The position numbers and the translations under genes are program-made. From Desulfitobacterium dehalogenans ATCC 51507 (GTDB lineage Bacteria > Bacillota > Desulfitobacteriia > Desulfitobacteriales > Desulfitobacteriaceae): a stretch of 64,000 bases of DNA. The notes beneath the pieces were generated by a model. That model saw only the letters and a list, made by a program, of their open reading frames with translations. It had not been told where the DNA came from and did not search any database. Shown here piece by piece: positions 1 through 64,000 of the stretch. Positions within the stretch are counted from its first letter, which is position 1, and each line of letters begins with the position of its first letter. The DNA lies in contig NC_018017.1 in assembly GCF_000243155.2 (NCBI RefSeq), positions 2,232,001 to 2,296,000 on the forward strand. The letters run 5' to 3'.

Positions 1-222
1 GCTCATGTCCACGGCCAAGAGACTCCTGAGGGAATTCTCATTACGATTCCCCTTACCGCAACAGAGTTGGCAGGAATGTGCAGTTTAGCACGGGAATCCG
101 TAAGCCGCATATTAAGTGAACTGAAGGATTTAGGAATTCTCAAAATGGAGAAGAAACAAATAACTGTCAGCAATTTAGACCAGCTGAGAGGATGGATTCA
201 TGAACGCCAAAACTCCTTGTGA
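1..222 (+). CDS. Crp/Fnr-family transcriptional regulator, C-terminal part (5' end outside window)
   Basis: The frame is open from the first base and stops with TGA at 220-222, giving 73 residues. It contains a winged-helix DNA-binding end typical of the Crp/Fnr family: TELAGMCSLARESVSRILSE is the helix-turn-helix, with recognition helix around RESVSRILSEL, followed by a beta-wing (LGILKMEKKQITVSN). The effector-binding domain lies outside the window, so the ligand or Fe-S cluster cannot be judged. It converges on the neighbouring minus-strand ferredoxin-like gene with only 4 bp between the stops. Family assignment is firm; the target genes are unknown. Confidence 0.85.
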   Translation, partial: AHVHGQETPEGILITIPLTATELAGMCSLARESVSRILSELKDLGILKMEKKQITVSNLDQLRGWIHERQNSL

Positions 223-226
223 CTCT

Positions 227-823
227 TTATAGATTCTGTCGGCGGTCAAGAAAATGAGTGAGCCTTTCCAGCGGAAGGCCATTTTCTATATAGTCTTCAA
301 GGATGCGGCCGATTATACCGGGGAGTTCAGACGTCTGGAGCTTTTCCCGGGACAATCGTGCCAATTGTGGATGCCTTCCCAAACGCCCGCCAAGATGGAG
401 AGTCCAGCCCGATTCCCCGGGAAGTATTTTGCCTGTTTTACATGAGCGCACACAATCCCCGCAACCAATGCACTTACTTTCATCAAATTCCAGCCTTCCC
501 TGCCAAGACAGAGCACCTTCTTGACAGGAACGGCAGCAGGCTTGACAGCCCGTACACCTTGCCTCTGTGAACTTGGGCATAAGAAAGCCCGTTAGCCCTA
601 TATCTTTGATTTGGGGCTGAGAACAGGCGTTGGGACAACCGGCTATGCTTATCTTCGGCAAATGATGATAATGAATCACCGGAAACTTTTGGTTCAGATG
701 AGAAAACAAATCCATACTCTTTAGAATCTGCTCTAACTGTTGGTATAAAAAAGACCAATCCTGAGCAGATTTACTGCAATTTTTCCGACAATGTTCCAGA
801 ACAAAGCCAGGGTTATCGATCAT
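227..823 (-). CDS. Small siroheme-motif/ferredoxin protein, AsrC- or nitrite/sulfite-reductase-like
   Basis: The 198-residue protein carries a GCPNACSQP motif, the C-x3-C half of the siroheme/4Fe-4S site of nitrite/sulfite reductases. It is followed by two 4Fe-4S ferredoxin clusters (CTGCQACCRSC and CIGCGDCVRSC). A possible first cysteine pair lies in HCRKNC near residue 18. The N-terminal ferredoxin-like half-domain of full reductases is absent, so it resembles a shortened AsrC-type subunit or a maturation/electron-transfer relative rather than a complete enzyme. I start it at the ATG at 823 because GGAGGAGG lies 5-6 bases upstream; an in-frame ATG at 847 lacks a ribosome site. Substrate unknown. 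Confidence 0.7.
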   Translation of the reverse strand: MIDNPGFVLEHCRKNCSKSAQDWSFLYQQLEQILKSMDLFSHLNQKFPVIHYHHLPKISIAGCPNACSQPQIKDIGLTGFLMPKFTEARCTGCQACCRSCQEGALSWQGRLEFDESKCIGCGDCVRSCKTGKILPGESGWTLHLGGRLGRHPQLARLSREKLQTSELPGIIGRILEDYIENGLPLERLTHFLDRRQNL

Positions 824-926
824 TATGCCTCCTCCATTACTGCACATTTAAACTTATTGTACCATCCACAGGCTGTGGTTTTGTGTTTTGGGTCACACTT
901 CTTAAGTTCACAACAGCAAATAAAAA

Positions 927-947
927 ACATAGCCATGTGACTATGCT
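927..947 (-). terminator. Weak intrinsic terminator after the DMT exporter gene
   Basis: On the minus strand a short CATAG/CTATG hairpin is followed by a T-rich run (TTTTTTATTTG). It lies about 20 bases after the exporter stop. The stem is short, so confidence is low. Confidence 0.35.
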
Positions 948-967
948 TAAAGTATAATTTGGTGTTG

Positions 968-1885
968 CTAAGCCTTACCCGCTCCTGCGTGTTCGGGGAT
1001 ATGCCTACCTTTCCTCTCCGAAATCAATAATCCTGCTAACGTAAGTACAATCCCAAATACTGAGGCTCCGGTAATTCTTTCACGAAGCACAATAACGGCA
1101 GTAATAACGGTTATGACGGGAACCATATAAATATAAACGCTGGTTTTCACTGCACCCAATAGTTTAACCGCGGAGTTCCATGTTACAAAGCAAAGCGCCG
1201 ATGCCCCCAACCCTAAAAACAGGATATTGAATAGGTTAGTCGGTCGTGTTAGTTCAGTTATGTCTGGCTTGAACCCAAATATGATTAAAGCGGGTATCAT
1301 AAACACCAACCCATAGAAGAAAATTCTCCGTGTTGCCTGAATGGTGTTGTATTGAAACCCGCTTATTTTCTTTGTCAGAACAGAATAGGCGGCCCATACC
1401 ACGGCAGCTAAAACGCCCAGTATATCTCCCAACGGATTCAGTTGCAGGTTGTTGCCTCCGTTAAAGCTGATGAGGATAATTCCGACAACCGCAACGCTAA
1501 AACCCATAAAAAACCGCACTCTCAATTTCTCGGTATCTAAAAACAGATGAGCAAATATGGCGGTAAAAAACGGCGAAATTGAGACAATTACCCCTACATT
1601 GGATGCGAAGGTATAAGTCAGTGCCATATTTTCAAGCAAGAAATACAGTGTAACCCCACATAAACCAGCGGCGGCGAAATATAAATCCTGTGTTCTTTCC
1701 CTGATCTTGAGCCTGTGAGGATAAGCGAGAAGCAAGACAAGAAAACCAATCGCAAACCTTAAAAACAGTATTACAATGGGTGTAATTGATTCTAAAAGCA
1801 ACTTGGTGGATATGAACGTTGTACCCCAAATAAAAATCGTAATCAATGCCAACAAATGTCCTTGAACCTCTTTTTTTGTGTCCAT
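968..1885 (-). CDS. EamA/DMT-superfamily transporter
   Basis: About 305 residues with roughly ten hydrophobic membrane segments arranged as two repeated five-helix halves, the fold of EamA (DUF6) drug/metabolite exporters. The first half starts LLALITIFIWGTTFISTKLL and the second begins near GDILGVLAAVVWAAYSVLTK; the conserved WG and WAAYSV positions are visible. I use the ATG at 1885, preceded by GGAAAGG; the in-frame ATG at 1900 has no ribosome site. It lies directly downstream of an AraC-type regulator (stop at 1909, same strand), so the two are probably co-transcribed and the regulator may respond to the exported compound. Substrate unknown. Confidence 0.85.
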   Translation of the reverse strand: MDTKKEVQGHLLALITIFIWGTTFISTKLLLESITPIVILFLRFAIGFLVLLLAYPHRLKIRERTQDLYFAAAGLCGVTLYFLLENMALTYTFASNVGVIVSISPFFTAIFAHLFLDTEKLRVRFFMGFSVAVVGIILISFNGGNNLQLNPLGDILGVLAAVVWAAYSVLTKKISGFQYNTIQATRRIFFYGLVFMIPALIIFGFKPDITELTRPTNLFNILFLGLGASALCFVTWNSAVKLLGAVKTSVYIYMVPVITVITAVIVLRERITGASVFGIVLTLAGLLISERKGRHIPEHAGAGKA

Positions 1886-1908
1886 GAAAACCCTTTCCAT
1901 TCAAAAAA

Positions 1909-2733
1909 TCAGCTTTGAGAATCCTTAAAAATGCTCATATATTGTTTTGGGGTTAGCCCTATAAACTTTTTGAAAAAGTTAGAAAAATGGCTTTGATCGG
2001 TAAACCCGGTCGATAGCGCCACGTTAATTGGCAACATCCCCTTCTCCAGCATTTTCTTTGCTTTATCAATCCGTATCGTTTCCAAATAGCTATAGGGGGA
2101 GATGCCTTTTTGCTTTGTGAAGGAACGAAGCAGATAGTATTTACTCAGCCCAGTCAAATTGCATAAGTCAGCCAGGGTGATAGTTTCCATGTAATGCTTT
2201 TCCAAGAATTCACAGATAGCCCTTGTTTCCGTGCTTAGTTTTATATTTTCTGCCGGTACTGTCTGCTCTGTATACTCTTCTATTAGCTGCTCTAAAAGGA
2301 AGAAAAATAGTTCCTCTTTCCTGAAATCTTTTTCTTCCTCCATAAGCATTTGGTGCAGCTCCCGGAGTATAGAAACCAATTCGCTATGAAAAACGACTTG
2401 AGTGGTAAAATAGGGCAAATACTCTTTCCCTGTTATTTCCAAGACCGCCTTACTCATAATTTCCGGCTGGATATTGATACAGCGATAATCCAATGTTTTG
2501 CCATCAATTTGTTCGCACGTATGATTGTCGCGGGGATTGAAGATCAGAAGATCACCCGGCTCAATGGTATATTCCTTATTTTTGCAGGATAAAAACCTCT
2601 GACCTTTTTCAATAAACCCAATCACATAATACTCATGAAAATGGTTGGGAAACTTCTGCATAATCCCTTGAAAATGATAGGCTTCAACTTTCAATTCAGC
2701 GTCATATTTTACGATTCTCATTTCCTGTTTCAT
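1909..2733 (-). CDS. AraC-family transcriptional regulator with N-terminal cupin domain
   Basis: The 274-residue protein has an N-terminal cupin-type sensing domain (HEYYVIGFIEKG and EPGDLLIFNPRDNHTCEQ, about residues 30-80). The C-terminal AraC double helix-turn-helix runs from about 170 to 270 (LADLCNLTGLSKYYLLRSF, then the signature SHFSNFFKKFIGLTPKQY). The start ATG follows AAAGGAGG by nine bases. It heads a probable two-gene unit with the DMT exporter 23 bases downstream. One-component regulators of this layout usually activate adjacent transport genes when a small ligand binds the cupin. Ligand unknown. Confidence 0.9.
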   Translation of the reverse strand: MKQEMRIVKYDAELKVEAYHFQGIMQKFPNHFHEYYVIGFIEKGQRFLSCKNKEYTIEPGDLLIFNPRDNHTCEQIDGKTLDYRCINIQPEIMSKAVLEITGKEYLPYFTTQVVFHSELVSILRELHQMLMEEEKDFRKEELFFFLLEQLIEEYTEQTVPAENIKLSTETRAICEFLEKHYMETITLADLCNLTGLSKYYLLRSFTKQKGISPYSYLETIRIDKAKKMLEKGMLPINVALSTGFTDQSHFSNFFKKFIGLTPKQYMSIFKDSQS

Positions 2734-2824
2734 AAAACTTATCCTCCTTTCTCAGTTATCTGATATTTAGTGTACCACAGGCGGCAATGGCGTTCTTGTA
2801 TGATATTGCTCTAAATGAACGCCG

Positions 2825-2873
2825 AAAACAAAAGCCGGGCTCCCACCAACTCTATGGAGGGAATCCGGCTTTT
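2825..2873 (-). terminator. Intrinsic terminator of the peptidase operon
   Basis: AAAGCCGG (2831-2838) pairs with CCGGCTTT (2865-2872), with a CTCC/GGAG inner stem. On the minus strand it is followed by TTTTGTTTT. It lies 26 bases beyond the last M42 peptidase stop. Confidence 0.85.
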
Positions 2874-2898
2874 ACGCTCTTTATGATGATGGTTAGGC

Positions 2899-3909
2899 TT
2901 ACAATTCAGCAGGTCCTTCCAGGAGAGCCAGAAGCAATTGTGCAGCTCCCTCAATATCCCCTTGATCCACAGTTTCCGAGGGACTATGGATATAGCGGGT
3001 GGGAATGGACACGACCCCGGAAGGGATTCCTCCCTTGGTCAGATGGATAGCCCCGGAATCTGTACCGCCATATTCTAGAACCTCCCATTGATAAGGAATA
3101 TGATTCTGTTCAGCGGTTTGAGCCATCCACGACTTAATCTTGGGGTGGGTAATCATAGAACGGTCAAATACTTTAATCGCTGCACCATATCCCAGCTTCA
3201 CATCCATAGGGTGGGACTTGGGGGTGTCCCCCGTTCCGGTAACATCCACAGCAAGGGCTAAATCGGGTTCCAGGGCAAAGGCCGCGGTTTGAGCACCACG
3301 AACCCCCACCTCTTCCTGTACTGTAAAGACAAAATACACTTCATGCAGAGTTTGGAGACGTTTCAGCACTTCGATAGCGATAAAGCATCCCACCCTGTCA
3401 TCCAGAGCTTTTGAGGTAAGGCGCTTTTCTTGTTTGTGGAAGCGTCCCACAAAGACAGCGCTTTCTCCTACCTGAACCTTAGCTTTACTTTCCTCAAAGG
3501 ATGCGGATCCGATATCGATATAGAGCTTATTCAGCTTTAAATCGCTTGGTTTTTCAAGTTTTTCTACCCCGATGGTTCCAATGACTCCATTTTGAAACTC
3601 AACCCGGCGGTGAGGTAACCCCTGAATTGAGACACCGCCAATAGGGGCAAAACGCAAAAAACCCTTCTCATCAATATGAGTGATCATCACCCCGATTTCA
3701 TCGGCATGGGCTGCAATCATAATTTTTTTGCCTGTTCCCCGACGTACTGCAATAAGGTTTCCCAAGGCATCCGTGTTTATTTCATCACAGTAGGGACGAA
3801 TTTCTTCAGCAATAAGGGATGTCACTCTTCCTTCAACACCCGATGGACCAAAGCATTGGGTTAATCGCTCCAAAAGTGTATAATCCAAAGGTTTGTGATC
3901 GTATGGCAT
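2899..3909 (-). CDS. M42-family metallo-aminopeptidase (copy 1 of 3)
   Basis: The 336-residue cytoplasmic aminopeptidase belongs to the M42/glutamyl-aminopeptidase (FrvX/YsdC-like) group, which builds large tetrahedral complexes that trim short peptides. Two-metal-site residues are visible: H in AAHADEIG, D in KALDDRVGC, the catalytic/metal EE of VQEEVGVRGA, D in AVDVTG, and H in RYIHSPSE. The substrate loop YGGTDSGAIHLTKGG is conserved. The start follows AAAGGAGG. It is the last gene of a four-gene peptidase operon and is followed by a terminator. All three M42 copies keep the metal ligands, so all are probably active; substrate specificity cannot be read. Confidence 0.93.
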   Translation of the reverse strand: MPYDHKPLDYTLLERLTQCFGPSGVEGRVTSLIAEEIRPYCDEINTDALGNLIAVRRGTGKKIMIAAHADEIGVMITHIDEKGFLRFAPIGGVSIQGLPHRRVEFQNGVIGTIGVEKLEKPSDLKLNKLYIDIGSASFEESKAKVQVGESAVFVGRFHKQEKRLTSKALDDRVGCFIAIEVLKRLQTLHEVYFVFTVQEEVGVRGAQTAAFALEPDLALAVDVTGTGDTPKSHPMDVKLGYGAAIKVFDRSMITHPKIKSWMAQTAEQNHIPYQWEVLEYGGTDSGAIHLTKGGIPSGVVSIPTRYIHSPSETVDQGDIEGAAQLLLALLEGPAEL

Positions 3910-3945
3910 GGAATGTCCTCCTTTTAATTCCTTCAGGGACTGGGT

Positions 3946-4965
3946 TCAATGGAAAGAAAACTCGTGAGGAATAGCCTTTAAGATACCGTCCACTAAACCC
4001 AGGGCATTCTCAATATCCTTTTCGGCCAAGACAGAAACTGTGGAGTGAATATACCGGCAGGGAATGCTGATGGCGATGGTGGGAATACCTTCACGGGTCA
4101 GATGAATTCTTCCAGCATCATTTCCCCCGCTATGCCCTCTGCGCAATTGATAAGGAATGCCCATCTTTTCTGCAAGGTCGATCACTTGCCGGAGAAGTTG
4201 CGGCCGATATAAAGTGGAGCTATCCATGATGGAGAGTGCGGGACCTTTTCCCGGTTCTGTAACCCACTCCCCTTCTTCTACTTCCATCATATGGGCAGAT
4301 ACAGTTCCTTCAAGAACAATAGCAAAATCCGGCTGGACATGGTAAGCAGCTACTGTTGCCCCCCGGAGCCCTACTTCTTCTTGTACAGTGAAAGCGCCGA
4401 CGAGATTAATGGAATAATCTCTTCTTAATAGTTCGGCAAGTATGGCGCAGCCTACACGATCATCAAAGGCTTTGCCCTTTAGATATCCTTGGCCCAGGGT
4501 TTCTGTCTCCGTAAAAAAATAGGCATAATCCCCTATCTTTACATGTTTTTCTGCTTCTTCTTTAGATTTGGCACCGATGTCAATATACAGTTGCTCGATT
4601 TTCAAGGCTTGCTCCCGCTCTTTGGGTTTCTGCAGGTGAATTGCTTTGGCACCGATAACACCCATCAAGGCGTTAATCTTTAGGGGCTTAGAGAGCAATA
4701 TCCGTGGATCGATACCGCCAACGGGTTGAAACTTAAGGAATCCATCACTGGTGATGGAGGTCACCATTAGAGCTACTTCATCCATATGGGCAGCTATCAT
4801 CACCTTGGGACCTGAAATCTGGGGATTCTTTTGGACGATGAGGTTGCCCATTTTGTCTATACTCGCAGAATGCACGAAAGGTTCTAATTCCGTGGCAAGG
4901 GTACGGCGGATTTCCTTTTCATCTCCCGAGGTACCATTGAGTTCTGATAATGTCTTTAGTAGCAT
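3946..4965 (-). CDS. M42-family metallo-aminopeptidase (copy 2 of 3)
   Basis: The 339-residue paralogue of the flanking genes has its metal ligands in AAHMDEVAL, KAFDDRVGC, VQEEVGLRGA, VLEGT (E replacing the D of the other two copies) and RYIHSTVS. The D-to-E change at the fourth ligand is common within M42. Its start overlaps the end of copy 3 by ten bases, with TGGAGGGA upstream, so translation is probably coupled. It acts on short peptides in the cytoplasm. The protein differs clearly from copies 1 and 3, so the duplications are old rather than recent. Confidence 0.93.
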   Translation of the reverse strand: MLLKTLSELNGTSGDEKEIRRTLATELEPFVHSASIDKMGNLIVQKNPQISGPKVMIAAHMDEVALMVTSITSDGFLKFQPVGGIDPRILLSKPLKINALMGVIGAKAIHLQKPKEREQALKIEQLYIDIGAKSKEEAEKHVKIGDYAYFFTETETLGQGYLKGKAFDDRVGCAILAELLRRDYSINLVGAFTVQEEVGLRGATVAAYHVQPDFAIVLEGTVSAHMMEVEEGEWVTEPGKGPALSIMDSSTLYRPQLLRQVIDLAEKMGIPYQLRRGHSGGNDAGRIHLTREGIPTIAISIPCRYIHSTVSVLAEKDIENALGLVDGILKAIPHEFSFH

Positions 4966-6017
4966 ATTCTTCCCTCCAAGTCTTCAGGAAGTCCGGCAAT
5001 AAAATAGGCCAGCAGTTTTCCGGTAAGGATCACATCCTGCATATCTATAGTTTCTACGGAGGTATGCATATAGCGTAAAGGTATGGACACTAAGCCCGTA
5101 GGTACACCGGCTTGAGCCACCTGAATAGCCCAGGCATCCGTGCCGCTGCGACCTGGAACAGGTAATATCTGATAGGGAATACGAGCTTCTTTTGCTGCCT
5201 TAAGCAATTCTTCATAGACTAAAGGATGGATATTAGGACCTAAGGCAATAGCTGGCCCTTTCCCTAACTCTCTTTCCACTTGTCCCTTGGTATCCGGTGT
5301 GCTGGCATGAGTTGCATCGATAGCAATGGCCAAATCCGGATTTAAGGTATAAGCACCGGTGGTTGCCCCCCTGTACCCAAGTTCTTCCTGAATCGTGCTG
5401 ACCGCAATGACATCATGAACATGTTGCAGTCTTTGCAATTCTTCCAGACATATTTTCATGACGACCACTCCTGCTCGGTCATCAAAGGATTTACCGGCTA
5501 GGACATGATTCAGCAATTCCAAGGTTTTCCGCCGTAGGGTGATGATATCTCCTACCTGAATGACCTCTTTGATCTGCTCAGAGGGCATTCCCACATCTAT
5601 TCCCATCTGTTCAATTTTTACTGCTTTTTCTTCATCCGTGGTCATTAAATGAGGTGGAATGGAGCCTATGACCCCAAGAATAGGTTTCCTGCCATGTATG
5701 ATAACCTCTTGAGAAAGCAGGGTGCGCTGGTCCACTCCCCCCACTGCGGTAAAACGAATGAATCCGCTTGGCTCGATCCCTTTTACCATGAGGCCTATTT
5801 CATCCATATGGGCTGCCAGCATAATTTTATATCGTCCCTGAGTCCCCTTTTTATGAGCATAAATATTACCCAAGGAATCCTGGCGGACGTGGTCGGCTAA
5901 AGGAGTGAATGATTCCAGAACTAAAGGAGCCAGACTTTGTTCATATCCTGATACACCGGAATTTTCCGAGAGTTGTTTTAAAAAATTCTTCGCGCTGGAT
6001 AATTGCGCGTTATTCAA
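4956..6017 (-). CDS. M42-family metallo-aminopeptidase (copy 3 of 3), TTG start
   Basis: The 353-residue M42 peptidase has metal-site motifs AAHMDEIGLM, KSFDDRAGV, IQEELGYRGA, AIDATH and RYMHTSVE, plus the GRSGTDAWAI loop. I place the start at TTG 6017, preceded by GGAAGGAGG with nine-base spacing, 35 bases after the dipeptidase stop. An upstream in-frame ATG at 6098 would overlap the dipeptidase gene by 46 bases, add an unrelated N-terminus and lack a ribosome site. It is the second gene of the peptidase operon and overlaps the next gene by ten bases. Function: cytoplasmic trimming of oligopeptides. Confidence 0.92.
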   Translation of the reverse strand: MNNAQLSSAKNFLKQLSENSGVSGYEQSLAPLVLESFTPLADHVRQDSLGNIYAHKKGTQGRYKIMLAAHMDEIGLMVKGIEPSGFIRFTAVGGVDQRTLLSQEVIIHGRKPILGVIGSIPPHLMTTDEEKAVKIEQMGIDVGMPSEQIKEVIQVGDIITLRRKTLELLNHVLAGKSFDDRAGVVVMKICLEELQRLQHVHDVIAVSTIQEELGYRGATTGAYTLNPDLAIAIDATHASTPDTKGQVERELGKGPAIALGPNIHPLVYEELLKAAKEARIPYQILPVPGRSGTDAWAIQVAQAGVPTGLVSIPLRYMHTSVETIDMQDVILTGKLLAYFIAGLPEDLEGRICY

Positions 6018-6052
6018 TAGACTCAGCCTCCTTCCAGCTTCGTGTTGTAAGT

Positions 6053-7450
6053 TTAAGCTCCTGCCAGATTCAAAATCGCTTGAGCATAGACCTTGCATGC
6101 CAGGATTAGACTGTCAATAGCCATATATTCATCCGGACAATGAATGACCTCCGGTTCCCCTGGAAGTAAGGGGCCAAAAGCTACTCCTTGGGGTAATACC
6201 TTAGCATAAGTTCCCCCTCCAATAGCAAAGGCATAAGCTTCAAGGCCTGTCACATCGGAATAAGCCTTTAAAAGAGACTTTACCAAAGGGCTATCCTTCG
6301 GAACATGGTGGGCCTTCTGATGGCTCAGGGTTAGCATTTGTAGCCCGATCTCCTGCCCACATGCTGCAACCGGCTTGAGGATCTGATCTTCCTTAATGGT
6401 TACAGGATATCTTACATCTATAACAAAGCGAATATGTCGGGCGGAAAGATCCATAATGCCTAAATTTAAACTTAGTTTTCCTGAGGGTTCATCAGCAAAA
6501 GCAACATTAAAGCCTTCCCCAAAATATCCCTTTCCCGGCCTGTTATTTAACCAGTGAATGAGTTCAGCCTCCTCTTGGCTCAGATCCAGGCTTGCGAGGA
6601 ATTGAAGAGCATGGAGTACGGCATTCTTACCCTTTTGCGGGAGGCTGCCATGAGCCCCCACTCCCTTAAACATAAGGATCAGTCCATCCTCTCCTGAAGA
6701 TGTCTCTAGTTTTCCCGTGACTCCCTCCGGGAAAGTGTAATGGGAAAGCTTCTGCGAAAGATCTTCCCGAGTAAACCCATTAAGAACAACCCTGCAGGAA
6801 TCGGGAACCACGTTGGCCCGTTCCCCTCCCTGGATTTCCCTGAGATGGGGTAATGGATTGAATTGTTTGCTGAATTCCAGGTGGAGGATACCTTTCTCAG
6901 CGTGTATCAAAGGAAATTCAGCATCCGGAGCAAACCCTATGACAGGTATATCTTCTTTCTGCTTGTAATAATCCATATCTTCCCAGCCAGATTCTTCATC
7001 CGTACCGAGAATCAGGCGTACTTTCTTATTCAGTGGGATTTTGGCATCTTTAATGGCTTTCATGGCGAAGAGAGCTGCCAGAGTAGGTCCTTTATCGTCA
7101 ATTGCTCCCCGACCATATATTCGACCATTCATAACAGCTCCGCTATAAGGAGGGACAGACCAGCCATCCCCCTCTGGAACCACGTCCAAATGCCCTAGGA
7201 TGCCCAGAAGTTCCCCGGCACCCATCTCTATCTGACCGGCATATCCATCAATATTTTTGACATCAAATCCTAAACTTTCGCCGAGGCTCAAGGTCCACTC
7301 CAAACAATCCCTGATCCCGGGCCCGAAGGGAGCCCCTGGGGAAGCATGGTCCATATCTTTGACACTTTTGAATTGGATGCAGTCCTGGACTGCTTTGATC
7401 AGTTCATCTTTAAGACCGTCAATTTGTTGGTTAAGAATTTCAAGGTTCAT
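6053..7450 (-). CDS. pepV: Xaa-His/PepV-like dipeptidase, M20 family
   Basis: The 465-residue M20 metallodipeptidase resembles PepV, which cleaves dipeptides with an unblocked N-terminus. The first metal histidine is in LGHLDVVPEGDGW, the bridging aspartate in GRGAIDDKGP, and the catalytic glutamate in GTDEESGWEDM. The central lid domain and the C-terminal GGGTYAK segment are present. I start at ATG 7450, with GGAGG eight bases upstream; an in-frame GTG at 7465 lies on top of the ribosome site. It heads the operon with three M42 aminopeptidases: endpeptides would be trimmed by M42 enzymes and the dipeptides finished by PepV. Confidence 0.92.
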   Translation of the reverse strand: MNLEILNQQIDGLKDELIKAVQDCIQFKSVKDMDHASPGAPFGPGIRDCLEWTLSLGESLGFDVKNIDGYAGQIEMGAGELLGILGHLDVVPEGDGWSVPPYSGAVMNGRIYGRGAIDDKGPTLAALFAMKAIKDAKIPLNKKVRLILGTDEESGWEDMDYYKQKEDIPVIGFAPDAEFPLIHAEKGILHLEFSKQFNPLPHLREIQGGERANVVPDSCRVVLNGFTREDLSQKLSHYTFPEGVTGKLETSSGEDGLILMFKGVGAHGSLPQKGKNAVLHALQFLASLDLSQEEAELIHWLNNRPGKGYFGEGFNVAFADEPSGKLSLNLGIMDLSARHIRFVIDVRYPVTIKEDQILKPVAACGQEIGLQMLTLSHQKAHHVPKDSPLVKSLLKAYSDVTGLEAYAFAIGGGTYAKVLPQGVAFGPLLPGEPEVIHCPDEYMAIDSLILACKVYAQAILNLAGA

Positions 7451-7533
7451 ATAATTTTCCTCCACTTCGTTGGATCATACAACTTATGTCTTGTTATAGG
7501 ATGCCCCTTTTAACAAAGAAATTATAGTAAGGT

Positions 7534-9546
7534 TTAGGGTGAGGGTGGCGGTTCTTCTGTTTGTTCTAAAATTTCATCCAAGGTGGAAAATTCAACATTA
7601 ACCACTGTACCCGCGTTGACTATCTTTCCGGGCTGTGGATTTTGTCCCCCAACAAGACCTGTTCCGGAGAAATGAAAATGAAGCTCTGCTTCTGCCAGTT
7701 TCTCCCCTGCCTGCCGCATGGTTAACCCCGTTAAATCAGGGACAATGGTCTCCCCTTTTAAAGGTGTCCGTTCAGGGATGACTTCCCCCGGTGCGGGGCG
7801 TTCAAAGCTTATTTCCGGTATCTCACTCACAGCACTTTGAGTTTCACTGGACACAGGAATACCATAATATTGGAGTGTCCCTTCGATAATCGTTTTGGCA
7901 ACAGGTCCTGCTAAGGTTCCCCCCTGATGACTCTCTCCCTGAGGGGTATCGATGAGGATCAGAATAGCAATCTTAGGGTTATCTGTAGGGGCATAGGCTG
8001 CGAAAGAAGCGATAAAATCCGTTTTGGAATATCCTCCGGTTTCCGGATCCACTTTTTGGGCGGTTCCTGTCTTGCCGGCTACCCGAATGCCGGGGATTTT
8101 TGCTCTTCCGCCGGTACCCTCATCGACCACCGCTTCAAGAACGGCTGTCATCTGTTCTGCCGTTGATTTAGAGATAACTTGGCGAATGGGTTGCGGATTA
8201 TTCTGTTGAATGGTTCCGTCTGGAAAAGTAATTTTATCAACGATATAGGGTTTGTAGAGAGTTCCACCATTGGCAATACTGGATATTGCTGTTAACAGCT
8301 GAACGGGAGTAACCAGGTTAGCCTGCCCGAAGGACATGGTGGCCATATCAATATCCCGAGCCTCATTCTGAGGGACGAGGAGCCCGCTTTCTTCCCCGGT
8401 GATATCAATCCCCGTCCGGCTTCCGAAGCCAAAAGCTTTTAGGTAAGTATAAAAGGTTTCTTTACCTAAATTCATCCCTACTTTAGCCAGAACCACATTG
8501 GAAGAGAGCATCATTCCTTTGGTAAATGTCACTTCTCCATGAGGTCGGAAATCGGAGTCCCAGTTGGTTATGTAACGTGGACCAATTTGTATGTAGCCCG
8601 GGTCTTCAAAGAGATCATCCGGCTTCAAAGTTCCCTCTTCCAATGCTGCAGCACCCGTGATGATTTTAAAGGTGGAACCGGGTTCATAAGACATACTGAT
8701 GGTCAAATTGCGGCGTTCTTCGGGCTGAGTGGATGAATAGTCATTGGGATTGTAGGAAGGTCGTGATCCCATTCCCAAAATCCTCCCCGTCATGGGATCC
8801 ATAGCCAAAATGGCTATATGTTTTCCTTGGGTCGTCTCCAAAAGCTGATCTAATTGCTGCTCAATAAGATGCTGTATCGTTGATTCCAAGGTAAGCTGCA
8901 GATCTGCCCCTTTCATAGCAGGCTCATTAAGCTGAGAAGGATTAAGGAGAGATTGCTGTGAGGAATAGCCTGGGGTACCATAGAGTTCCTTATCATAAAA
9001 GGATTCCAACCCTTCGGCCCCTTTCCCATCTAAGGTCACAATCCCTAACACGGATGCAGCTAACCTATCCATTGGATAGACACGTTTCTGTTGGTCGCTA
9101 AACCCGATACCCGGCAGCTTGAGTGCCTTGATTTCCTCAGTTTTTTCCAGACTCACATGGTTGGCAATATTTACCCAAGCCAGGTCTTTATTTAGTTTTT
9201 CCAGGATAGCATCTTTGTCTATACCTAATACTTCACTAAGTTTCACGGCTATATCTTCTTTAGTCCAATTGGTTTGCTCTTTCTCAATGAGATCATTGAT
9301 AGCCCGTGGATCCCCATAGACCTCTTTGACAGGTATACTTTGGGCTAAGACATTGCCTTGAGCATCTAAGATTTTTCCCCTTTCAGGCTGCAGACTTTCA
9401 CTACTGGTTCTTCTTTCGATCCCTTTGGCCTTGAGCTCAGAGGCATCGATAACCTGTAGCATAAATAACCGACCGACGATGATAGCCGCCGATAGAATTA
9501 AGAATATATAAAGAATTTTTTCTCGAGAAAAATAGTTACGTTTCAT
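7534..9546 (-). CDS. Class B penicillin-binding protein with PASTA domain (SpoVD/PBP2-like transpeptidase)
   Basis: About 670 residues. A membrane anchor near the N-terminus (ILYIFLILSAAIIVGRLFML) precedes a PBP dimerisation domain and the transpeptidase domain with its SxxK serine (EPGSTFKIITG), SSN motif (MLSSNVVLAK) and KTGTAQK. One C-terminal PASTA domain follows (VPDLTGLTMRQAGEKL). This layout matches SpoVD and division-type PBP2 proteins, which cross-link peptidoglycan at the septum or the spore cortex. It is not next to mur or mra genes here, so it is probably a second paralogue. I prefer ATG 9546 (GGGGAAGG just upstream, rather close); ATG 9579 lacks a site. Confidence 0.88.
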   Translation of the reverse strand: MKRNYFSREKILYIFLILSAAIIVGRLFMLQVIDASELKAKGIERRTSSESLQPERGKILDAQGNVLAQSIPVKEVYGDPRAINDLIEKEQTNWTKEDIAVKLSEVLGIDKDAILEKLNKDLAWVNIANHVSLEKTEEIKALKLPGIGFSDQQKRVYPMDRLAASVLGIVTLDGKGAEGLESFYDKELYGTPGYSSQQSLLNPSQLNEPAMKGADLQLTLESTIQHLIEQQLDQLLETTQGKHIAILAMDPMTGRILGMGSRPSYNPNDYSSTQPEERRNLTISMSYEPGSTFKIITGAAALEEGTLKPDDLFEDPGYIQIGPRYITNWDSDFRPHGEVTFTKGMMLSSNVVLAKVGMNLGKETFYTYLKAFGFGSRTGIDITGEESGLLVPQNEARDIDMATMSFGQANLVTPVQLLTAISSIANGGTLYKPYIVDKITFPDGTIQQNNPQPIRQVISKSTAEQMTAVLEAVVDEGTGGRAKIPGIRVAGKTGTAQKVDPETGGYSKTDFIASFAAYAPTDNPKIAILILIDTPQGESHQGGTLAGPVAKTIIEGTLQYYGIPVSSETQSAVSEIPEISFERPAPGEVIPERTPLKGETIVPDLTGLTMRQAGEKLAEAELHFHFSGTGLVGGQNPQPGKIVNAGTVVNVEFSTLDEILEQTEEPPPSP

Positions 9547-9634
9547 AAACCTTCCCCACCGTTTATAACCTATTTTCATGCAAACACTATTATATCATTC
9601 TTTACCAATAGTATGAGATTATTTATTAAAGAAA

Positions 9635-9695
9635 GCCCATGTTTTCTTAACTATCGATGGTCTTGTAAGTACCACCTTGCTAAGAAACCATGAGC
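9635..9695. repeat. Inverted repeat between the rhomboid and PBP genes
   Basis: GCCCATGTTTTCTTA (9635-9649) pairs with TAAGAAACCATGAGC (9681-9695), 13 of 15 positions. It could form a hairpin in the transcript running from the rhomboid gene towards the PBP gene. There is no clean T-run, so it may be a weak terminator or a leader structure. Confidence 0.4.
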
Positions 9696-9745
9696 TCTGT
9701 ACTTATTTTGTCCTTTATCGATAATTGCATACCGTCAATTCAGTG

Positions 9746-10702
9746 TTATTTCATGGAAAATATCCAAGTTAAAAGCATACCGCTTACTAGGCCTCCCATA
9801 TGGGCATAAACATCGATTCCTGTTTGAAAAAAGCCAAGGCTTAAATTAATCAAAATAACGACTGCCAGACTTTTCCCAAAACCCGATTTCCAAAGAAAGG
9901 GCTTACGGCGGGAATAAACCACTAAAGCACCTAAGATACCAAAAATCGCCCCTGAAGCCCCGGCGGAAATAGCATCTGTAAAAAGAAAACTGGCAACCGA
10001 ACCCAGGATTCCGCTGAGAATATAAACCGTGATATAACGAATTCGTCCCAGCAATTCTTCGGCAATAGGTCCTAAAGCCCATAGTGCATAAAGATTAAAA
10101 GCTAGATGAAGAAAACCAATATGCAGGAACATGCTTGTAAATAACCGCCAATATTCACCCTGAATAATGAGTGCATTGACTTTAGCACCAAATAAAATCA
10201 GAACTCCGGTTCGAGTGGAGCCCCCAGCTAAGGTCATCAAGGCGAAGACAATAAGGTTTATGGCGATGAGAGTGTAGGTTAAATACGGACGTCGTTGAGC
10301 TTCCTTAGACCTTATGACTTCTGAAGAATCCCCCACGGAGGAGCCTTGAGAATCGGATTCAAGATAGGACAATACCCTATTTAAATGCTCTCTTTTGGCC
10401 GTTGCCGGGGAAGCAAAAATGGACCCTGTCTGTAGATCAATAAACCAGGCTTGAATTCCTTTTAAAGAAGGTTGGGTTAGATCCTGGGAAGACAAGCCTT
10501 CCGGACATAAGATAATCGCTTCCCAATGCTTTGTGGAAGGATATGCCGAGAATGAAGCCTGAGGTCCTTCCAAGGGAGAACCTTTCTTAAAAAAAGCAAA
10601 AAGCAGTCCATTCTCCTCTTTACGGGCAATAATCCACTGATCCGAATCCTTCTCAATGGACCAAAGATCCTCATGAAGCCCGCGAATAATGCGCTCGAGG
10701 AT
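9746..10702 (-). CDS. Rhomboid-family intramembrane serine protease, apparent ATC start
   Basis: The membrane domain has six or seven helices with the rhomboid catalytic pair: serine in GASGAIFG and histidine in AHMGGL, plus HLAFNLYALW. Rhomboids cut substrates within the lipid bilayer. About 120 cytoplasmic residues precede the first helix. The only standard start codon in frame is TTG at 10573, without a ribosome site. The frame stays open and coding-like upstream (for example HEDLWSIEK, DQWIIARKEENG) to an AAAGGAGG at 10710-10717; seven bases after it is ATC (10702), then CTC GAG. I therefore extend the gene to a probable non-standard ATC start. A lost ATG or a sequencing error are the alternatives. 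Confidence 0.78.
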   Translation of the reverse strand: MLERIIRGLHEDLWSIEKDSDQWIIARKEENGLLFAFFKKGSPLEGPQASFSAYPSTKHWEAIILCPEGLSSQDLTQPSLKGIQAWFIDLQTGSIFASPATAKREHLNRVLSYLESDSQGSSVGDSSEVIRSKEAQRRPYLTYTLIAINLIVFALMTLAGGSTRTGVLILFGAKVNALIIQGEYWRLFTSMFLHIGFLHLAFNLYALWALGPIAEELLGRIRYITVYILSGILGSVASFLFTDAISAGASGAIFGILGALVVYSRRKPFLWKSGFGKSLAVVILINLSLGFFQTGIDVYAHMGGLVSGMLLTWIFSMK

Positions 10703-10780
10703 AACAAGCCCTCCTTTACAAAAATTTAACTATGTTTTCCGATAATCTTATTCTATAGGGATGACCGGGGGTTTGTCAAA

Positions 10781-10821
10781 ACAGTAAAGAGGCAGCGGAA
10801 ATTCCACTACCCCTTTACTGT
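10781..10821 (-). terminator. Intrinsic terminator of the fixABCX operon
   Basis: An 18-bp stem (ACAGTAAAG... with ...CTTTACTGT) carries three G-U pairs that only work on the minus-strand RNA, followed by TTTTGAC. It lies 33 bases after fixX. Confidence 0.9.
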
Positions 10822-10853
10822 CTTAACAAAAAAAGATTATTACGAATCAAAAA

Positions 10854-11132
10854 TCAACCGTTCTTCCAGGAGACTCCGAAACCGCCCCGTGGATAATCCC
10901 ATTGAATATTGCCATGAGGGCAAGCTACACGGCAGGTACCGCATTCCAGACAGCCTTCATACCCAACGGCAATACGGTTCTCTTCTTCATCCCAGTCGTA
11001 GACATGGGCAGGGCAAATAAAAGTACATACCCTGTCTTTGCACTTTAAACAAAGATCTCCGTTGATGATTTTAATGTGATTTAATTTGTCTGTGTTAAAG
11101 CGCACCAAATACAATTTATCATCTAATTTCAT
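10854..11132 (-). CDS. fixX: FixX-type ferredoxin of the electron-bifurcating ETF complex
   Basis: The 92-residue iron-sulfur protein has a 4Fe-4S binding set CLECGTCRVACP and a partial second set CLKCKDRVCTFICP, the FixX pattern. It partners FixC, the ETF:quinone oxidoreductase, and receives electrons from it. The start ATG at 11132 has GGAGGG seven bases upstream and overlaps the fixC stop as ATGA, indicating coupled translation. It is the last gene of fixABCX and is followed by a terminator. Known FixABCX complexes split electrons from NADH to quinone and to ferredoxin or flavodoxin; that activity here is inferred. Confidence 0.93.
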   Translation of the reverse strand: MKLDDKLYLVRFNTDKLNHIKIINGDLCLKCKDRVCTFICPAHVYDWDEEENRIAVGYEGCLECGTCRVACPHGNIQWDYPRGGFGVSWKNG

Positions 11133-12421
11133 TTCAGTGCCCTCCAAGCATTAAACATATCTTTGACAAGCCCAGTCTTGGTCCGCTTCTTAAACATCAT
11201 ATCCATTATATTGCTGAACACTTGTGCCTTCGGTGTGCCATCTGCAGTGAAGTACATCCGAGCTGCTTGGTTAAGGATTTCAGGATATTGGCCCAGCAAA
11301 TGAGGATTGGACTCTATGAAAGGCATGAGCTTTCTAAACTTATAAAGGTCTTTGATAACAAAAGAGTCACGGAGACGGGTCTCATAGACACTCATACCAT
11401 GTGCACTGATATCTCCGGATTGAATGGCTTCAGCAGCTACTTTTCCGGCAATTTTACCAGAAACCATAGCTAAGTTGGAGCCTTCACGATTCAAACCGTT
11501 AACGAACATGGCTGTATCACCAACTACCATAACCCCTTGGCGATAAAGCTTCGGTATAGCATTGTAACCGCCTTCCGGGATCAGGTGAGCCAAGTATTCC
11601 TTGGTTTCCCCACCTTGCAGCAATCTTTTTACATAAGGTTTAGCTTTTAAGTTTTCCAAGAGATCATTAGGTGACCATCCCTTTTCAGACATAGAGTGAA
11701 CCATGGCCCCAACCCCAATGGAGAGGGAGTTTTTGTTGGTATAGATGAAGGATGTTCCCATCATTCCATCCGTAGAATCACCGAAAAGTTCGATGGTTGC
11801 CCCTTCATGAGACTCCAGGCAGAAGCGATCTTCGATTTTCTCAGGGGGAAGTTCAATAATTTCTTTAACCACAACGGCCATATTCTCAGGGCGCAGAGGC
11901 TTGGCAAGCCCAGCCTTGCAAGCTAAGAAATTATTAGCCCCTTCCGCTAAGATGACAACTTTAGCTCCCAGGTCTCCTTCAGCACGACCTGTGCGAACAC
12001 CGACCACATCATCGCCGTGATAGAGGAGATCCTCAACCAGAGTCTCAGTGATGATCATAGCCCCAGCCTTAACAGCTTGATCGGCCAGCCAGCGGTCAAA
12101 TTTTACCCTTAATACTGTGTGAGCATTATAAGGTGTTTGTCCCCAGGCCGGATCGCGATAACCGGCGGTGAGTATTTCATCTTTGCTTAAGAAAGCGTAG
12201 CGTTGCTCGATAACCGGTCTTTCCAACGGAGCTTCCTTCCAAAAGTCAGGTACCACTTCATTGGTAGCCTGAGTATAGAGTACCCCACCCATAACATTTT
12301 TAGTACCGGGATAGTCTCCCCGTTCAATAACAGCAGTCTTCATTCCGGCTTGTGCGGCACTAATGGCAGCAGATAGGCCGGCAGGACCGCCTCCAACGAC
12401 GATTACATCAAACTTTTCCAT
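11129..12421 (-). CDS. fixC: FixC, ETF-quinone oxidoreductase-like flavoprotein
   Basis: The 430-residue FAD protein has the N-terminal dinucleotide-binding motif VGGGPAGLSAAISAAQAG and a second FAD contact GDTAMFVNGLNREGSNLA. It is the quinone-reducing member of the FixABCX complex, facing the membrane quinone pool and passing electrons with FixX. Start ATG is preceded by AAGGAGGG. It sits 11 bases after fixB and overlaps fixX. Length and motifs match FixC; the insertion patterns of geranylgeranyl reductases, the main look-alikes, are excluded by the fix context. Confidence 0.95.
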   Translation of the reverse strand: MEKFDVIVVGGGPAGLSAAISAAQAGMKTAVIERGDYPGTKNVMGGVLYTQATNEVVPDFWKEAPLERPVIEQRYAFLSKDEILTAGYRDPAWGQTPYNAHTVLRVKFDRWLADQAVKAGAMIITETLVEDLLYHGDDVVGVRTGRAEGDLGAKVVILAEGANNFLACKAGLAKPLRPENMAVVVKEIIELPPEKIEDRFCLESHEGATIELFGDSTDGMMGTSFIYTNKNSLSIGVGAMVHSMSEKGWSPNDLLENLKAKPYVKRLLQGGETKEYLAHLIPEGGYNAIPKLYRQGVMVVGDTAMFVNGLNREGSNLAMVSGKIAGKVAAEAIQSGDISAHGMSVYETRLRDSFVIKDLYKFRKLMPFIESNPHLLGQYPEILNQAARMYFTADGTPKAQVFSNIMDMMFKKRTKTGLVKDMFNAWRALK

Positions 12422-12432
12422 GTTGGCCCTCC

Positions 12433-13722
12433 TTATTTCGCCAAGCCGTGCTGTAGGCGTTTCTTAAACTCAGCTGTTAAAGCTGGTACGACCTCATTAA
12501 GATCTCCCACGATTCCGTAGGTTGCAACACGGAATATTGCAGCATCGGGATCGTTATTGATAGCAATAATGCTGTCGGATGTTTCCATTCCCACTAAGTG
12601 CTGGATAGCTCCAGAGATACCGATGGCAATATAGAGCTTTGGTCGAACCGTTACACCTGTTTGACCAACTTGCCGGTCATGGGTAATCCAACCTGCTTCC
12701 ACTGCACCACGGGTTCCCGCAAGGGTTGCACCGAGTACTTCAGCTAATTCCTCTGCTAGAACCATGTTTTTCTTAGAGGCAAGCCCTAAGCCGACAGCCA
12801 CGAGGATCTCAGCTTTGTCTAAGAAGATGCTTTTCGCATCGCCTTTAATAAAGTCAACAATTTTTGTTAAGATTTCATCTTCTGCCATTCCTAGCTCTTC
12901 ACGAACCACTTCACCTGTCCGGCCCTCAACTCGTTCAGGCATGGCCATAACCCTGGGACGGACCGTGGCCATTTGTGGACGGCGGGTTTTACAGAGAATG
13001 GTCGCCATGATATTGCCGCCGAAAGCAGGACGGGTCTGCAGCAAAAGCTTGGAATTAGGATCAATACTCAACACGGTGCAATCAGCTGTTAAGCCTGTTT
13101 GCATCTTTGTCGCAACAACAGGGAATACGTCACGTCCCATGGCGGTAGCACCCATGAGGATAATCTCAGGCTGGTACCTGCGAACGAGATCGGTGATCGC
13201 TTCGGCATAAGGCTGTGTCCGATAATCCTTGAGAACAGGATCATCCACCACATAGACTTTTTCTGCTCCGTGGGCAAAAGCTTCCGGAATAACGGCTTCC
13301 ACATCATGACCTACGAGGACACCGGCTAATTCACAACCAATATCATTAGCCAGCTTGCGTCCTTCACCCAGAAGTTCCCAGGAAACAGGAGCCACTTCGC
13401 CGCGGTTATATTCTATGACGACCCATACCCCACTCCAAACATCTCCACCAGGGACAGGTGCTGCTTTCTTCTCTACCTTTGCTGCAGGTGCACTTCCTTG
13501 AGATGGCTCAGGGGAGGTTTCTTTTGTTTCCTCAGCACTTTTTCCGGCTCCTTCAGGTAAAGAGAGAATATTGCTGGGACAAGAACTTACGCAGTCCCCA
13601 CATTCGGTACATTTTCCGGCATCGACGACTACGCCGCTACCCCCTAATTCCAAGGCTTCGACGGGGCATTCCCCGACACAAATTCCACAACTAATACAGC
13701 CAGGACCTATGATAACTGCCAT
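12433..13722 (-). CDS. fixB: FixB, electron-transfer flavoprotein alpha subunit with N-terminal two-cluster ferredoxin
   Basis: The 429-residue protein fuses two domains. Residues 1-60 hold two 4Fe-4S clusters (CISCGICVGECP and CTECGDCVSSCP), followed by an acidic/proline-alanine linker. The rest is an ETF alpha subunit with the FAD-binding C-terminus (GAVEAGWI, QVGQTG, GISGAIQHLVGM). The fused ferredoxin is known in clostridial-type EtfA proteins and gives an extra electron relay. Start ATG overlaps the fixA TAA (TAATG). It forms a heterodimer with FixA in the cytoplasm. Confidence 0.95.
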   Translation of the reverse strand: MAVIIGPGCISCGICVGECPVEALELGGSGVVVDAGKCTECGDCVSSCPSNILSLPEGAGKSAEETKETSPEPSQGSAPAAKVEKKAAPVPGGDVWSGVWVVIEYNRGEVAPVSWELLGEGRKLANDIGCELAGVLVGHDVEAVIPEAFAHGAEKVYVVDDPVLKDYRTQPYAEAITDLVRRYQPEIILMGATAMGRDVFPVVATKMQTGLTADCTVLSIDPNSKLLLQTRPAFGGNIMATILCKTRRPQMATVRPRVMAMPERVEGRTGEVVREELGMAEDEILTKIVDFIKGDAKSIFLDKAEILVAVGLGLASKKNMVLAEELAEVLGATLAGTRGAVEAGWITHDRQVGQTGVTVRPKLYIAIGISGAIQHLVGMETSDSIIAINNDPDAAIFRVATYGIVGDLNEVVPALTAEFKKRLQHGLAK

Positions 13723-14555
13723 TACCGATTGCCTCCCTTCGCAGCGGGATTAACCATGATAATATTATGCTGGAACATTTTCTCCACCACTTGGGCGGCT
13801 ACACCTTGTGGATCTTTCGTGCCATCAAAGGTTTCTCCACCTGAACGGGCAGGCGGGGCAAAAATCTTATTCACACTGGTGGGCGACCCCTTAAGTCCCA
13901 TTTGAGTCACATCGAACTCAAAGGACTTGGAGTCGATGACTTCAGGTTCATAGGAAGCAGCCTTCATCATATTGGGTAAGGAAGCATAACGCAAATCATT
14001 AAGCTCCTTTTCAACGGTCAGAAGTGCCGGTAATTTAGCTTGTACCACTTCTTTACCTGTTTCAAGCTTACGCTGAACGGTTATGGTATCCTTATTAATA
14101 TCAGTAACTTTAATAACATAAGTCAATTGCGGAAAGCCTAAGCGGCAAGCAATTCCGGGACCTGTCTGAGCAGTATCCCCATCGATAGCTTCCTTGCCGG
14201 CCAATACTAAATCTACAGGTTCTGTTTCATGAATCTTTAAAATGGCTTGGGTTATAATATAAGCTGTTGCCAAAGAATCTGAGCCACCGAATGCCCGATC
14301 GCTTAAAAGAATAGCGCGATCCGCCCCAAAGGACATAGCCTTCCGGAGTGCTTCTTTTGCTTGTGGAGGACCCATTGTGACGATAGTAACTTTCCCGCCC
14401 ATTTTCTCCTTAAGACGGATTGCCTCTTCAAGGGCATGGGCATCATATGGATTAATAATCGATGGTACCCCTTCACGCATTAGCGTGTTCGTTTTGGGGT
14501 CAATCCGAACTTCAGACGAGTCCGGAACTTGTTTTAGACAAACTACGAAATGCAA
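13722..14555 (-). CDS. fixA: FixA, electron-transfer flavoprotein beta subunit
   Basis: The 277-residue ETF beta subunit begins MHFVVCLKQVPDSSEV and carries the AMP/FAD-binding features of the family (GGSDSLATAYI, GKEAIDGDTAQTGPG, the signature QRKLETGKE). It binds NADH-side flavin in bifurcating Fix/Etf complexes. It is the first gene of fixABCX, transcribed from a clear promoter about 60 bases upstream (14612-14640), and runs directly into fixB. Paired with a ferredoxin-fused FixB and with FixC/FixX, it would reduce ferredoxin for the CODH/ACS pathway elsewhere in the window. Confidence 0.95.
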   Translation of the reverse strand: MHFVVCLKQVPDSSEVRIDPKTNTLMREGVPSIINPYDAHALEEAIRLKEKMGGKVTIVTMGPPQAKEALRKAMSFGADRAILLSDRAFGGSDSLATAYIITQAILKIHETEPVDLVLAGKEAIDGDTAQTGPGIACRLGFPQLTYVIKVTDINKDTITVQRKLETGKEVVQAKLPALLTVEKELNDLRYASLPNMMKAASYEPEVIDSKSFEFDVTQMGLKGSPTSVNKIFAPPARSGGETFDGTKDPQGVAAQVVEKMFQHNIIMVNPAAKGGNR

Positions 14556-14611
14556 AAAACTCCCTCCTCTAACCCTTTTTGCTTATAAAAGATACATAAT
14601 CTCACATGTAC

Positions 14612-14640
14612 AGCATAGTACAACAAGAGAAAAAAGACAA
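14612..14640 (-). promoter_or_regulatory. Predicted sigma-A promoter of fixABCX
   Basis: On the minus strand, TTGTCT (rc of 14635-14640), a 17-base spacer and TATGCT (rc of 14612-14617) precede fixA by about 55 bases. Confidence 0.6.
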
Positions 14641-14696
14641 GTCATTTAATTTACAGAATATAATAAAAATTTACTTAATTGTTACAACAAAAAATA

Positions 14697-14725
14697 TTGG
14701 CAATAAAAAACAAAGATAATTATAT
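14697..14725 (+). promoter_or_regulatory. Predicted promoter of the UPF0182 gene
   Basis: TTGGCA (14697-14702), a 17-base spacer and TTATAT (14720-14725) lie in an AT-rich stretch divergent from fixA. The implied leader to the coding start is about 115 bases. Confidence 0.5.
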
Positions 14726-14848
14726 CACAATTTAACTCAAAACCCTAACTATTTTTAGCAATTTTTGAATATAAGAAGATAGGAGTGCAGGGTTTTTCTA
14801 GGATTGGGCAGAATACCTATAGGCAACAACTTCACGAGTAAAGGGGGT

Positions 14849-17701
14849 ATGGGATTGAGACGAACAGCACGTTTCTTATTGGTCCTTCTAGGGATAGGAT
14901 TATTGCTTCTAATTACACTCAGCGGACTTTTCGAAGATTATTTATGGTATTCCGACCTGGGATACAGCCAGCTTTTTTGGACTCCATTAATAAGTAAAGG
15001 ACTCATTCAAATTGTCAACGGGACCATTCTCTTCACCTTTATCGCAGGTACCCTATTTTCTATACGTCACGCCATCTTAACTTTCGTCAATGAACGACTA
15101 AGGAAACGTTTACGCTTAGTTCATGAAATGGACCGTCCACTTTATCACTTAAGCCAGCGTAAAATGACAATTTGGCTCATTATCGTTTCAGTCCTGATCA
15201 GTTTTGGGGTCAGCTTCGTTACAGGCTTTACCGGTTGGCTTGAAGTTCTGACCTTTCTAAACTCCACTCCCTTTGGGCAAGGGGATCCCATCTTTTTTAA
15301 AGACTTAGGCTTCTATGTTTTTCAATTACCTTTTTTCTATACCATTTATAATGCTTTTTTCGGACCGCTTTTTTTACTCACATTTTTTACGGTATTATTC
15401 TATAGTTTTACCGGTGTTATCCATTTTCAATCTTTTCTTATTTGGAGGAAAGAAGCTGTCGAGATTAATCCTGCTGCCCGGCGCCATCTTGCCATACTTA
15501 TTACGGTACTTTTTCTCTTCAAAGGATTTGGCTGTTATTTTGATACCTTCCGATTGCTTTATTCTCAACACGGATTAGTCTTAGGTTCAGGATACGCAGA
15601 CATTCATGCTGCCTTGCCGGCCTTAAAAGCATTGATGATTCTATGTGCTTTGGGCTTTATCGGGGGAGGCCTATCCTTCTTTAAGAACGAGGTGCGTTTG
15701 CTAACACTCCCTATTTTGACCATCTTTATCAGCATACCTCTTCTTTCCGGTCTTTGGCCAATGGTTCTTCAATCCATGGTAGTGATCCCCAATGAATTGG
15801 AAAAAGAAATACCATACATTCAAAATGAAATCGCTTTAACCCGTTTTGCCTATGGCCTTGATCAAATTATGGAAGAAGACTATCAGACCAACCAGCCTTT
15901 GACTTCTGAGACTATCCAAAAAGAGCTGCCGACCTTGAATAATGTCCGCCTCAATGACCCTCACCCTATGCTCCAAACCTATACCCAAAAACAGGGTATA
16001 CGTCCATATTATAAATTCCATGATATTGATATTGACCGCTATAGGGTCAATGGGGAGTATCGGCAAGTTATGCTTGCCCCCCGTGAGTTCTCCTATCAGG
16101 ATTTAGAAAGGACCGCTCAAACCTTTGTTAATTTACGGTTCAAATATACTCATGGTTTTGGAGTAGTTGCTTCTTTTGCCAATGCCGTCACACCTGAAGG
16201 ACTCCCCGCCTTTGCCATTAAAGATGTGCCACCGGCTACCGATTATCAAGAGTTTCAACTAAGCCAGCCCCGCATTTATTTCGGAGAACTAACCCATGAC
16301 TGGGTTGTTGTCAATACGGATTTAAAGGAATTTGATTATCCGGCAGGTGGCTCCAATGCGGAAACACGCTATGGGGGCAAATCGGGCATTCAACTGACTC
16401 CCTTCAACCGGCTTATGCTTTCTATAAAGCATGGAACTTTGCGCTTTTATTTAGCTAACGAAATCAATTCCCAAAGCCGTATCCTCTTGCATCGCAATAT
16501 CATGGATCGTGTAGAGAAGCTTGTGCCCTTCCTCCAATACGATGATGATCCCTATTTAGTTGTTGATGAAGGACGGCTCAAATGGATTATAGATGCCTAT
16601 ACTGTGTCTGACACTTTTCCTTATTCCAGTATGACCCCCGAACGGGAAATCAATTATATTCGTAACTCTGTGAAAGTCGTAGTGGATGCTTATGATGGAA
16701 CAGTTGAATTCTTTGCAGTGGATGCCAAGGATCCCATCTTGCAGACCTATCGCAAAATATTTCCTGGAGTTTTTAAAGATTTATCCGCAATGTCTGACAC
16801 TCTCAAGTCACATCTTCGCTATCCCGAGACCCTGTTTACGATTCAGAGCACTATGCTCAAGAATTTTCATATGACAGATCCTACTGTATTTTATAATAAG
16901 GAAGACGCTTGGGATATTGCCAAGGAACTCTTTGCTTCAGAGCCTCAGAACATTGCCCCTTATTACAGTGTTATGCAACTCCCCGGCAGTGATCATCCTG
17001 AGTTGATTTTGATGATTCCCTTCACTCCTTCATCCAGTTCAAGCAATATTAGAAATAATATGGTGGCTTGGTTGGCTGCCCGTATGGATGGTGAATATTA
17101 CGGGGAGTTAAGACTCTATAAAATTCCCAAAAACAGTGAAGTGGATGGTCCTCTCCAAGTTGAATTACGGATCGACCAGGATCCCGAAATCTCAAAGCAG
17201 CTGGCCTTATGGGGTCAAAGAGGCTCCAGTGTCATTCGCGGCAATTTATTAGTACTTCCGATAGCCAATAGTTTTCTATATGTTGAGCCGATTTATTTAC
17301 AATCCGAAAAAGGAGGCAGCACTCCCGAAATGAAACGGGTCGTCGTGGCCTATGGGGATAAAATTGTTATGAGTGAGACCTTCGAAGAGGCTCTTGCTCA
17401 ACTTTTTGGGGTTAGACTGAAGCTCTCTCCTCCTCCTCAAGCTAATGTATCTGCTTTCGCGCCTGCGTCCTTAGACTCCGAAGAGGATCAGGAACCGACG
17501 ATCGACGCAGAAGATGAGACCCAAGCCCTCTTGAAGCAAATCGAACAGATACGGGAGATGCTCAATCAGTTGGAGCTGCAATTTAAAAAAATAACCGGAG
17601 ACTCTAGTGGTTTAGGGGACAATAAGGATTCAGATTCTGATTATGATAAATCTGATTCTGAGGACTCTGAGGACTTAGAAAATCAAAAAACAAAACCATG
17701 A
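14849..17701 (+). CDS. UPF0182-family large membrane protein
   Basis: About 950 residues. Seven hydrophobic segments in the first 330 residues (from FLLVLLGIGLLLLITLSGLF) precede a large domain carrying UPF0182 hallmarks such as FGELTHDWVVVNT and DPYLVVDEGRLKWIIDAYT. The function of the family is not known. The C-terminus adds a short coiled coil (LLKQIEQIREMLNQLELQFK) and a Ser/Asp/Glu-rich acidic tail from about residue 915. The ATG at 14849 is very close to AAGGGGG; the TTG at 14855 has better spacing, so either may be used. It is a single gene, closed by a convergent terminator. Confidence 0.9.
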   Translation: MGLRRTARFLLVLLGIGLLLLITLSGLFEDYLWYSDLGYSQLFWTPLISKGLIQIVNGTILFTFIAGTLFSIRHAILTFVNERLRKRLRLVHEMDRPLYHLSQRKMTIWLIIVSVLISFGVSFVTGFTGWLEVLTFLNSTPFGQGDPIFFKDLGFYVFQLPFFYTIYNAFFGPLFLLTFFTVLFYSFTGVIHFQSFLIWRKEAVEINPAARRHLAILITVLFLFKGFGCYFDTFRLLYSQHGLVLGSGYADIHAALPALKALMILCALGFIGGGLSFFKNEVRLLTLPILTIFISIPLLSGLWPMVLQSMVVIPNELEKEIPYIQNEIALTRFAYGLDQIMEEDYQTNQPLTSETIQKELPTLNNVRLNDPHPMLQTYTQKQGIRPYYKFHDIDIDRYRVNGEYRQVMLAPREFSYQDLERTAQTFVNLRFKYTHGFGVVASFANAVTPEGLPAFAIKDVPPATDYQEFQLSQPRIYFGELTHDWVVVNTDLKEFDYPAGGSNAETRYGGKSGIQLTPFNRLMLSIKHGTLRFYLANEINSQSRILLHRNIMDRVEKLVPFLQYDDDPYLVVDEGRLKWIIDAYTVSDTFPYSSMTPEREINYIRNSVKVVVDAYDGTVEFFAVDAKDPILQTYRKIFPGVFKDLSAMSDTLKSHLRYPETLFTIQSTMLKNFHMTDPTVFYNKEDAWDIAKELFASEPQNIAPYYSVMQLPGSDHPELILMIPFTPSSSSSNIRNNMVAWLAARMDGEYYGELRLYKIPKNSEVDGPLQVELRIDQDPEISKQLALWGQRGSSVIRGNLLVLPIANSFLYVEPIYLQSEKGGSTPEMKRVVVAYGDKIVMSETFEEALAQLFGVRLKLSPPPQANVSAFAPASLDSEEDQEPTIDAEDETQALLKQIEQIREMLNQLELQFKKITGDSSGLGDNKDSDSDYDKSDSEDSEDLENQKTKP

Positions 17702-17705
17702 TTCA

Positions 17706-17735
17706 AAAGGCGGAAGATATTACTCTTCCGCCTTT
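17706..17735. terminator. Bidirectional terminator between convergent genes
   Basis: A perfect 12-bp stem AAAGGCGGAAGA/TCTTCCGCCTTT with a six-base loop lies between the converging UPF0182 and minus-strand genes, only a few bases from both stops. Confidence 0.85.
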
Positions 17736-17738
17736 GAC

Positions 17739-19013
17739 TTATTCCAGAGGATGTAGCTTTACTTTGGTGGACATACCTTCTCGTGTGACTTGAATGACTT
17801 CAACCCCATCAGAAGAGATATAATTTTCTTCTCCACTGAGTTTTACTTCTTTGTCCTTACCTTCACTGATAATATAGGCCGTCAAATCATCATAGACAAT
17901 AATTTCACGATTAGCCCCGATGATAACACCTTTGGGATCATCGTAAGGTATGGAGCCTTCCCAAATCGTTTTGAATTTCAGGCTTTTTTCTTCGGAATTC
18001 TCTTCTCCACTGCGGATACTCACTAATTTGTTATCTTTAACATGCCCCAGGTAAAGAGTGCCTCCCCTATTTCCTAAAATCACATCATCAGAGTCCTCAG
18101 ATACCACTTCCCTGTTCCAACCTTGCAAAGCAATGATTCTCTCTGATTTTCCGGAAATGCTTTTTGCATACAGGGTTCCAAACTTATCCGAAGCTGCCAT
18201 CTGGGTAATGACTTCCCCCGCTTGGTTCAATGTGCGGACATTTTTCATAATATCTATTTCCATAAGCTGAAACTTCCCGTCATTTTCAATAGCAAGATAG
18301 AGCAAATTGGTAAAGGTGGATACCACCATCTGCTTGATATCCCCGACCGCAGGGAAGCTATCAATACTGCGGTTATACCGATCATCCGGTGCCGTCCCCT
18401 CTTCATCACTGGGAGGCAGCTCTAAAGTATAGACTTCGGTAATTTGTGGATTGTTGTAGCGGATTTCCGTACGAGTCTTTGGGGTCTTCTTTACTGGCTC
18501 TTGCTGAGTCTGGGATCCGGTACCCGGTGCCTGATTGGGATCCTCCACAGCATCGGGCTCAGTTGTCGCCGGAGGTGTAACATTATTTTCCGCCGGCTCT
18601 TCTATAGGAACCTGCACGGTGGTCGTAGGATTAGGGTTCTTGCGGGCATAGAAATAGACAAGAGTGTCCCGATCCGGGAGCCATTGATAATAGATTGCTC
18701 CCATATCATATTTGCTATCCCCCTGGGGAGATTTCTCAAAAACGACTTTTTCTTGTTTCAGATTGTAAACCTTGAGCATGCCGTTCTCTTGATAAGCTAA
18801 ATAATCTTTCCCAAAAGAGAGCTGCAGGTTCTCCAGATTGGTACCCGGTATCTCAGCTTCCAAGCTCTCAACTACAATAGGTTGAGCTATAACCGGTGCC
18901 ATGACGCCTTCGATTTTATGATTGAGGACATAGTAAAAAGCAAATTGAAGCATTAATGAAACCATAACCCAACTGGTCATTGTTCTGATAAGAGTACGAG
19001 TCTTTCTTTTCAA
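17739..19013 (-). CDS. Membrane-anchored extracytoplasmic protein of unknown function, TTG start
   Basis: About 424 residues. One N-terminal membrane anchor (MTSWVMVSLMLQFAFYYVL) precedes a region that reads like a beta-propeller, with repeats of KDYLAYQENGMLKVYNL, TNLLYLAIENDGKFQLMEID and GTLYAKSISG. It is interrupted near residues 135-190 by a Pro/Thr/Gln-rich linker (PAENNVTPPATTEPD). I recognise no family. The TTG start at 19013 has AAGGGGG at seven bases; a TTG at 19040 would put this ribosome site inside the gene. It follows the phosphodiester glycosidase gene by 28 bases, so the two are likely one operon and may act together at the cell surface. Confidence 0.75.
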   Translation of the reverse strand: MKRKTRTLIRTMTSWVMVSLMLQFAFYYVLNHKIEGVMAPVIAQPIVVESLEAEIPGTNLENLQLSFGKDYLAYQENGMLKVYNLKQEKVVFEKSPQGDSKYDMGAIYYQWLPDRDTLVYFYARKNPNPTTTVQVPIEEPAENNVTPPATTEPDAVEDPNQAPGTGSQTQQEPVKKTPKTRTEIRYNNPQITEVYTLELPPSDEEGTAPDDRYNRSIDSFPAVGDIKQMVVSTFTNLLYLAIENDGKFQLMEIDIMKNVRTLNQAGEVITQMAASDKFGTLYAKSISGKSERIIALQGWNREVVSEDSDDVILGNRGGTLYLGHVKDNKLVSIRSGEENSEEKSLKFKTIWEGSIPYDDPKGVIIGANREIIVYDDLTAYIISEGKDKEVKLSGEENYISSDGVEVIQVTREGMSTKVKLHPLE

Positions 19014-19041
19014 GAATACACCCCCTTCATTCTTCCCCAAA

Positions 19042-20010
19042 TTAAGGCATAACTACAAACCCGGTGGGGATATATCGTTCGCCAAAAATATTCCAGAGCT
19101 TATTAATGATCTTGCCATTATAAACCATCTCGGAAGAGGATCCGCCATCCAGATTAACCGCTTCTACAGCATCATACTCTAAAAAGACATTCATCATATC
19201 TCTTAAAGTTGCTCCAATACTCCAGGTAGGCTGACGTCCATCGATCACTACAAAAATAATGGTCCCATCCGCACGTTGGCCTATTCCGGTACGGGGAGCA
19301 ATACCCCAACCGCCATCCCCGGAGACGGCAGGCTTACCCTTCTTAACCAAGGGAGGATAAAAACTGACACCTTCCCGAATATTCTTTTCTTTAACTTGAT
19401 CAACATTCATAGGTTCAATAATCAATTTACCCTCTGCATCAAGACCAATAAAATCAACCACTTTATTCCCTACATTATTGTGAACGATTTCCCCGTTCTG
19501 TACTGTAATACCATCAGGAAATGCTCCATTGCCTTCACCATTAGGATCATAGAAGCCTCCGGCGTTGATACCGGCAATAGCACTTGAGTGTTTCACCATA
19601 TCCGAGAGTCTCTCCCCGGCTACTCCAATTTCCTGGGTAACAGCTAATTTTACACGCTTGGGATCGCTTATGAGCATAACTTTTCCCTTGAAATTCTGAC
19701 CTTGTATATCTTCAATAACGATACCGGACGAAGTATCTTCAACATTGGTTTGTCTGTCAATATTTCCCCCTACTTGTGTACCATAACCATCATAAGTGTG
19801 CATAATTTCACTGATCCTTTCCTCGGAAAGAAAGAAGCGAACCACCTGGGGGTGACGTGATGTTTCTACTGCACCTACTGCCATAACTTTTAATGCTTCA
19901 AATGGTCCCCAAAATAGCACAAAGGGAACGAGACAACCGGCAAAGATTATATTAAAAACCAAGAAAGTAACAATCATTTTCCAACGAACTCTGCGCTTTT
20001 TCTTCATCAT
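19042..20010 (-). CDS. Membrane-anchored phosphodiester glycosidase (NAGPA) domain protein
   Basis: The 322-residue protein has an N-terminal membrane segment (MIVTFLVFNIIFAGCLVPFV) followed by an extracytoplasmic NAGPA/DUF2233 domain. Typical motifs are INAGGFYDPNGEG, the arginine in RTGIGQ, FVVIDGRQP and the late NLDGGSSSEM. Family members remove GlcNAc from phosphodiester-linked sugars or handle exopolysaccharide and wall polymers. Start: ATG with AGAGGAGTG upstream, followed by a second ATG. It probably forms an operon with the anchored protein downstream. Substrate unknown. Confidence 0.85.
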   Translation of the reverse strand: MMKKKRRVRWKMIVTFLVFNIIFAGCLVPFVLFWGPFEALKVMAVGAVETSRHPQVVRFFLSEERISEIMHTYDGYGTQVGGNIDRQTNVEDTSSGIVIEDIQGQNFKGKVMLISDPKRVKLAVTQEIGVAGERLSDMVKHSSAIAGINAGGFYDPNGEGNGAFPDGITVQNGEIVHNNVGNKVVDFIGLDAEGKLIIEPMNVDQVKEKNIREGVSFYPPLVKKGKPAVSGDGGWGIAPRTGIGQRADGTIIFVVIDGRQPTWSIGATLRDMMNVFLEYDAVEAVNLDGGSSSEMVYNGKIINKLWNIFGERYIPTGFVVMP

Positions 20011-20107
20011 GTGCCTTGATCACTCCTCTATCGTGTTCTTTTTCATTATAATTTTCATAAAAAATTAAAGCTTAAGATACTGTTGCTCTTGCAAATAGCC
20101 CAGAGAA

Positions 20108-20136
20108 GACCTGTAAGCATAGCTTTACTCACAAGA
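20108..20136 (+). repeat. Short fragment related to the structured block at 32.3 kb
   Basis: GACCTGTAAGCATAGCTTTA and the nine bases after it match 32318-32346 at 25 of 29 positions by hand alignment. It lies in the 364-base gap between the glycosidase and OsmC genes, which otherwise holds only the OsmC terminator. Confidence 0.45.
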
Positions 20137-20248
20137 ATCAGAATAGCACTTTTATTTTTTCTCCACCCTAGTAACAAGGACAAGTCGTTGGTTGCCCTTG
20201 TGCACCATGAAATTATATCATGAAATTACATTTTGAACAGCTAAAAAC

Positions 20249-20271
20249 AAGCCGCATTTAAAATGCGGCTT
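20249..20271 (-). terminator. Intrinsic terminator downstream of osmC
   Basis: AAGCCGCATTT pairs with AAATGCGGCTT around a one-base loop. The minus-strand RNA continues with GTTTTTAG. It lies about 100 bases after the OsmC stop. Confidence 0.75.
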
Positions 20272-20374
20272 AGTATAAATGCTTATCCTAATGTTAATCT
20301 AAACACGACCAGTATAACAAATGCCAACTATGGGTTCAACTCTCTCAATATTAATTATTTATTAACGATGCCAT

Positions 20375-20791
20375 TTAATTTGGATAAGTTTCCAATTTGT
20401 ATGTAAGATTGGCAACCTTATCTATCATATTGGCCACACTGCAATATTTCTCCATGGATAATTGAATAGCCCGGAGAAGTTTTTCTTTAGGAAGATTGCT
20501 TCCCCAGAACTTAAAGGTTAGTTCAATATCGGTAAAAATACGAGGGTGTTCTGCTGCTCTCTCCCCCATTACTGAGATTTCAAATCGTTCATAGGTAATC
20601 TGCATTTTTTCTAAGATCATGACACTATCCATTCCACTGCAGCCTGCCACAGCCATGAGCACAAGCTCCATAGGACTGGAGCCATATCCTGATCCCCCTG
20701 TGGTAACGCTGCTGTCAATTTGTGTTCTCAGCTTAGATTGACCTTCTCCTTCAAAGTGCATTCCTTTAATATGCGTCACAGTGACTTGCAT
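20375..20791 (-). CDS. OsmC-family peroxidase-like protein
   Basis: The 138-residue OsmC/Ohr-fold protein carries the two reactive cysteines of the family, in AVAGCSGMD (about residue 52) and MEKYCSVANM (about 117), and SGYGSSPMELVLMAVAGC, the usual core. Such proteins reduce organic hydroperoxides with thiol partners. Start ATG has GGAGG nine bases upstream. It is a single gene, divergent from gap. The cysteine spacing fits the general OsmC (YhfA-like) branch rather than Ohr; its true substrate is not known. Confidence 0.88.
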   Translation of the reverse strand: MQVTVTHIKGMHFEGEGQSKLRTQIDSSVTTGGSGYGSSPMELVLMAVAGCSGMDSVMILEKMQITYERFEISVMGERAAEHPRIFTDIELTFKFWGSNLPKEKLLRAIQLSMEKYCSVANMIDKVANLTYKLETYPN

Positions 20792-20999
20792 TGAACGGCC
20801 TCCTTTTTATACGTATTAAAAAGCATAAAACTTTATCGTTTTAAAATCATGGGCAACTAAGCTTCGACTGGGCTAGGGCTGACAAATGGAGCCATACAAG
20901 TATGTCACATTTACGTCTTAAAAGTAATTGTGTCATACTGAAAAAGATGTTAAACTATCAAATGGATGTAACGAATTTAGATTAAAGGAGTGCGGTAAG

Positions 21000-22004
21000 T
21001 TGACAATTCGAATTGGGATTAATGGATTTGGTCGAATTGGGCGGAACGTTTTTCGGGCTGCTTACGGAAGAGAAAACATTGAAATCGTTGCCGTCAATAA
21101 TCGATCAACAGGTGAGATTTTACCTCATCTCTTAAAATACGATTCCGTACATGGTATTTTCCCTGCCCATGTCCAGCACACTGAGGATGGTTTCACTGTA
21201 GATGGACAATTGATTAAGGTAGTTTCCCACACAGATCCCGGAGATATTCCTTGGGGTGAATTAGGCGTGGATGTTGTTATTGAGTCCAGCGGAAAGTTCA
21301 ATAATGGGCCGGCCTGTCAAAAGCACCTCAAAAATGGCGCGCGCAAAGTCGTTATTTCTGCTCCTGCCAAGGAGGAAGATGTTACCCTTGTCATGGGCGT
21401 AAATGAAGAACTATATGATCCCCAAAAACACCATATCATATCCAATGCATCCTGCACGACCAATTGTCTGGCTCCTGTAGCCAAGGTGATTCACGAGAAT
21501 TTCGGAATCAAGCGGGGGTTAATGACCACTGTTCATTCTTACACCAACGACCAGCAAATTTTGGATCAATCCCATAAGGATTTACGCCGAGCCCGGGCAG
21601 CAGGACTTTCCATCATTCCTACCACTACAGGAGCGGCAAAGGCTGTAGCACTTGTTTTACCTGAACTTAACGGAAAGCTCAACGGTTTTGCTATGCGTGT
21701 CCCCACCCCCAATGTATCTGTTATTGATTTAGTGGCAGAAATTGAAAAAAGCACAACGATTGAAGAACTCAACGGAGTCTTACGCAACTCCAGCGAAAAT
21801 AAGCTGAAGGGAATTCTAGATTACACCGAGCTTCCCCTAGTTTCAAGTGATTTTAATGGTAACTCCGCCTCATCCATCGTTGATGGCCTATCCACTATGG
21901 TTATGGAGGACAACCTTATTAAAGTAATCTCTTGGTATGATAATGAATGGGGTTATTCCTGCCGTGTAGCCGACCTTGTCGAATATGTCAGTCGTGAATT
22001 ATAA
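21000..22004 (+). CDS. gap: Glyceraldehyde-3-phosphate dehydrogenase, TTG start
   Basis: The 334-residue glycolytic enzyme has the NAD-binding motif INGFGRIGRNVFRAAY, the catalytic cysteine in SNASCTTNCLAP, the histidine in TTVHSYTNDQ and the C-terminal SWYDNEWGYS. It oxidises glyceraldehyde-3-phosphate with NAD and phosphate. I start at TTG 21000 with AAAGGAG nine bases upstream, where homology begins; an in-frame upstream ATG at 20928 would add 24 residues that look non-coding. It is a single gene with a strong terminator. No pgk or tpi adjoins it, so it may be one of several gap copies. Confidence 0.95.
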   Translation: MTIRIGINGFGRIGRNVFRAAYGRENIEIVAVNNRSTGEILPHLLKYDSVHGIFPAHVQHTEDGFTVDGQLIKVVSHTDPGDIPWGELGVDVVIESSGKFNNGPACQKHLKNGARKVVISAPAKEEDVTLVMGVNEELYDPQKHHIISNASCTTNCLAPVAKVIHENFGIKRGLMTTVHSYTNDQQILDQSHKDLRRARAAGLSIIPTTTGAAKAVALVLPELNGKLNGFAMRVPTPNVSVIDLVAEIEKSTTIEELNGVLRNSSENKLKGILDYTELPLVSSDFNGNSASSIVDGLSTMVMEDNLIKVISWYDNEWGYSCRVADLVEYVSREL

Positions 22005-22022
22005 TCTCATCTGATAATGCGC

Positions 22023-22046
22023 AAAAAGAGCCAATTGGCTCTTTTT
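22023..22046. terminator. Bidirectional terminator after gap
   Basis: AAAAAGAGCC and GGCTCTTTTT form a 10-bp stem around AATT, with T-runs on either strand. It serves gap (stop 22004) and the converging minus-strand gene. Confidence 0.9.
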
Positions 22047-22062
22047 GTTATTTCCTCGGGGA

Positions 22063-22698
22063 TTACTTCGCAAAGGATTTAAGTACTTCCTTCTGAGGTT
22101 CATCCTGTTCTTCCTGGATTAGTTCCTGCTCTTCCTGAACAAAAGATGAGGAATTCTCCCAATCCTCTTCCTCTAAGCGAAGGGGAAAAATGAGAATAAG
22201 TAAAGCTATTCCACCTATAGATAAGGCAGCGTATTGAAGAGAAATAAGAAAAAAGAGAATAGGAACCTGCTGAGCAGGAGTTCCCACTGCATAACTGTAT
22301 TTTTTTAAAGACTTCCAATCCACGCCTGAACGCTCCCACAAAGGAAGCCCATAATAATCCACTGAATTCATTAATTTCTTACCACTTTCAGCATAGCGTG
22401 CTTGTGAGGAAAGGAAAACAAATCCTTTATCGGTATAAATTTTGTCCAGCTCTACAGGTTCGCCGGTAAAGGCTTCTTTGGTATAGGTTCGTTCAATACG
22501 AAGAATATCATCCGGGTGGATATTTACATTCCCTTTTTCCGTTATGATGGAATAGAGTTCACGATCTATGAGCTCAATATTGAGTACTTTTACATCCAGG
22601 TAATTTACTCCTATTGAAGTTAGAATCGTAAGGGTTAGGCAAAAAAGTATGACTAAGCTAGATAGACGTTCCCGTCCGAGCTTATTATCCTGTTCCAT
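22063..22698 (-). CDS. Unknown membrane protein with two membrane segments and an acidic tail
   Basis: About 211 residues with one N-terminal membrane segment (LVILFCLTLTILTSIGVNYL), an outside loop of about 110 residues and a second segment (ALSIGGIALLILIFPLRL). The tail is Glu/Gln-rich (EEEDWENS...QEEQELIQEEQDE). I recognise no family. Start ATG 22698 is preceded by AAAGGAAG; an in-frame ATG at 22737 lacks a ribosome site. It sits on the same strand as two other membrane or exported unknowns, probably as a unit. Confidence 0.65.
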   Translation of the reverse strand: MEQDNKLGRERLSSLVILFCLTLTILTSIGVNYLDVKVLNIELIDRELYSIITEKGNVNIHPDDILRIERTYTKEAFTGEPVELDKIYTDKGFVFLSSQARYAESGKKLMNSVDYYGLPLWERSGVDWKSLKKYSYAVGTPAQQVPILFFLISLQYAALSIGGIALLILIFPLRLEEEDWENSSSFVQEEQELIQEEQDEPQKEVLKSFAK

Positions 22699-22777
22699 GA
22701 AGTAATACACTTCCTTTAATATATTTAAGATAGCCATTACAGGCTCAATTCTACACTAATTTCGGAGAAGGAACAAA

Positions 22778-23485
22778 TTAGGGAGAGTTAAAAAACCTGC
22801 CAAAACGCCTTAGAATTGCCGTCACGTCTTCTGAGCGTAGATTAAAGGATTGATTCTGCTCCATTCTCGGTTTTGGTTCTGGTTTTGCCCCTGTCGTCTC
22901 CGGCGGGACGACGCAACGTACAAAGATTATAGCCAATATGGCCAAGATAAGAAATGGTAAAGCTCCTCTTAAGCCAGGAAAGCTCAATATCGGTACAAAG
23001 AAAAAAAGAGTTGGAGTGTACAATTCATCCGTATAATCTACAGATACAAAAATAGCTAAATATCCTGGACTACCGGGTGGTAGTTCTGTCGGGAAGGGAA
23101 TAGGGTCGGTACCGTTTTGGGCGGTATCAAAATTGGAATCTTGATTGGATGTCGCCTGGGTTTGCCGAGAGCACAAATAGCGAATTAAATTCTGTAATTC
23201 CTCGATAGGTATCTGGAGTCTTTGTCCTCTAGCTATATCGAGAACGGTTAATTTTTCAAGGTGAAAAACATGTTTCGCCAAAAGCAATAGAATTTGAGAG
23301 CCTAATAAAATCCAAGGGGCTAAGAATAAACGACTATTAATAAGGGGTTGAAGAAATGTAAAGACGGGACTCCCTGGAACAGAACTGACGCGGGAAAGAA
23401 GTGAGAACCCCACATTAATAATCTGAGTGTCCTTATTTTGCGAATTATTGCTCTGGTTTGCAATTATATATTCATGGAGATTCAT
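22778..23485 (-). CDS. Unknown membrane protein
   Basis: About 235 residues. Hydrophobic stretches are visible at FLAPWILLGSQILLLLAKHV and GALPFLILAILAIIFVRCVV. A polar loop in between is rich in Gln, Thr and Pro (QATSNQDSNFDTAQNGTDP), and the tail is basic. No family recognised. Start ATG 23485 with AAGGAGAGG upstream; the GTG at 23494 lies on the ribosome site. It precedes the other unknown membrane gene by 80 bases on the same strand. The two share an N-out/tail-in two-helix layout and could be partners; this is only inference. Confidence 0.6.
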   Translation of the reverse strand: MNLHEYIIANQSNNSQNKDTQIINVGFSLLSRVSSVPGSPVFTFLQPLINSRLFLAPWILLGSQILLLLAKHVFHLEKLTVLDIARGQRLQIPIEELQNLIRYLCSRQTQATSNQDSNFDTAQNGTDPIPFPTELPPGSPGYLAIFVSVDYTDELYTPTLFFFVPILSFPGLRGALPFLILAILAIIFVRCVVPPETTGAKPEPKPRMEQNQSFNLRSEDVTAILRRFGRFFNSP

Positions 23486-23793
23486 TATGCTCACCCTCTC
23501 CTTCTTTTAGCAATATATGGTAATGGTTTTTGTCCTGTTCTGAAAATTAAACTATCGGAGGGTGTTTTTCTCTGCGTCTAAACCTATTATGTCCCAATAG
23601 TGAAGAAATAGAAAAAAGAGGTACAATTTTTTTTGCACCTCAACGGTCTCAAAGATCAGCTGGATTGTTAAGCATCAAAAATAGGTATAATTGTATATTT
23701 TTATCGTCCTTAGAATTTTTCAATTAATGATATAATTATCTTTAATGATATATTTATCACTCTTGGTATAATTATCATTTTTGATATTGTTAT
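23486..23793. other. AT-rich gap with repeated AATTATC/TGATAT words
   Basis: There is no gene here. The last 100 bases repeat short words (ATAATTATC twice, TGATAT three times), as in an AT-rich transcription stop or promoter zone. No clean hairpin seen. Confidence 0.5.
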
Positions 23794-24360
23794 TTATTTA
23801 GCTGCGTTGGGCGCTTTTACAGTGGAATCTACATTAAAGAAAAAGCTCGCCTCAGTGGCTTGGGTTATGCCACCTTCCGCATTGGGCTTAATTCTCAGGG
23901 TAATTTTATGTTGCCCGGCTGTTGCGCTTTTACCTGCTGCATCACCTAAGGCTTTAATATCACGGAAGGCTACTCTTGCCGTAGCACCGGGATCAAGAGA
24001 TGGCAAGGTACCAATTTTGCTGACTTTTTGTGCGTTATCCCCTACTAATGAGACTTCCAGCTCAACAGGTATATTCGACATTTTTCCACCTGTCGTATTT
24101 TGAACCGTGGCAATGAGGTCAAATTTGTTAGCATTGATAACTTGACTGGATTTAATTGTAACTGTTCCATACGTTAAATCTTGAGTAAAAGAACTGGGTT
24201 CTACGGCAACTCCCAACATTTTTACTTCAGGGACGGGTCCATTCGCACTTGCTTGTGCCGTTTTCCAGAGGGTTACTCCAGCAATTCCAATCAAGCAGAC
24301 TAAGAACGCACTTAAAATTAGGGTAAAGTATTTGCGATTAATCGCAATAATTTTGGCCAT
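23794..24360 (-). CDS. Exported or membrane-anchored protein with a FxLYD-like beta domain
   Basis: The 188-residue protein has an uncleaved-looking N-terminal membrane segment (YFTLILSAFLVCLIGIAGVT) and one extracytoplasmic beta-sandwich-like domain (DLIATVQNTTGGKMSNIPVE, LDPGATARVAFRDIKAL). The N-T-T-G pattern with a later GATA..F resembles FxLYD or CARDB-type adhesion folds, without a firm match. Start ATG 24360 has TGGAGGTG upstream. It follows the DnaI-like gene by about 80 bases on the same strand and precedes two membrane unknowns. Confidence 0.7.
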   Translation of the reverse strand: MAKIIAINRKYFTLILSAFLVCLIGIAGVTLWKTAQASANGPVPEVKMLGVAVEPSSFTQDLTYGTVTIKSSQVINANKFDLIATVQNTTGGKMSNIPVELEVSLVGDNAQKVSKIGTLPSLDPGATARVAFRDIKALGDAAGKSATAGQHKITLRIKPNAEGGITQATEASFFFNVDSTVKAPNAAK

Positions 24361-24441
24361 TTCAGGCACCTCCATTCGGATTCTTCTCTATGAAAAAGTA
24401 TGCATGTCCTGAAGAAGACATGCATACTTTTTCAAACTTAT

Positions 24442-25272
24442 TTACTGTTTTTTTCGTTCTTTTTCTCTATCTTGATATTGACGAAGCCTAATATCCTGTT
24501 CAACATTCATTCTAAAGATCCGGCAGGATTGAATGAGCCGCGAGGTGGTTCGTGCGCCTAAATACTCTTCCATCTCTTCCAAAGACAAATTGGAGGTTAT
24601 AACCGTCGGCAATTGTTGGTTTAAGCGATAATTAATAATGGAATAAAGACGATTACGAGTCCAGTCAGTGTAGTTATGGGCACCTAGATCATCCAGAATG
24701 AGTATAGGAATTTCCCGAGCCGTATCCAAGAGATCCAGTTCACTCTCATCGGACTTATAGGTGGCACGCAGTTGATCCAAAAGATCCGGAACGACTAGAA
24801 AGAGGACTTGCTGTTCCTGTTCCATTAAAGCATTGGCAATGGCTGCCGCAAGAAAGGTCTTGCCTGCCCCGACCGGACCTATAAGGATCAAACCTAAGCC
24901 ATGATAATCATTTTGAGAACGGGCGACAAACTCCCTTGATGCATTAAAGGCCGTTAAAGCGCCTTCAAGGTAACTCCGATCTTTGGGATTAACTTGGCTC
25001 AGATAATAGTCCTGTTTAAAGGTGTCAAAACGGCAATTAAGCAATCCACGTGCCATACGTGCATGGCGGAACAGATTCTCCATACGTTTTTGCCGCATAC
25101 AAGTACAGGGACGCGCCGATTCCCCATCGAAAATTATCCCCCGATCTTCACAGAGGGGGCAATTCATAGTCGGCTTGAATAATTGGCCATTAGGTGGCAG
25201 CTCAGATTGCTCACGTTTATTTTTAAGTTCGTCGAGATAACTATCTTGCATAATATTCTTTATGGATTTCAT
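24442..25272 (-). CDS. DnaI/DnaC-like helicase-loader ATPase
   Basis: The 276-residue AAA+ protein has an N-terminal zinc-binding set (CPLCEDRG...CTCMRQ) as in DnaI. It carries a Walker A motif GPVGAGKTFLAAAIANAL, Walker B ILILDDLGAH and sensor region TVITSNLSLEEM. Helicase loaders of this type place the replicative helicase with the help of DnaD and DnaB. I use ATG 25272 with GGGGAG seven bases upstream. The gene directly follows the DnaD-like gene (42 bases), which matches the usual dnaB/dnaD-dnaI pairing. Confidence in the role is high; whether it is the main loader or a paralogue cannot be judged. Confidence 0.88.
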   Translation of the reverse strand: MKSIKNIMQDSYLDELKNKREQSELPPNGQLFKPTMNCPLCEDRGIIFDGESARPCTCMRQKRMENLFRHARMARGLLNCRFDTFKQDYYLSQVNPKDRSYLEGALTAFNASREFVARSQNDYHGLGLILIGPVGAGKTFLAAAIANALMEQEQQVLFLVVPDLLDQLRATYKSDESELDLLDTAREIPILILDDLGAHNYTDWTRNRLYSIINYRLNQQLPTVITSNLSLEEMEEYLGARTTSRLIQSCRIFRMNVEQDIRLRQYQDREKERKKQ

Positions 25273-25313
25273 TTCCTCACTCCCCCACTTCATTACTCAA
25301 TAATAGAAAAAAG

Positions 25314-26087
25314 TTATGAAAGGTAAAAATCTTCATATTTACCTTGAGGTACTTTTCGAGTCGGCTGCTGTTGTGGAGTTTTTTTCCCTCGGGATTTCTC
25401 ATGCTTTGATTGGAAATAGGCATCATCAGCCTCAACTTCATGTAAGGTTCTTAATCCTTTCTTTTCCCATTCTCTTAAAATGGAGTCAATATAGCGGAAA
25501 TTTCGAATGCCCGCCATTACACCACGCTTAAAGGCTGCCAGGATGAGTTCTTCAGAAAACTTAGATGAGATCCAGGTCTCTATTACCTCGCATTCTATGG
25601 AGGTCAAAGGGCGGCCTAATTCTTGTTCGAATGTTTTTATGATTTGTCCGATGGGGCTTGAAGGGGATGGATTTCCCTGGTGCTCAAGACGCTCTTTCTC
25701 TAGATTTTGTTCGGCTTCATAACGCTTAACTTGCTCAATAGCCCATCGTTCTGATAATTCATCGATGAGACCTACAAAGCTGTAGGATAAGATAGATTTT
25801 TGCTCTACAGGGTCCCAGTGTTTTTCAAGGGAAAGATAATTGCGCGCCATTAAATGAGATATCATCTCCTCCACCCGAATGACATCAAGATTCATGCGCT
25901 GGGCTAAAAGCTGGGATGTGGGATAGGGGTTATTCTCGATTTCTCCCATAATTTGAATAATCAATAACGCCTCTATATGGCTGATATCAAGCTCTGAGTA
26001 ATGATTTAGAAAATACTTAGGCACTCCTACCGTACCAGAAAAGAAAAGAGCTTGTACAAAGCTCCCATAAACATTTGACCTATACAC
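25314..26087 (-). CDS. DnaD-domain replication protein, GTG start
   Basis: About 257 residues. A winged-helix-like N-terminal DnaD/DnaB domain (ALLIIQIMGEIENNPYPTSQ) is followed by a C-terminal DnaD-type DNA-binding domain with the signature FRYIDSILREWEKKGLRT near residue 210, then a basic, Gln/Pro-rich tail. It acts in replication initiation with the DnaI-like ATPase encoded downstream. A GTG at 26087 has AAGGAG with eight-base spacing, better than the GTG at 26096. It heads a two-gene replication operon. Confidence 0.88.
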   Translation of the reverse strand: MYRSNVYGSFVQALFFSGTVGVPKYFLNHYSELDISHIEALLIIQIMGEIENNPYPTSQLLAQRMNLDVIRVEEMISHLMARNYLSLEKHWDPVEQKSILSYSFVGLIDELSERWAIEQVKRYEAEQNLEKERLEHQGNPSPSSPIGQIIKTFEQELGRPLTSIECEVIETWISSKFSEELILAAFKRGVMAGIRNFRYIDSILREWEKKGLRTLHEVEADDAYFQSKHEKSRGKKTPQQQPTRKVPQGKYEDFYLS

Positions 26088-26292
26088 GAAGTTCACTCCT
26101 TAAAGGGTTATTATAATGCATAAATACGAATTATAGAAAGTTCTTTATTATATTTGTTTTTTTTAGGGTAATAGATACTATGTCCGCGAAAAAATATCAG
26201 GTAATAAATACCAAAATTTACAGAAATAGAAGGACTCCTCTGACTCTTTGGCGTATATCTAATTATACAATTTTTAGGAGGTCGATATCAAT

Positions 26293-26883
26293 ATGGGGCA
26301 AAGGGAAGAACTTGTTCAGATCATCAATCAATCCGGCGCTCATCCTGCCTGGGGGTTAAAGCACTGCAATCGGGTCTATCTTCTAGCCAAAGAATTATCT
26401 CAGCATTTAGATCTCGATGATGACATACTCTTTTTTTCTGCCATGCTTCATGATACAGGAAGATATTCAGCCTATGCCTTACCCAATGTGGACCATTCCC
26501 TTCGTTCAAAAGGGGTTGCAGCCAATATACTACAACGGATGGCCTTTCCCAGCGATAAACTCCCCATCGTCCTGGAAGCTATAGAATATCACATGTATTA
26601 TTCCGAGCCGGGCCGAAGTGATGAAGCCGTTTATCTAAGAGATTCGGATATATTGGACAACCTGGGCAATATCGGTATCACTCGTTTATTCAGTTTGATT
26701 GGACAAGACGAGCTGATCCGTACCCCTGAAGACGCATTGGAGCGGGCCAGAACATTCGCCGAAGCCCTACCCAATAAGGTCTATACGAAAACAGGGAAGC
26801 GATTGGCAGTAAAACGCCGTGAGGAAATCTTAAGATTCCTCTCAGGTATAAAGAAACAAACCGCTGAATTTGCGAATTTATAA
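26293..26883 (+). CDS. HD-domain hydrolase
   Basis: The 196-residue cytoplasmic HD-superfamily protein has its first metal histidine in LKHCNRVYLL, the HD pair in SAMLHDTGRY and later ligands around EYHMYYSE and DSDILDNLG. Such proteins are metal-dependent phosphohydrolases, often acting on nucleotides. No partner domain is present. AGGAGG lies 11 bases before the ATG. It converges on the beta-CASP gene with 13 bases between the stops. Substrate unknown. Confidence 0.85.
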   Translation: MGQREELVQIINQSGAHPAWGLKHCNRVYLLAKELSQHLDLDDDILFFSAMLHDTGRYSAYALPNVDHSLRSKGVAANILQRMAFPSDKLPIVLEAIEYHMYYSEPGRSDEAVYLRDSDILDNLGNIGITRLFSLIGQDELIRTPEDALERARTFAEALPNKVYTKTGKRLAVKRREEILRFLSGIKKQTAEFANL

Positions 26884-26896
26884 ATTGTTCATCCTG

Positions 26897-28609
26897 CTAT
26901 TTCTTTTTCCTATTGTCCATATCATCAAGCCAACGGGAGATCGCATCGATAACACATAATGTATGCTCAAGATTATTCGACCGCTTTCCGTTATCCACCA
27001 GGACCTTTAAGCGATGTCGAAGTCGCTGCATTGCCTTATTAATCTGTGCTTGAGTAATCTTAGACTGACTGGATTTTCCTCTGCTTAAAGGAGGAAGCTG
27101 TGTCATATCCACTCTGGTCTTAGCTGTGGATTCTCTGGTTTCTGAGGACAGCTGGGCTTCCTCCTCGATGACTTTCAGCCAAGGTTTTGAGGGTGGATAG
27201 GGGATGATTTCCCTATCCTTGATTTCTAATGCTTCGCCCAGTTGAGGGATCCACGGGATTTTTCCAAACTTTTCTTGGATTTTTTGAGCAAAAGCTCTTT
27301 GGACATCAGGTTCACCGTGGACCAAGATGATGTTTTCGGCCTGTTCACCTAAGCAAGACAACCATTCCAAGAGCTGGGGCTGATCCGCATGGGCGGATAA
27401 ACCCTCCATGCGACGGATATTTGCATGTACAGCCACCTTTTCCCCATGAATGGTCACTTCTTTGACTCCCTCGATAATTCTTCGTCCCAAAGTTCCCTGG
27501 GCTTGATAGCCTACAAATAAAACGGTGGCATTTTCCCGCCATAAATTATGCTTGAGATGATGCTTAATCCGTCCCGCATCAGCCATTCCGCTGGCTGCAA
27601 TGATAATTGCACCGCCCTCAATAGAGTTTATCGCCATAGAATCCTCTGCAGATAAGCTATAATGGACATTGGGCATTAATAAGGGGTGCTCACCCCTTTG
27701 GATCATATCCAGAGTCTCTTGATCAAAATTCTGAGGATTTTCCTGAAAAATCTTTGTGGCTGCAATGGCTAATGGGCTGTCAACATAAATGGGCATTACC
27801 GGAATCTCGTTTTGGGTCTGCAATTTACGTATATAATACAAAAGGTCTTGAGTACGCTCGATAGCAAAGGCTGGAATGACAAGGTTACCTCCTGCCTGAT
27901 GAGCTTCTCGAATGATTTCAGCCAAATGCTGGATGCGATTGCTCTTATTCTCATGTTGGCGATTTCCATAGGTTGTTTCAACAATGACAATATCCCCGCC
28001 GCAAATAATACTGGGATTCTCGATAAAAGGTTGTTCAGAATTCCCCACATCCCCGGAGAATACGAGAGTCTTATGAAGGCCCCCTTCTTTAACCGTCATT
28101 TGAACATAGGCCGAACCTAAGATATGGCCAGCATTATGAAAAGTAAAACTTATCTCGGGAGAAAGTTGGGTACTTTGATTGTATTCAACTGGTGTAAAGA
28201 ATTTAATGGAATCCAGTGCGTCTTGGGCAGTATAAATGGGTGTTAATAAATTCTTGCTTGCTCGTGTTAACTTACGGTTTTTGCGCTCAACTTCCATCTC
28301 TTGAATATGACCGCTGTCCGGAAGCATGACCGAGCACAATTTAATTGTTTCTGGGGTAGCATAAATTTTTCCATGAAAACCATGCTTAATGAGCTTAGGA
28401 ATCAAGCCTGAATGATCCGTATGGGCATGGGTTAATATAACGGCGTTAAGTTCTGCAGGGTTATAGGGGAAATCGCCATAATTCAGCTCTTTTAACGCTT
28501 TTGAGCCTTGAAAAAGTCCGCAATCAATCAGAACTCGATAATCTTCGGATTCAACCAGATAAGATGATCCGGTTACCACTTGAGCGGCACCAAAGAAATA
28601 TATTTTCAT
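26897..28609 (-). CDS. Metallo-beta-lactamase/beta-CASP RNase-like protein
   Basis: The 570-residue protein has the MBL metal motif [14 protein letters not shown] (HxHxDH), then [17 protein letters not shown], the beta-CASP segment and ending motifs [10 protein letters not shown] and LVHGEPD. These match the YSH1/CPSF-like RNA-processing nucleases found widely in bacteria and archaea. An extra C-terminal helical, basic tail of about 110 residues ([19 protein letters not shown]) is unusual and could bind RNA or partners. Start ATG follows TAGGAGG. It is distinct from RNase J by motif order. Actual substrate unknown. Confidence 0.87.
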
Positions 28610-28692
28610 GAAATCCTCCTATTTCAAAGCAATAATTAAACCCATTAAGTACAGAGCTAAAATTTCGTTTTTTTTTCCTTTTAACCCATCTC

Positions 28693-29331
28693 TTAATCCA
28701 GTTGAACCAGCTTAAGTCTTACTGCTTTAAGGGCAGCTTGGGTACGATCGTCCACCTCTAATTTGCGAAAAATACTTGACAGATGATTTTTGACTGTTTT
28801 TTCGCTGATAAACAAGGCATGTCCAATCTCGCGATTAGATGCTCCCTTAACGACATAGGTTAGGATTTGTAATTCCCTATCACTTAATCCACAGGTATCC
28901 CTGCTCTGGGACGGATGAACAAGTTGACCCAGTAATTTACCAGTCACTGCAGGAGAAAGAATCGGCTGACCTGCATAAACTTTGCGAATGGAATCGATCA
29001 AAGTCTTGGGATCCACATCTTTCAATAAGTAGCCGGCGACTCCTAATTGAAGAACTTGAAATACTTTTTCATCAGAATCATCTACAGTCAGGACAAGAAT
29101 TCCAATCTTCTCATTCTCACGACGAATGACACGACAGGCTTCCAAGCCATTAACGCCGGGCATATTTAAGTCCATTAACAAAATATCAAAATCCAAGGTG
29201 CGTGTAATATTAATCGCACCTTGGCCATCCCCTACTTCGCAGACAACTTGGATTCCTTCTTCAAATTCAAGAATTCGTCTTAATCCCTCGCGAAGGAGTG
29301 GATGATCATCTGCTATAACTACTCTTATCAT
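28693..29331 (-). CDS. NarL/FixJ-type response regulator, DegU-like
   Basis: The 212-residue two-domain regulator has an N-terminal receiver with acidic pocket DDHPLL, phosphoacceptor aspartate in ILLMDLNMPG, the T/S position in VLTVDD and lysine in YLLKDV. The C-terminal LuxR-type helix-turn-helix is at LSDRELQILTYVVKGASNRE. Start ATG 29331 has GGAGGG six bases upstream and overlaps the kinase stop as ATGA, showing coupled translation. It pairs with the DegS-like kinase just upstream. Target genes unknown; the neighbouring acidic protein may be co-regulated. Confidence 0.92.
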   Translation of the reverse strand: MIRVVIADDHPLLREGLRRILEFEEGIQVVCEVGDGQGAINITRTLDFDILLMDLNMPGVNGLEACRVIRRENEKIGILVLTVDDSDEKVFQVLQLGVAGYLLKDVDPKTLIDSIRKVYAGQPILSPAVTGKLLGQLVHPSQSRDTCGLSDRELQILTYVVKGASNREIGHALFISEKTVKNHLSSIFRKLEVDDRTQAALKAVRLKLVQLD

Positions 29332-30464
29332 TCCCATCCCTCCTCATAATTCGGCATAATGATCTTCACTGTAGTTCCTTTTTTGGGAGATGACGAAAGA
29401 ATCATTTGGCCATTGAACATCTCAATTCTCTCTTTCATCCCCACCAGCCCAAAATGATCGCCCGGATTGGAAAGTGCCTCCTCCACATCAAATCCGATCC
29501 CGCGATCAGTTATTTGAACTATAATTTGAGATTCCTCATACTCTATAAGGACCCTGGCCCAATCTGCATGGGCATGCTTCGCAATATTCGTCATTCCTTC
29601 TTGAAGCGAACGAAAAAGAGCTACCTCCACTGCAGGTAATAAGTGCTTTTCTTTACCGAAAATCTTAAAATCACAGGTTATGTGGTAGGTTTCTTGGAAA
29701 TTCATTAAATACTTTTCGAGAGCAGAAATAAACCCGTGATTATCTAGAGCAATGGGGCGCAAGTCAAAGATAATGCGTCGAATATCACGCAAGTTTGAAC
29801 GGACTAATCCTTTAAGGTCCGCTATTTCTGCTCGCACTCGATCTGGATCCAATGCGAGCAGTTTTTCAGCTATTTCTAATCGCAAAACAATATTGGCAAG
29901 ATTTTGAGCCGGCCCATCATGGATCTCTCGGGCAACCCGTCGTCTCTCTTCATCTTGTGCACGAATAATCTTTTGGGCTATTTCTTGCATGTTCTCTGGA
30001 TTATTATTTTGACTTAATTCGGAAATTCCACCATGTAAAAGATTAATAGCCATGGTTACTTGATTGAGTAAATTCTCGGCTCGTTCAATAGTCTTTTCCA
30101 TCTGCTTTAGAGAACGTTCAATTTCATCCCGACGGGCACGCAATTGTATTTCTTTTGATTGCGTGAGTTGTAGTTGAACTTGGACATCTTTCGTTTTCGT
30201 ATAGATGTCCATCATCTCTTTCTCAGAGTGATTGCCAAAATCTCTACTTACTTCCATTAAACGTTGGCGAAGCTGACGTTCTAATTTTTGATATTTATCC
30301 ACCTCTGTTATGGTATGGGTAATTTCATCTTTGAGCTGTTCAAGCTCTTGAATAAGCCGCTGGGTTTCTGCATGTGTAGATTCTGCTATGTAAAAAATTT
30401 CTTCTTTACTTGTCTCAATAGCTTTTAAAGTATTGCTCATTATGAGACCCAATCGGTCTGTCAC
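29328..30464 (-). CDS. DegS-like cytoplasmic sensor histidine kinase, GTG start
   Basis: About 378 residues without membrane segments. A long coiled-coil sensor region (about 30-190) precedes a HisKA_3 phosphoacceptor (REIHDGPAQNLANIVLR) and a HATPase domain (EGMTNIAKHAHA, ITDRGIGFD, FGLVGMKERI). This is the DegS layout and length. I start at GTG 30464, where AGAGGG sits six bases upstream; more upstream starts extend into poorly conserved sequence without a site. It phosphorylates the DegU-like regulator encoded downstream. Signal unknown. Confidence 0.9.
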   Translation of the reverse strand: MTDRLGLIMSNTLKAIETSKEEIFYIAESTHAETQRLIQELEQLKDEITHTITEVDKYQKLERQLRQRLMEVSRDFGNHSEKEMMDIYTKTKDVQVQLQLTQSKEIQLRARRDEIERSLKQMEKTIERAENLLNQVTMAINLLHGGISELSQNNNPENMQEIAQKIIRAQDEERRRVAREIHDGPAQNLANIVLRLEIAEKLLALDPDRVRAEIADLKGLVRSNLRDIRRIIFDLRPIALDNHGFISALEKYLMNFQETYHITCDFKIFGKEKHLLPAVEVALFRSLQEGMTNIAKHAHADWARVLIEYEESQIIVQITDRGIGFDVEEALSNPGDHFGLVGMKERIEMFNGQMILSSSPKKGTTVKIIMPNYEEGWE

Positions 30465-30570
30465 TCTCGTCCCTCTTTTCACCACTACCATTTGCTCTTT
30501 ATAGTATTCGACATGATTTCTATAATCTCCTACTAATTTAAAGCAAAAGGGGTGCTGAAAATTCAATATT

Positions 30571-31884
30571 TTACCGTATTATGCGTCGAATTCCCCGTTC
30601 TAAACGTCGTGGATAAAGTAAATCCTCGTGACTGCAGGTAAAAACCTTATAACCTTGTTTTTTCATTTTTAAAGTAATCTCTTTTATAAGACTCTCATCC
30701 AAAGAAATCGAATCCTCAGGTATCACCTGAATTAATAAGGTATTCACCTTAGCCAAGAAGCTATATTCATCAACCGAGACATTCCATTGAATGAATGAGT
30801 CACCACAGAGAAATTTTAAGACTTGAGCAAGGGCTTTACCACCCTGGGGAATTTGCTGAGGTGTTGCTGCAGGTTTAGCTGTAGGTTTAGCCGCAGAATC
30901 AGCCACAACTTTATTATCTTTTCTTTTATTTGAATTAAAACGAAAAGGATCCCTTGAAAGAAGAACACTATTGCTCTTCTCCGATTCCTTTTCTTGTGGC
31001 ATACCTGTCAAGACGCTTAGAGCTGGCACGGTCTCTTCAAGAAGCTCATCTTGTGTATCAGGATTAAGATTTTCGGATTGGGTATAGGCTAAGGTATATT
31101 CATCAATGACACTATGAGATTCCAATAAGAGTTGTTTTAAGGACTCATCTATAAGCTCATGAAGGGATTTAGAAATAGGATCTGATAGAGGTTCGTTCAT
31201 TACTTCGTCGATTATATCGTCGACACCTTTATTTATCTGACTTGGACAAGGCTCATTGAGGCTTGAGTCAGTTTGAATGTCCTCAGATACTATTCTATCA
31301 GTAATTTCTTTCTCCTCATTACTCTCGGCGTAATCTGAGGCTTGAGTCAAATCCATCACAGGCGCTTCATCAAAGGACTCTATCGGGTCCATGGCTTGTG
31401 CTGAATCCATGGTTTTTAATAAATGCTCTCTTAATGAAAAGATAGAATCCAATTCCTTAGTTTGTACGCCTCCCCCATTGAGAGCTACTTTAGAACTAGG
31501 TGTAGCAATACCCTCCCCCTGATTCCCTAGGGTTCTTAAATTAGCAATCTGTTGAGGGAAATACTCAGGTTCCTGTGTTTCTATGTTTTGTAGTCCTGCA
31601 TTAATCATATCGTTCATGAGCCGATAAAAATCAGGAAAATTATCTATAACTCGATGGTCCGGCAATCTTTGCTCTACTAATTGGCGAATCCCATCCATAA
31701 GTAGTTCTTTCGGTAAATCGAACATCTCCTGAAATGCCGCCGCAATTTTTTCAATGGCTTGCTTGCCTTGATAAAATTCCCCATCAGCTTCATTTCCTGA
31801 TAACAGGTTCACAGTGAGTAATTTTTCAACAAATACATCGATCCATTCCCGGATTTCTTGATCATCTCTGAAAAAGGCTTCCAA
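30571..31884 (-). CDS. Unknown acidic protein upstream of the DegS/DegU-like pair, TTG start
   Basis: About 437 residues, no membrane segment. A helical N-terminal domain of about 100 residues (FFRDDQEIREWIDVFVEKLL) and a compact C-terminal domain of about 100 residues (VLKFLCGDSFIQWNVSVDEY...) flank a long, acidic, low-complexity middle with a TAKPTAKPAATP-like lysine-proline-alanine spacer before the C-terminal domain. No family recognised. The TTG start at 31884 has GGAGGTG seven bases upstream; an ATG at 31902 puts the site inside the gene. It ends 106 bases before degS, so it could be first in the operon and supply or tune the signal. Confidence 0.7.
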   Translation of the reverse strand: MEAFFRDDQEIREWIDVFVEKLLTVNLLSGNEADGEFYQGKQAIEKIAAAFQEMFDLPKELLMDGIRQLVEQRLPDHRVIDNFPDFYRLMNDMINAGLQNIETQEPEYFPQQIANLRTLGNQGEGIATPSSKVALNGGGVQTKELDSIFSLREHLLKTMDSAQAMDPIESFDEAPVMDLTQASDYAESNEEKEITDRIVSEDIQTDSSLNEPCPSQINKGVDDIIDEVMNEPLSDPISKSLHELIDESLKQLLLESHSVIDEYTLAYTQSENLNPDTQDELLEETVPALSVLTGMPQEKESEKSNSVLLSRDPFRFNSNKRKDNKVVADSAAKPTAKPAATPQQIPQGGKALAQVLKFLCGDSFIQWNVSVDEYSFLAKVNTLLIQVIPEDSISLDESLIKEITLKMKKQGYKVFTCSHEDLLYPRRLERGIRRIIR

Positions 31885-31980
31885 GGCTGTCCACCTCCGC
31901 ATACATCTTTTCCATGATAGCTATGCGGTTTGGTTTCAGAGTATGTCTATTTCTGTTCTGAAAATGGTTTGAAAGCGGGG

Positions 31981-32274
31981 TCTCCATGATTTTGCTTTCG
32001 GCGTTCACTTCATAAGCTGCGCGGAGCAATCTAATCGCTCAAGACCTCCGCTGCGTCGGGTTCCCGGCTAAATCGGCTCCTCGAAAGCACTGCTTTCGCA
32101 CTTGTTCTCATAGCCGGTTGGAAACGTCCTGTTTCCAACCCGACTCCGCTGCAGTCTTTCGCGAAGATTGCTTACCTGCTCGCCTAAATCCGTTCACTGC
32201 CTTAAAGAAAAATCCTTGGGTTCTCTTTCGGGCTTAAGCAGTGCAGCTACGCGACCCCGAGTAGTTTTTCATCC
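31981..32274. repeat. 294-bp structured dispersed repeat, copy 1
   Basis: This stretch matches 54219-54512 end to end at roughly 85% by hand alignment, with the same length and orientation. It holds a predicted three-way junction: GTCGGG pairs with CCCGAC, enclosing stem CCGGCTA/TAGCCGG (capped by CGAAAGC-ACT-GCTTTCG) and hairpin TTGGAAAC-GTCCT-GTTTCCAA. A CGGAG/CTCCG stem precedes it. It has no open frame shared by both copies. It lies between the acs operon terminator and the start of the 31884 gene. Nature unknown: structured RNA or small mobile element. Confidence 0.85.
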
Positions 32275-32317
32275 TTCGCTGGCGCTGCAGCGGCGGCATG
32301 GCGGCTATCTTGAAAAA

Positions 32318-32580
32318 GACCCGCAAGCGTAGCTTTACGCACAAGAGCGAAGGATTTTCACTGTGTATAAGGCTGCTAAGGCTTCTGCTTCGCTTCACTC
32401 ACCATAAGCCAAGCTTTCTTTAAGCGGAAGGGCGGCCGGGTCAACGAAGCTTTCTTAACGTAGCGAAGCCATGGTTAACATCAGGTATTACCCTGAGGTT
32501 TGGTGAAGCTGTTAAGAAAGCGAGTGACCAGCCCAGGAGCTATTGAGTGAGCGTTGTGCGTAAAGCTACACGCCCGGACA
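32318..32580. repeat. Nested inverted-repeat block adjoining repeat copy 1
   Basis: GTAGCTTTACGCAC (32329-32342) pairs perfectly with 32556-32569. Inside it GCTTTCTTAAC (32449-32459) pairs with 32511-32521, and inside that TCAGG-TATTAC-CCTGA forms the tip. CGCTTCACTCA (32391-32401) can also pair with TTGAGTGAGCG-like bases near 32543-32553. One long imperfect stem results. No coding frame. This block is absent beside copy 2, where the clpB-side repeat ends without it. Confidence 0.7.
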
Positions 32581-32649
32581 AGCTTTTTCATCCATCAATA
32601 ATGCCGCCTAGTCTGCCTGAAAGCCCGATAGCCCGATAGCGCACACAAA

Positions 32650-32688
32650 GGAGAGCCCAGCTCACCCTAAAAGAGTGAGGGGCTCTCC
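32650..32688 (-). terminator. Intrinsic terminator of the acs operon
   Basis: GGAGAGCCC and GGGCTCTCC form a 9-bp stem with an inner CTCAC/GTGAG stem. The minus-strand RNA continues TTTGTGTG. It starts 47 bases after the acsE stop. Confidence 0.85.
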
Positions 32689-32735
32689 CAAGCATGCCGC
32701 TGACGGCACCATTAACGAAGGAAAAGAGAACTTCC

Positions 32736-33545
<810 letters not shown>

Positions 33546-33593
33546 TCATATTTAAGCGATAACCAGTATCGACTGGATATATCAACCATCCGA

Positions 33594-34562
33594 TTAGGCG
33601 TTCATCTCCATGAGATCGGCTATATTCTGTTGGACAAGTTTAACGGCTTCAGGATTTCTCATTAAGAGAATACTGGCACCGGCTTGCAAAAGACCTGTCG
33701 CTGTTAAAACTTCCCAGAGAATTGCCCTGTCGTTCAGATCTCCCCAGCCTGGGAACTCTTCAGCAGAGGCATTGGCCTCTTTAGCACGGTTTGCTTCATA
33801 ACCCACTGTACAAATCATCGGCATGGACAGCATCTTATCATTGGCTAAGGATCCTAACCGTGCCCGTTCCATGATCGAGTAAGCGTACTCAATACCATAC
33901 CCCAGACCTCCGATCATCGGGTCAATCACGATACGGTTCAGGGGCAAGCCCATTTCTGAGATCAAGATATTCAGCTGCTTACAAATGTTAATGTCCAGTG
34001 GTGAACGGGCGATAAGATTATGCTTGTGCACCATGGCAGCTGCGGTAATGGATTTGTAATTATCTTGTTCAGCGATACCGATTAAAAGATTTTCACCTGA
34101 AGTAGCTTCTGCAACAGCAGCTAATACTTCATTATCCTTTTCCGGATCTTCGCACCCAATGACGATTAAGGGAACACCAACAGCGGCCAAGACATCTTTC
34201 ACGACTTTAGCGCACTCTTCAGGGCTGCGATTTTCTCCCTCCGGATTAGCTCCGATCAGTTTGAGATAGATCATATCGGCATTGTATTCTTCAACGCATT
34301 TCTTTGCCCAAGCTACGGGATCATTGATGACATCACCAAAGTGACTCTTTACAACATCGTTCCATGCGGGTGGAACATCGGTGACTTCCATGGCAATGGC
34401 AGCGCGATTCTCCACCTTTCCTTCAAAATGAAGAAATGGGAGGGTGGAGTCTCCACCTACTTTAATAACAGAAGTGCGGGTGCCGCCTTCAGCAGCGGTT
34501 GCACCGATGACCACTTCTCCAACTTTACTTTGATATCTTTCTTTGACGAGGGCTACGGCCAT
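33594..34562 (-). CDS. acsD: Corrinoid/iron-sulfur protein small (delta) subunit
   Basis: The 322-residue TIM-barrel subunit of the corrinoid/iron-sulfur protein carries cobalamin with AcsC and delivers methyl groups to acetyl-CoA synthase. Family landmarks: [14 protein letters not shown] near residue 35, [32 protein letters not shown] and [17 protein letters not shown]. Start ATG 34562 has AGAGG five bases and GGAG further upstream; the ATG at 34589 overlaps the preceding gene as ATGA but lacks a site. It sits between cooC and acsE in the operon. Confidence 0.95.
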
Positions 34563-34585
34563 TTGAACCTCTCTCCTCTCTAGTT

Positions 34586-35341
34586 TCATTTAAAGGCTTT
34601 TCTCATAATCTTTTCCACTGCTTGTACGGCAAGGGACTCATCCGGCAAAGTGTAGAGCGGACGCCCTTCCAAATCATGGGTTACGACCATAGGATCAAGG
34701 GGAATATCCCCAATCAATTGAAGACCAGTCTTATCAATTTCTTCAGACAAAGAATCCAGGCTTCCCTCTGTGGTTTTTGTCACCACCAAGTAGACCTCGT
34801 CCACTGCGGAACGCAGTCCTTTAATCAGTTCATGGACTCTTCCCGCAGAGCGAATTCCCCGTGCAGAAGAATCACTAATGACGAACATCATGTCGATACG
34901 GGGAATGGTTCTCCTGCTGATATGCTCAAGACCCGCCTCCGTATCCACTGTCACATAATCATAATTGTCCCCCAGTGTCTCGAGATACTTTCTGAGCAGG
35001 TCATTGGGATAGCAATAACAACCGGGACCCTGTGGCCCTCCCATAACCAGTAAATCAATATCTTGAGACTCAATAAGACTTTGTTGGAGTTTGTACTCCA
35101 CAAAAACATCCTTGGGCATTCCTGTTGGAATGGCTTTGGGGTTTTTCGTATCTTCGAGAAGTTCGGAAATCGTTGCTGTGACCTCGAGACCAAGAGCTTC
35201 ATTTAAGTTGGCATTGGGGTCTGCATCCACCGCTAGAATGGAGTTACTCTGCAATCCTTTGACCATTTGACGCAGTAAAAGAGCTGTAAAGGTTGTTTTA
35301 CCCACTCCGCCCTTACCTGCAACTGCAACATATTTTGTCAT
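34586..35341 (-). CDS. cooC: CooC/AcsF-type nickel-insertion ATPase (second copy in operon)
   Basis: The 251-residue MinD/NifH-like ATPase has a deviant Walker [16 protein letters not shown], switch region DADPNANL and a CYC motif ([10 protein letters not shown]) that binds the metal at the dimer interface in CooC. It matures the nickel sites of CODH or acetyl-CoA synthase, using ATP. Start ATG 35341 follows GGAGGGAAG. It lies between acsV and acsD. A second CooC at 42992 heads the operon; one may serve CODH and the other ACS (AcsF role). Which is which cannot be settled here. Confidence 0.9.
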
Positions 35342-35362
35342 GATTCTTCCCTCCAATGCTTC

Positions 35363-37279
35363 TTAAATTGTTCCTTCCACAGAAGGAAATAGAGATAAAT
35401 CAGTATGGGGTAAGAACAAGGCCGATACAAACTCGTCCATAAAGGTCGTCCCGATGGACAGTTCAATATAAGTCATCTTGCGTGCAAGATCAGAGGCCTC
35501 ATTCCAAGCCTTCTGTGAAAGTAAGGCAAGGCGTGCCCCTTTAACAGAAGAATTTCCTATGAACTCAAACTTTTCTTGAGGCAAGTCAGGAAGTAAGCCT
35601 ATTTCTACCGAATCATGAACATTGAGGTAATTACCGAATCCACCACCAATAACGATTCGATCGATCATATCAATTTCCAAAGCTACCGCTTGGAGTAATG
35701 AACGAATCCCGGCATAGATCGCTCCTTTAGCCCGAATGAGATTCTTCACATCATTTTCGGAAATGACTACATCCTTGTCTCCCCCTGCTTGATGGGCCCA
35801 TGCTAAAACAAACTCTTTATCATCCTCTGTGGCACGGATCCGAGCCGATTGAGAAGAGTGTTCCAATTGGAAATTCCCGGCACGATCAATAATTCCGGCC
35901 TTGCGCAGCTTGGCCAAGCAATCCACTAATCCTGAGCCACATATACCAACAGGCGCCATCTGTCCAACCACTTTCAGCTTGACATCAAGGGTTTCAGGAT
36001 CAATGTCCACTCGTTCAATTGCACCAGGCATAGCTCTCATGCCAAAAAGAATTCCTCCTCCTTCAAAACATGGCCCGGCAGAGCATGCACAAGAAACAAG
36101 CCAATCCTTATTCCCAAGCACGATCTCTCCGTTAGTTCCGATATCGATAAACAAAATGATCTCGTCGGAGTTGGCCATATCTGTGGCTAGGGCACCGGAA
36201 ACGATATCCCCTCCTACATAACTGGCCACCGAAGGATAGGTGTGAATAAGTGCATCGGGTAGAAGTCTAAGCCCTATTTCTTTTGCTAATACCTCAGGCG
36301 TTGCATTGACGGTGGGGATATAGGGTTCTAAGCGAATATAACGCGGATTGATGCCCAGGAAAAGCTGCGACATGGTCGTATTGCCTGCAATCACCGCACT
36401 GGCTATATCCTGGCCCGTAAGGCTTTGTCGCTTAAGCATCTCATCGATGAGTACATTGACAGTATCCACTACGGCCCTTTGAATTTCGGCCAGGCTCTCC
36501 TGACTCTCAACCGCATAGACAATTCTAGAAATGACATCATCCCCAAATTGGGCTTGCTTATTGTAGGATCCCTGCTTATCCACGATTTCGCCACTATCCA
36601 GGTTGACCAGGTAGACGACCACTGTTGTGGTACCCACATCGATTGCTAACCCATAGCATGGCCGGTCATTGGCAGGCTCCACATGGATCACCGTGTATCC
36701 TGACTCACAATCCGTTAAAGTAACGGATAGGTCCCAATGAGCTTGACGCAAAGTTTCTGGTAAGGTTTGCAATACAGATAAGGGAATCGTCAAAGGTTTA
36801 TCGGATTGAAGTACTCGCTTTAACTCAATGGACAAACGGGCCCAGTCGCTGGCATTATCCGTTAGGGTGGGTTCAGCGCAACGGATGTTAACCTTGCGAG
36901 CAAGAGGATGATACCCATAAGAAGCTAACAAATCTTTACTGGTTTCGTTGAGCAGCGCTGAATTGGCATTCTCAAGGAGAACCTGATGTGCTTGCAGGCG
37001 CGATTCCGGTGGGACTTCAACGGTAAGGTCTCCTTCAACGAAAGTGTGGCAGCTTAAGCGTACTCCACGGCTCAATTGTTCCGGAGATAGATTTCCCGTT
37101 CTTTCACTCTTGGCTTCACCAGATATCACAGTAACTTTACAGGCACCGCAGGTACCTTTGCCACCACAACTGGATTTTATAAAAATACCTGCCTGAGTAG
37201 CTGCCTTGAGCAGGGAGGTTCCTTGTTCCACCTCAATCACTCGATTATCTGGCATAAATGTAACTTGAAATTTTCCCAT
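35363..37279 (-). CDS. acsV: Corrinoid activation/reductive activator protein (RACo), 2Fe-2S and ASKHA domains
   Basis: The 638-residue protein has an N-terminal 2Fe-2S ferredoxin (SSCGGKGTCGACKV, then a later cysteine in SCHTF), a linker, and a C-terminal ASKHA-type ATPase core (AIDVGTTTVVVYLVNL, FIDIGTNGEIVLG, IGGGFGNYL). It uses ATP binding to lift the low-potential Co(II) of the corrinoid/iron-sulfur protein back to active Co(I). Start ATG is preceded by GGAGGGGGGAGG. It lies directly after acsC, its substrate, in the operon. Confidence 0.93.
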   Translation of the reverse strand: MGKFQVTFMPDNRVIEVEQGTSLLKAATQAGIFIKSSCGGKGTCGACKVTVISGEAKSERTGNLSPEQLSRGVRLSCHTFVEGDLTVEVPPESRLQAHQVLLENANSALLNETSKDLLASYGYHPLARKVNIRCAEPTLTDNASDWARLSIELKRVLQSDKPLTIPLSVLQTLPETLRQAHWDLSVTLTDCESGYTVIHVEPANDRPCYGLAIDVGTTTVVVYLVNLDSGEIVDKQGSYNKQAQFGDDVISRIVYAVESQESLAEIQRAVVDTVNVLIDEMLKRQSLTGQDIASAVIAGNTTMSQLFLGINPRYIRLEPYIPTVNATPEVLAKEIGLRLLPDALIHTYPSVASYVGGDIVSGALATDMANSDEIILFIDIGTNGEIVLGNKDWLVSCACSAGPCFEGGGILFGMRAMPGAIERVDIDPETLDVKLKVVGQMAPVGICGSGLVDCLAKLRKAGIIDRAGNFQLEHSSQSARIRATEDDKEFVLAWAHQAGGDKDVVISENDVKNLIRAKGAIYAGIRSLLQAVALEIDMIDRIVIGGGFGNYLNVHDSVEIGLLPDLPQEKFEFIGNSSVKGARLALLSQKAWNEASDLARKMTYIELSIGTTFMDEFVSALFLPHTDLSLFPSVEGTI

Positions 37280-37311
37280 GGTGTTCCTCCCCCCTCCTTG
37301 CCGTTGTATCT

Positions 37312-38634
37312 TTACATTGCCCGGGTAAAGGAAACAATACCGCTGGATTCACGAGGCCCAACGATGACTTTCCAGCCGGAAATTTCCTGTAATTTTCCAG
37401 AGATAACAGCTACATAGCCGGGAATAATCAAATTACGATGGTTTACTTTATCGGCTACACCGCTCTTCGCCAATACGTCGGCAATTTTTTCAGGCTCAAA
37501 CTTGCCGGCTGCATAGGCTGTAAGTACAGACGTGCCATCAGTATCAACAGGAAGAATATAGCTGGGAATCTTGCTGGCTTCTACTTCTCCCTCAACGCTG
37601 TAATAAGTTAATGAGAAATTCGTGGTAATATAAATGGGGGAATTCTCATTGACTTCACCCACTGTATGCAAGACAGGCTCCACTTGAATGGGCTTTTGCG
37701 GGTCTGTATACAGATTCTGACGAAGTGCCATCAGAGGCAGAATATGCGCCTTAGCCGATGCCTTCAAGACAATGGCACTGGCATATTTGGCCACATAAGT
37801 TGAGGCTTCGGTAATCTCAGCTAAAGGCTCCGCTTTGCTGGTGAAAGCGATAACGGGATAGCCAAAGGGTCTGAATTTCTTTTTAATCGCCAGACGGCGG
37901 CAATGAGTCAGGCTGGCAAGAGTTTGGCTCGGTGTTCTGGCACCCGGATCCAGGACAAACTCTTTATATCCAAGCTTTTGAGCTTTTTCCACTAAGTCGG
38001 CCAAGGCATCTAAGCCTTCAGCCTTGATAATAACAGGAACATTATGTTCTTTAGCTAAGTTGACAACCGCCTCATAATTGGCTTCGGTAGCCGAGCCTAT
38101 GAGGGGTTTGCGATCAGCAACTCCTGGCAAGGCCGCTTGAAGAGCATCCGCATTGTTACTTAAAAGAAGCAATGAACGCTCTGTTCCTGCAGCCACTTGA
38201 GCTACTGCTTTAGCAAATTGTTCCGGAGAGCCGGAGGCATCGACCACAGCTACTCCATCGATGGTGTAGTGAAGCCCCACCCGATCAAATTCCAAGCTCT
38301 TGATTTCATCAAGCTTAGCTTGAACTTCTTCAGCGGATAAAGTATCTGCAATCTCAATCAGCAATGTGGTAGGATGATAAAAAGTTTTATCATGACGGAA
38401 GAGAACCGTTTCATCTCCCATAACCGATCCGTTGCCGAATTTGATAGCCTTAATCGGTGGTGCCGATGCCGAATCCAAGGCTTCCCGAGCTTCGTCGGTG
38501 ACATAAGGGCAAGCATCTAAGGATCCTTTACCGGAAGCCAATGCCATCGCAAAGGCGAGACAGGTAGGCGTACCGCACTCACCGCAGTTCTTTTTGGGGA
38601 GTTGTTTATAAATTTCTAAGCCTGTTAAAGCCAT
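37312..38634 (-). CDS. acsC: Corrinoid/iron-sulfur protein large (gamma) subunit
   Basis: The 440-residue subunit begins with the 4Fe-4S domain (CGECGTPTCLAFAMAL and CPYV, about residues 17-43) that reduces the corrinoid. A TIM barrel and the C-terminal B12-binding region follow (NFSLTYYSVEGEVE, VNHRNLIIPGYVAVISG). It partners AcsD in carrying methyl groups from AcsE to AcsB. Start ATG with AAGGGG upstream. It lies 77 bases after acsB, with a strong hairpin in the gap. Length is typical for AcsC. Confidence 0.96.
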   Translation of the reverse strand: MALTGLEIYKQLPKKNCGECGTPTCLAFAMALASGKGSLDACPYVTDEAREALDSASAPPIKAIKFGNGSVMGDETVLFRHDKTFYHPTTLLIEIADTLSAEEVQAKLDEIKSLEFDRVGLHYTIDGVAVVDASGSPEQFAKAVAQVAAGTERSLLLLSNNADALQAALPGVADRKPLIGSATEANYEAVVNLAKEHNVPVIIKAEGLDALADLVEKAQKLGYKEFVLDPGARTPSQTLASLTHCRRLAIKKKFRPFGYPVIAFTSKAEPLAEITEASTYVAKYASAIVLKASAKAHILPLMALRQNLYTDPQKPIQVEPVLHTVGEVNENSPIYITTNFSLTYYSVEGEVEASKIPSYILPVDTDGTSVLTAYAAGKFEPEKIADVLAKSGVADKVNHRNLIIPGYVAVISGKLQEISGWKVIVGPRESSGIVSFTRAM

Positions 38635-38670
38635 AACAGTGACCCCTTTCCAAAATAACTTTTTCTTACC

Positions 38671-38697
38671 GGAGACAGAGCAGGATGCTCTGTCTCC
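38671..38697. repeat. Strong hairpin between acsB and acsC
   Basis: GGAGACAGAGCA and TGCTCTGTCTCC form a perfect 12-bp stem with a three-base loop. The T-run (TATTTTTT) follows on the plus strand only, so in the operon's own direction it lacks a U-tail. It may act as an mRNA-stabilising or processing hairpin that sets acsB against acsC levels, or it may stop antisense transcripts. Confidence 0.75.
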
Positions 38698-38711
38698 TAT
38701 TTTTTATCTTA

Positions 38712-40892
38712 TTACATTAATGGGTCTAGGCTGAAGCATGGGTGTCCATTTTCTTCGAGGAACGGAATGATCTCATCCACCGTCGTACCAACGGTCTCAT
38801 CCGCAATCTTATCGATAAAGTCTTCACCTAAACCTTCTTCCACCGAACGGGCAACGAAGTCTTCACGTAAGAAGTCCTTCAGCTCTTTGGGCATCCAGAC
38901 AATCCGCGCGATGCCGCCATCCGCCGGGATAAACTTCCTACTAATAAGATAGCTGCGTCCGATTCCCATAAACCCTGGTGTCTGCAAACCACCGCCAACC
39001 GTTCCGGCTAGTGTGGAGAAGGTCATGCCGCAAGGTGTCATGCCACTATGCTCACGGGTGGTGATCATCAAGCCATTGGCCTCGGGAACAATGGCCATAA
39101 TCGCCTCGAAGCAACCGCAGGATGTCATGGGGCGATCCATCAAGGTATAAAGATTGACCTCTTCAAGGGTATTATTGGAAGAAGGCCGCAAATAGTCATT
39201 AACACTCTGCCACATTCCCTTGACTTCATCAATAGCCAAACCCTTAGGAATAGGCTGGTTCGGACCGGTTGGGGTAATTTCGAAGGCTGCTTTGGCATCA
39301 AGCCAGCTGACAGCACCGCAGAGACCAACCCGTTCCGGACTGACGATACAGACATGGTTGGGAGCAAAGGACTGACAGAGGAGGCAAGAATAGAATTCTT
39401 CCACATTCTCGTCGGTCAGGCTCTTCAAGCGAGCATCCCGTGCACGATAACGCTCCCGGGCCTTGACAAGATTTTCCTCGACGGCCTGTTGATCCGTATA
39501 GATGGTAACCTGTACCCGGTCGACAATAGCCGGGAATTCCTGCTTGAATTTAGCGAGCAGCAATTCGCCGATATGCTTCATTAGGAAGCCTTTGGCCCGA
39601 GCATCCTTGGAAATACGCACCCAGCAAAGATCACGCTGAGCGACGTGCCAGACTCCTTCACCATAGTTGGTAAAGTAGTGAATTCGGCGTTCCAGAACCC
39701 CTTCAAAGTCCTCCTGCATTTTACGGCCATAGATATCCACCTTAATTCCCAGCGGTAGCCGACTTCCTTCCGGTACCGTATCGATCTCCGGTCCAATAAC
39801 GGTTACCTGACCGTCCACAACCTCATCGGCTCCAACCATGCTTACCAGCTCGAAGGCAGTGGTTCTGCCGCCGCCGAACTCCACATAGGTATCCCCTTTG
39901 CGGATGGTTTCCCCCTCAAAGGCAGGTCCGAAGTTGACCGGAATGGGAATCTCGATATTAGTCAGCTTAATTCCTCGTACTTCAAGTGCCAGAGGCACAA
40001 TCTTTTCATAATCAGGCTCGGAGAGATACCAGTCGGGAATCTGCATCTCTTCGCCTAACTCCTGGTCCGTCAGAACAGGGAAGCCCATGAAAATAGCTCC
40101 CATTTCAGCGGCCACTTTTACATCGTCCAGTTCACCGAGGTGGAGTACGAAAGCCCGTACCCGGCGATGCTGATAATCACGATGCTGCTCCCTTTGTCCG
40201 GCAGGAATACCGCCGAAGGCCAATCCTGCCCGGAAGGCATAGTTCACGGCATGAATAACCTGAGTGAAATTTCCTAAGGGGAAAGCAATATAATCTTCAC
40301 CGATCTTAACATTCTCTTCCAAAAGCTGCTCGATAATTTCATCGCACAGGAAGATCATGAAGCCTTTACCCATCAGGTTGTCGACAATTTTCTTCGCTGA
40401 CGGGGAGTCTTTTGCACGGCCTAAAATAACAGCAACACCGGGGATGGTCCAGTCCACCATTTTGATCCCATGCTTACGCACAATGGGGTCACCCAGGAAG
40501 CCGGTCCAGGGGGCTACTTTGGGCTCATCGTTGCGCAGATAGTGAAGAATTTCAATCACTTCCGCTGCATAGAGAACGGATTCACCCCAAAGGCGGGCGT
40601 TCTCAAAGGTTAATTCTGTTTTGACCTGATTCCGCAGGCGGTTAAGAATAGGTACAAGCTCACCCAGTGTGGTCACCTTTTCTCCGGAGAGACAGGTAAT
40701 AACCGGAAGGTGGTAAGCGGTGTCCGGATAGCCAACCGTCTGTTCGGGGCCATAGTCTTTAAGGGCACGATTCAAAAGAATCTCTGCATAACTCATGGCC
40801 GTAATCGTTCCATCGTAGGCTTTACGGAGTAATTTTTTGGGTTCTTTCGAGGGATCCTTGATCGCATCAGCGTAAATTTGCTCCATGGACAT
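38712..40892 (-). CDS. acsB: CO-methylating acetyl-CoA synthase, alpha subunit of CODH/ACS
   Basis: The 726-residue enzyme makes acetyl-CoA from CO, the methyl of the corrinoid protein and CoA. The A-cluster cysteines are visible in FYSCLLCQSFAPNH, RVGLCGAVSWLDAK and SCGCFEAI. The N-terminal domain that meets CODH is present (KVAPWTGFLGDPIVRKHG), so it is the full-length bacterial type rather than the short form. ATG 40892 has AAAGGAGG eight bases upstream; the GTG at 40898 is less likely. It directly follows acsA (18 bases). Confidence 0.97.
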   Translation of the reverse strand: MSMEQIYADAIKDPSKEPKKLLRKAYDGTITAMSYAEILLNRALKDYGPEQTVGYPDTAYHLPVITCLSGEKVTTLGELVPILNRLRNQVKTELTFENARLWGESVLYAAEVIEILHYLRNDEPKVAPWTGFLGDPIVRKHGIKMVDWTIPGVAVILGRAKDSPSAKKIVDNLMGKGFMIFLCDEIIEQLLEENVKIGEDYIAFPLGNFTQVIHAVNYAFRAGLAFGGIPAGQREQHRDYQHRRVRAFVLHLGELDDVKVAAEMGAIFMGFPVLTDQELGEEMQIPDWYLSEPDYEKIVPLALEVRGIKLTNIEIPIPVNFGPAFEGETIRKGDTYVEFGGGRTTAFELVSMVGADEVVDGQVTVIGPEIDTVPEGSRLPLGIKVDIYGRKMQEDFEGVLERRIHYFTNYGEGVWHVAQRDLCWVRISKDARAKGFLMKHIGELLLAKFKQEFPAIVDRVQVTIYTDQQAVEENLVKARERYRARDARLKSLTDENVEEFYSCLLCQSFAPNHVCIVSPERVGLCGAVSWLDAKAAFEITPTGPNQPIPKGLAIDEVKGMWQSVNDYLRPSSNNTLEEVNLYTLMDRPMTSCGCFEAIMAIVPEANGLMITTREHSGMTPCGMTFSTLAGTVGGGLQTPGFMGIGRSYLISRKFIPADGGIARIVWMPKELKDFLREDFVARSVEEGLGEDFIDKIADETVGTTVDEIIPFLEENGHPCFSLDPLM

Positions 40893-40910
40893 AATCACTT
40901 CCTCCTTTCC

Positions 40911-42929
40911 TTACCACCCTTGGGCAATGGCTGTATTGAATTTTTCAGCAGTTTGCTTATGAATTCTAAGTTTCCAGCTTCTATATTCAAGGGCATTTAA
41001 GAGTTTTTGTGCAGCAATCTTTTCATCCACTTCGAAGATGAAGTTGCCGCCAAAGACATCGTGAGCAATTTGGGTCGCAATTCCATAGATGAGATCGCTG
41101 CCTTCCAGATAAGGCATGGTGCCTACATGGGTAGGAATGCCCATAGAGACACAATATGAGCCGATAGCTACAGCCTTTTCATGCATTGCTTCGGGAGCAG
41201 ATGCAGCAAAAGGAACCTTAGGTGTATCAACACCCAGTTCTTTGGCCATAAGCTGAAGTAAATCCATACCACGGCTATTATCCACACAAGATCCAATGTG
41301 GAATACCAAGGGTAATTTAGTGGCTAATTGGGGATTGGCTTCTTCGAGTTGTCTGATAAAGCTCTTCAGGCCTTCCCCGGCATATTGGTCCACAGCTTCC
41401 GAATTCATTAAGCCCATCTTGGCAAAGGCCCCGGCGGAGCAGCCTGTAGCTACAACAAAGACGTCATTCTTCACCAGTTCTTTAAGAATGGCAACATGGG
41501 ACTCGTCCTGCTGACGCTTGAGGTTGTTACATCCGGCCATCTGAACAACACCCTTGATCTGTCCGCTCAGTATAGCATCCGTGAGGACTGAGAAGGGACG
41601 CTCAGGATTGATCTTGCCAAAAATATCGGTTAAGGCTTCAATGCTGAACCCGGCTACGAGAGAATTACGCTCACTGGAGAGAGAAATCTTTTTGGGATCT
41701 CTTCTCTTGTAAGCTTCAATAGCCGTTCTTACCAGCTTTTTAGCATCCTCCATCGCTGTCTCGGAATTAAAGGCTAAGTGCTGGGCACTCGGAATTTTCA
41801 TAATGGCCTCGGTGGTGATGATTTTGGTGTGATAGCAATCCGCCAACTGTTGAACAGATGGGTAAATACATTGAATATCAACGACCATGGCATCGAGAAC
41901 ACCGGTCAAAATAGCCATTTCCTGAGAAGCGGATGATGTGGCCAGATAGACCCCCTCACGCATGAGCAGCTCATTACCGGTACAACAGATACCGACAATA
42001 TTGACCCCTTCTGCTCCTACTTTTTGAGCTTCTGCCTTTAACTCACGGGCAGCCCCTACAACCATTTCAGAAAGGACGGGGTTATGGCCATGAACGGCGA
42101 TATTGACCATTTTCTCATCGATAACTCCCAGGTTCGCTTCGGAAACAATGGGTTCAGGAATTCCAAACAAGACGTCACTGAGATTGGTGCCGATATATTC
42201 CCCTACTAAGTCGGAGAGGGCACCTTTTAATCCGCCGAAAATTATATTTACAGGGTCAGCATCAACCCCTTGAGCAGTTTGCGCCATAAGTTCCGTTACC
42301 GTACCGTCGATGGAACGGGGCATGATATTGGTATTTCTAAACTTGTTGCGGCGCTGCTCAATTAAGAAGGAGTCAAGGAATGCTGCCGGACGATCTTTAT
42401 ATCTGCCGAAATCTTCATAAGCTAATTCGGCTACGTCACCAAGAATCTCCATATCATCTCTGTTTAACGTCTCTATTCCCAGTTTTTCGGCCAGTTTATG
42501 AAGTTTTTCCGGGGACTTAATTTCATAGTCTTTAGTCTTTCCTTCGGCGAGCTCATGCGCCGTGTGAAGTACATGCCTTGCGTGCTCGGAGTGAGACGCT
42601 GCTCCTCCTGCAATCATGCGGACAAGATTTCTTGATACTATGGTATAGGCGGTTGCACCGCAAATACCTTTGCTCGCCGGTCCATCATCTGCTTTAACCC
42701 GGCAGGGTCCGGCAAGACAAATACGACAGCAAATTCCTTTGTACCCGAAGCCACATTGGGGCTGCTGGGCGACAAAGCGATCAAATACTGTCTCAAGTTT
42801 GTTTTCCTGCGCAACCTTCATCATCTCGATGGTCCCTGGGTCTGTCGTGCGCAATGGATTTTTGGGTTCCACCACACGGGGCGCGTTGGAAGGCCGTGAG
42901 GTGTGCGTCAAGTCCCGATATCTTGGCAT
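40911..42929 (-). CDS. acsA: Anaerobic carbon-monoxide dehydrogenase catalytic subunit
   Basis: The 672-residue Ni-Fe-S enzyme interconverts CO2 and CO. The B/D cluster cysteines are CGFGYKGICCRICLAGPC (about residues 59-76), with C-cluster ligands in GICCTGNELL, GCNNLKRQQDESH, ATGCSAGAFAKMG and HIGSCVDNSRG. Its place directly before acsB marks it as the ACS-partner (AcsA) rather than a stand-alone CooS. Start ATG has GAGGAGG upstream. It needs nickel from CooC. The length fits bacterial CODHs. Confidence 0.96.
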   Translation of the reverse strand: MPRYRDLTHTSRPSNAPRVVEPKNPLRTTDPGTIEMMKVAQENKLETVFDRFVAQQPQCGFGYKGICCRICLAGPCRVKADDGPASKGICGATAYTIVSRNLVRMIAGGAASHSEHARHVLHTAHELAEGKTKDYEIKSPEKLHKLAEKLGIETLNRDDMEILGDVAELAYEDFGRYKDRPAAFLDSFLIEQRRNKFRNTNIMPRSIDGTVTELMAQTAQGVDADPVNIIFGGLKGALSDLVGEYIGTNLSDVLFGIPEPIVSEANLGVIDEKMVNIAVHGHNPVLSEMVVGAARELKAEAQKVGAEGVNIVGICCTGNELLMREGVYLATSSASQEMAILTGVLDAMVVDIQCIYPSVQQLADCYHTKIITTEAIMKIPSAQHLAFNSETAMEDAKKLVRTAIEAYKRRDPKKISLSSERNSLVAGFSIEALTDIFGKINPERPFSVLTDAILSGQIKGVVQMAGCNNLKRQQDESHVAILKELVKNDVFVVATGCSAGAFAKMGLMNSEAVDQYAGEGLKSFIRQLEEANPQLATKLPLVFHIGSCVDNSRGMDLLQLMAKELGVDTPKVPFAASAPEAMHEKAVAIGSYCVSMGIPTHVGTMPYLEGSDLIYGIATQIAHDVFGGNFIFEVDEKIAAQKLLNALEYRSWKLRIHKQTAEKFNTAIAQGW

Positions 42930-42991
42930 TGTTTAACCTCCTCTTTTTGACCTATAGATTTTTCCACCATGCAATTGTGCTCTCCTATGCT

Positions 42992-43759
42992 TTATGTATC
43001 TCTCCTCTCTATTAATTTTCTATAGATAGATTCTAATTGGGAACCTGGAGCACCCTTTGGAAAAGAAGGAGCATCTGTATGGACAGACATATCAAGCAGC
43101 TCTTCACTAAAAGGAATCAAACCGAGTAACTCATCTTCCGTGAATTGTGCTTTGAGAAAATCTTCGTCTTTGGTGGAGCGGATTTTGTTGCCAATCACAG
43201 CTACTTTCGGGATCCCCAGTTCTTGAGCAAGCTTCTGAATGACTCGAACAGTATGAGCACTTACCGTACTGGCTTCCGTTACGATGACTAAGACATCAAC
43301 TCCTTGGGCAGTTCCTCGTGTAAGCTGTTCGATGCCGGCACCCATATCTAAAATGACGGTATCCTGTTCAGAAAGAATCAAGGAATTGACCAAAGCATGC
43401 AAAAAGCTGTTCTCCTTGCAATAGCAGGCTGTACCTCCCCCTTTGACATTACCCATACGAAAAAATCGTATAGCACCCACTTGCACGGAGTAATCATCCA
43501 AAATATCATCCACCTGGGGATTCAAGGGATAAAAGGCACCGCTTCCGCCCATGCGTTGTTCGATGAGTTCTTTCATATCAACGATGGGACGTAACTGGTT
43601 CAAAACATCCTCCGAGATACCTAGAACTGTTCCTAAGCTTGCATCCGGATCAGCATCGACTGCCAGGACTCTCATTCCCCGTTCAGATAAGTAATAAGCC
43701 AAATTAGCTGCAAATGTCGTCTTGCCGACTCCACCTTTACCTGAAACTGCAATTTTCAT
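42992..43759 (-). CDS. cooC: CooC-type nickel-insertion ATPase (first gene of acs operon)
   Basis: The 255-residue ATPase has a Walker A motif [26 protein letters not shown] and a CYC metal motif (GGTACYCKENS). CooC proteins bind nickel at the dimer interface and load it into the CODH C-cluster. ATG 43759 has GGAG nine bases upstream. It lies 62 bases before acsA, so it probably serves CODH, with the second CooC at 34586 serving ACS; this split is inference. A 366-base AT-rich region without a gene, with a palindrome, lies upstream. Confidence 0.92.
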   Translation of the reverse strand: MKIAVSGKGGVGKTTFAANLAYYLSERGMRVLAVDADPDASLGTVLGISEDVLNQLRPIVDMKELIEQRMGGSGAFYPLNPQVDDILDDYSVQVGAIRFFRMGNVKGGGTACYCKENSFLHALVNSLILSEQDTVILDMGAGIEQLTRGTAQGVDVLVIVTEASTVSAHTVRVIQKLAQELGIPKVAVIGNKIRSTKDEDFLKAQFTEDELLGLIPFSEELLDMSVHTDAPSFPKGAPGSQLESIYRKLIERRDT

Positions 43760-43826
43760 CGACTTCATCTCCTATTTCATCTCAAACTGTGTATAATTTC
43801 ACAATAATTTTTTCTTCTACATATTC

Positions 43827-43876
43827 ACACTATATGATCATTGTCGATTTTCTTATGACAAAACAATGTATAGTGT
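43827..43876. promoter_or_regulatory. Palindrome upstream of the acs operon, candidate operator
   Basis: ACACTATA (43827-43834) and CATTGT (43839-43844) are mirrored by ACAATG (43863-43868) and TATAGTGT (43869-43876), a four-base bulge apart. It lies about 70-115 bases before the first cooC start, in an AT-rich gap. It could be a regulator site or a transcript hairpin. Confidence 0.45.
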
Positions 43877-44059
43877 ATTCTTCATAATTTACTGAATTCC
43901 TTCAAAAATTCAGAAAATTTTATTAAATGAACTAGTTATTTTTTTACCAAATAGTTTTAAATTGTGAAATAAAGTTTTAATTATAGTATTCCCTATATTT
44001 CCAGTAACTCCTTCTAAAATATGAGTACAATTAAAATTTAAATCTTCAGAATAATGCAC

Positions 44060-44098
44060 AAAAAGCCTCAGCCCCGTATGACAGGGTTGAGACTTTTT
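44060..44098. terminator. Intrinsic terminator after the 63-residue gene
   Basis: AAAAAG.CTCA.CCC pairs with GGG.TGAG.CTTTTT around a nine-base loop, with T/A tails on both sides. It lies about 35 bases after the small minus-strand gene. Confidence 0.8.
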
Positions 44099-44133
44099 AT
44101 CTGTCCACTAAAGTTAAGAATCAAGACAATGAA

Positions 44134-44325
44134 TCAAGGATTTTCCGATGGCCCCCGTTGCTGCTCCGGTTCTAAAATATTAGTTACCCATTCAATATCA
44201 TCTAAAGATGTCAAAAGCATATCTTCATCGGAAAAATCGCCAAGTTGTGCAGATTCAAGGGGTTCACCAGGTCTTAGTGTCGGATATTGAACCTTGAAAA
44301 ACAATCGGCGTGGGATTTTAAACAT
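44134..44325 (-). CDS. Small unknown acidic protein, 63 residues
   Basis: A 63-residue frame with a strong ribosome site (GGAGGTG, seven bases before ATG) and its own terminator, so it is probably real. The protein starts basic (MFKIPRRLFFKVQY) and becomes acidic (DFSDEDMLLTSLDDIEW). No membrane segment, no motif I recognise. It stands alone between the acs operon and the DegV gene. Function unknown. Confidence 0.6.
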   Translation of the reverse strand: MFKIPRRLFFKVQYPTLRPGEPLESAQLGDFSDEDMLLTSLDDIEWVTNILEPEQQRGPSENP

Positions 44326-44451
44326 GGGCTAACACCTCCACAAAAGGCTCTGCCTCTATCATCCCACTATTTATCTTGCCTATACTTCACTTAAAGTATT
44401 AAAAATATACTGTCAATTCCTTCTCGGACTAAATAACTTCATCCTTTACTG

Positions 44452-45306
44452 TCAATGAGGCCAGGGATGGAAAGCAAGGCCAAGTGCCCCCGGACCCACG
44501 TGAGTAGCGATGACAGGACCCGCCTCGAAAATTCGAATATCCTGACCCTGGTATTTTTGCGAGAGTTCCTCAGCTATACTGATCGCTTCAGTCTCAGCTC
44601 CAACATGAATCACCGCGATCCGATGGGGCTTATTAGAGGATAAGGCTCGTTCAAGCTCTTTATAGGTTCTTTGCAATGCTCGATTTTTTGAGCGCACTTT
44701 TTCAAAAACATCAATAATCCCTTCACTGTTAAAGTAGAGAATAGGCTTAATTTGGAGCAAAGTTCCGAAAAGAGCCGAAGCTCCACCAATTCTCCCGCCC
44801 CGGTGAAGAAATTCTAATGTGTCGACGATGAAATAAAGTTCGCATAATGGTCGTAATGTGTCCAGCTTTCCCAAAATCTCTTGAGCATTAAACCCTTCCC
44901 TTGCCCAATCTGCAGCTGCCCAGGTCAATAAACCTAAGCCTAAAGCTGAAGAACCCGAATCAAAAATGTGGATATTGGCATTTTCCAACAAATCCTTTGC
45001 CATGACGGCTGAGGCATAAGTGCCGCTGATCTTTTGAGATAGATGAATACTTATAATTTCGTCATAGCCTTCAGACAACACCGATTTATAAGTTTCCAGG
45101 AAAGCACCTACCGCAGGTTGTGAAGTGGTTGAGGAACCGGATATTTTCTCTAGCTTTCCAAAGAATGACCTATTGGTTAAGTCGATTTCTTGAAAAGTTT
45201 CGTCGCCAATATTCACATTCAATGTGACAACACGAATATCATATTCCTTAATAATATCACTGGTTAAATATCCCGTAGAATCCATAATTATTGCGGTTTT
45301 TTTCAA
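44452..45306 (-). CDS. DegV-family fatty-acid-binding protein (copy 1), TTG start
   Basis: The 284-residue protein starts TAIIMDSTGYLTSD and has the DegV landmarks SSTTSQPAVGAF, IHLSQKISGTYASA, FLHRGGRIGG and the C-terminal VIATHVGPGALGLAF. DegV (FakB-like) proteins bind fatty acids for phosphorylation by a kinase such as FakA, feeding phospholipid synthesis. TTG start, GGGGGAG upstream. It is a single gene on the minus strand. A second DegV gene lies at 57268. No kinase partner is in the window. Confidence 0.9.
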   Translation of the reverse strand: MKKTAIIMDSTGYLTSDIIKEYDIRVVTLNVNIGDETFQEIDLTNRSFFGKLEKISGSSTTSQPAVGAFLETYKSVLSEGYDEIISIHLSQKISGTYASAVMAKDLLENANIHIFDSGSSALGLGLLTWAAADWAREGFNAQEILGKLDTLRPLCELYFIVDTLEFLHRGGRIGGASALFGTLLQIKPILYFNSEGIIDVFEKVRSKNRALQRTYKELERALSSNKPHRIAVIHVGAETEAISIAEELSQKYQGQDIRIFEAGPVIATHVGPGALGLAFHPWPH

Positions 45307-45507
45307 TTTTTCTCCCCCGCTCTTTTATCTGTTTCATTTCGGAAACTCATCTTTATTTTCCAATATACAAATTTAAGTATATCGGAAAACGGACATCCTA
45401 TCAACTCAAGCATAGATCAAAATAGTGACATGAATACTTAGCATCTTGGTTAAAAGCCTCTGACTCGTCCCTATTCTATAGTATAATATGAAAAAAACCT
45501 TGATAGC

Positions 45508-45536
45508 TTGACAGCTTGTGAGCATTTTGTTATATT
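45508..45536 (+). promoter_or_regulatory. Promoter of tRNA-Pro
   Basis: TTGACA (45508-45513), a 17-base spacer and TATATT (45531-45536) precede the tRNA; initiation would fall about a dozen bases before its first base. Confidence 0.75.
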
Positions 45537-45554
45537 ATAAAATGTTCGATAAAA

Positions 45555-45631
45555 CGGGGTATAGCGCAGTTTGGTAGCGCGCCTGCTTCGGGAGCAGGAG
45601 GCCGTGGGTTCAAGTCCCGCTACCCCGACCA
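45555..45631 (+). tRNA. tRNA-Pro (anticodon CGG)
   Basis: The 77-base gene folds as a full cloverleaf. Acceptor CGGGGTA pairs with TACCCCG, followed by A and an encoded CCA. The anticodon stem CCTGC/GCAGG holds loop TTCGGGA, with anticodon CGG at 45589-45591. The T-arm GTGGG TTCAAGT CCCGC is intact. It reads proline codon CCG. It stands alone between its own promoter and terminator. Confidence 0.97.
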
Positions 45632-45646
45632 TTGAATAGAGCTTAG

Positions 45647-45687
45647 AGCGTGTACTATCCCTCATAGGATTAGGACACGCTTTTTTT
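45647..45687 (+). terminator. Intrinsic terminator of tRNA-Pro
   Basis: AGCGTGT and ACACGCT form the stem with an inner ATCC/GGAT, followed by seven T residues. Confidence 0.88.
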
Positions 45688-45740
45688 AGAAATAATTATC
45701 ATAATAGATTATCCCATCAATGTCACTTGGAGGCTAAACT

Positions 45741-46298
45741 ATGTTGCAGGGAAAAAAGACCTTTCTCCGTCCACTTGAGCCCGATGATATCCCTATTTAT
45801 CATAAATGGTATAATGACCAAAACGTTAATTATTGGGCAAACGCCGCCTGGCCTTTAAGCACAATGCTTAGTGAAGAAGACATCGAAGAACGCTTTTTTA
45901 CTCCGAATAAAGATTGCGGCCGCTATATCATTCTCAATGAAGAGCAAGAACCCATCGGGACTATAGGCTATCGGGAGGTTAACATTCCAGCCCGCTCAGC
46001 AGTCCTGTTCATAATCATTGGAGAACGTGACTATTGGAGTCGGGGCTATGGTACGGACGCTTTAAAGGTGCTTATAAACTATCTTTTTTATCAATGGAAT
46101 TTTCATCGCTTGAGTCTTGATTTATGGGACGGAAATCTGCGTGCTTTGAAGGCTTATGAGAAACTCGGTTTTAAGGTTGAGGGAAGGTTAAGAGAAGCAC
46201 GATTTGTATTAGGTGAGTATCACGATGCCATCCTCATGGGGTTGCTGCGGGATGAATATGTACAGCACCATCCACCTCACCCCCCTGAAACGGTCTAA
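45741..46298 (+). CDS. RimJ/RimL-type GNAT acetyltransferase
   Basis: The 185-residue N-acetyltransferase has the acetyl-CoA-binding region of the GNAT fold (IIGERDYWSRGYGTDALKVL) and the RimJ/RimL features LSLDLWDGNLRALKAYEKLG and FKVEGRLREA. It is similar in layout to spermidine or ribosomal-protein acetyltransferases; the substrate cannot be told. Start ATG with GGAGG seven bases upstream. It precedes the riboflavin leader. Confidence 0.87.
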   Translation: MLQGKKTFLRPLEPDDIPIYHKWYNDQNVNYWANAAWPLSTMLSEEDIEERFFTPNKDCGRYIILNEEQEPIGTIGYREVNIPARSAVLFIIIGERDYWSRGYGTDALKVLINYLFYQWNFHRLSLDLWDGNLRALKAYEKLGFKVEGRLREARFVLGEYHDAILMGLLRDEYVQHHPPHPPETV

Positions 46299-46312
46299 AT
46301 TTCCTCTGGGGG

Positions 46313-46341
46313 TTGAATTCATTAATAACTTGGAGTATTAT
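46313..46341 (+). promoter_or_regulatory. Promoter of the riboflavin operon
   Basis: TTGAAT (46313-46318), a 17-base spacer and TATTAT (46336-46341). Transcripts would begin near 46348, just before the FMN aptamer. Confidence 0.65.
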
Positions 46342-46357
46342 AGATTCAGTAATTGAA

Positions 46358-46466
46358 TACCTCTGGGGATTGGTGAAACTCCATACCGGCGGTCAAGCCC
46401 GCGAGCCACTATGGCAGATCTGGTGTAATTCCAGAGCCGACAGTAAAGTCTGGATGAGAAGAGGAA
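46358..46466 (+). promoter_or_regulatory. FMN riboswitch (RFN element)
   Basis: Conserved RFN blocks are visible: GGTGAAACTCCATACCGGCG, GTCAAGCCCGCGAGCC, GGCAGATCTGGTGTAATTCC and GAGCCGACAGTAAAGTCTGG, closed by P1 CCTCT (46360-46364) with AGAGG (46460-46464). It binds FMN and controls ribD-ribE-ribBA-ribH. The 5' P1 strand CCTCTGGGG (46360-46368) is perfectly complementary to CCCCAGAGG (46511-46519), the 5' arm of the terminator. Without FMN this pairing blocks termination; with FMN, P1 forms and the terminator folds. Confidence 0.95.
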
Positions 46467-46510
46467 ATTTAAGTGCTTATTGCGCTTTTTATTTGCTGTG
46501 ATTTTCGATG

Positions 46511-46538
46511 CCCCAGAGGATGAACTCTGGGGTTTTTT
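46511..46538 (+). terminator. FMN-controlled terminator of the riboflavin operon
   Basis: CCCCAGAG (46511-46518), a six-base loop, CTCTGGGG (46525-46532) and six T residues lie between the aptamer and ribD. Confidence 0.93.
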
Positions 46539-46600
46539 CATATGGTTTTATGGCAAAACTAAACAAAACCAACTCAAGGATGAGAAACGGTGGCGATCAC

Positions 46601-47698
46601 ATGGAACTAGATAATCATTACATGTCTCGGGCTCTGGAATTAGCAGCCCTGGCCATGGGGAGGACCAGTCCTAATCCCCTCGTCGGATGTGTCATCGTTA
46701 AAGATGGTGCTATCGTAGGAGAAGGGTATCATCAAAAAGCCGGCACTCCCCATGCAGAAGTCCACGCTCTAAAAGCAGCCGGGAAACATGCCCAAGGAGC
46801 CACGGCATATGTCACTTTAGAGCCTTGTTCTCATTTCGGGAAAACCCCTCCCTGTGCCGACGCACTGATTAAGGCCGGAATAGAACGGGTAGTAGTATCT
46901 ATGGTGGATCCTAATCCCTTAGTAGGTGGGCAAGGGGTCGCCCGTTTGCGGGAAGCCGGTATCCAGGTTGATGTCGGACTTAAAGAAAAGGAAGCCAAGT
47001 CTTTAAACAAGGGCTTTCTTAAAGAAATTCAAACCGGACTGCCTTTTCTCCTCTACAAATCGGCTTTAACGCTTGATGGCAAAATAGCAACGGAATCAGG
47101 GGACTCAAAATGGATCACCAATGAAGCATCCCGTGCTTATGTCCACCAGTTGCGCAATCGGTTCGATGTGATTATGGTGGGCAGTGAAACCGTGCTGCAT
47201 GATGATCCTGCTTTGAATTGCCGGGTTGATGAAGGCCGTGACCCGGTACGCTTGATAGTGGATGGAGAATTGAAAATTCCTCTTCAATCTGCAGTACTTA
47301 CTTCCTCCTGCTCGGCACCTTGTATTATCGCAACCAGTGCCTCTGCCCCGCTGGATAAACTGAATGCATTGCAAAGTATAGAGAATGTAGAGGTTTGGAA
47401 ATATGACTCACCCCGTTATGTCCCTTTAAGGCACCTGCTCGGGGATTTAGTGAAACGAGGTTGGAACTCTGTGTTGCTAGAGGGCGGTGGTGGGCTGGCG
47501 GGCTCCCTTCTCCACGACCAACTTATCGATGAAGTAGAGTTTATCTATGCACCAAAGCTCATAGGAGGCAAGGGTCCTTCCCCTCTGACCGGATTGAATC
47601 TTCCTTTGATGACACAGGCTATTCCTTTAGAATTCTTAGAGATCAATGGAGGAACCGGAGATCTTCGGGTTCGAGCTAAGGTAAATTATTCAGATTAA
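46601..47698 (+). CDS. ribD: Bifunctional pyrimidine deaminase/reductase RibD
   Basis: The 365-residue enzyme performs the second and third steps of riboflavin synthesis. The N-terminal deaminase has zinc motifs HAEVHAL and EPCSHFGKTPPCADALI; the C-terminal reductase has LTLDGKIATESGDSKWIT and EGGGGLAGSLL. Start ATG 46601 is where RibD homology begins (MELDNHYMSRALELA); the frame is open further upstream through the terminator, but that part is a leader. First gene of the riboswitch-controlled operon; 23 bases precede ribE. Confidence 0.96.
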   Translation: MELDNHYMSRALELAALAMGRTSPNPLVGCVIVKDGAIVGEGYHQKAGTPHAEVHALKAAGKHAQGATAYVTLEPCSHFGKTPPCADALIKAGIERVVVSMVDPNPLVGGQGVARLREAGIQVDVGLKEKEAKSLNKGFLKEIQTGLPFLLYKSALTLDGKIATESGDSKWITNEASRAYVHQLRNRFDVIMVGSETVLHDDPALNCRVDEGRDPVRLIVDGELKIPLQSAVLTSSCSAPCIIATSASAPLDKLNALQSIENVEVWKYDSPRYVPLRHLLGDLVKRGWNSVLLEGGGGLAGSLLHDQLIDEVEFIYAPKLIGGKGPSPLTGLNLPLMTQAIPLEFLEINGGTGDLRVRAKVNYSD

Positions 47699-47721
47699 GA
47701 AGTTAAGAGAGGTGAGTCAAC

Positions 47722-48366
47722 ATGTTTACTGGTATCATCGAGGAATTAGGTAAGGTAACCGATCTAAAGATTCTTCCCGATTCCGCTCAGTTAACCCTGG
47801 AAGGCACTAAAGTCCTCCAAGGAACCCAAATCGGGGATAGTATCGCCGTTAACGGGATATGTCTCACTGTGGTGAAGATGCAGGGAAATTTATTTACCGT
47901 GGACGTCATGGCTGAAACTTTAAATAAGACCAATCTTAAAGAATGCAGTCGAGGAACACGGGTAAACTTAGAACGAGCCCTTCAGCTTTCCACTCGCTTG
48001 GGCGGCCATCTGGTGAGCGGTCATGTGGACGGAATTGGCACCATTCAAAAGATTACCCCGGTGGGAATCGCTCGGGTCTTTGAAATCAAAGCTTCCTCTG
48101 AACTCTTAAACTATGTTTTACCCAAAGGCTCTATTGCCATTGATGGAATTTCACTTACCGTAGTGGATGTTCTTCCTCAAGCTTTTACCGTATCCCTAAT
48201 CCCCCATACTCGCCAGGAAACCACTCTAGGCTTTAAGGGTGTGGGAGACATGGTTAACCTCGAGACCGACATTATCGGAAAATATGTGGCACGATTCATG
48301 GAGAAAAAAGAAGCCCCTAAAAAAGATTTATCTATGAGTTTCTTATCCGAAAACGGATTCATCTAG
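47722..48366 (+). CDS. ribE: Riboflavin synthase, alpha chain
   Basis: The 214-residue enzyme joins two lumazine molecules to make riboflavin. It consists of two similar lumazine-binding domains: MFTGIIEELG with SIAVNGICLTV in the first, and SGHVDGIGTI with SIAIDGISLTV in the second. AGAGAGGTG lies upstream of the ATG. Length is normal for trimeric riboflavin synthases. It lies between ribD and ribBA in the operon. Confidence 0.96.
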   Translation: MFTGIIEELGKVTDLKILPDSAQLTLEGTKVLQGTQIGDSIAVNGICLTVVKMQGNLFTVDVMAETLNKTNLKECSRGTRVNLERALQLSTRLGGHLVSGHVDGIGTIQKITPVGIARVFEIKASSELLNYVLPKGSIAIDGISLTVVDVLPQAFTVSLIPHTRQETTLGFKGVGDMVNLETDIIGKYVARFMEKKEAPKKDLSMSFLSENGFI

Positions 48367-48393
48367 TTTAGAGTTTGTGGAGGAGTGATTAAA

Positions 48394-49602
48394 ATGAAAT
48401 TTCAATTTAACACCATTGAAGAAGCCATCGCAGACATTCGCGAAGGTAAAATGATTGTCGTCGTTGATGACGAAGAGCGGGAAAACGAAGGAGATCTGCT
48501 GATGGCTGCAGAGAAAGCAACTCCTGAGGCTATCAATTTTATGGCCACCTATGGCCGCGGCTTAATCTGCGTCCCCATGATATCAGAACGCATTCAAGCC
48601 TTGAACCTTGATCCCATGGTGACCCACAATACGGATCCCCATGGAACCGCCTTTACCGTGAGTGTGGATGGATACAATACCACAACGGGAATCTCCGCTT
48701 TTGAACGGGCAGATACTGTAAAAGTCTTGCTGGACCCGCAGAGCCGCCCTGAAGACCTCCGCCGCCCAGGACATATCTTCCCTCTTAAGGCCCGGGAAGG
48801 AGGAGTTCTTGTTCGTGCAGGACATACAGAAGGTGCTGTGGATCTTGCTCGATTAGCAGGTTTTCAACCGGCAGGTGTCATTTGCGAGATCTTAAAAGAC
48901 GATGGAACGATGGCCCGTGTTCCCGATCTTATGGAATTCGTTAAAAAACACGATCTCAAAATCGTTACCATCAAAGAGCTCATTCATTTCCGGCGCCAAA
49001 AAGAAAAATTGGTCGAACGCATTGTCGGTATTCAACTCCCCACAGATTTTGGGGACTTCAAAGCAGTGGGTTACCGGAGTTTATTGGATGGACAGGAACA
49101 TGTGGCTTTGGTTAAAGGAGATGTGGACGATGGTGAACCGGTACTGGTACGGGTTCACTCAGAATGCTTGACCGGAGATGTTTTCCATTCCCGTCGCTGT
49201 GACTGTGGCGATCAGCTGGCCGCAGCTCTGGAAAGTATCCAAAAAGAAGGCCGAGGGGTATTGCTCTATATGCGCCAAGAAGGCCGTGGAATTGGGTTGC
49301 TCAATAAAATGAGAGCCTACAAACTGCAAGAAGAAGGAAAAGATACTGTCGAGGCCAATCTTGCTTTAGGTTTCCCTGCAGACCTTAGGGATTACGGAGT
49401 AGGTGCTCAAATTCTTGTCGACTTAGGCATTCGCAAGGTACGACTGATGACCAATAATCCCCGGAAGATCGTCGGATTGGAAGGCTATGGTCTGGAGATT
49501 CAAGAGCGTGTCCCTATGGAAATGCCTGTTAAGCCCGAGAACGAGTATTATATGCATACTAAGAAAACTAAAATGGGGCACTATCTATCCAGCGTTCGTT
49601 AA
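48394..49602 (+). CDS. ribBA: Bifunctional DHBP synthase/GTP cyclohydrolase II RibBA
   Basis: The 402-residue fusion starts both branches of riboflavin synthesis. The N-terminal DHBP synthase (about 1-200) has [16 protein letters not shown] and RPGHIFPL. The C-terminal GTP cyclohydrolase II (about 205-400) has [11 protein letters not shown] and the zinc cysteines in [12 protein letters not shown], then RQEGRGIGL. Start ATG 48394 follows TGGAGGAG by eight bases; the in-frame GTG at 48385 is less likely. Both active sites look complete. Confidence 0.96.
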
Positions 49603-49645
49603 TATTCAATATATCAATTCATGATTTTAGAAAGGATGAAAAACT

Positions 49646-50110
49646 ATGATGACTTATGAAGGTAAACTGATTGCTGAAGGATTAAAATTTGGTATTGTCG
49701 CTGCTCGTTTCAACGAATTTATTACGAATAAGCTGGTAGGAGGAGCCCTTGACGCTCTGCGCCGCCATGGTGTCGCTGAAAGCGATATTGAAATCGCCTG
49801 GGTTCCCGGAGCCTTTGAAATTCCTTTAGTTGCTCAAAAAATGGCCGAAACCCAAAAATATGATGCCGTTATCTGCTTAGGAGCCGTTATTCGCGGAGCT
49901 ACACCCCATTTTGACTTTGTCAGTGCCGAAGTGAGCAAAGGTGTCGCCCATGTCGGTTTAGAAACCAAGCTTCCTGTTATTTTCGGTGTATTAACCACAG
50001 ATACCATTGAACAAGCCATTGAACGGGCCGGAACAAAAGCCGGTAATAAAGGCTTTGATTCTGCAATCACCGCTATCGAAACGGTCAATCTGTTAAAAAT
50101 GATTCAGTAA
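49646..50110 (+). CDS. ribH: 6,7-dimethyl-8-ribityllumazine synthase
   Basis: The 154-residue lumazine synthase joins the RibBA and RibD products. Motifs: [49 protein letters not shown] with the catalytic histidine, and [17 protein letters not shown]. Members form 60-subunit capsids that may hold riboflavin synthase. Start: two tandem ATGs after GAAAGGA. Last gene of the riboflavin operon; I see no clear terminator in the 116 bases before the next gene. Confidence 0.96.
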
Positions 50111-50226
50111 TAGTCTTTGATAATTAGATAAAATTGGGTAGTTATCCAAAACATGTGCCTTGTCAAAGAACTATTATTTTCTTAGACTAAAGACTGAGTC
50201 TATATCTTTGATAAGGAGATGAGCGC

Positions 50227-50847
50227 ATGGCTTCACATGGCACTCTTTTGACAGACATCGATGCGCAACTTGAAGCAGCGCGCTCTGGTAATCAGGATTC
50301 ATTGAATTGGCTTATTGAATACTATGAACCCGAAATCCGCAAAATCGCCTACAAGTATTTTCTCCATCGGGCCGAGTATGACGACTTGCTTCAAGAAGGC
50401 CGGATTGCCATATACAAAGCAATCGTATCCTATAATCCCACCTCGGAGATTCCTTTCCTTCACTTTCTCCGCATGGTTATTAAGAGAAAGCTCATTGATA
50501 GTTTACGTGCTCATAATAGACAAAAACATCTCAATCTCAATGAAGCTTATTCATTGAATAATGTATTGGCTGATGATAAGGCGGATTGCTTTATAAACTT
50601 TGTGACGACCCATGATGATCCTGAAAAAAAGGTTATTGCTCTAGATGAAACCCGTGTTTTTTTACAGGAACTCATGAATGGGTTCTCTGATTTAGAGCTC
50701 AAAGTTTTTCGCTATCATTACCTTATAGGAATGAAACAGCGAGAAATCACTCAACATCTTGGTGTAAGCTCAAAGTCTCTGGATAATGCCATTCAAAGAA
50801 TACGGCGTAAAGTAATGGCCTATCGCGACCGTGAAGTAGCCGGATAA
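50227..50847 (+). CDS. RNA polymerase sigma-70-family factor, SigH-like
   Basis: The 206-residue sigma factor has region 2 (YEYYEPEIRKIAYKYF-type helix, then EYDDLLQEGRIAIYKAI) and region 4 with a helix-turn-helix (MKQREITQHLGVSSKSLDNA). Length and the region 2 DDLLQEG motif suit the SigH/sporulation-type group rather than typical ECF factors. AAGGAGATG precedes the ATG. It is a single gene with its own terminator and no anti-sigma gene beside it. Regulon unknown. Confidence 0.85.
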   Translation: MASHGTLLTDIDAQLEAARSGNQDSLNWLIEYYEPEIRKIAYKYFLHRAEYDDLLQEGRIAIYKAIVSYNPTSEIPFLHFLRMVIKRKLIDSLRAHNRQKHLNLNEAYSLNNVLADDKADCFINFVTTHDDPEKKVIALDETRVFLQELMNGFSDLELKVFRYHYLIGMKQREITQHLGVSSKSLDNAIQRIRRKVMAYRDREVAG

Positions 50848-50858
50848 TTAAGAAGAGG

Positions 50859-50907
50859 AAAAGGGAGTATCACTGACTACAAAAAGTAGTTTGGTGACAC
50901 TCCCTTT
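50859..50907. terminator. Bidirectional terminator after the sigma factor gene
   Basis: AAAAGGGAGT and ACTCCCTTTT form the base, with inner TCAC/GTGA and GACTAC/GTAGTT stems. It separates converging genes. Confidence 0.9.
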
Positions 50908-50919
50908 TCAGTTTTGTTG

Positions 50920-51183
50920 CTAATGTCCGCTTTCATTATCAAGGTCTGGGACATCATCCGCAGCATTCCTCGCGCTCTCGGCACTTAATATCTCCTTGGC
51001 TTGCTTAGCCCGTTCCTCAGGAACATAGATCTCGACCCCATTGATCAAGCCATATGTCACTTTGAGGTTTCCCGCCCCTGGGTAAGCCTTTTGAGCAAGA
51101 ATTCCCTCTTGCTCAAGGAGGCCGATGATAATGTCCGCCTCAACTTCTGTCGTGACATTGGTCAGAAAAACCCACCTTTTCAT
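50920..51183 (-). CDS. DUF2007-type putative signal-transducing protein
   Basis: The 87-residue protein has the ferredoxin-like DUF2007 fold: FLTNVTTEVEADIIIGLLEQ, then AYPGAG and GVEIYVPEERAKQAKEIL. Family members are small cytoplasmic proteins of unknown function, sometimes linked to PII-like signalling. Start ATG overlaps the stop of the small membrane protein upstream (ATGA). It lies last in the unit, followed by a convergent terminator. Confidence 0.78.
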   Translation of the reverse strand: MKRWVFLTNVTTEVEADIIIGLLEQEGILAQKAYPGAGNLKVTYGLINGVEIYVPEERAKQAKEILSAESARNAADDVPDLDNESGH

Positions 51184-51359
51184 TCTTTCTTAACTTCCTT
51201 CTTATCTCCTTTTTTGGGAGAGAATCCTCTGTTAATCAAGATAACGACGATCAGTAAACCTGTGATGATTAAACGAACGTTCGGTTCAAGTCGCCCGGAA
51301 AAGAAGATAAAAATCATGGCTATAGCAAATATAATGAGATCTGTTTTTGAATGTTTCAT
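51180..51359 (-). CDS. Small membrane protein, 59 residues
   Basis: A 59-residue protein with two closely spaced hydrophobic segments (DLIIFAIAMIFIFFSGRL and VRLIITGLLIVVILI) and a basic lysine-rich tail (KKGDKKEVKKE). ATG 51359 with AGAGGAAG six bases upstream. It overlaps the DUF2007 gene, so the two are translated together. No family recognised. Confidence 0.7.
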   Translation of the reverse strand: MKHSKTDLIIFAIAMIFIFFSGRLEPNVRLIITGLLIVVILINRGFSPKKGDKKEVKKE

Positions 51360-51382
51360 GCGACACTTCCTCTTGCAATAAT

Positions 51383-51463
51383 ATCCTGCCATTTTGTGCT
51401 GTACCCTAGTTGAACATTCACAAAATTATTCCAACTCTAGTTTATAGTGTTCTTTGGCAGGAT
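51383..51463. repeat. Inverted repeat after clpB
   Basis: ATCCTGCCA (51383-51391) pairs with TGGCAGGAT (51455-51463), with AGTTG/CAACT inside. It lies between the clpB stop and the small membrane protein, on the transcript path. No U-run follows, so it may be a processing hairpin or weak stop. Confidence 0.45.
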
Positions 51464-51471
51464 GCAAGCTG

Positions 51472-54066
51472 CTATTCCGACCTTTCAAACAGAAGCTCGC
51501 CTTGAGGATCAAGCTTGACCACGACATGATCTCCTTCATGTATGACTCCCTGAAGAATTTTCATGGCCAAAGGATTTTGGAGATTCTGCTGGATGACCCT
51601 TTTCAGGGGTCTCGCTCCATAGACCGGGTCATACCCCTGTTGAATGATCTTATTTAATGCTGCATCGGAAAGCCCCAAGGTAATCTTGCGAGGAGCCAGA
51701 TAGTCGCGCAACCTGTTTATCTGAATTTGAACGATTGAACCAATATGCTCCTGACCAAGAGGATGAAAGACAATAATTTCATCCAAACGATTTAAAAATT
51801 CCGGTCGAAAATAAACTTTGAGTTCCTCTGTGACCCGGGAACGCAGAGCTTCTTGTGAAGCCCCCGAGGCAGTCAATTCTTGAATCAAAGGACTGGCGAT
51901 ATTACTGGTAAGAATGACCACTGTATTCTTAAAATTAACCACTCGTCCTTGTCCATCGGTTAAGCGACCGTCATCGAGAAGCTGAAGCAAAACATTAAAG
52001 ACGTCCCCATGAGCTTTTTCCACTTCATCAAAGAGCACCACACTATAAGGTTTACGCCTCACTGCTTCAGTCAACTGGCCACCCTCTTCATAGCCTACAT
52101 ACCCTGGAGGAGCACCGATCAGGCGAGAAACGGTGTGCTTTTCCATATATTCCGACATGTCGATTCGAACTATCCCTTGTTCATCATCAAAGAGAAATTC
52201 AGCCAGAGCCTTAGCCAACTCCGTCTTTCCTACCCCTGTGGGACCAAGGAACAAGAAAGAACCTAAGGGCCGGTTGGGGTCTTGCAGGCCTGCTCTCGAT
52301 CTGCGCACAGCATCGGCTACTGCCTTCACAGCCTCTTCTTGTCCTATCACCCGTTGATGGATACGCTCTTCCATATGAACTAGTTTTTCCATTTCACTTT
52401 CCAAAAGTCTGGCAACAGGAACTTGAGTCCATTTAGCCACCACTTCAGCAATGTCCTCTTCCCCTACTTCTTGCTTGAGCAAAGTATTCTTACGATTACG
52501 AAGCTGCTCTTCTAAAGCATTGAGATCCTTCTCCAGCTTTGGCAATACTCCATATTGAAGCTCAGCCGCTTTGTTATAATCAAAAGCTTGCTGTGCTTGT
52601 TCCATTTTAAGACGGGTCTGATCAATGTTTTCCTTTAGTGAATTGATTGTTGCCAGAACTTCTCTTTCACCTTGGAGCTGAGCTTCCAGGGCACTACGTT
52701 CTTCTTTATGGTTAGCCAGGTCCTCTTCGATTTTTTCAAGACGTTCCTTACTGCCCTCGTCTTTTTCCTTCTTTAAGGCCTCTCGTTCAATTTCCAGTTG
52801 CAGAATTCTGCGTTTGATTTGATCCAGTTCATAGGGGTCACTGGTGATTTCCATACGCATGCGGGCAGCTGCTTCATCGATAAGGTCGATGGCTTTATCC
52901 GGCAGGAAACGATCGCTGATATAGCGATCAGAAAGAACTGCCGCTGCGATAATGGCTCCATCGGTAATTCGCACTCCATGATGAGTTTCATAGCGTTCTT
53001 TGAGCCCCCGCAATATGGAGATAGTATCCTCAACACTGGGAGCCCCTACCATAACCGGTTGAAAACGCCGTTCGAGGGCGGCATCCTTTTCAATAAATTT
53101 GCGATATTCATCCAATGTTGTGGCGCCTACCATATGAAGCTCACCCCGGGCAAGCATGGGTTTGAGCATATTACCCGCATCCATTGCCCCTTCCGCAGCC
53201 CCTGCTCCTACCACCGTATGCAGTTCATCGATAAAGAGAATAATATCCTCTCGTTCCTGAACTTCCTTAAGAACGGCTTTAAGTCGTTCCTCAAATTCTC
53301 CCCGGTATTTCGCTCCGGCAATCAATGACCCCATATCCAGAGCAATGATCTTCTTATCTTTCACCGATTCAGGAACATCACCACGGACGATCCGTTGAGC
53401 CAAGCCTTCGACAATGGCAGTTTTTCCAACACCGGGCTCCCCGATGAGAACGGGGTTGTTTTTGGTCTTGCGGGAGAGAATTTGGATGACGCGGCGAATT
53501 TCCTCATCACGGCCTATTACCGGATCCAATTTTCCCCGGCGTGCTTGTTCCACGAGATTGCGTCCATATTGTTCAAGGGCGCGATAGGTGCCTTCCGGTG
53601 TCTGGCTCGTAACCCGTTGGGTCCCTCTAACCTCGCGCAGAGCCTGAAGGAGTTTCTCGCGATTTAAACCTTCTTGTTTAAGAACTTTTTCCGCTGCTCC
53701 TCCAGCTTGACTGAGAATCGCCAGCAAAAGATGTTCGGTACTTACATATTCATCCTTGAAGATCTCCATTTCATCGTGAGCCGAGACCAATACAGTCCGC
53801 AGACGGGAGGAAATGGTCAATTGAACATTGGACCCCATCATGCGTGGGAAACGATTAATCTCTTGGCGCACTTTTTGAGCTAAAGCCCCCACTGGAATAT
53901 TTAGCTTTGTTAAAACTTGAGGAACGACACCCTCTCCTTGTTCCAGAAGAGATAAGAGCAAATGCTCAGGCTCCACTTGACTATTGCCATTGCGCTCCGC
54001 CATAGTTTGAGCTTGAATAATGGCTTCCTGAGATTTTTGGGTAAAGCGGTTTGTATCAAAAGACAT
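51472..54066 (-). CDS. clpB: ClpB protein disaggregase
   Basis: The 864-residue AAA+ chaperone rescues aggregated proteins with DnaK. It has an N-domain with two repeats ([23 protein letters not shown]), the first ATPase ([29 protein letters not shown]), a long coiled-coil middle domain (about 400-530) and the second ATPase ([26 protein letters not shown]). The middle domain and missing ClpP loop distinguish it from ClpC/ClpA. AAGGAGG precedes the ATG. A promoter with an overlapping CtsR-like operator lies at 54122-54162. Confidence 0.97.
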
Positions 54067-54121
54067 GGCAATCCCTCCTTGATCAATGCCTAAACTAGCT
54101 TTGGTAAAATTTTATAATTCT

Positions 54122-54162
54122 ATTATAAATCCCTTTACTAATAAAGGTCAATATTGGTCAGA
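54122..54162 (-). promoter_or_regulatory. clpB promoter with overlapping CtsR-like operator
   Basis: On the minus strand TTGACC (rc of 54146-54151), an 18-base spacer and TATAAT (rc of 54122-54127). On the plus strand GGTCAATATTGGTCAGA (54146-54162) shows two GGTCA units at exactly ten-base spacing, the CtsR arrangement (GGTCAAANANGGTCAAA), lying over the -35 box. Heat-shock repression by CtsR is inferred. Confidence 0.68.
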
Positions 54163-54218
54163 GAAAATTTGATTATTTTTGACCTTCTTTCTATCCTGAA
54201 AAAACCCCGAAAGTTCAA

Positions 54219-54512
54219 TCTCCAGGATTTTGGCTTTCGGCGTTCACTCTATAAGCTGCGCGGAGCAATCTAATCGCTCAAGACCTCCGCTCCGTCGGGA
54301 CTCCGCCCAAATCGCTCCTCGAAAGCACTGCTTTCGCACTTGTTCTCAATGGGCGGTTGGAAACGTCCTGTTTCCAACCCGACTCCGCTGCTGTCTTTTC
54401 GCGAAGATTGCTTTCCTGCTCGCTTAAATCCGTTCCCTGCCGGAAATCAAAATCCTTGGGCTGTCTTTCGGGCTTAAGCAGAAAGCTACCTGACTCGAGC
54501 CGCTTTTCATCC
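54219..54512. repeat. 294-bp structured dispersed repeat, copy 2
   Basis: This is the partner of 31981-32274, same length and orientation. The three-way junction is kept: GTCGGG/CCCGAC encloses CCGCCCA/TGGGCGG and hairpin TTGGAAAC-GTCCT-GTTTCCAA. Against copy 1 the middle stem shows two changes on each arm that keep pairing. A minus-strand frame across it (54278-54538) is not shared by copy 1 and is not a gene. It lies between the terminator at 54583 and the clpB promoter. Confidence 0.85.
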
Positions 54513-54582
54513 ATCTGCCGATACTCCCTCGACCACAAAGGTGATCATACCAGCACAGCTTAGCACCATGAACACCCGCCCA

Positions 54583-54613
54583 AAACAAAACCCCCAGGCT
54601 CGGCACCTGAGGG
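54583..54613 (-). terminator. Terminator of the anti-sigma-like gene
   Basis: On the minus strand CCCTCAGG pairs with CCTGGGGG (G-U pairs), followed by TTTTGTTTTGG. It lies about ten bases after the stop. Confidence 0.78.
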
Positions 54614-54624
54614 TAAACGCGCAG

Positions 54625-55185
54625 CTACTCCATAAGCTGTCCATTTCTATAGATGAGGCTCTTATCTGCAAACTCAATGACAAGAGTGCTTTTGAAGTTA
54701 TCAATTTCATGCCAATATTCCGGAACACCTACGGCAACTAAACGGTCAGCAGAGGTAAATATATTCCGGAGAAATGTTGTGCGAAAAATTCTATAATGAT
54801 GTGTTGAATGGCTTTTTTCACTAAAATCTTGAGGCGACACTTCAACCATTTCAATATTGTATCCCATAATATTTACTTGAAAAGATTTAAGGCCTCCCTG
54901 CATAGTCACTTCTTCTGTCCAGATCTGTGTTTCTGAATAGTTTACCGGAAGTTCAAGGTGATATAGAAAAAGACCTGATATAAATAAAACGGTTACAATG
55001 ACAGTAGTTATGATAGAAACCCAAAGCTTTTTACGGTTCCACTTCTTTTTGATGTTCTTAAAAGCCCTTGTATCATTATCTATCGCTAATTCTATTGGGG
55101 CCTGCAGTATTTTCAATTCATCTTTGCAACTTTCGCATTCTGACAAGTGTTTCTCAACAAAGTTTCTCGTATCAGCACTTACCAC
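54625..55185 (-). CDS. Anti-sigma-factor-like zinc-finger membrane protein, start missing (probable 5' remnant)
   Basis: The frame encodes a zf-HC2-type anti-sigma finger (HLSECESC), one membrane segment (LWVSIITTVIVTVLFISGLF) and an outside domain of about 110 residues. The first standard start, GTG 55185, falls inside the finger: homologous coding (INCNVIRDILPLYIEN) continues in frame upstream but has no ATG, GTG or TTG before the neighbour's terminator, and no ribosome site is seen. No sigma factor gene precedes it. It looks like a 5'-truncated anti-sigma gene; use of a rare start codon is the alternative. Confidence 0.6.
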   Translation of the reverse strand: MVSADTRNFVEKHLSECESCKDELKILQAPIELAIDNDTRAFKNIKKKWNRKKLWVSIITTVIVTVLFISGLFLYHLELPVNYSETQIWTEEVTMQGGLKSFQVNIMGYNIEMVEVSPQDFSEKSHSTHHYRIFRTTFLRNIFTSADRLVAVGVPEYWHEIDNFKSTLVIEFADKSLIYRNGQLME

Positions 55186-55270
55186 ATTTTCGATATAAAG
55201 CGGTAATATATCTCTGATAACATTACAATTAATTTTAAGGCTTATGGAAGAAATTGGGCATGCAAAACGA

Positions 55271-55312
55271 AAATGCCATCTCCACTCAAAAAAACTGATG
55301 GAGAAGGCATTT
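55271..55312 (-). terminator. Terminator of the phosphohexomutase gene
   Basis: AAATGCC..TCTCCA pairs with TGGAGA..GGCATTT; the minus-strand RNA goes on with TTTTCGTTTT. It lies 42 bases past the stop. Confidence 0.85.
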
Positions 55313-55354
55313 CCAGGCGAAGCAATCTGTATTTCGGTCTTAACTCAAGGTGCA

Positions 55355-57082
55355 CTAATCTTCGATGAGCTCAAGCAAATCCTTTTTAACACGTTCTAAG
55401 GTGTTGGGGAGCTGTTCCGGATCAGATTCTCTAATATTGAAGTAAAATTTAATTTTAGGCTCTGTTCCTGAAGGACGGGCCATGACAAACCCCCCGCCCT
55501 GGAAAGAATAGCGGATGACATTGGATTGGGGAAGAGAAAGAGTATAACTATGGAGGGGGGAAATCATCCTTCTTCCTTTCCTCAACTCATAATCGTCAAT
55601 GCATTCGATGGGAATACCCCCGAAGAACTTTACATCGGTCTCACGGAGTTTAGCCATCATCTTCACCATTTTCTCCCTACCTTCTTTGCCTTCCAAGGTA
55701 ATGGAGATCTGATCATCAATAAAATAACCATACTTCTCATAGATATCCTCTAAGACTTGCAGTAATGAACGGCCTTCTACTTCCTGATAGTAAAGAGCCG
55801 CTTCCGCAAGTAAGAGAGAAGCGATCACTGCGTCCTTATCTCGTACAAAATGTCCGGCTAAATACCCATAACTCTCTTCAAAACCGAATTGAAAATCTCC
55901 ATTTCCTTGGGCTTCCATTTCCTGCTCTTTCTCGGCAATGAATTTAAACCCGGTGAGAACATTTTCAATTTGAACTCCTAAATCCTTGACCATGAGATCG
56001 GCAAGATCCGTAGAGGCAATCGTTTTAATGACGACGGCATTATCAGGTAAAATACCAAGTTTCTTCTTTTGGCTGAGAAGATAATAGCTCAAAAGGGTTC
56101 CTACTTGATTCCCCGTGAGCTGCTGATAATCCCCTTGAGGTGTTCGAAATGCCATTCCCAGACGGTCTGCATCGGGGTCTGTAGCGATTAACATATGGGC
56201 ATTTACAGCTTCACCATATTTTTTAGCCAAATCAAAAGTGGTGGGAATTTCAGGATTAGGATAAGGAACCGTTGTAAATTCCGGATCCGGCTCCTCTTGT
56301 TCGGGAACAGTAAATACAGAATAGCCCATGTCGGTTAAGATTCTTCTCACCAACATATTCCCTGCTCCATGCAAAGGAGTATAGACAACGGATAGATTGC
56401 TTCCCTTTGTCCGGGAAAGTTCCGGATATAAAGCCAATTCTTTGACCTTGCTCAAATAAACTGAATCAATCTCTTCACCAATCTCCACCAAGAGTCCCTT
56501 GTCCCGAGCTTCCGCCTCCCCAAGGGGGAAGATATCATCCCAACGTTGATGACCCTTTATATAGGCCAAAATTTGGTCTGCACGGCCTGGCGGGACCTGA
56601 CCTCCATCCTCCCAATACACCTTATAGCCATTATATTCCTTAGGGTTGTGGCTGGCAGTAATCACAATTCCTGCTTGAGCCTTAAGGTGGCGAACTGTGA
56701 AAGAAAGCTCTGGAGTCGGGCGCAGATCCTCAAATATATAGGCCTTAATTCCGTTGCCGGCAAGCACTAAAGCAGCCTCTTTCGCAAAACGATCAGAAAG
56801 ACGACGGGAATCATAGGCAATAACTACCCCCCGCTTCTTCCCCTCTTCTCCTTCTTCAAGGATTAAGTCAGCCAAGCCTTGAGTTGCTTTGCGAATGACA
56901 TAGATATTCATACGATTGGTACCGGCACCCAGTACACCTCGTAGTCCCCCGGTGCCAAATTCCAAATCCATATAAAACCGGTCCTCTATCTCTTTCTTAT
57001 CCTTAATGCCTGCGACTTCAGAGCGGGTATCATTATCGAAATAGGGACTGGTCAGCCAAAATTGGTAACGCTCTTGAATCAT
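55355..57082 (-). CDS. Phosphoglucomutase/phosphomannomutase, alpha-D-phosphohexomutase family
   Basis: The 575-residue enzyme moves phosphate between C1 and C6 of hexoses. The phosphoserine loop is TASHNPKEYNGYK, the metal loop DPDADRLGMAF, the sugar loop GFEESYGYLAG and the phosphate loop RPSGTEPKIKFYF. The length and N-terminus (GTGGLRG) match the PgcA-type bacterial phosphoglucomutase. I start at ATG 57082 (AAGGAG nine bases upstream); the GTG start at 57124 adds residues without homology. Single gene with its own terminator. Confidence 0.94.
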   Translation of the reverse strand: MIQERYQFWLTSPYFDNDTRSEVAGIKDKKEIEDRFYMDLEFGTGGLRGVLGAGTNRMNIYVIRKATQGLADLILEEGEEGKKRGVVIAYDSRRLSDRFAKEAALVLAGNGIKAYIFEDLRPTPELSFTVRHLKAQAGIVITASHNPKEYNGYKVYWEDGGQVPPGRADQILAYIKGHQRWDDIFPLGEAEARDKGLLVEIGEEIDSVYLSKVKELALYPELSRTKGSNLSVVYTPLHGAGNMLVRRILTDMGYSVFTVPEQEEPDPEFTTVPYPNPEIPTTFDLAKKYGEAVNAHMLIATDPDADRLGMAFRTPQGDYQQLTGNQVGTLLSYYLLSQKKKLGILPDNAVVIKTIASTDLADLMVKDLGVQIENVLTGFKFIAEKEQEMEAQGNGDFQFGFEESYGYLAGHFVRDKDAVIASLLLAEAALYYQEVEGRSLLQVLEDIYEKYGYFIDDQISITLEGKEGREKMVKMMAKLRETDVKFFGGIPIECIDDYELRKGRRMISPLHSYTLSLPQSNVIRYSFQGGGFVMARPSGTEPKIKFYFNIRESDPEQLPNTLERVKKDLLELIED

Positions 57083-57267
57083 CGATTTCTTCTCCTTCCA
57101 TATAACCACATATACCACAGTCAATCAGATACTCTCTTTCGGCGAAAGACTCTCTCATAGTGCAAAGAAGCTCACAGAGTAATCTGTAAGCTTATGGCGA
57201 GTGGAGCCAACCAGGTATTGCTTGCATATCTTATCTTCTTAATAGTACATATCTTTCATCTTTAACA

Positions 57268-58143
57268 CTACTTTTGAAGTGAAGGATAGACCAAAAGCCC
57301 AACGAGACCCGGCCCTGTATGAACACCCAAGGCAGGACTGACTTGACCGAAAAATACTTCTTTTGTGTTAGGGTGCTCGCGAGCTATTTTTTCCAAATTA
57401 CGGGCTTCAGCTTCCGAACCACCATGGACGATAGCTACACTGGCAATGCTCTCCTTCAAATGGTCCAAGAGAACTTGTTTTAAGCGTTTTAAAGACTGCT
57501 CCCGTCCGCGAACTTTAGCAAAAGTAAAATATTTGCCCTCTTCATTAATAGAAATAATCGGCTTAAGATTAAGCAATTCCCCAATTGTACCGGCAACATA
57601 TCCGATTCTTCCGCCCTTTTTCAAATATTCTAATGTAGAGAGGACATAATAGCCCTTGATTTGCTCAACAGCCTTCTTAGCTGAAGCTACTACTTGTTCG
57701 AAATCCAAGGTACGCCGGCTCTCCCGAGCAGCCTCAATGACAGTCATTCCTAGGCCCATGGAAAGAGTCTTTGTATCAACAACCTCAATAATCATATCTT
57801 TAAATTCCTGGGCTATAAGTGAAACAGCTTGATATGTACCACTGAGTCCACTGGATAGATGCAACGCCAAAATATGGGTTACCTTTTGTTCACGTAAACG
57901 ATTAAAAACCGCTTGAATCTCAGCGGGAGACGGCAAGGATGTTTTGGGAACCTCCTGCTCCAAAGCATCATAGACTTCTTGCGGTGAGATATCTACACGA
58001 TCTCGATACTCACGGTCATGATAAATTATATGTAAAGGTACGACTTCAATGCCATATTCTCTAATAATCTCCGGTTCCAAATCACAAGCACTATCTGTGA
58101 CGATAGCAATTTTGGTTTCTTGAGGATTGATAGGCTCTGCCAT
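57268..58143 (-). CDS. DegV-family fatty-acid-binding protein (copy 2)
   Basis: The 291-residue DegV/FakB-type protein has the landmarks TDSACDLEP, TSLPSPAEIQAVF, LHLSSGLSGTYQAV, YLKKGGRIGYV and GVHTGPGLVGLL. It holds a fatty acid for phosphorylation by a Fak-type kinase. ATG 58143 has AAGGA nine bases upstream. It is distinct from copy 1 at 44452, so two acyl preferences are possible. No kinase gene is nearby. Confidence 0.92.
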   Translation of the reverse strand: MAEPINPQETKIAIVTDSACDLEPEIIREYGIEVVPLHIIYHDREYRDRVDISPQEVYDALEQEVPKTSLPSPAEIQAVFNRLREQKVTHILALHLSSGLSGTYQAVSLIAQEFKDMIIEVVDTKTLSMGLGMTVIEAARESRRTLDFEQVVASAKKAVEQIKGYYVLSTLEYLKKGGRIGYVAGTIGELLNLKPIISINEEGKYFTFAKVRGREQSLKRLKQVLLDHLKESIASVAIVHGGSEAEARNLEKIAREHPNTKEVFFGQVSPALGVHTGPGLVGLLVYPSLQK

Positions 58144-58299
58144 ATGCAACTATCCTTTCCATACTCTATTTTTTACGGGATAGGGTAAGCTAATAAAACC
58201 TAAGGCTAGTATAGCATAGTCCTAATATTATTTTTAGAGGAATTTTCACAATTTAATCACATTTTTAAGTGAATTAGTAAATACCAACCGATCCTCATT

Positions 58300-58884
58300 T
58301 TATAGCTGAGCAAGGGCTAAGGCTTTTGCATGTACTTCGCTGAAGGCTGAGTGGTGAAGATCGATATCCCCGGCCTGATCTATTCCTTTATAGGCACAAC
58401 TTCCATAATATTTGATATCTAAAACATGATAAAGATTCTTTACGGCCCGCTCGGCGCAAGTAAAGACATCCGGGAATCGAGTCCCTGCTGCCGAAAGAAA
58501 AAGCCCGTAACGAGGCAATCGTTCTGATTCTGTGATTACGGGTTGTTTAAAGACATATTTTAAAGCCCAAAAAGTCTGCATACGATCAATTACTGCTTTA
58601 GTTTGAGCGTTAATCCCCATAAAAAACACAGGTGCCGCCACAATGATACGGTCAGCGGCCACAAGTCGTTCTTGAAGATATTGAATATCATCTTTTTGAA
58701 CACACTGGCCTGTTTTCGAACAAGCATTGCACCCTAGACATGGTGAGAATTGAAGATCGCGAATATTGATGATTTCGGTGGAATAGCCGGTTTCAGCCAG
58801 TGCTTTAATAGCTTCTCTTAATAACCGATCCGTATTACCGTTACGGCGTGGACTCCCAGCTATACCCAAAATATGTGGTTTCAA
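58300..58884 (-). CDS. NADPH-dependent FMN reductase/flavodoxin-fold iron-sulfur flavoprotein-like protein
   Basis: The 194-residue protein has the flavodoxin-like phosphate-binding start ILGIAGSPRRNGNTDRLL and a cysteine set SPCLGCNACSKTGQC found in iron-sulfur flavoproteins and related reductases. The APVFFMGINAQTKAVIDR helix is the usual FMN contact. A TTG start at 58884 has GGGGTG six bases upstream; a GTG at 58905 is an alternative. It probably passes electrons from reduced cofactors to small acceptors. Partner unknown. Confidence 0.82.
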   Translation of the reverse strand: MKPHILGIAGSPRRNGNTDRLLREAIKALAETGYSTEIINIRDLQFSPCLGCNACSKTGQCVQKDDIQYLQERLVAADRIIVAAPVFFMGINAQTKAVIDRMQTFWALKYVFKQPVITESERLPRYGLFLSAAGTRFPDVFTCAERAVKNLYHVLDIKYYGSCAYKGIDQAGDIDLHHSAFSEVHAKALALAQL

Positions 58885-59079
58885 TAAAGTCACCCCATTA
58901 TTCACACTATCGTGTCTCTATTATACATGAAATGTCATTAATAGTAAAAGCGAGTTACCTATTCTAATAGGAACTCGCATTACCTGGGTGCACAGAAAAT
59001 ATCTAGGTTACACATCGTTTGTTGGGTGACCGACAAATTACCAGATCCTTTCTATGGATTCGATTGGCCTTGTAGCTGA

Positions 59080-59181
59080 TTACTGCTGTTTACAGCTAAT
59101 CTTTGAGTTAGGAATCTTAATCGATTCTAATCCAATAGAAGCTAGTATCGCTTCAATTACAAGCTTATCATTATCGCTCAT
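59080..59181 (-). CDS. Small protein of 33 residues
   Basis: ATG at 59181 follows a strong ribosome site (GGGGGGAG, spacing about five). The frame encodes MSDNDKLVIEAILASIGLES and 13 more residues to TAA. It is amphipathic, with a hydrophobic VIEAILASIGL stretch and a basic end. No family recognised. The rest of the 58.9-59.3 kb gap shows nothing else clear. It may be a regulatory or membrane-associated peptide. Confidence 0.5.
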   Translation of the reverse strand: MSDNDKLVIEAILASIGLESIKIPNSKISCKQQ

Positions 59182-59343
59182 TGAACTCCCCCCTTCATAT
59201 TGTATTTCTCAACTATAACAAATTTATCAATTTATGGCAATAGGTAAAAATAGGATCTTCCTTAACTAATTCTTCACCCTCACTTTTTTAGTGTATGCGA
59301 TCATTCTTTAAATATGTCATCGAATAAGAATTCTACTTTTATT

Positions 59344-60174
59344 TTATGTTTCAATACTTGATGGGTGCATAGTATAAACCATTTCATATTGTATATCCTT
59401 GGGATTTACTCCGTGTCGGCTTAAATAGGCTGTCAGCCAATCCTTAGGTTGATTCGTCAATACAAATTCGCCTTGAGTAATGTTTAGAATAGAGCTTATG
59501 AGTTTCTCCACCTGTTCCCAAGCCATGGTCCATGCATCCAATATCACAAGGCTTTCCTGTGGCATAAGTATTCCGGAAGTTCCTTCTGAATTGAGCCAAG
59601 CTCTCAGTGATGTATAGCGCTTAAGGTATTCTTCCTGTCTCTGCCAAGGAGGATGAAAACCGGCCTCATTTCTTGCTTGAAAGTAATCGGATAGATTTGC
59701 TTTCCGTAAAGAACACCCACGGTCTAAGTTAGCGCAAGTTAAAGGAATACCATTATGGTAGCGATAAACATAAAGGTCACGTTTTTTTTGAAAGCCAACT
59801 CGTTCATATATCTTACCAGCATGATTATGACTCAATACTTCAAGTTGAATTCCTTTTAATTGAAGTGACTCCGCTCTTACTATTTGATTCTCTAAAAGGG
59901 GGTGAAAAAGTTGTTGCCCCCTAAACTCCGGATCGATACAAGTCCCCGCAATCCAACCCATATGGTTTTCTACTGCTAAAAGAGAAAAGCCAATGAGTTG
60001 GTGGGAGCTTCTCAATGCTACGGAATGTAATAAATCGATCCGACACTTCTCTAACCACGCTTGCATTTGTGGTACAGTGTAGTGCATTTCGTAATAATAT
60101 CCCTGCCAGCAACGATTCCAGGCAAGTGTAAGTTCTTCAAGACCAACGTCTCCTAGATGTGAATAGTAAAACAT
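59344..60174 (-). CDS. GNAT-family acetyltransferase, two-part
   Basis: The 276-residue protein has an N-terminal GNAT domain (VENHMGWIAGTCIDPEFRGQ and LEVLSHNHAGKIYERVGF) and a degenerate second half of about 120 residues that may be a second GNAT-like lobe. The acetyl-CoA loop RGQQLFHPLLEN is present but atypical. AAGGAG lies ten bases before the ATG. It follows the 2-hydroxyacid dehydrogenase on the same strand (52 bases), so the two may be co-transcribed. Substrate unknown. Confidence 0.8.
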   Translation of the reverse strand: MFYYSHLGDVGLEELTLAWNRCWQGYYYEMHYTVPQMQAWLEKCRIDLLHSVALRSSHQLIGFSLLAVENHMGWIAGTCIDPEFRGQQLFHPLLENQIVRAESLQLKGIQLEVLSHNHAGKIYERVGFQKKRDLYVYRYHNGIPLTCANLDRGCSLRKANLSDYFQARNEAGFHPPWQRQEEYLKRYTSLRAWLNSEGTSGILMPQESLVILDAWTMAWEQVEKLISSILNITQGEFVLTNQPKDWLTAYLSRHGVNPKDIQYEMVYTMHPSSIET

Positions 60175-60226
60175 TAAATAGAAACTCCTTATGCTATATT
60201 TCTTAATATCTAAATCTTTTTATAAA

Positions 60227-61213
60227 CTACTGCTTAGCTGCTAGAACAGATGGATTCACACAGTGAGGGGGTTGTTGACCTTGCAGAAATGTGATTAAAT
60301 TTTGAGCAGCCAAACGTGCCATTTCCCGACGTGTTTTAATTGTTGCGCTGCCAATATGAGGAAGTGCCACACAATTCGTAAGGGTAAGCAAGGGATGATT
60401 CGTAGATAAGGGTTCCTTATCAAATACATCAAGACCAGCAGCGTAGATCTTGTGATGAACTAGAGCCTCATAGAGATCTTCCTCATTCACTATGCCCCCT
60501 CGTGATGTATTGATCAGTATGGAAGTGGGCTTCATGAGCTCCAGTTCCTTTTTTCCTATCAAATTCCGGGTCTCTGTAGTATAGGGTGTTAATATACAGA
60601 CAAAATCCGATTCCTTCAATAATTCTTCTAATGAACTGTATAGAACCCCTAGTTTCTTTTCTACTTCCGGCTTTGGTGTCCGATTATAATAGATGATCTT
60701 CATATCAAAGCCCTTAGCCCTCTTGGCTAAAGCCTCCCCGATTCTTCCCATACCAACTATTCCTAAAGTTGCACCAAAAATATCCTGACCGGCTAAAAGC
60801 ATAGGAGACCATGTTTTCCATTTGCCTTGGCGAAGATATTGAGAAGCCTCCTCCATACGGCGAGCGGTCATCATAAGTAAAGCAAATGTTAAGTCTGCTG
60901 TTGTTTCGGTTAGAACTCCTGGGGTGTTCGTAACTAAAATATTGCGCGCTGTTGCGGCCTCGATATCTATGTTATTGTACCCCACTGCCATATTGCTGAC
61001 TATTTTAAGGTTTTTACCCAAAGCCAACAAAGAATCATCTATAGACTCTGTTAACAGGCAGTATAATCCATCTACCTCACGGATTTCCTGCTCCAAAATA
61101 GATCGTGGAACGGTCGTATCCTCCTCAGGCCAGATCTTAACCTCACAAGCTTCTTCCATCAATGCGAGAATATCCTCTGGAATTTTACGAGTAATAAAAA
61201 TTTTTGGTTTCAA
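60227..61213 (-). CDS. D-2-hydroxyacid dehydrogenase (glyoxylate/hydroxypyruvate reductase-like), TTG start
   Basis: The 328-residue NAD(P)-dependent enzyme has the nucleotide motif GIVGMGRIGEALAKRAKGF, the catalytic arginine in INTSRGGIVNEEDL, glutamate in LDVFDKEPLS and histidine in LPHIGSATIKTR. The N-terminal KIFITRKIPEDILAL is typical of glyoxylate reductases. TTG start with GAGGG about eight bases upstream. It reduces small 2-oxoacids to D-hydroxyacids; specificity between glyoxylate, hydroxypyruvate and others cannot be read. Confidence 0.92.
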   Translation of the reverse strand: MKPKIFITRKIPEDILALMEEACEVKIWPEEDTTVPRSILEQEIREVDGLYCLLTESIDDSLLALGKNLKIVSNMAVGYNNIDIEAATARNILVTNTPGVLTETTADLTFALLMMTARRMEEASQYLRQGKWKTWSPMLLAGQDIFGATLGIVGMGRIGEALAKRAKGFDMKIIYYNRTPKPEVEKKLGVLYSSLEELLKESDFVCILTPYTTETRNLIGKKELELMKPTSILINTSRGGIVNEEDLYEALVHHKIYAAGLDVFDKEPLSTNHPLLTLTNCVALPHIGSATIKTRREMARLAAQNLITFLQGQQPPHCVNPSVLAAKQ

Positions 61214-61286
61214 AGTCTATCCCTCAATTCGCCATATTTTTCGATTTCTATTATTTTAGATTACCATAATCAATATCAAAATCAAA

Positions 61287-61309
61287 GAGCGTCCCCAGTG
61301 GGGACGCTC
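61287..61309 (-). terminator. Terminator of the small YjcZ-like genes
   Basis: A perfect 10-bp stem GAGCGTCCCC/GGGGACGCTC with a three-base loop, followed on the minus strand by TTTGATTTTG. It lies 15 bases after the second small gene. Confidence 0.88.
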
Positions 61310-61324
61310 AGGAGACTCGTTTAT

Positions 61325-61453
61325 TTAGAAGATTACGCCAAGAGCAATTAGGATAAGAATTGCAATAGCGATGATCCCAACGCCGACAAAACTGCCAAAT
61401 CCGCCGCCAGGGCAACATGCTCCACCCATGCCACCATAACCCATTCCGTACAT
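61325..61453 (-). CDS. YjcZ-like tiny glycine-rich membrane protein (42 residues)
   Basis: The protein starts MYGMGYGGMGGACCPGGG and ends in one membrane helix (VGVGIIAIAILILIALGVIF). This glycine/tyrosine-rich head plus single hydrophobic tail is the YjcZ-type sporulation protein layout. ATG 61453 has AAGGAGG seven bases upstream. It follows the similar 36-residue gene by 37 bases, so they form a pair, closed by a terminator. A cysteine pair in the head is a feature of this copy. Confidence 0.75.
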   Translation of the reverse strand: MYGMGYGGMGGACCPGGGFGSFVGVGIIAIAILILIALGVIF

Positions 61454-61490
61454 GATATTACCTCCTTCTAATTATTTGATTTAGTTAAGC

Positions 61491-61601
61491 TTAGAATACG
61501 ATGCCCATAGCAATGAGCAGTAGAATAATTACGACAACAATAGCGATTCCAGCAAGATGACTTGGTCCTCCGCAACCGTCTAAACCTGCACCTAATGCCA
61601 T
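61491..61601 (-). CDS. YjcZ-like tiny membrane protein (36 residues)
   Basis: The protein MALGAGLDGCGGPSHLAGIA continues into a single membrane helix (IVVVIILLLIAMGIVF). ATG 61601 has GGAGGG seven bases upstream. It shares the small-head, one-helix layout and the ending G-I/V-V/I-F with the neighbouring 42-residue protein, so they are likely duplicates. A sporulation-type promoter lies about 45 bases upstream. Role in the spore coat or envelope is inferred. Confidence 0.7.
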   Translation of the reverse strand: MALGAGLDGCGGPSHLAGIAIVVVIILLLIAMGIVF

Positions 61602-61650
61602 ATCATTTCCCTCCAGTATCTTTTAGGCCTTTGGAATGTTTTTCCTGGTC

Positions 61651-61678
61651 TAAATTATGTTAAAGAGCGATAAGGTGT
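61651..61678 (-). promoter_or_regulatory. Sporulation-type (SigK-like) promoter of the YjcZ-like pair
   Basis: On the minus strand AC, 17 bases, then CATAATTTA matches the SigK pattern AC-(16-17)-CATANNNTA. It lies about 45 bases before the first small gene. Confidence 0.5.
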
Positions 61679-61740
61679 TACTGTGTTTTCCCATCAATGG
61701 TTACTATTGGCAACTCACAAAAAGGTTGTCTAAGAAAGCA

Positions 61741-62077
61741 ACAAAAAACCTTTGATCGAGTTGATCAAAGGTTTTCAAGTAAATCTTAATCCCGCAAAGC
61801 TCCTCCAACGAAGAAGATTTCCCTGGGTAAATAACATTAGCTAAGACATTGAACCTAAACGGTGTTGGGAAACTAAATAAGGATTGACACATGGGTCTGT
61901 TACTCTGGAAAGGTTCTTCGAATTCCCACAAAGCGAAACGTCCAAAAAGCTAGAAATTAAGGTTAGGGTATTCAAGTTCTTTAACACCACAAGGATAGAT
62001 ACTCGAAATGGGTAACCTGTAAACTCTTAAACTGACTTGGAGGAGCTCTGCGAGAAACTTGACTGAATCGTTTCTAC
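61741..62077 (-). ncRNA. Candidate structured RNA of about 335 nt, class not recognised
   Basis: Bounded by a TTGACT-17-TATTAT promoter and a 13-bp terminator hairpin with a T-run, with no credible coding frame inside. Bases near both ends pair: CGCAGAGCTCCTCCAA (5', about 62037-62052) with TTGGAGGAGCTTTGCG (3', about 61794-61809), one G-U in 16 pairs, extended by CAAGT/ACTTG outside. Inside, GGTGTT/AACACC and GGTTA/TAACC can pair. It does not show RNase P, tmRNA, SRP or typical 6S landmarks. A regulated leader for the YjcZ-like genes is an alternative. Confidence 0.65.
61745..61775 (-). terminator. Terminator of the candidate structured RNA
   Basis: AAAACCTTTGATC and GATCAAAGGTTTT form a 13-bp stem around five bases; the minus-strand RNA ends in a T-run (GGTTTTTTGT). 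Confidence 0.9.
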
Positions 62078-62083
62078 ACTTTT

Positions 62084-62112
62084 ATAATAGAAGGATCAAC
62101 GGCAAAAGTCAA
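62084..62112 (-). promoter_or_regulatory. Strong promoter of the candidate structured RNA
   Basis: On the minus strand TTGACT (rc of 62107-62112), a 17-base spacer and TATTAT (rc of 62084-62089). Initiation near 62077. Confidence 0.75.
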
Positions 62113-62179
62113 TACCTGGAACTATGTAAATAGTGGAATATCTGGAAAGACCATAAAATAATTCATTGGAGGAATCATA

Positions 62180-62932
62180 ATGAGAGCACAATTCACCTTA
62201 ACCCCTAGTGAGTCAAAACGGCTCATCGCTAAAGGAGTAATGGCTTTGCCTACCATTCAGAAAGCACTTAAAAGTCATACGGTCATTCTTGCCGGAGGAA
62301 CGACCAACGGATTTCTTGTAGAAGAATTACTCAATGAAACGATTGAAGAAAAAACTCGTTACACTTTAGGCATGATTGCAGATGGAAAAACTGGAGAAAG
62401 TAAAGAAGAGAATCGCATCCATCCCTTCATTATTTCAAAAGGCAAGGCCCTTGATAAATCCGTTCATTGGAAAGAATTCCTTCCTCAATTAGAACCAGGA
62501 GATGTGTTCATCAAAGGCGGAAACGCCTTGGATTCTACAGGATTGGCGGCAGTGTTGGTCTCTAATTCCATGGCAGGTACTATTGGTGCAGCTTCAGGGC
62601 CGCTCTATGCCAGAGGTGTTCAACTGGTTGTTCCCATTGGACTTGAGAAGTTGATTCCTGATGTTCGTGAAGCCGTTGAATTTATGGCCTCAGCTCCTGC
62701 GGACACAGCTCTTGGTGCTAAAGTCGGTCTCGTCCCAATGCTTGGGGCGACAGTCGTTACTGAAATCACAGCTCTCGAAACCCTTTATAACGTTACCGCC
62801 AAATGCATTGGTGCCGGTGGTGTTTCTGGTTCTGAAGGGGCGGTTACACTGGTTATCGACGGTGAAGCTTCTGAAATAGAGAGAGCACTGTCCCATATCC
62901 AATCCTTCAAGGGAGAGCCACCCGTTCGTTAA
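62180..62932 (+). CDS. Conserved-looking protein of unknown function
   Basis: The 250-residue soluble protein has a nucleotide- or sugar-binding feel: VILAGGTTNGFLVEELL near residue 35, FIKGGNALDSTGLAAVLVSN near 115, IGAASGPLYARGVQLVVPIG, and a ferredoxin-like end with AKCIGAGGVSGSEGAVTLVI. The Gly-rich loops suggest an active-site pocket, but I do not recognise the family. Start ATG has GGAGG seven bases upstream. It is a single gene with its own terminator, divergent from the candidate RNA. Confidence 0.78.
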   Translation: MRAQFTLTPSESKRLIAKGVMALPTIQKALKSHTVILAGGTTNGFLVEELLNETIEEKTRYTLGMIADGKTGESKEENRIHPFIISKGKALDKSVHWKEFLPQLEPGDVFIKGGNALDSTGLAAVLVSNSMAGTIGAASGPLYARGVQLVVPIGLEKLIPDVREAVEFMASAPADTALGAKVGLVPMLGATVVTEITALETLYNVTAKCIGAGGVSGSEGAVTLVIDGEASEIERALSHIQSFKGEPPVR

Positions 62933-62939
62933 TCTATTT

Positions 62940-62971
62940 AAGGGCTGTTCATGGTTTAAACAGCCCTTTTT
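62940..62971 (+). terminator. Intrinsic terminator
   Basis: AAGGGCTGTT and AACAGCCCTT form the stem, then a T-run, directly after the 62180 gene. Confidence 0.92.
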
Positions 62972-63068
62972 CTTATCATACATTTTGCCAGATCGTCCAA
63001 AATCCCAATGTCCGGAATTTGGAAGTAACCAGCGAAGAATAAAGCAAATAATATAGAGTAATAGCGAA

Positions 63069-63112
63069 AACCAAACGGTTCCCAGCCTCTTGGGCTTAGA
63101 AACTGTTTGGTT
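63069..63112 (-). terminator. Terminator of the LysM gene
   Basis: AACCAAACGGTT and AACTGTTTGGTT form the stem with an inner CCCAG/TTGGG; the minus-strand RNA continues TTTTCGC. It lies about 37 bases after the stop. Confidence 0.82.
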
Positions 63113-63148
63113 CAAATTTATTCCACCTTAAAAATTCATTAATTTAGA

Positions 63149-63517
63149 TCATACACAAGGAATAATGAGAACTTGACCGGGAAAAATCAGATCGGGATTA
63201 CTGAGATTGTTGGCAAGGATAATAGCTTGCATCGTTGTACCGAATTTCTGAGCTATTTTATAGACGCTGTCCCCTCTTCTCACAACATAGGTGACCGGTT
63301 CCGGTGCAGGCGGGGGGCAAGGCGGAGGACATGGCGGGGGGCATGGCTGAGGGCAACAAAGATCATGATGGCTATGATGCATACTATGCATACCATGCAT
63401 ACTTTCATGACCATAGCAGGATTGATAAGGATTTCCCATATCCATAGTCACCTGACCAGGATGAAAACATAGACCCTGAGCAATATATCTATTTTGCATG
63501 TTCATCGGATGGTTCAT
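63149..63517 (-). CDS. LysM-domain protein with His/Met-rich and Cys-Pro repeat region, spore-coat-like
   Basis: The 122-residue protein has three parts: an N-terminal segment ending in a His/Met-rich run (HESMHGMHSMHHSHHD), a Cys/Pro repeat (CPQPCPPPCPPPCPPP), and one C-terminal LysM domain (YVVRRGDSVYKIAQKFGTTM ... NPDLIFPGQVLIIP). LysM binds peptidoglycan or the spore cortex; SafA-like coat proteins share this layout. There is no signal peptide, which fits assembly from inside the mother cell. GAGGAGG precedes the ATG. Metal binding by the His/Met/Cys region is possible. Confidence 0.85.
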   Translation of the reverse strand: MNHPMNMQNRYIAQGLCFHPGQVTMDMGNPYQSCYGHESMHGMHSMHHSHHDLCCPQPCPPPCPPPCPPPAPEPVTYVVRRGDSVYKIAQKFGTTMQAIILANNLSNPDLIFPGQVLIIPCV

Positions 63518-63773
63518 AAGATTTCCTCCTCAATTTATACAAGCATTCAAACACATACTTACCTGGATTCTATTCAAACCCATTCTTTCTGGCGTTTTCC
63601 TAATAGCAATATATGGAATTGCAGGAATAATGAGTATGTACCTTCAATTTTTTATTTTTATATAAAACATGCCTCTTAAGAGATCGATCTACCATAATAT
63701 AGTAATAAAAAATGAGACTTTTAGGGTGTATATAACAACTTCAGTTTTTTGAAAACAATTCTATAAAAGAGGA

Positions 63774-63802
63774 TTGACATTCATACAATAAAACTATAAG
63801 AT
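63774..63802 (+). promoter_or_regulatory. Predicted promoter of the lipoprotein gene
   Basis: TTGACA (63774-63779), a 17-base spacer and TAAGAT (63797-63802) lie about 110 bases before the coding start. Confidence 0.5.
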
Positions 63803-63846
63803 AATAAAAAATAGAATAGTTGTAGAATAGTAGTACAGTAGGTGTG

Positions 63847-63888
63847 AGGCATAAGTGCACCCCTGCGGAGGTGTATTTTTTATTGCCT
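63847..63888 (+). promoter_or_regulatory. Leader hairpin before the lipoprotein gene
   Basis: AGGCATAAGTGCACC pairs loosely with GGTGTATTTTTTATTGCCT. The inner GCACC/GGTGT stem is followed by six T residues and could act as a terminator, with the longer pairing as an alternative. Attenuation is possible. Confidence 0.4.
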
Positions 63889-63912
63889 AAATAAGAGGAG
63901 GTTTGTAGGAAA

Positions 63913-64000
63913 ATGAAAAAAGGTAGTTTAAAAAGAATGTTGGGAATTAGTTTAAGTCTTGTCTTGGCACTGGGCCTGGCCGGATGCGGCAGTACTGCGC
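63913..64000 (+). CDS. Lipoprotein, N-terminal part (3' end outside window)
   Basis: The frame opens with MKKGSLKRMLGISLSLVLAL and the lipobox LAGC (GLAGCGS), a lipoprotein signal peptide with cleavage before the cysteine at about residue 25. GAGGAGG lies about 11 bases before the ATG. Such starts are typical of ABC-transporter substrate-binding proteins in this group, but the mature part is beyond the window, so the ligand is unknown. Confidence 0.88.
   Translation, partial: MKKGSLKRMLGISLSLVLALGLAGCGSTA

What the first reader, a model, noticed from the sequence alone, without database searches (positions are those of the whole stretch)
31981..32274. 294-bp dispersed repeat with a covarying three-way-junction structure (also 54219-54512)
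Two intergenic stretches 22 kb apart align end to end (294 bases each, about 85% by hand, same orientation). Both can fold as GTCGGG/CCCGAC enclosing a middle stem and the hairpin TTGGAAAC-GTCCT-GTTTCCAA. The middle stem is CCGGCTA/TAGCCGG in copy 1 and CCGCCCA/TGGGCGG in copy 2: two positions changed on each arm with pairing kept. Such compensatory change points to selection for structure. Each copy lies between the terminator of one minus-strand unit and the promoter of the next. Neither copy shares an open frame, and no target-site duplication or terminal inverted repeat was seen. It may be an undescribed structured RNA family or a small non-autonomous element.
Basis: partly seen in the sequence, partly recalled or inferred. 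Interest (0 to 1): 0.78.

Follow-up and report, generated by a model that had tools for sequence, protein, structure and literature searches.

The report
Repeated tandem structured RNA-like elements, Desulfitobacterium
The two stretches are copies of a non-coding element present about 72 times in this bacterium; its first half is a distant, previously unrecognised relative of a known orphan RNA family (TwoAYGGAY), and it usually travels with a second folded module that matches no known RNA family.

Summary
The 294-bp repeat (88% identical) has 72 copies in its 4.32-Mb genome and relatives across Desulfitobacterium and kin. The three-way junction is real: 65 pairs, 95.4% paired, 32 with changes on both sides; slid controls give 33-51%. 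Module A (the finding) is one unit. In 49 of 63 cases the undescribed module B lies downstream of A in the same orientation, never in another arrangement. Module A read on the MINUS strand is a divergent TwoAYGGAY RNA (Rfam RF01731): a covariance model of A finds 29 of 32 TwoAYGGAY places in related genomes (E to 2e-11), with no false hit in 154 kb. Both junction hairpins carry GGA loops; the first is 99.9% conserved between copies against 82% elsewhere. This fits, but does not prove, the published idea that TwoAYGGAY binds CsrA; csrA is present. Empty sites in relatives show gain and loss. Best reading: a non-coding, non-autonomous dispersed element built of tandem structured units, A a new TwoAYGGAY variant, B a new structured module. 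How it spreads, and whether it is transcribed, remain untested.

The parts
31982..32219 (-). Module A core, copy 1 (between the terminal inverted repeats); strand given is the TwoAYGGAY sense strand
   Evidence: covariance model R1 hit 32015-32186 minus, 140.8 bits
32015..32186 (-). TwoAYGGAY-homologous inner part of copy 1 (two GGA hairpins plus enclosing rod)
   Evidence: homology of the model to RF01731 places
31982..31998 (+). left terminal inverted repeat of module A (CTCCATGATTTTGCTTT)
   Evidence: pairs with the right end in 94% of cells over all copies (helix 1)
32203..32219 (-). right terminal inverted repeat of module A (ends AATCCTTGG)
32055..32144 (-). three-way junction: GTCGGG/CCCGAC stem enclosing middle stem 32064-32070/32111-32117 and hairpin 32118-32138 (minus-strand loop AGGAC)
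   Evidence: hairpin 99.9% conserved
32082..32098 (.). optional hairpin CGAAAGCACTGCTTTCG in the second GGA hairpin, present in some copies only
32244..32303 (+). common 3' frame of a unit: GCTAC..GACCC..GTTTTTCATCC plus hairpin ending GCGGCATGGC
   Evidence: similar frame in A and B units
32309..32593 (+). Module B of copy 1 with its frame (CTTGAAAAAGACC ... GCTTTTTCATCC); P1 32329-32344/32554-32569, P4 32449-32459/32511-32521
   Evidence: pairing
32473..32493 (+). conserved apical motif of module B (here GGTTAACATCAGGTATTACCC; usual form GGTTCACATCAGGTATTACCC)
32359..32415 (+). optional insert in module B (CACTGTGTATAAGGC...), present in some copies; right edge approximate
54220..54459 (-). 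Module A core, copy 2; no module B follows here
   Evidence: R1 hit 54254-54426 minus, 152.3 bits
54294..54383 (-). three-way junction of copy 2: stem 54294-54299/54378-54383, middle stem 54303-54309/54350-54356, hairpin 54357-54377
54486..54512 (+). 3' frame of copy 2 (GCTACCTGACTCGAGCCGCTTTTCATCC)

Best explanation
The finding is one unit (module A) of a non-coding dispersed element. SHOWN: 72 A copies and at least 63 B copies in one genome, a mosaic of tandem units in fixed order A then B, conserved base-paired folds, presence and absence at orthologous sites between species. SHOWN by sequence-structure homology: module A read on the minus strand is a divergent TwoAYGGAY RNA (RF01731), a long rod ending in a junction with two hairpins that carry GGA. 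INFERRED: the unit acts as RNA transcribed from the minus strand and presents GGA loops to an RNA-binding protein, most plausibly CsrA (which the genome encodes), so that copies titrate or locally recruit it; the element lacks genes, so it must have been spread by machinery supplied in trans, not identified here. Module B (sense strand plus, by G-U bias) is an undescribed structured RNA-like partner. My likelihoods: A is a TwoAYGGAY homologue 0.9; non-autonomous dispersed element 0.85; acts as RNA 0.6; binds CsrA 0.3.
For: Copies. Fixed A-B order: 49 of 63 B with A upstream in the same orientation, 0 otherwise; chance per B about 0.007. Covariation: A 65 pairs, 32 with two-sided changes, 95.4% paired vs 33-51% slid; B 50 pairs, 32 with two-sided changes, 95.5% vs 32-39%. 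TwoAYGGAY link: sub-threshold Rfam hit exactly on the minus strand of an A copy (L042, 37.3 bits); A profile HMM hits five over-cut-off TwoAYGGAY loci at E 3e-8 to 3e-7; covariance model of A hits 29 of 32 TwoAYGGAY places, 28 full-length at E 2e-11 to 5e-6 and one partial, all on the TwoAYGGAY strand, and nothing but the two window copies in 154 kb of control sequence. GGA hairpin constraint: 99.9% vs 82% identity, 68 of 72 exact. CsrA gene present; CsrA-site match proposed for TwoAYGGAY in PMC4333381. Gain and loss. RNA-level selection for B: G-U 82 vs A-C 28, sign p 0.002.
Against: No transcript data. For module A the G-U versus A-C test gives no clear strand (32 vs 41, p 0.10), so a DNA-level role of the fold is not excluded. 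The copies of this genome do not reach Rfam's TwoAYGGAY model even at lax thresholds, and the A model misses the two over-cut-off TwoAYGGAY of G032 and one of G028. No promoter beyond chance within the copies. Copy orientation relative to neighbouring genes is random, odd for a dedicated regulatory RNA. 72 copies is many for a CsrA-sequestering RNA.
Confidence: 0.72

Rival explanations
1. Purely selfish DNA element of MITE/REP type: the long imperfect palindromes are DNA hairpins or ends recognised by a transposase supplied in trans, and the fold serves mobility rather than an RNA function.
For: Terminal inverted repeats, no ORF, intergenic, copy number 72, gained and lost between species. No strand preference of wobble pairs in module A. 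Orientation random relative to genes, and divergent (promoter) gaps rare, 4 of 43.
Against: Module B shows a clear G-U bias on one strand. The first GGA hairpin, which is internal and not terminal, is the most constrained part, loop included. No target-site duplication was seen; a transposase with matching ends was not searched for.
Confidence: 0.4
2. Cis-acting transcript element (terminator, processing site or mRNA-end stabiliser, as proposed for REP/BIME).
For: Lies in gaps after genes, rarely in divergent gaps; T-runs at both unit ends (CTTTTTCATCC on plus, GTCTTTTTCAG on minus).
Against: Orientation relative to genes is random (++ 13, -- 14, convergent 12); the T-runs lie in the outer inverted repeat; orthologous gaps lack it in relatives; terminator-like hits not above chance at copy 1.
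Confidence: 0.15
3. A wholly undescribed RNA family.
For: No Rfam hit at gathering score in the window except FMN and tRNA; module B has no Rfam match at E 5.
Against: Module A is homologous to RF01731. True only for module B.
Confidence: 0.1
4. Fragment of an IS end, group II intron or other known mobile element.
For: Repeated, and mobile in evolutionary terms.
Against: No Rfam intron or HEARO hit on the copies; essentially absent from viral contigs (1 stretch); neighbours differ from copy to copy.
Confidence: 0.05

Closest known systems
TwoAYGGAY RNA (Rfam RF01731)
   Same: Minus strand of module A: long enclosing rod, junction, two adjacent hairpins with GGA; same order and spacing; profile and covariance-model homology to over-threshold members in Desulfosporosinus-type genomes.
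   Different: Below Rfam detection in Desulfitobacterium; first loop AGGAC (5 nt) instead of AYGGAY; optional ~70-nt and ~25-nt extensions; 72 copies with terminal inverted repeats; coupled to module B.
bcr1 / BOX / BIME-type interspersed bacterial repeats (bcr1 named in PMC2267715; BOX and BIME from own knowledge)
   Same: Dispersed intergenic non-coding repeats that fold and can come as mosaics of modules.
   Different: Longer (about 650 bp composite), two complex folds with extensive covariation, one of them homologous to an Rfam RNA family; no sequence relation was tested.
CsrB/RsmZ-type CsrA-sequestering sRNAs
   Same: Works-like comparison only: GGA hairpin loops on a structured RNA.
   Different: Not homologous, two GGA loops rather than many, dozens of genomic copies; CsrA binding untested.

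Membership tests
TwoAYGGAY (RF01731) | Two adjacent hairpins closed by an outer stem | tested here: met
   (helices 6, 7, 8) and covariance-model alignment
TwoAYGGAY (RF01731) | GGA (AYGGAY) terminal loops in both hairpins | tested here: met
   minus strand: loop 1 AGGAC in all 24 rows; GGA in hairpin 2 in 23 of 24 rows (not L052); exact AYGGAY only in some divergent copies such as L042
TwoAYGGAY (RF01731) | Score above Rfam gathering cut-off (43 bits) | tested here: not met
   own copies not listed; best A copy 37.3 bits, L042. So filed as a divergent relative, not as a member by Rfam's threshold
TwoAYGGAY (RF01731) | Homology to accepted members by an independent model | tested here: met
   controls
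CsrA-binding RNA | Binding to CsrA through GGA loops | not testable with these tools
   csrA present; loops conserved
MITE-like non-autonomous element | Terminal inverted repeats and no conserved ORF | tested here: met
MITE-like non-autonomous element | Empty sites in relatives | tested here: met
MITE-like non-autonomous element | Target-site duplication | tested here: inconclusive
   flanks too diverged at the three sites examined
MITE-like non-autonomous element | Autonomous partner with matching ends | not tested
   no search for transposases with these ends was made

The most novel reading that the evidence does not exclude
A bacterial RNA-based mobile repeat: each inserted A-B composite is transcribed as structured RNA whose GGA hairpins bind CsrA and whose B module binds a second, unknown partner, so that the number of inserted copies sets a genome-wide buffer on CsrA, and the element spreads as a tandem of RNA domains in a common frame.
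Probability: 0.15. Interest if true: 0.85.

Novelty: new variant of a known kind. Interest (0 to 1): 0.6.

Why it matters
It places an orphan Rfam family (TwoAYGGAY, reported in 2010 without a known function) inside a high-copy dispersed element and shows that the family is multi-copy in this order. That gives dozens of natural variants per genome for testing the CsrA idea. It also reveals a second, undescribed structured module (B) with strong covariation and an invariant apical motif, conserved across several genera, and a rule of assembly (tandem units, fixed order, common frame).

Tried and rejected
Rfam at gathering score and at E up to 10 on the window copies: only FMN and tRNA, and a chance S10 leader. 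A first alignment of B mixed both strands because B is nearly palindromic; discarded and redone. FMN riboswitch as control for the G-U strand test: direction right by raw counts (15 vs 3) but too few changes to be a strong control. TwoAYGGAY units of relatives lean to their sense strand (46 vs 27) without significance. A pseudoknot between GTGAAC and the apical GTTCAC of B was considered; not seen in the covariation list. Group II domain V and HEARO considered by eye; no Rfam hit. Replication-strand bias of copies: 42 of 72 if the origin is at base 1, not notable. Literature searches for repeats of this kind in Desulfitobacterium found none.

Full report
OBSERVATION. The two stretches align over 300 columns at 88% identity. 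The window lies in a complete 4.32-Mb genome (G000; by size probably Desulfitobacterium dehalogenans, from own knowledge). A search of that genome scored 40 of 95 candidates, all 40 being copies. A 21-nt pattern for the hairpin found 72 places: 68 exact, 4 with one mismatch, none with two or three, and 0 for the reversed control pattern. The repeat is real, high-copy and extraordinarily uniform at that hairpin.

EXTENT. Aligning 40 own copies shows a core bounded by imperfect inverted repeats, AGGATTTTGCTTT at the left and AAAGCAAAATCCT at the right, which close the fold. The core is about 215-300 nt depending on two optional inserts: a 25-nt hairpin, and about 70 nt with its own hairpin.

A SECOND MODULE. 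About 30 of the 40 copies share a further conserved block downstream. This module B (about 190-260 nt) is closed by GTAGCTTTACGCACAA/TTGTGCGTAAAGCTAC. It lies at 32309-32593 behind copy 1 and is missing behind copy 2. A pattern from its 3' half occurs 63 times. For 49 of the 63, a module-A hairpin lies 256-575 nt upstream in the same orientation, and no other arrangement occurs. A and B units share a frame: a left edge like TACTCTGAAAAAGACC, and a right edge like GACCCGAGCAGCTTTTTCATCC followed by a GC-rich hairpin. The composite looks like tandem units in a common frame.

STRUCTURE. On 45 divergent A copies the full rod plus three-way junction has 65 pairs, of which 95.4% of cells pair. 32 pairs carry changes on both sides. 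Sliding the partners by 1-3 columns drops pairing to 33-51%. On 36 B copies from several genera, 50 pairs give 95.5%, 32 with two-sided changes, and slid versions give 32-39%. Some of the A changes are subfamily-wide and represent fewer events than cells; the structures were derived from the same sequences, which favours them over slid versions.

WHICH STRAND. A-C mismatches on one strand are G-U pairs on the other. Among well-supported pairs, B has G-T 82 versus A-C 28 (weighted) on the plus strand (sign p 0.002). A has 32 versus 41 (p 0.10): no clear strand, leaning to minus. B therefore looks like an RNA of the plus strand; A is not settled by this test.

FAMILY. RF01731 itself is multi-copy in this order: 9 of 41 genomes have matches over the cut-off, and one genome lists 19 matches at E up to 1. 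The A profile hits five over-cut-off TwoAYGGAY loci on the corresponding strand at E 3e-8 to 3e-7. A covariance model built from minus-strand A copies finds 29 of 32 distinct TwoAYGGAY places (my count after merging overlapping loci), 28 full length at E 2e-11 to 5e-6 and one partial; it misses the two of G032 and one of G028. In 154 kb of control sequence including the window it finds only the two window copies. Own copies are not found by Rfam's model, so A is a divergent relative, not a member by Rfam's threshold. One own locus (L011, conserved in two other species) carries an A unit followed by two further TwoAYGGAY-like units in the opposite orientation.

CONSTRAINT ON GGA. On the minus strand hairpin 1 reads UUGGAAAC-AGGAC-GUUUCCAA, and hairpin 2 carries GGA as well. 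Hairpin 1 is 99.9% identical to consensus across 40 copies against 82% for the rest of the core. TwoAYGGAY was proposed to be a CsrA-binding RNA because both loops match the CsrA site (PMC4333381). The genome encodes one CsrA. This agrees with, but does not test, CsrA binding.

DISTRIBUTION AND MOBILITY. Module A: most of the genus and some family members. Module B: 17 of 41 relatives; named records are Desulfitobacterium, Paradesulfitobacterium, Desulfosporosinus, a Clostridiales MAG and a Peptococcaceae MAG (60 stretches were returned, possibly a limit). Viral contigs hold one B-motif match and no A-hairpin match. At copy 1's locus the G002 genome has A and B but of another subfamily, while G003, G009 and G001 have a gap without it. 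At copy 2's locus G002 and G003 lack it. At a third locus (L004) G003 has an empty gap, and G002 has a deletion derivative joining the start of A to the inside of B. Several other loci are shared between species. The element is therefore old, gained and lost, and subject to recombination between units. All copies examined lie between genes; neighbours are ++ 13, -- 14, convergent 12, divergent 4.

HOW IT MOST LIKELY WORKS. Shown: high copy number, fixed modular order, conserved folds, homology of A to TwoAYGGAY, gain and loss. Inferred: transcription and action as RNA, GGA-dependent protein binding (CsrA first), spread by machinery supplied in trans. The main rival, a selfish DNA hairpin element, is not excluded because A has no strand bias and no transcripts could be examined.

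VERDICT. Module A: a new variant of a known RNA family. Module B: an undescribed structured module. Composite: a new arrangement within the known class of dispersed bacterial repeats.

Noticed in passing
L011 1838-1992 and 2116-2270 (G000:C1 about 3453340-3453770): Two further TwoAYGGAY-like units in tandem behind an A unit, in the opposite orientation, at a locus conserved in two other species.
   Followed up: partly
Module B apical loop, e.g. window 32473-32493; L131, L135: The apical loop of B comes in two interchangeable forms, CAGGTATTACCC and GCAGAAAGCAGCGG, between the same nearly invariant flanks (GGTTCACAT and GGTTTGGC).
   Followed up: no
L056, L014, L024, L060, 3' part of module B: Some B units carry an extra domain GTACGTGAGCTCCGATGAAGAAAGCCTCCGGTGGAGGGTTTCAGGAGCTCACGCCCGAAGGTTCG near the 3' end.
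   Followed up: no
L118 (D. acididurans contig 15), L263, L259, L261: In Desulfosporosinus the units form tandem arrays with periods of about 280-350 nt.
   Followed up: no
L031, L040, L078, L046; G000:C1:4125206 and 4125637: Pairs of A units in inverted orientation a few hundred bases apart, recurrent in the genus.
   Followed up: partly
window 46355-46469 and 45555-45628: FMN riboswitch (111.9 bits) and a tRNA gene; the only Rfam gathering hits in the window.
   Followed up: no
window 54515-55356: A stretch with an ORF of 186 aa next to copy 2 is absent, together with the repeat, from the gap next to clpB in two related species.
   Followed up: no
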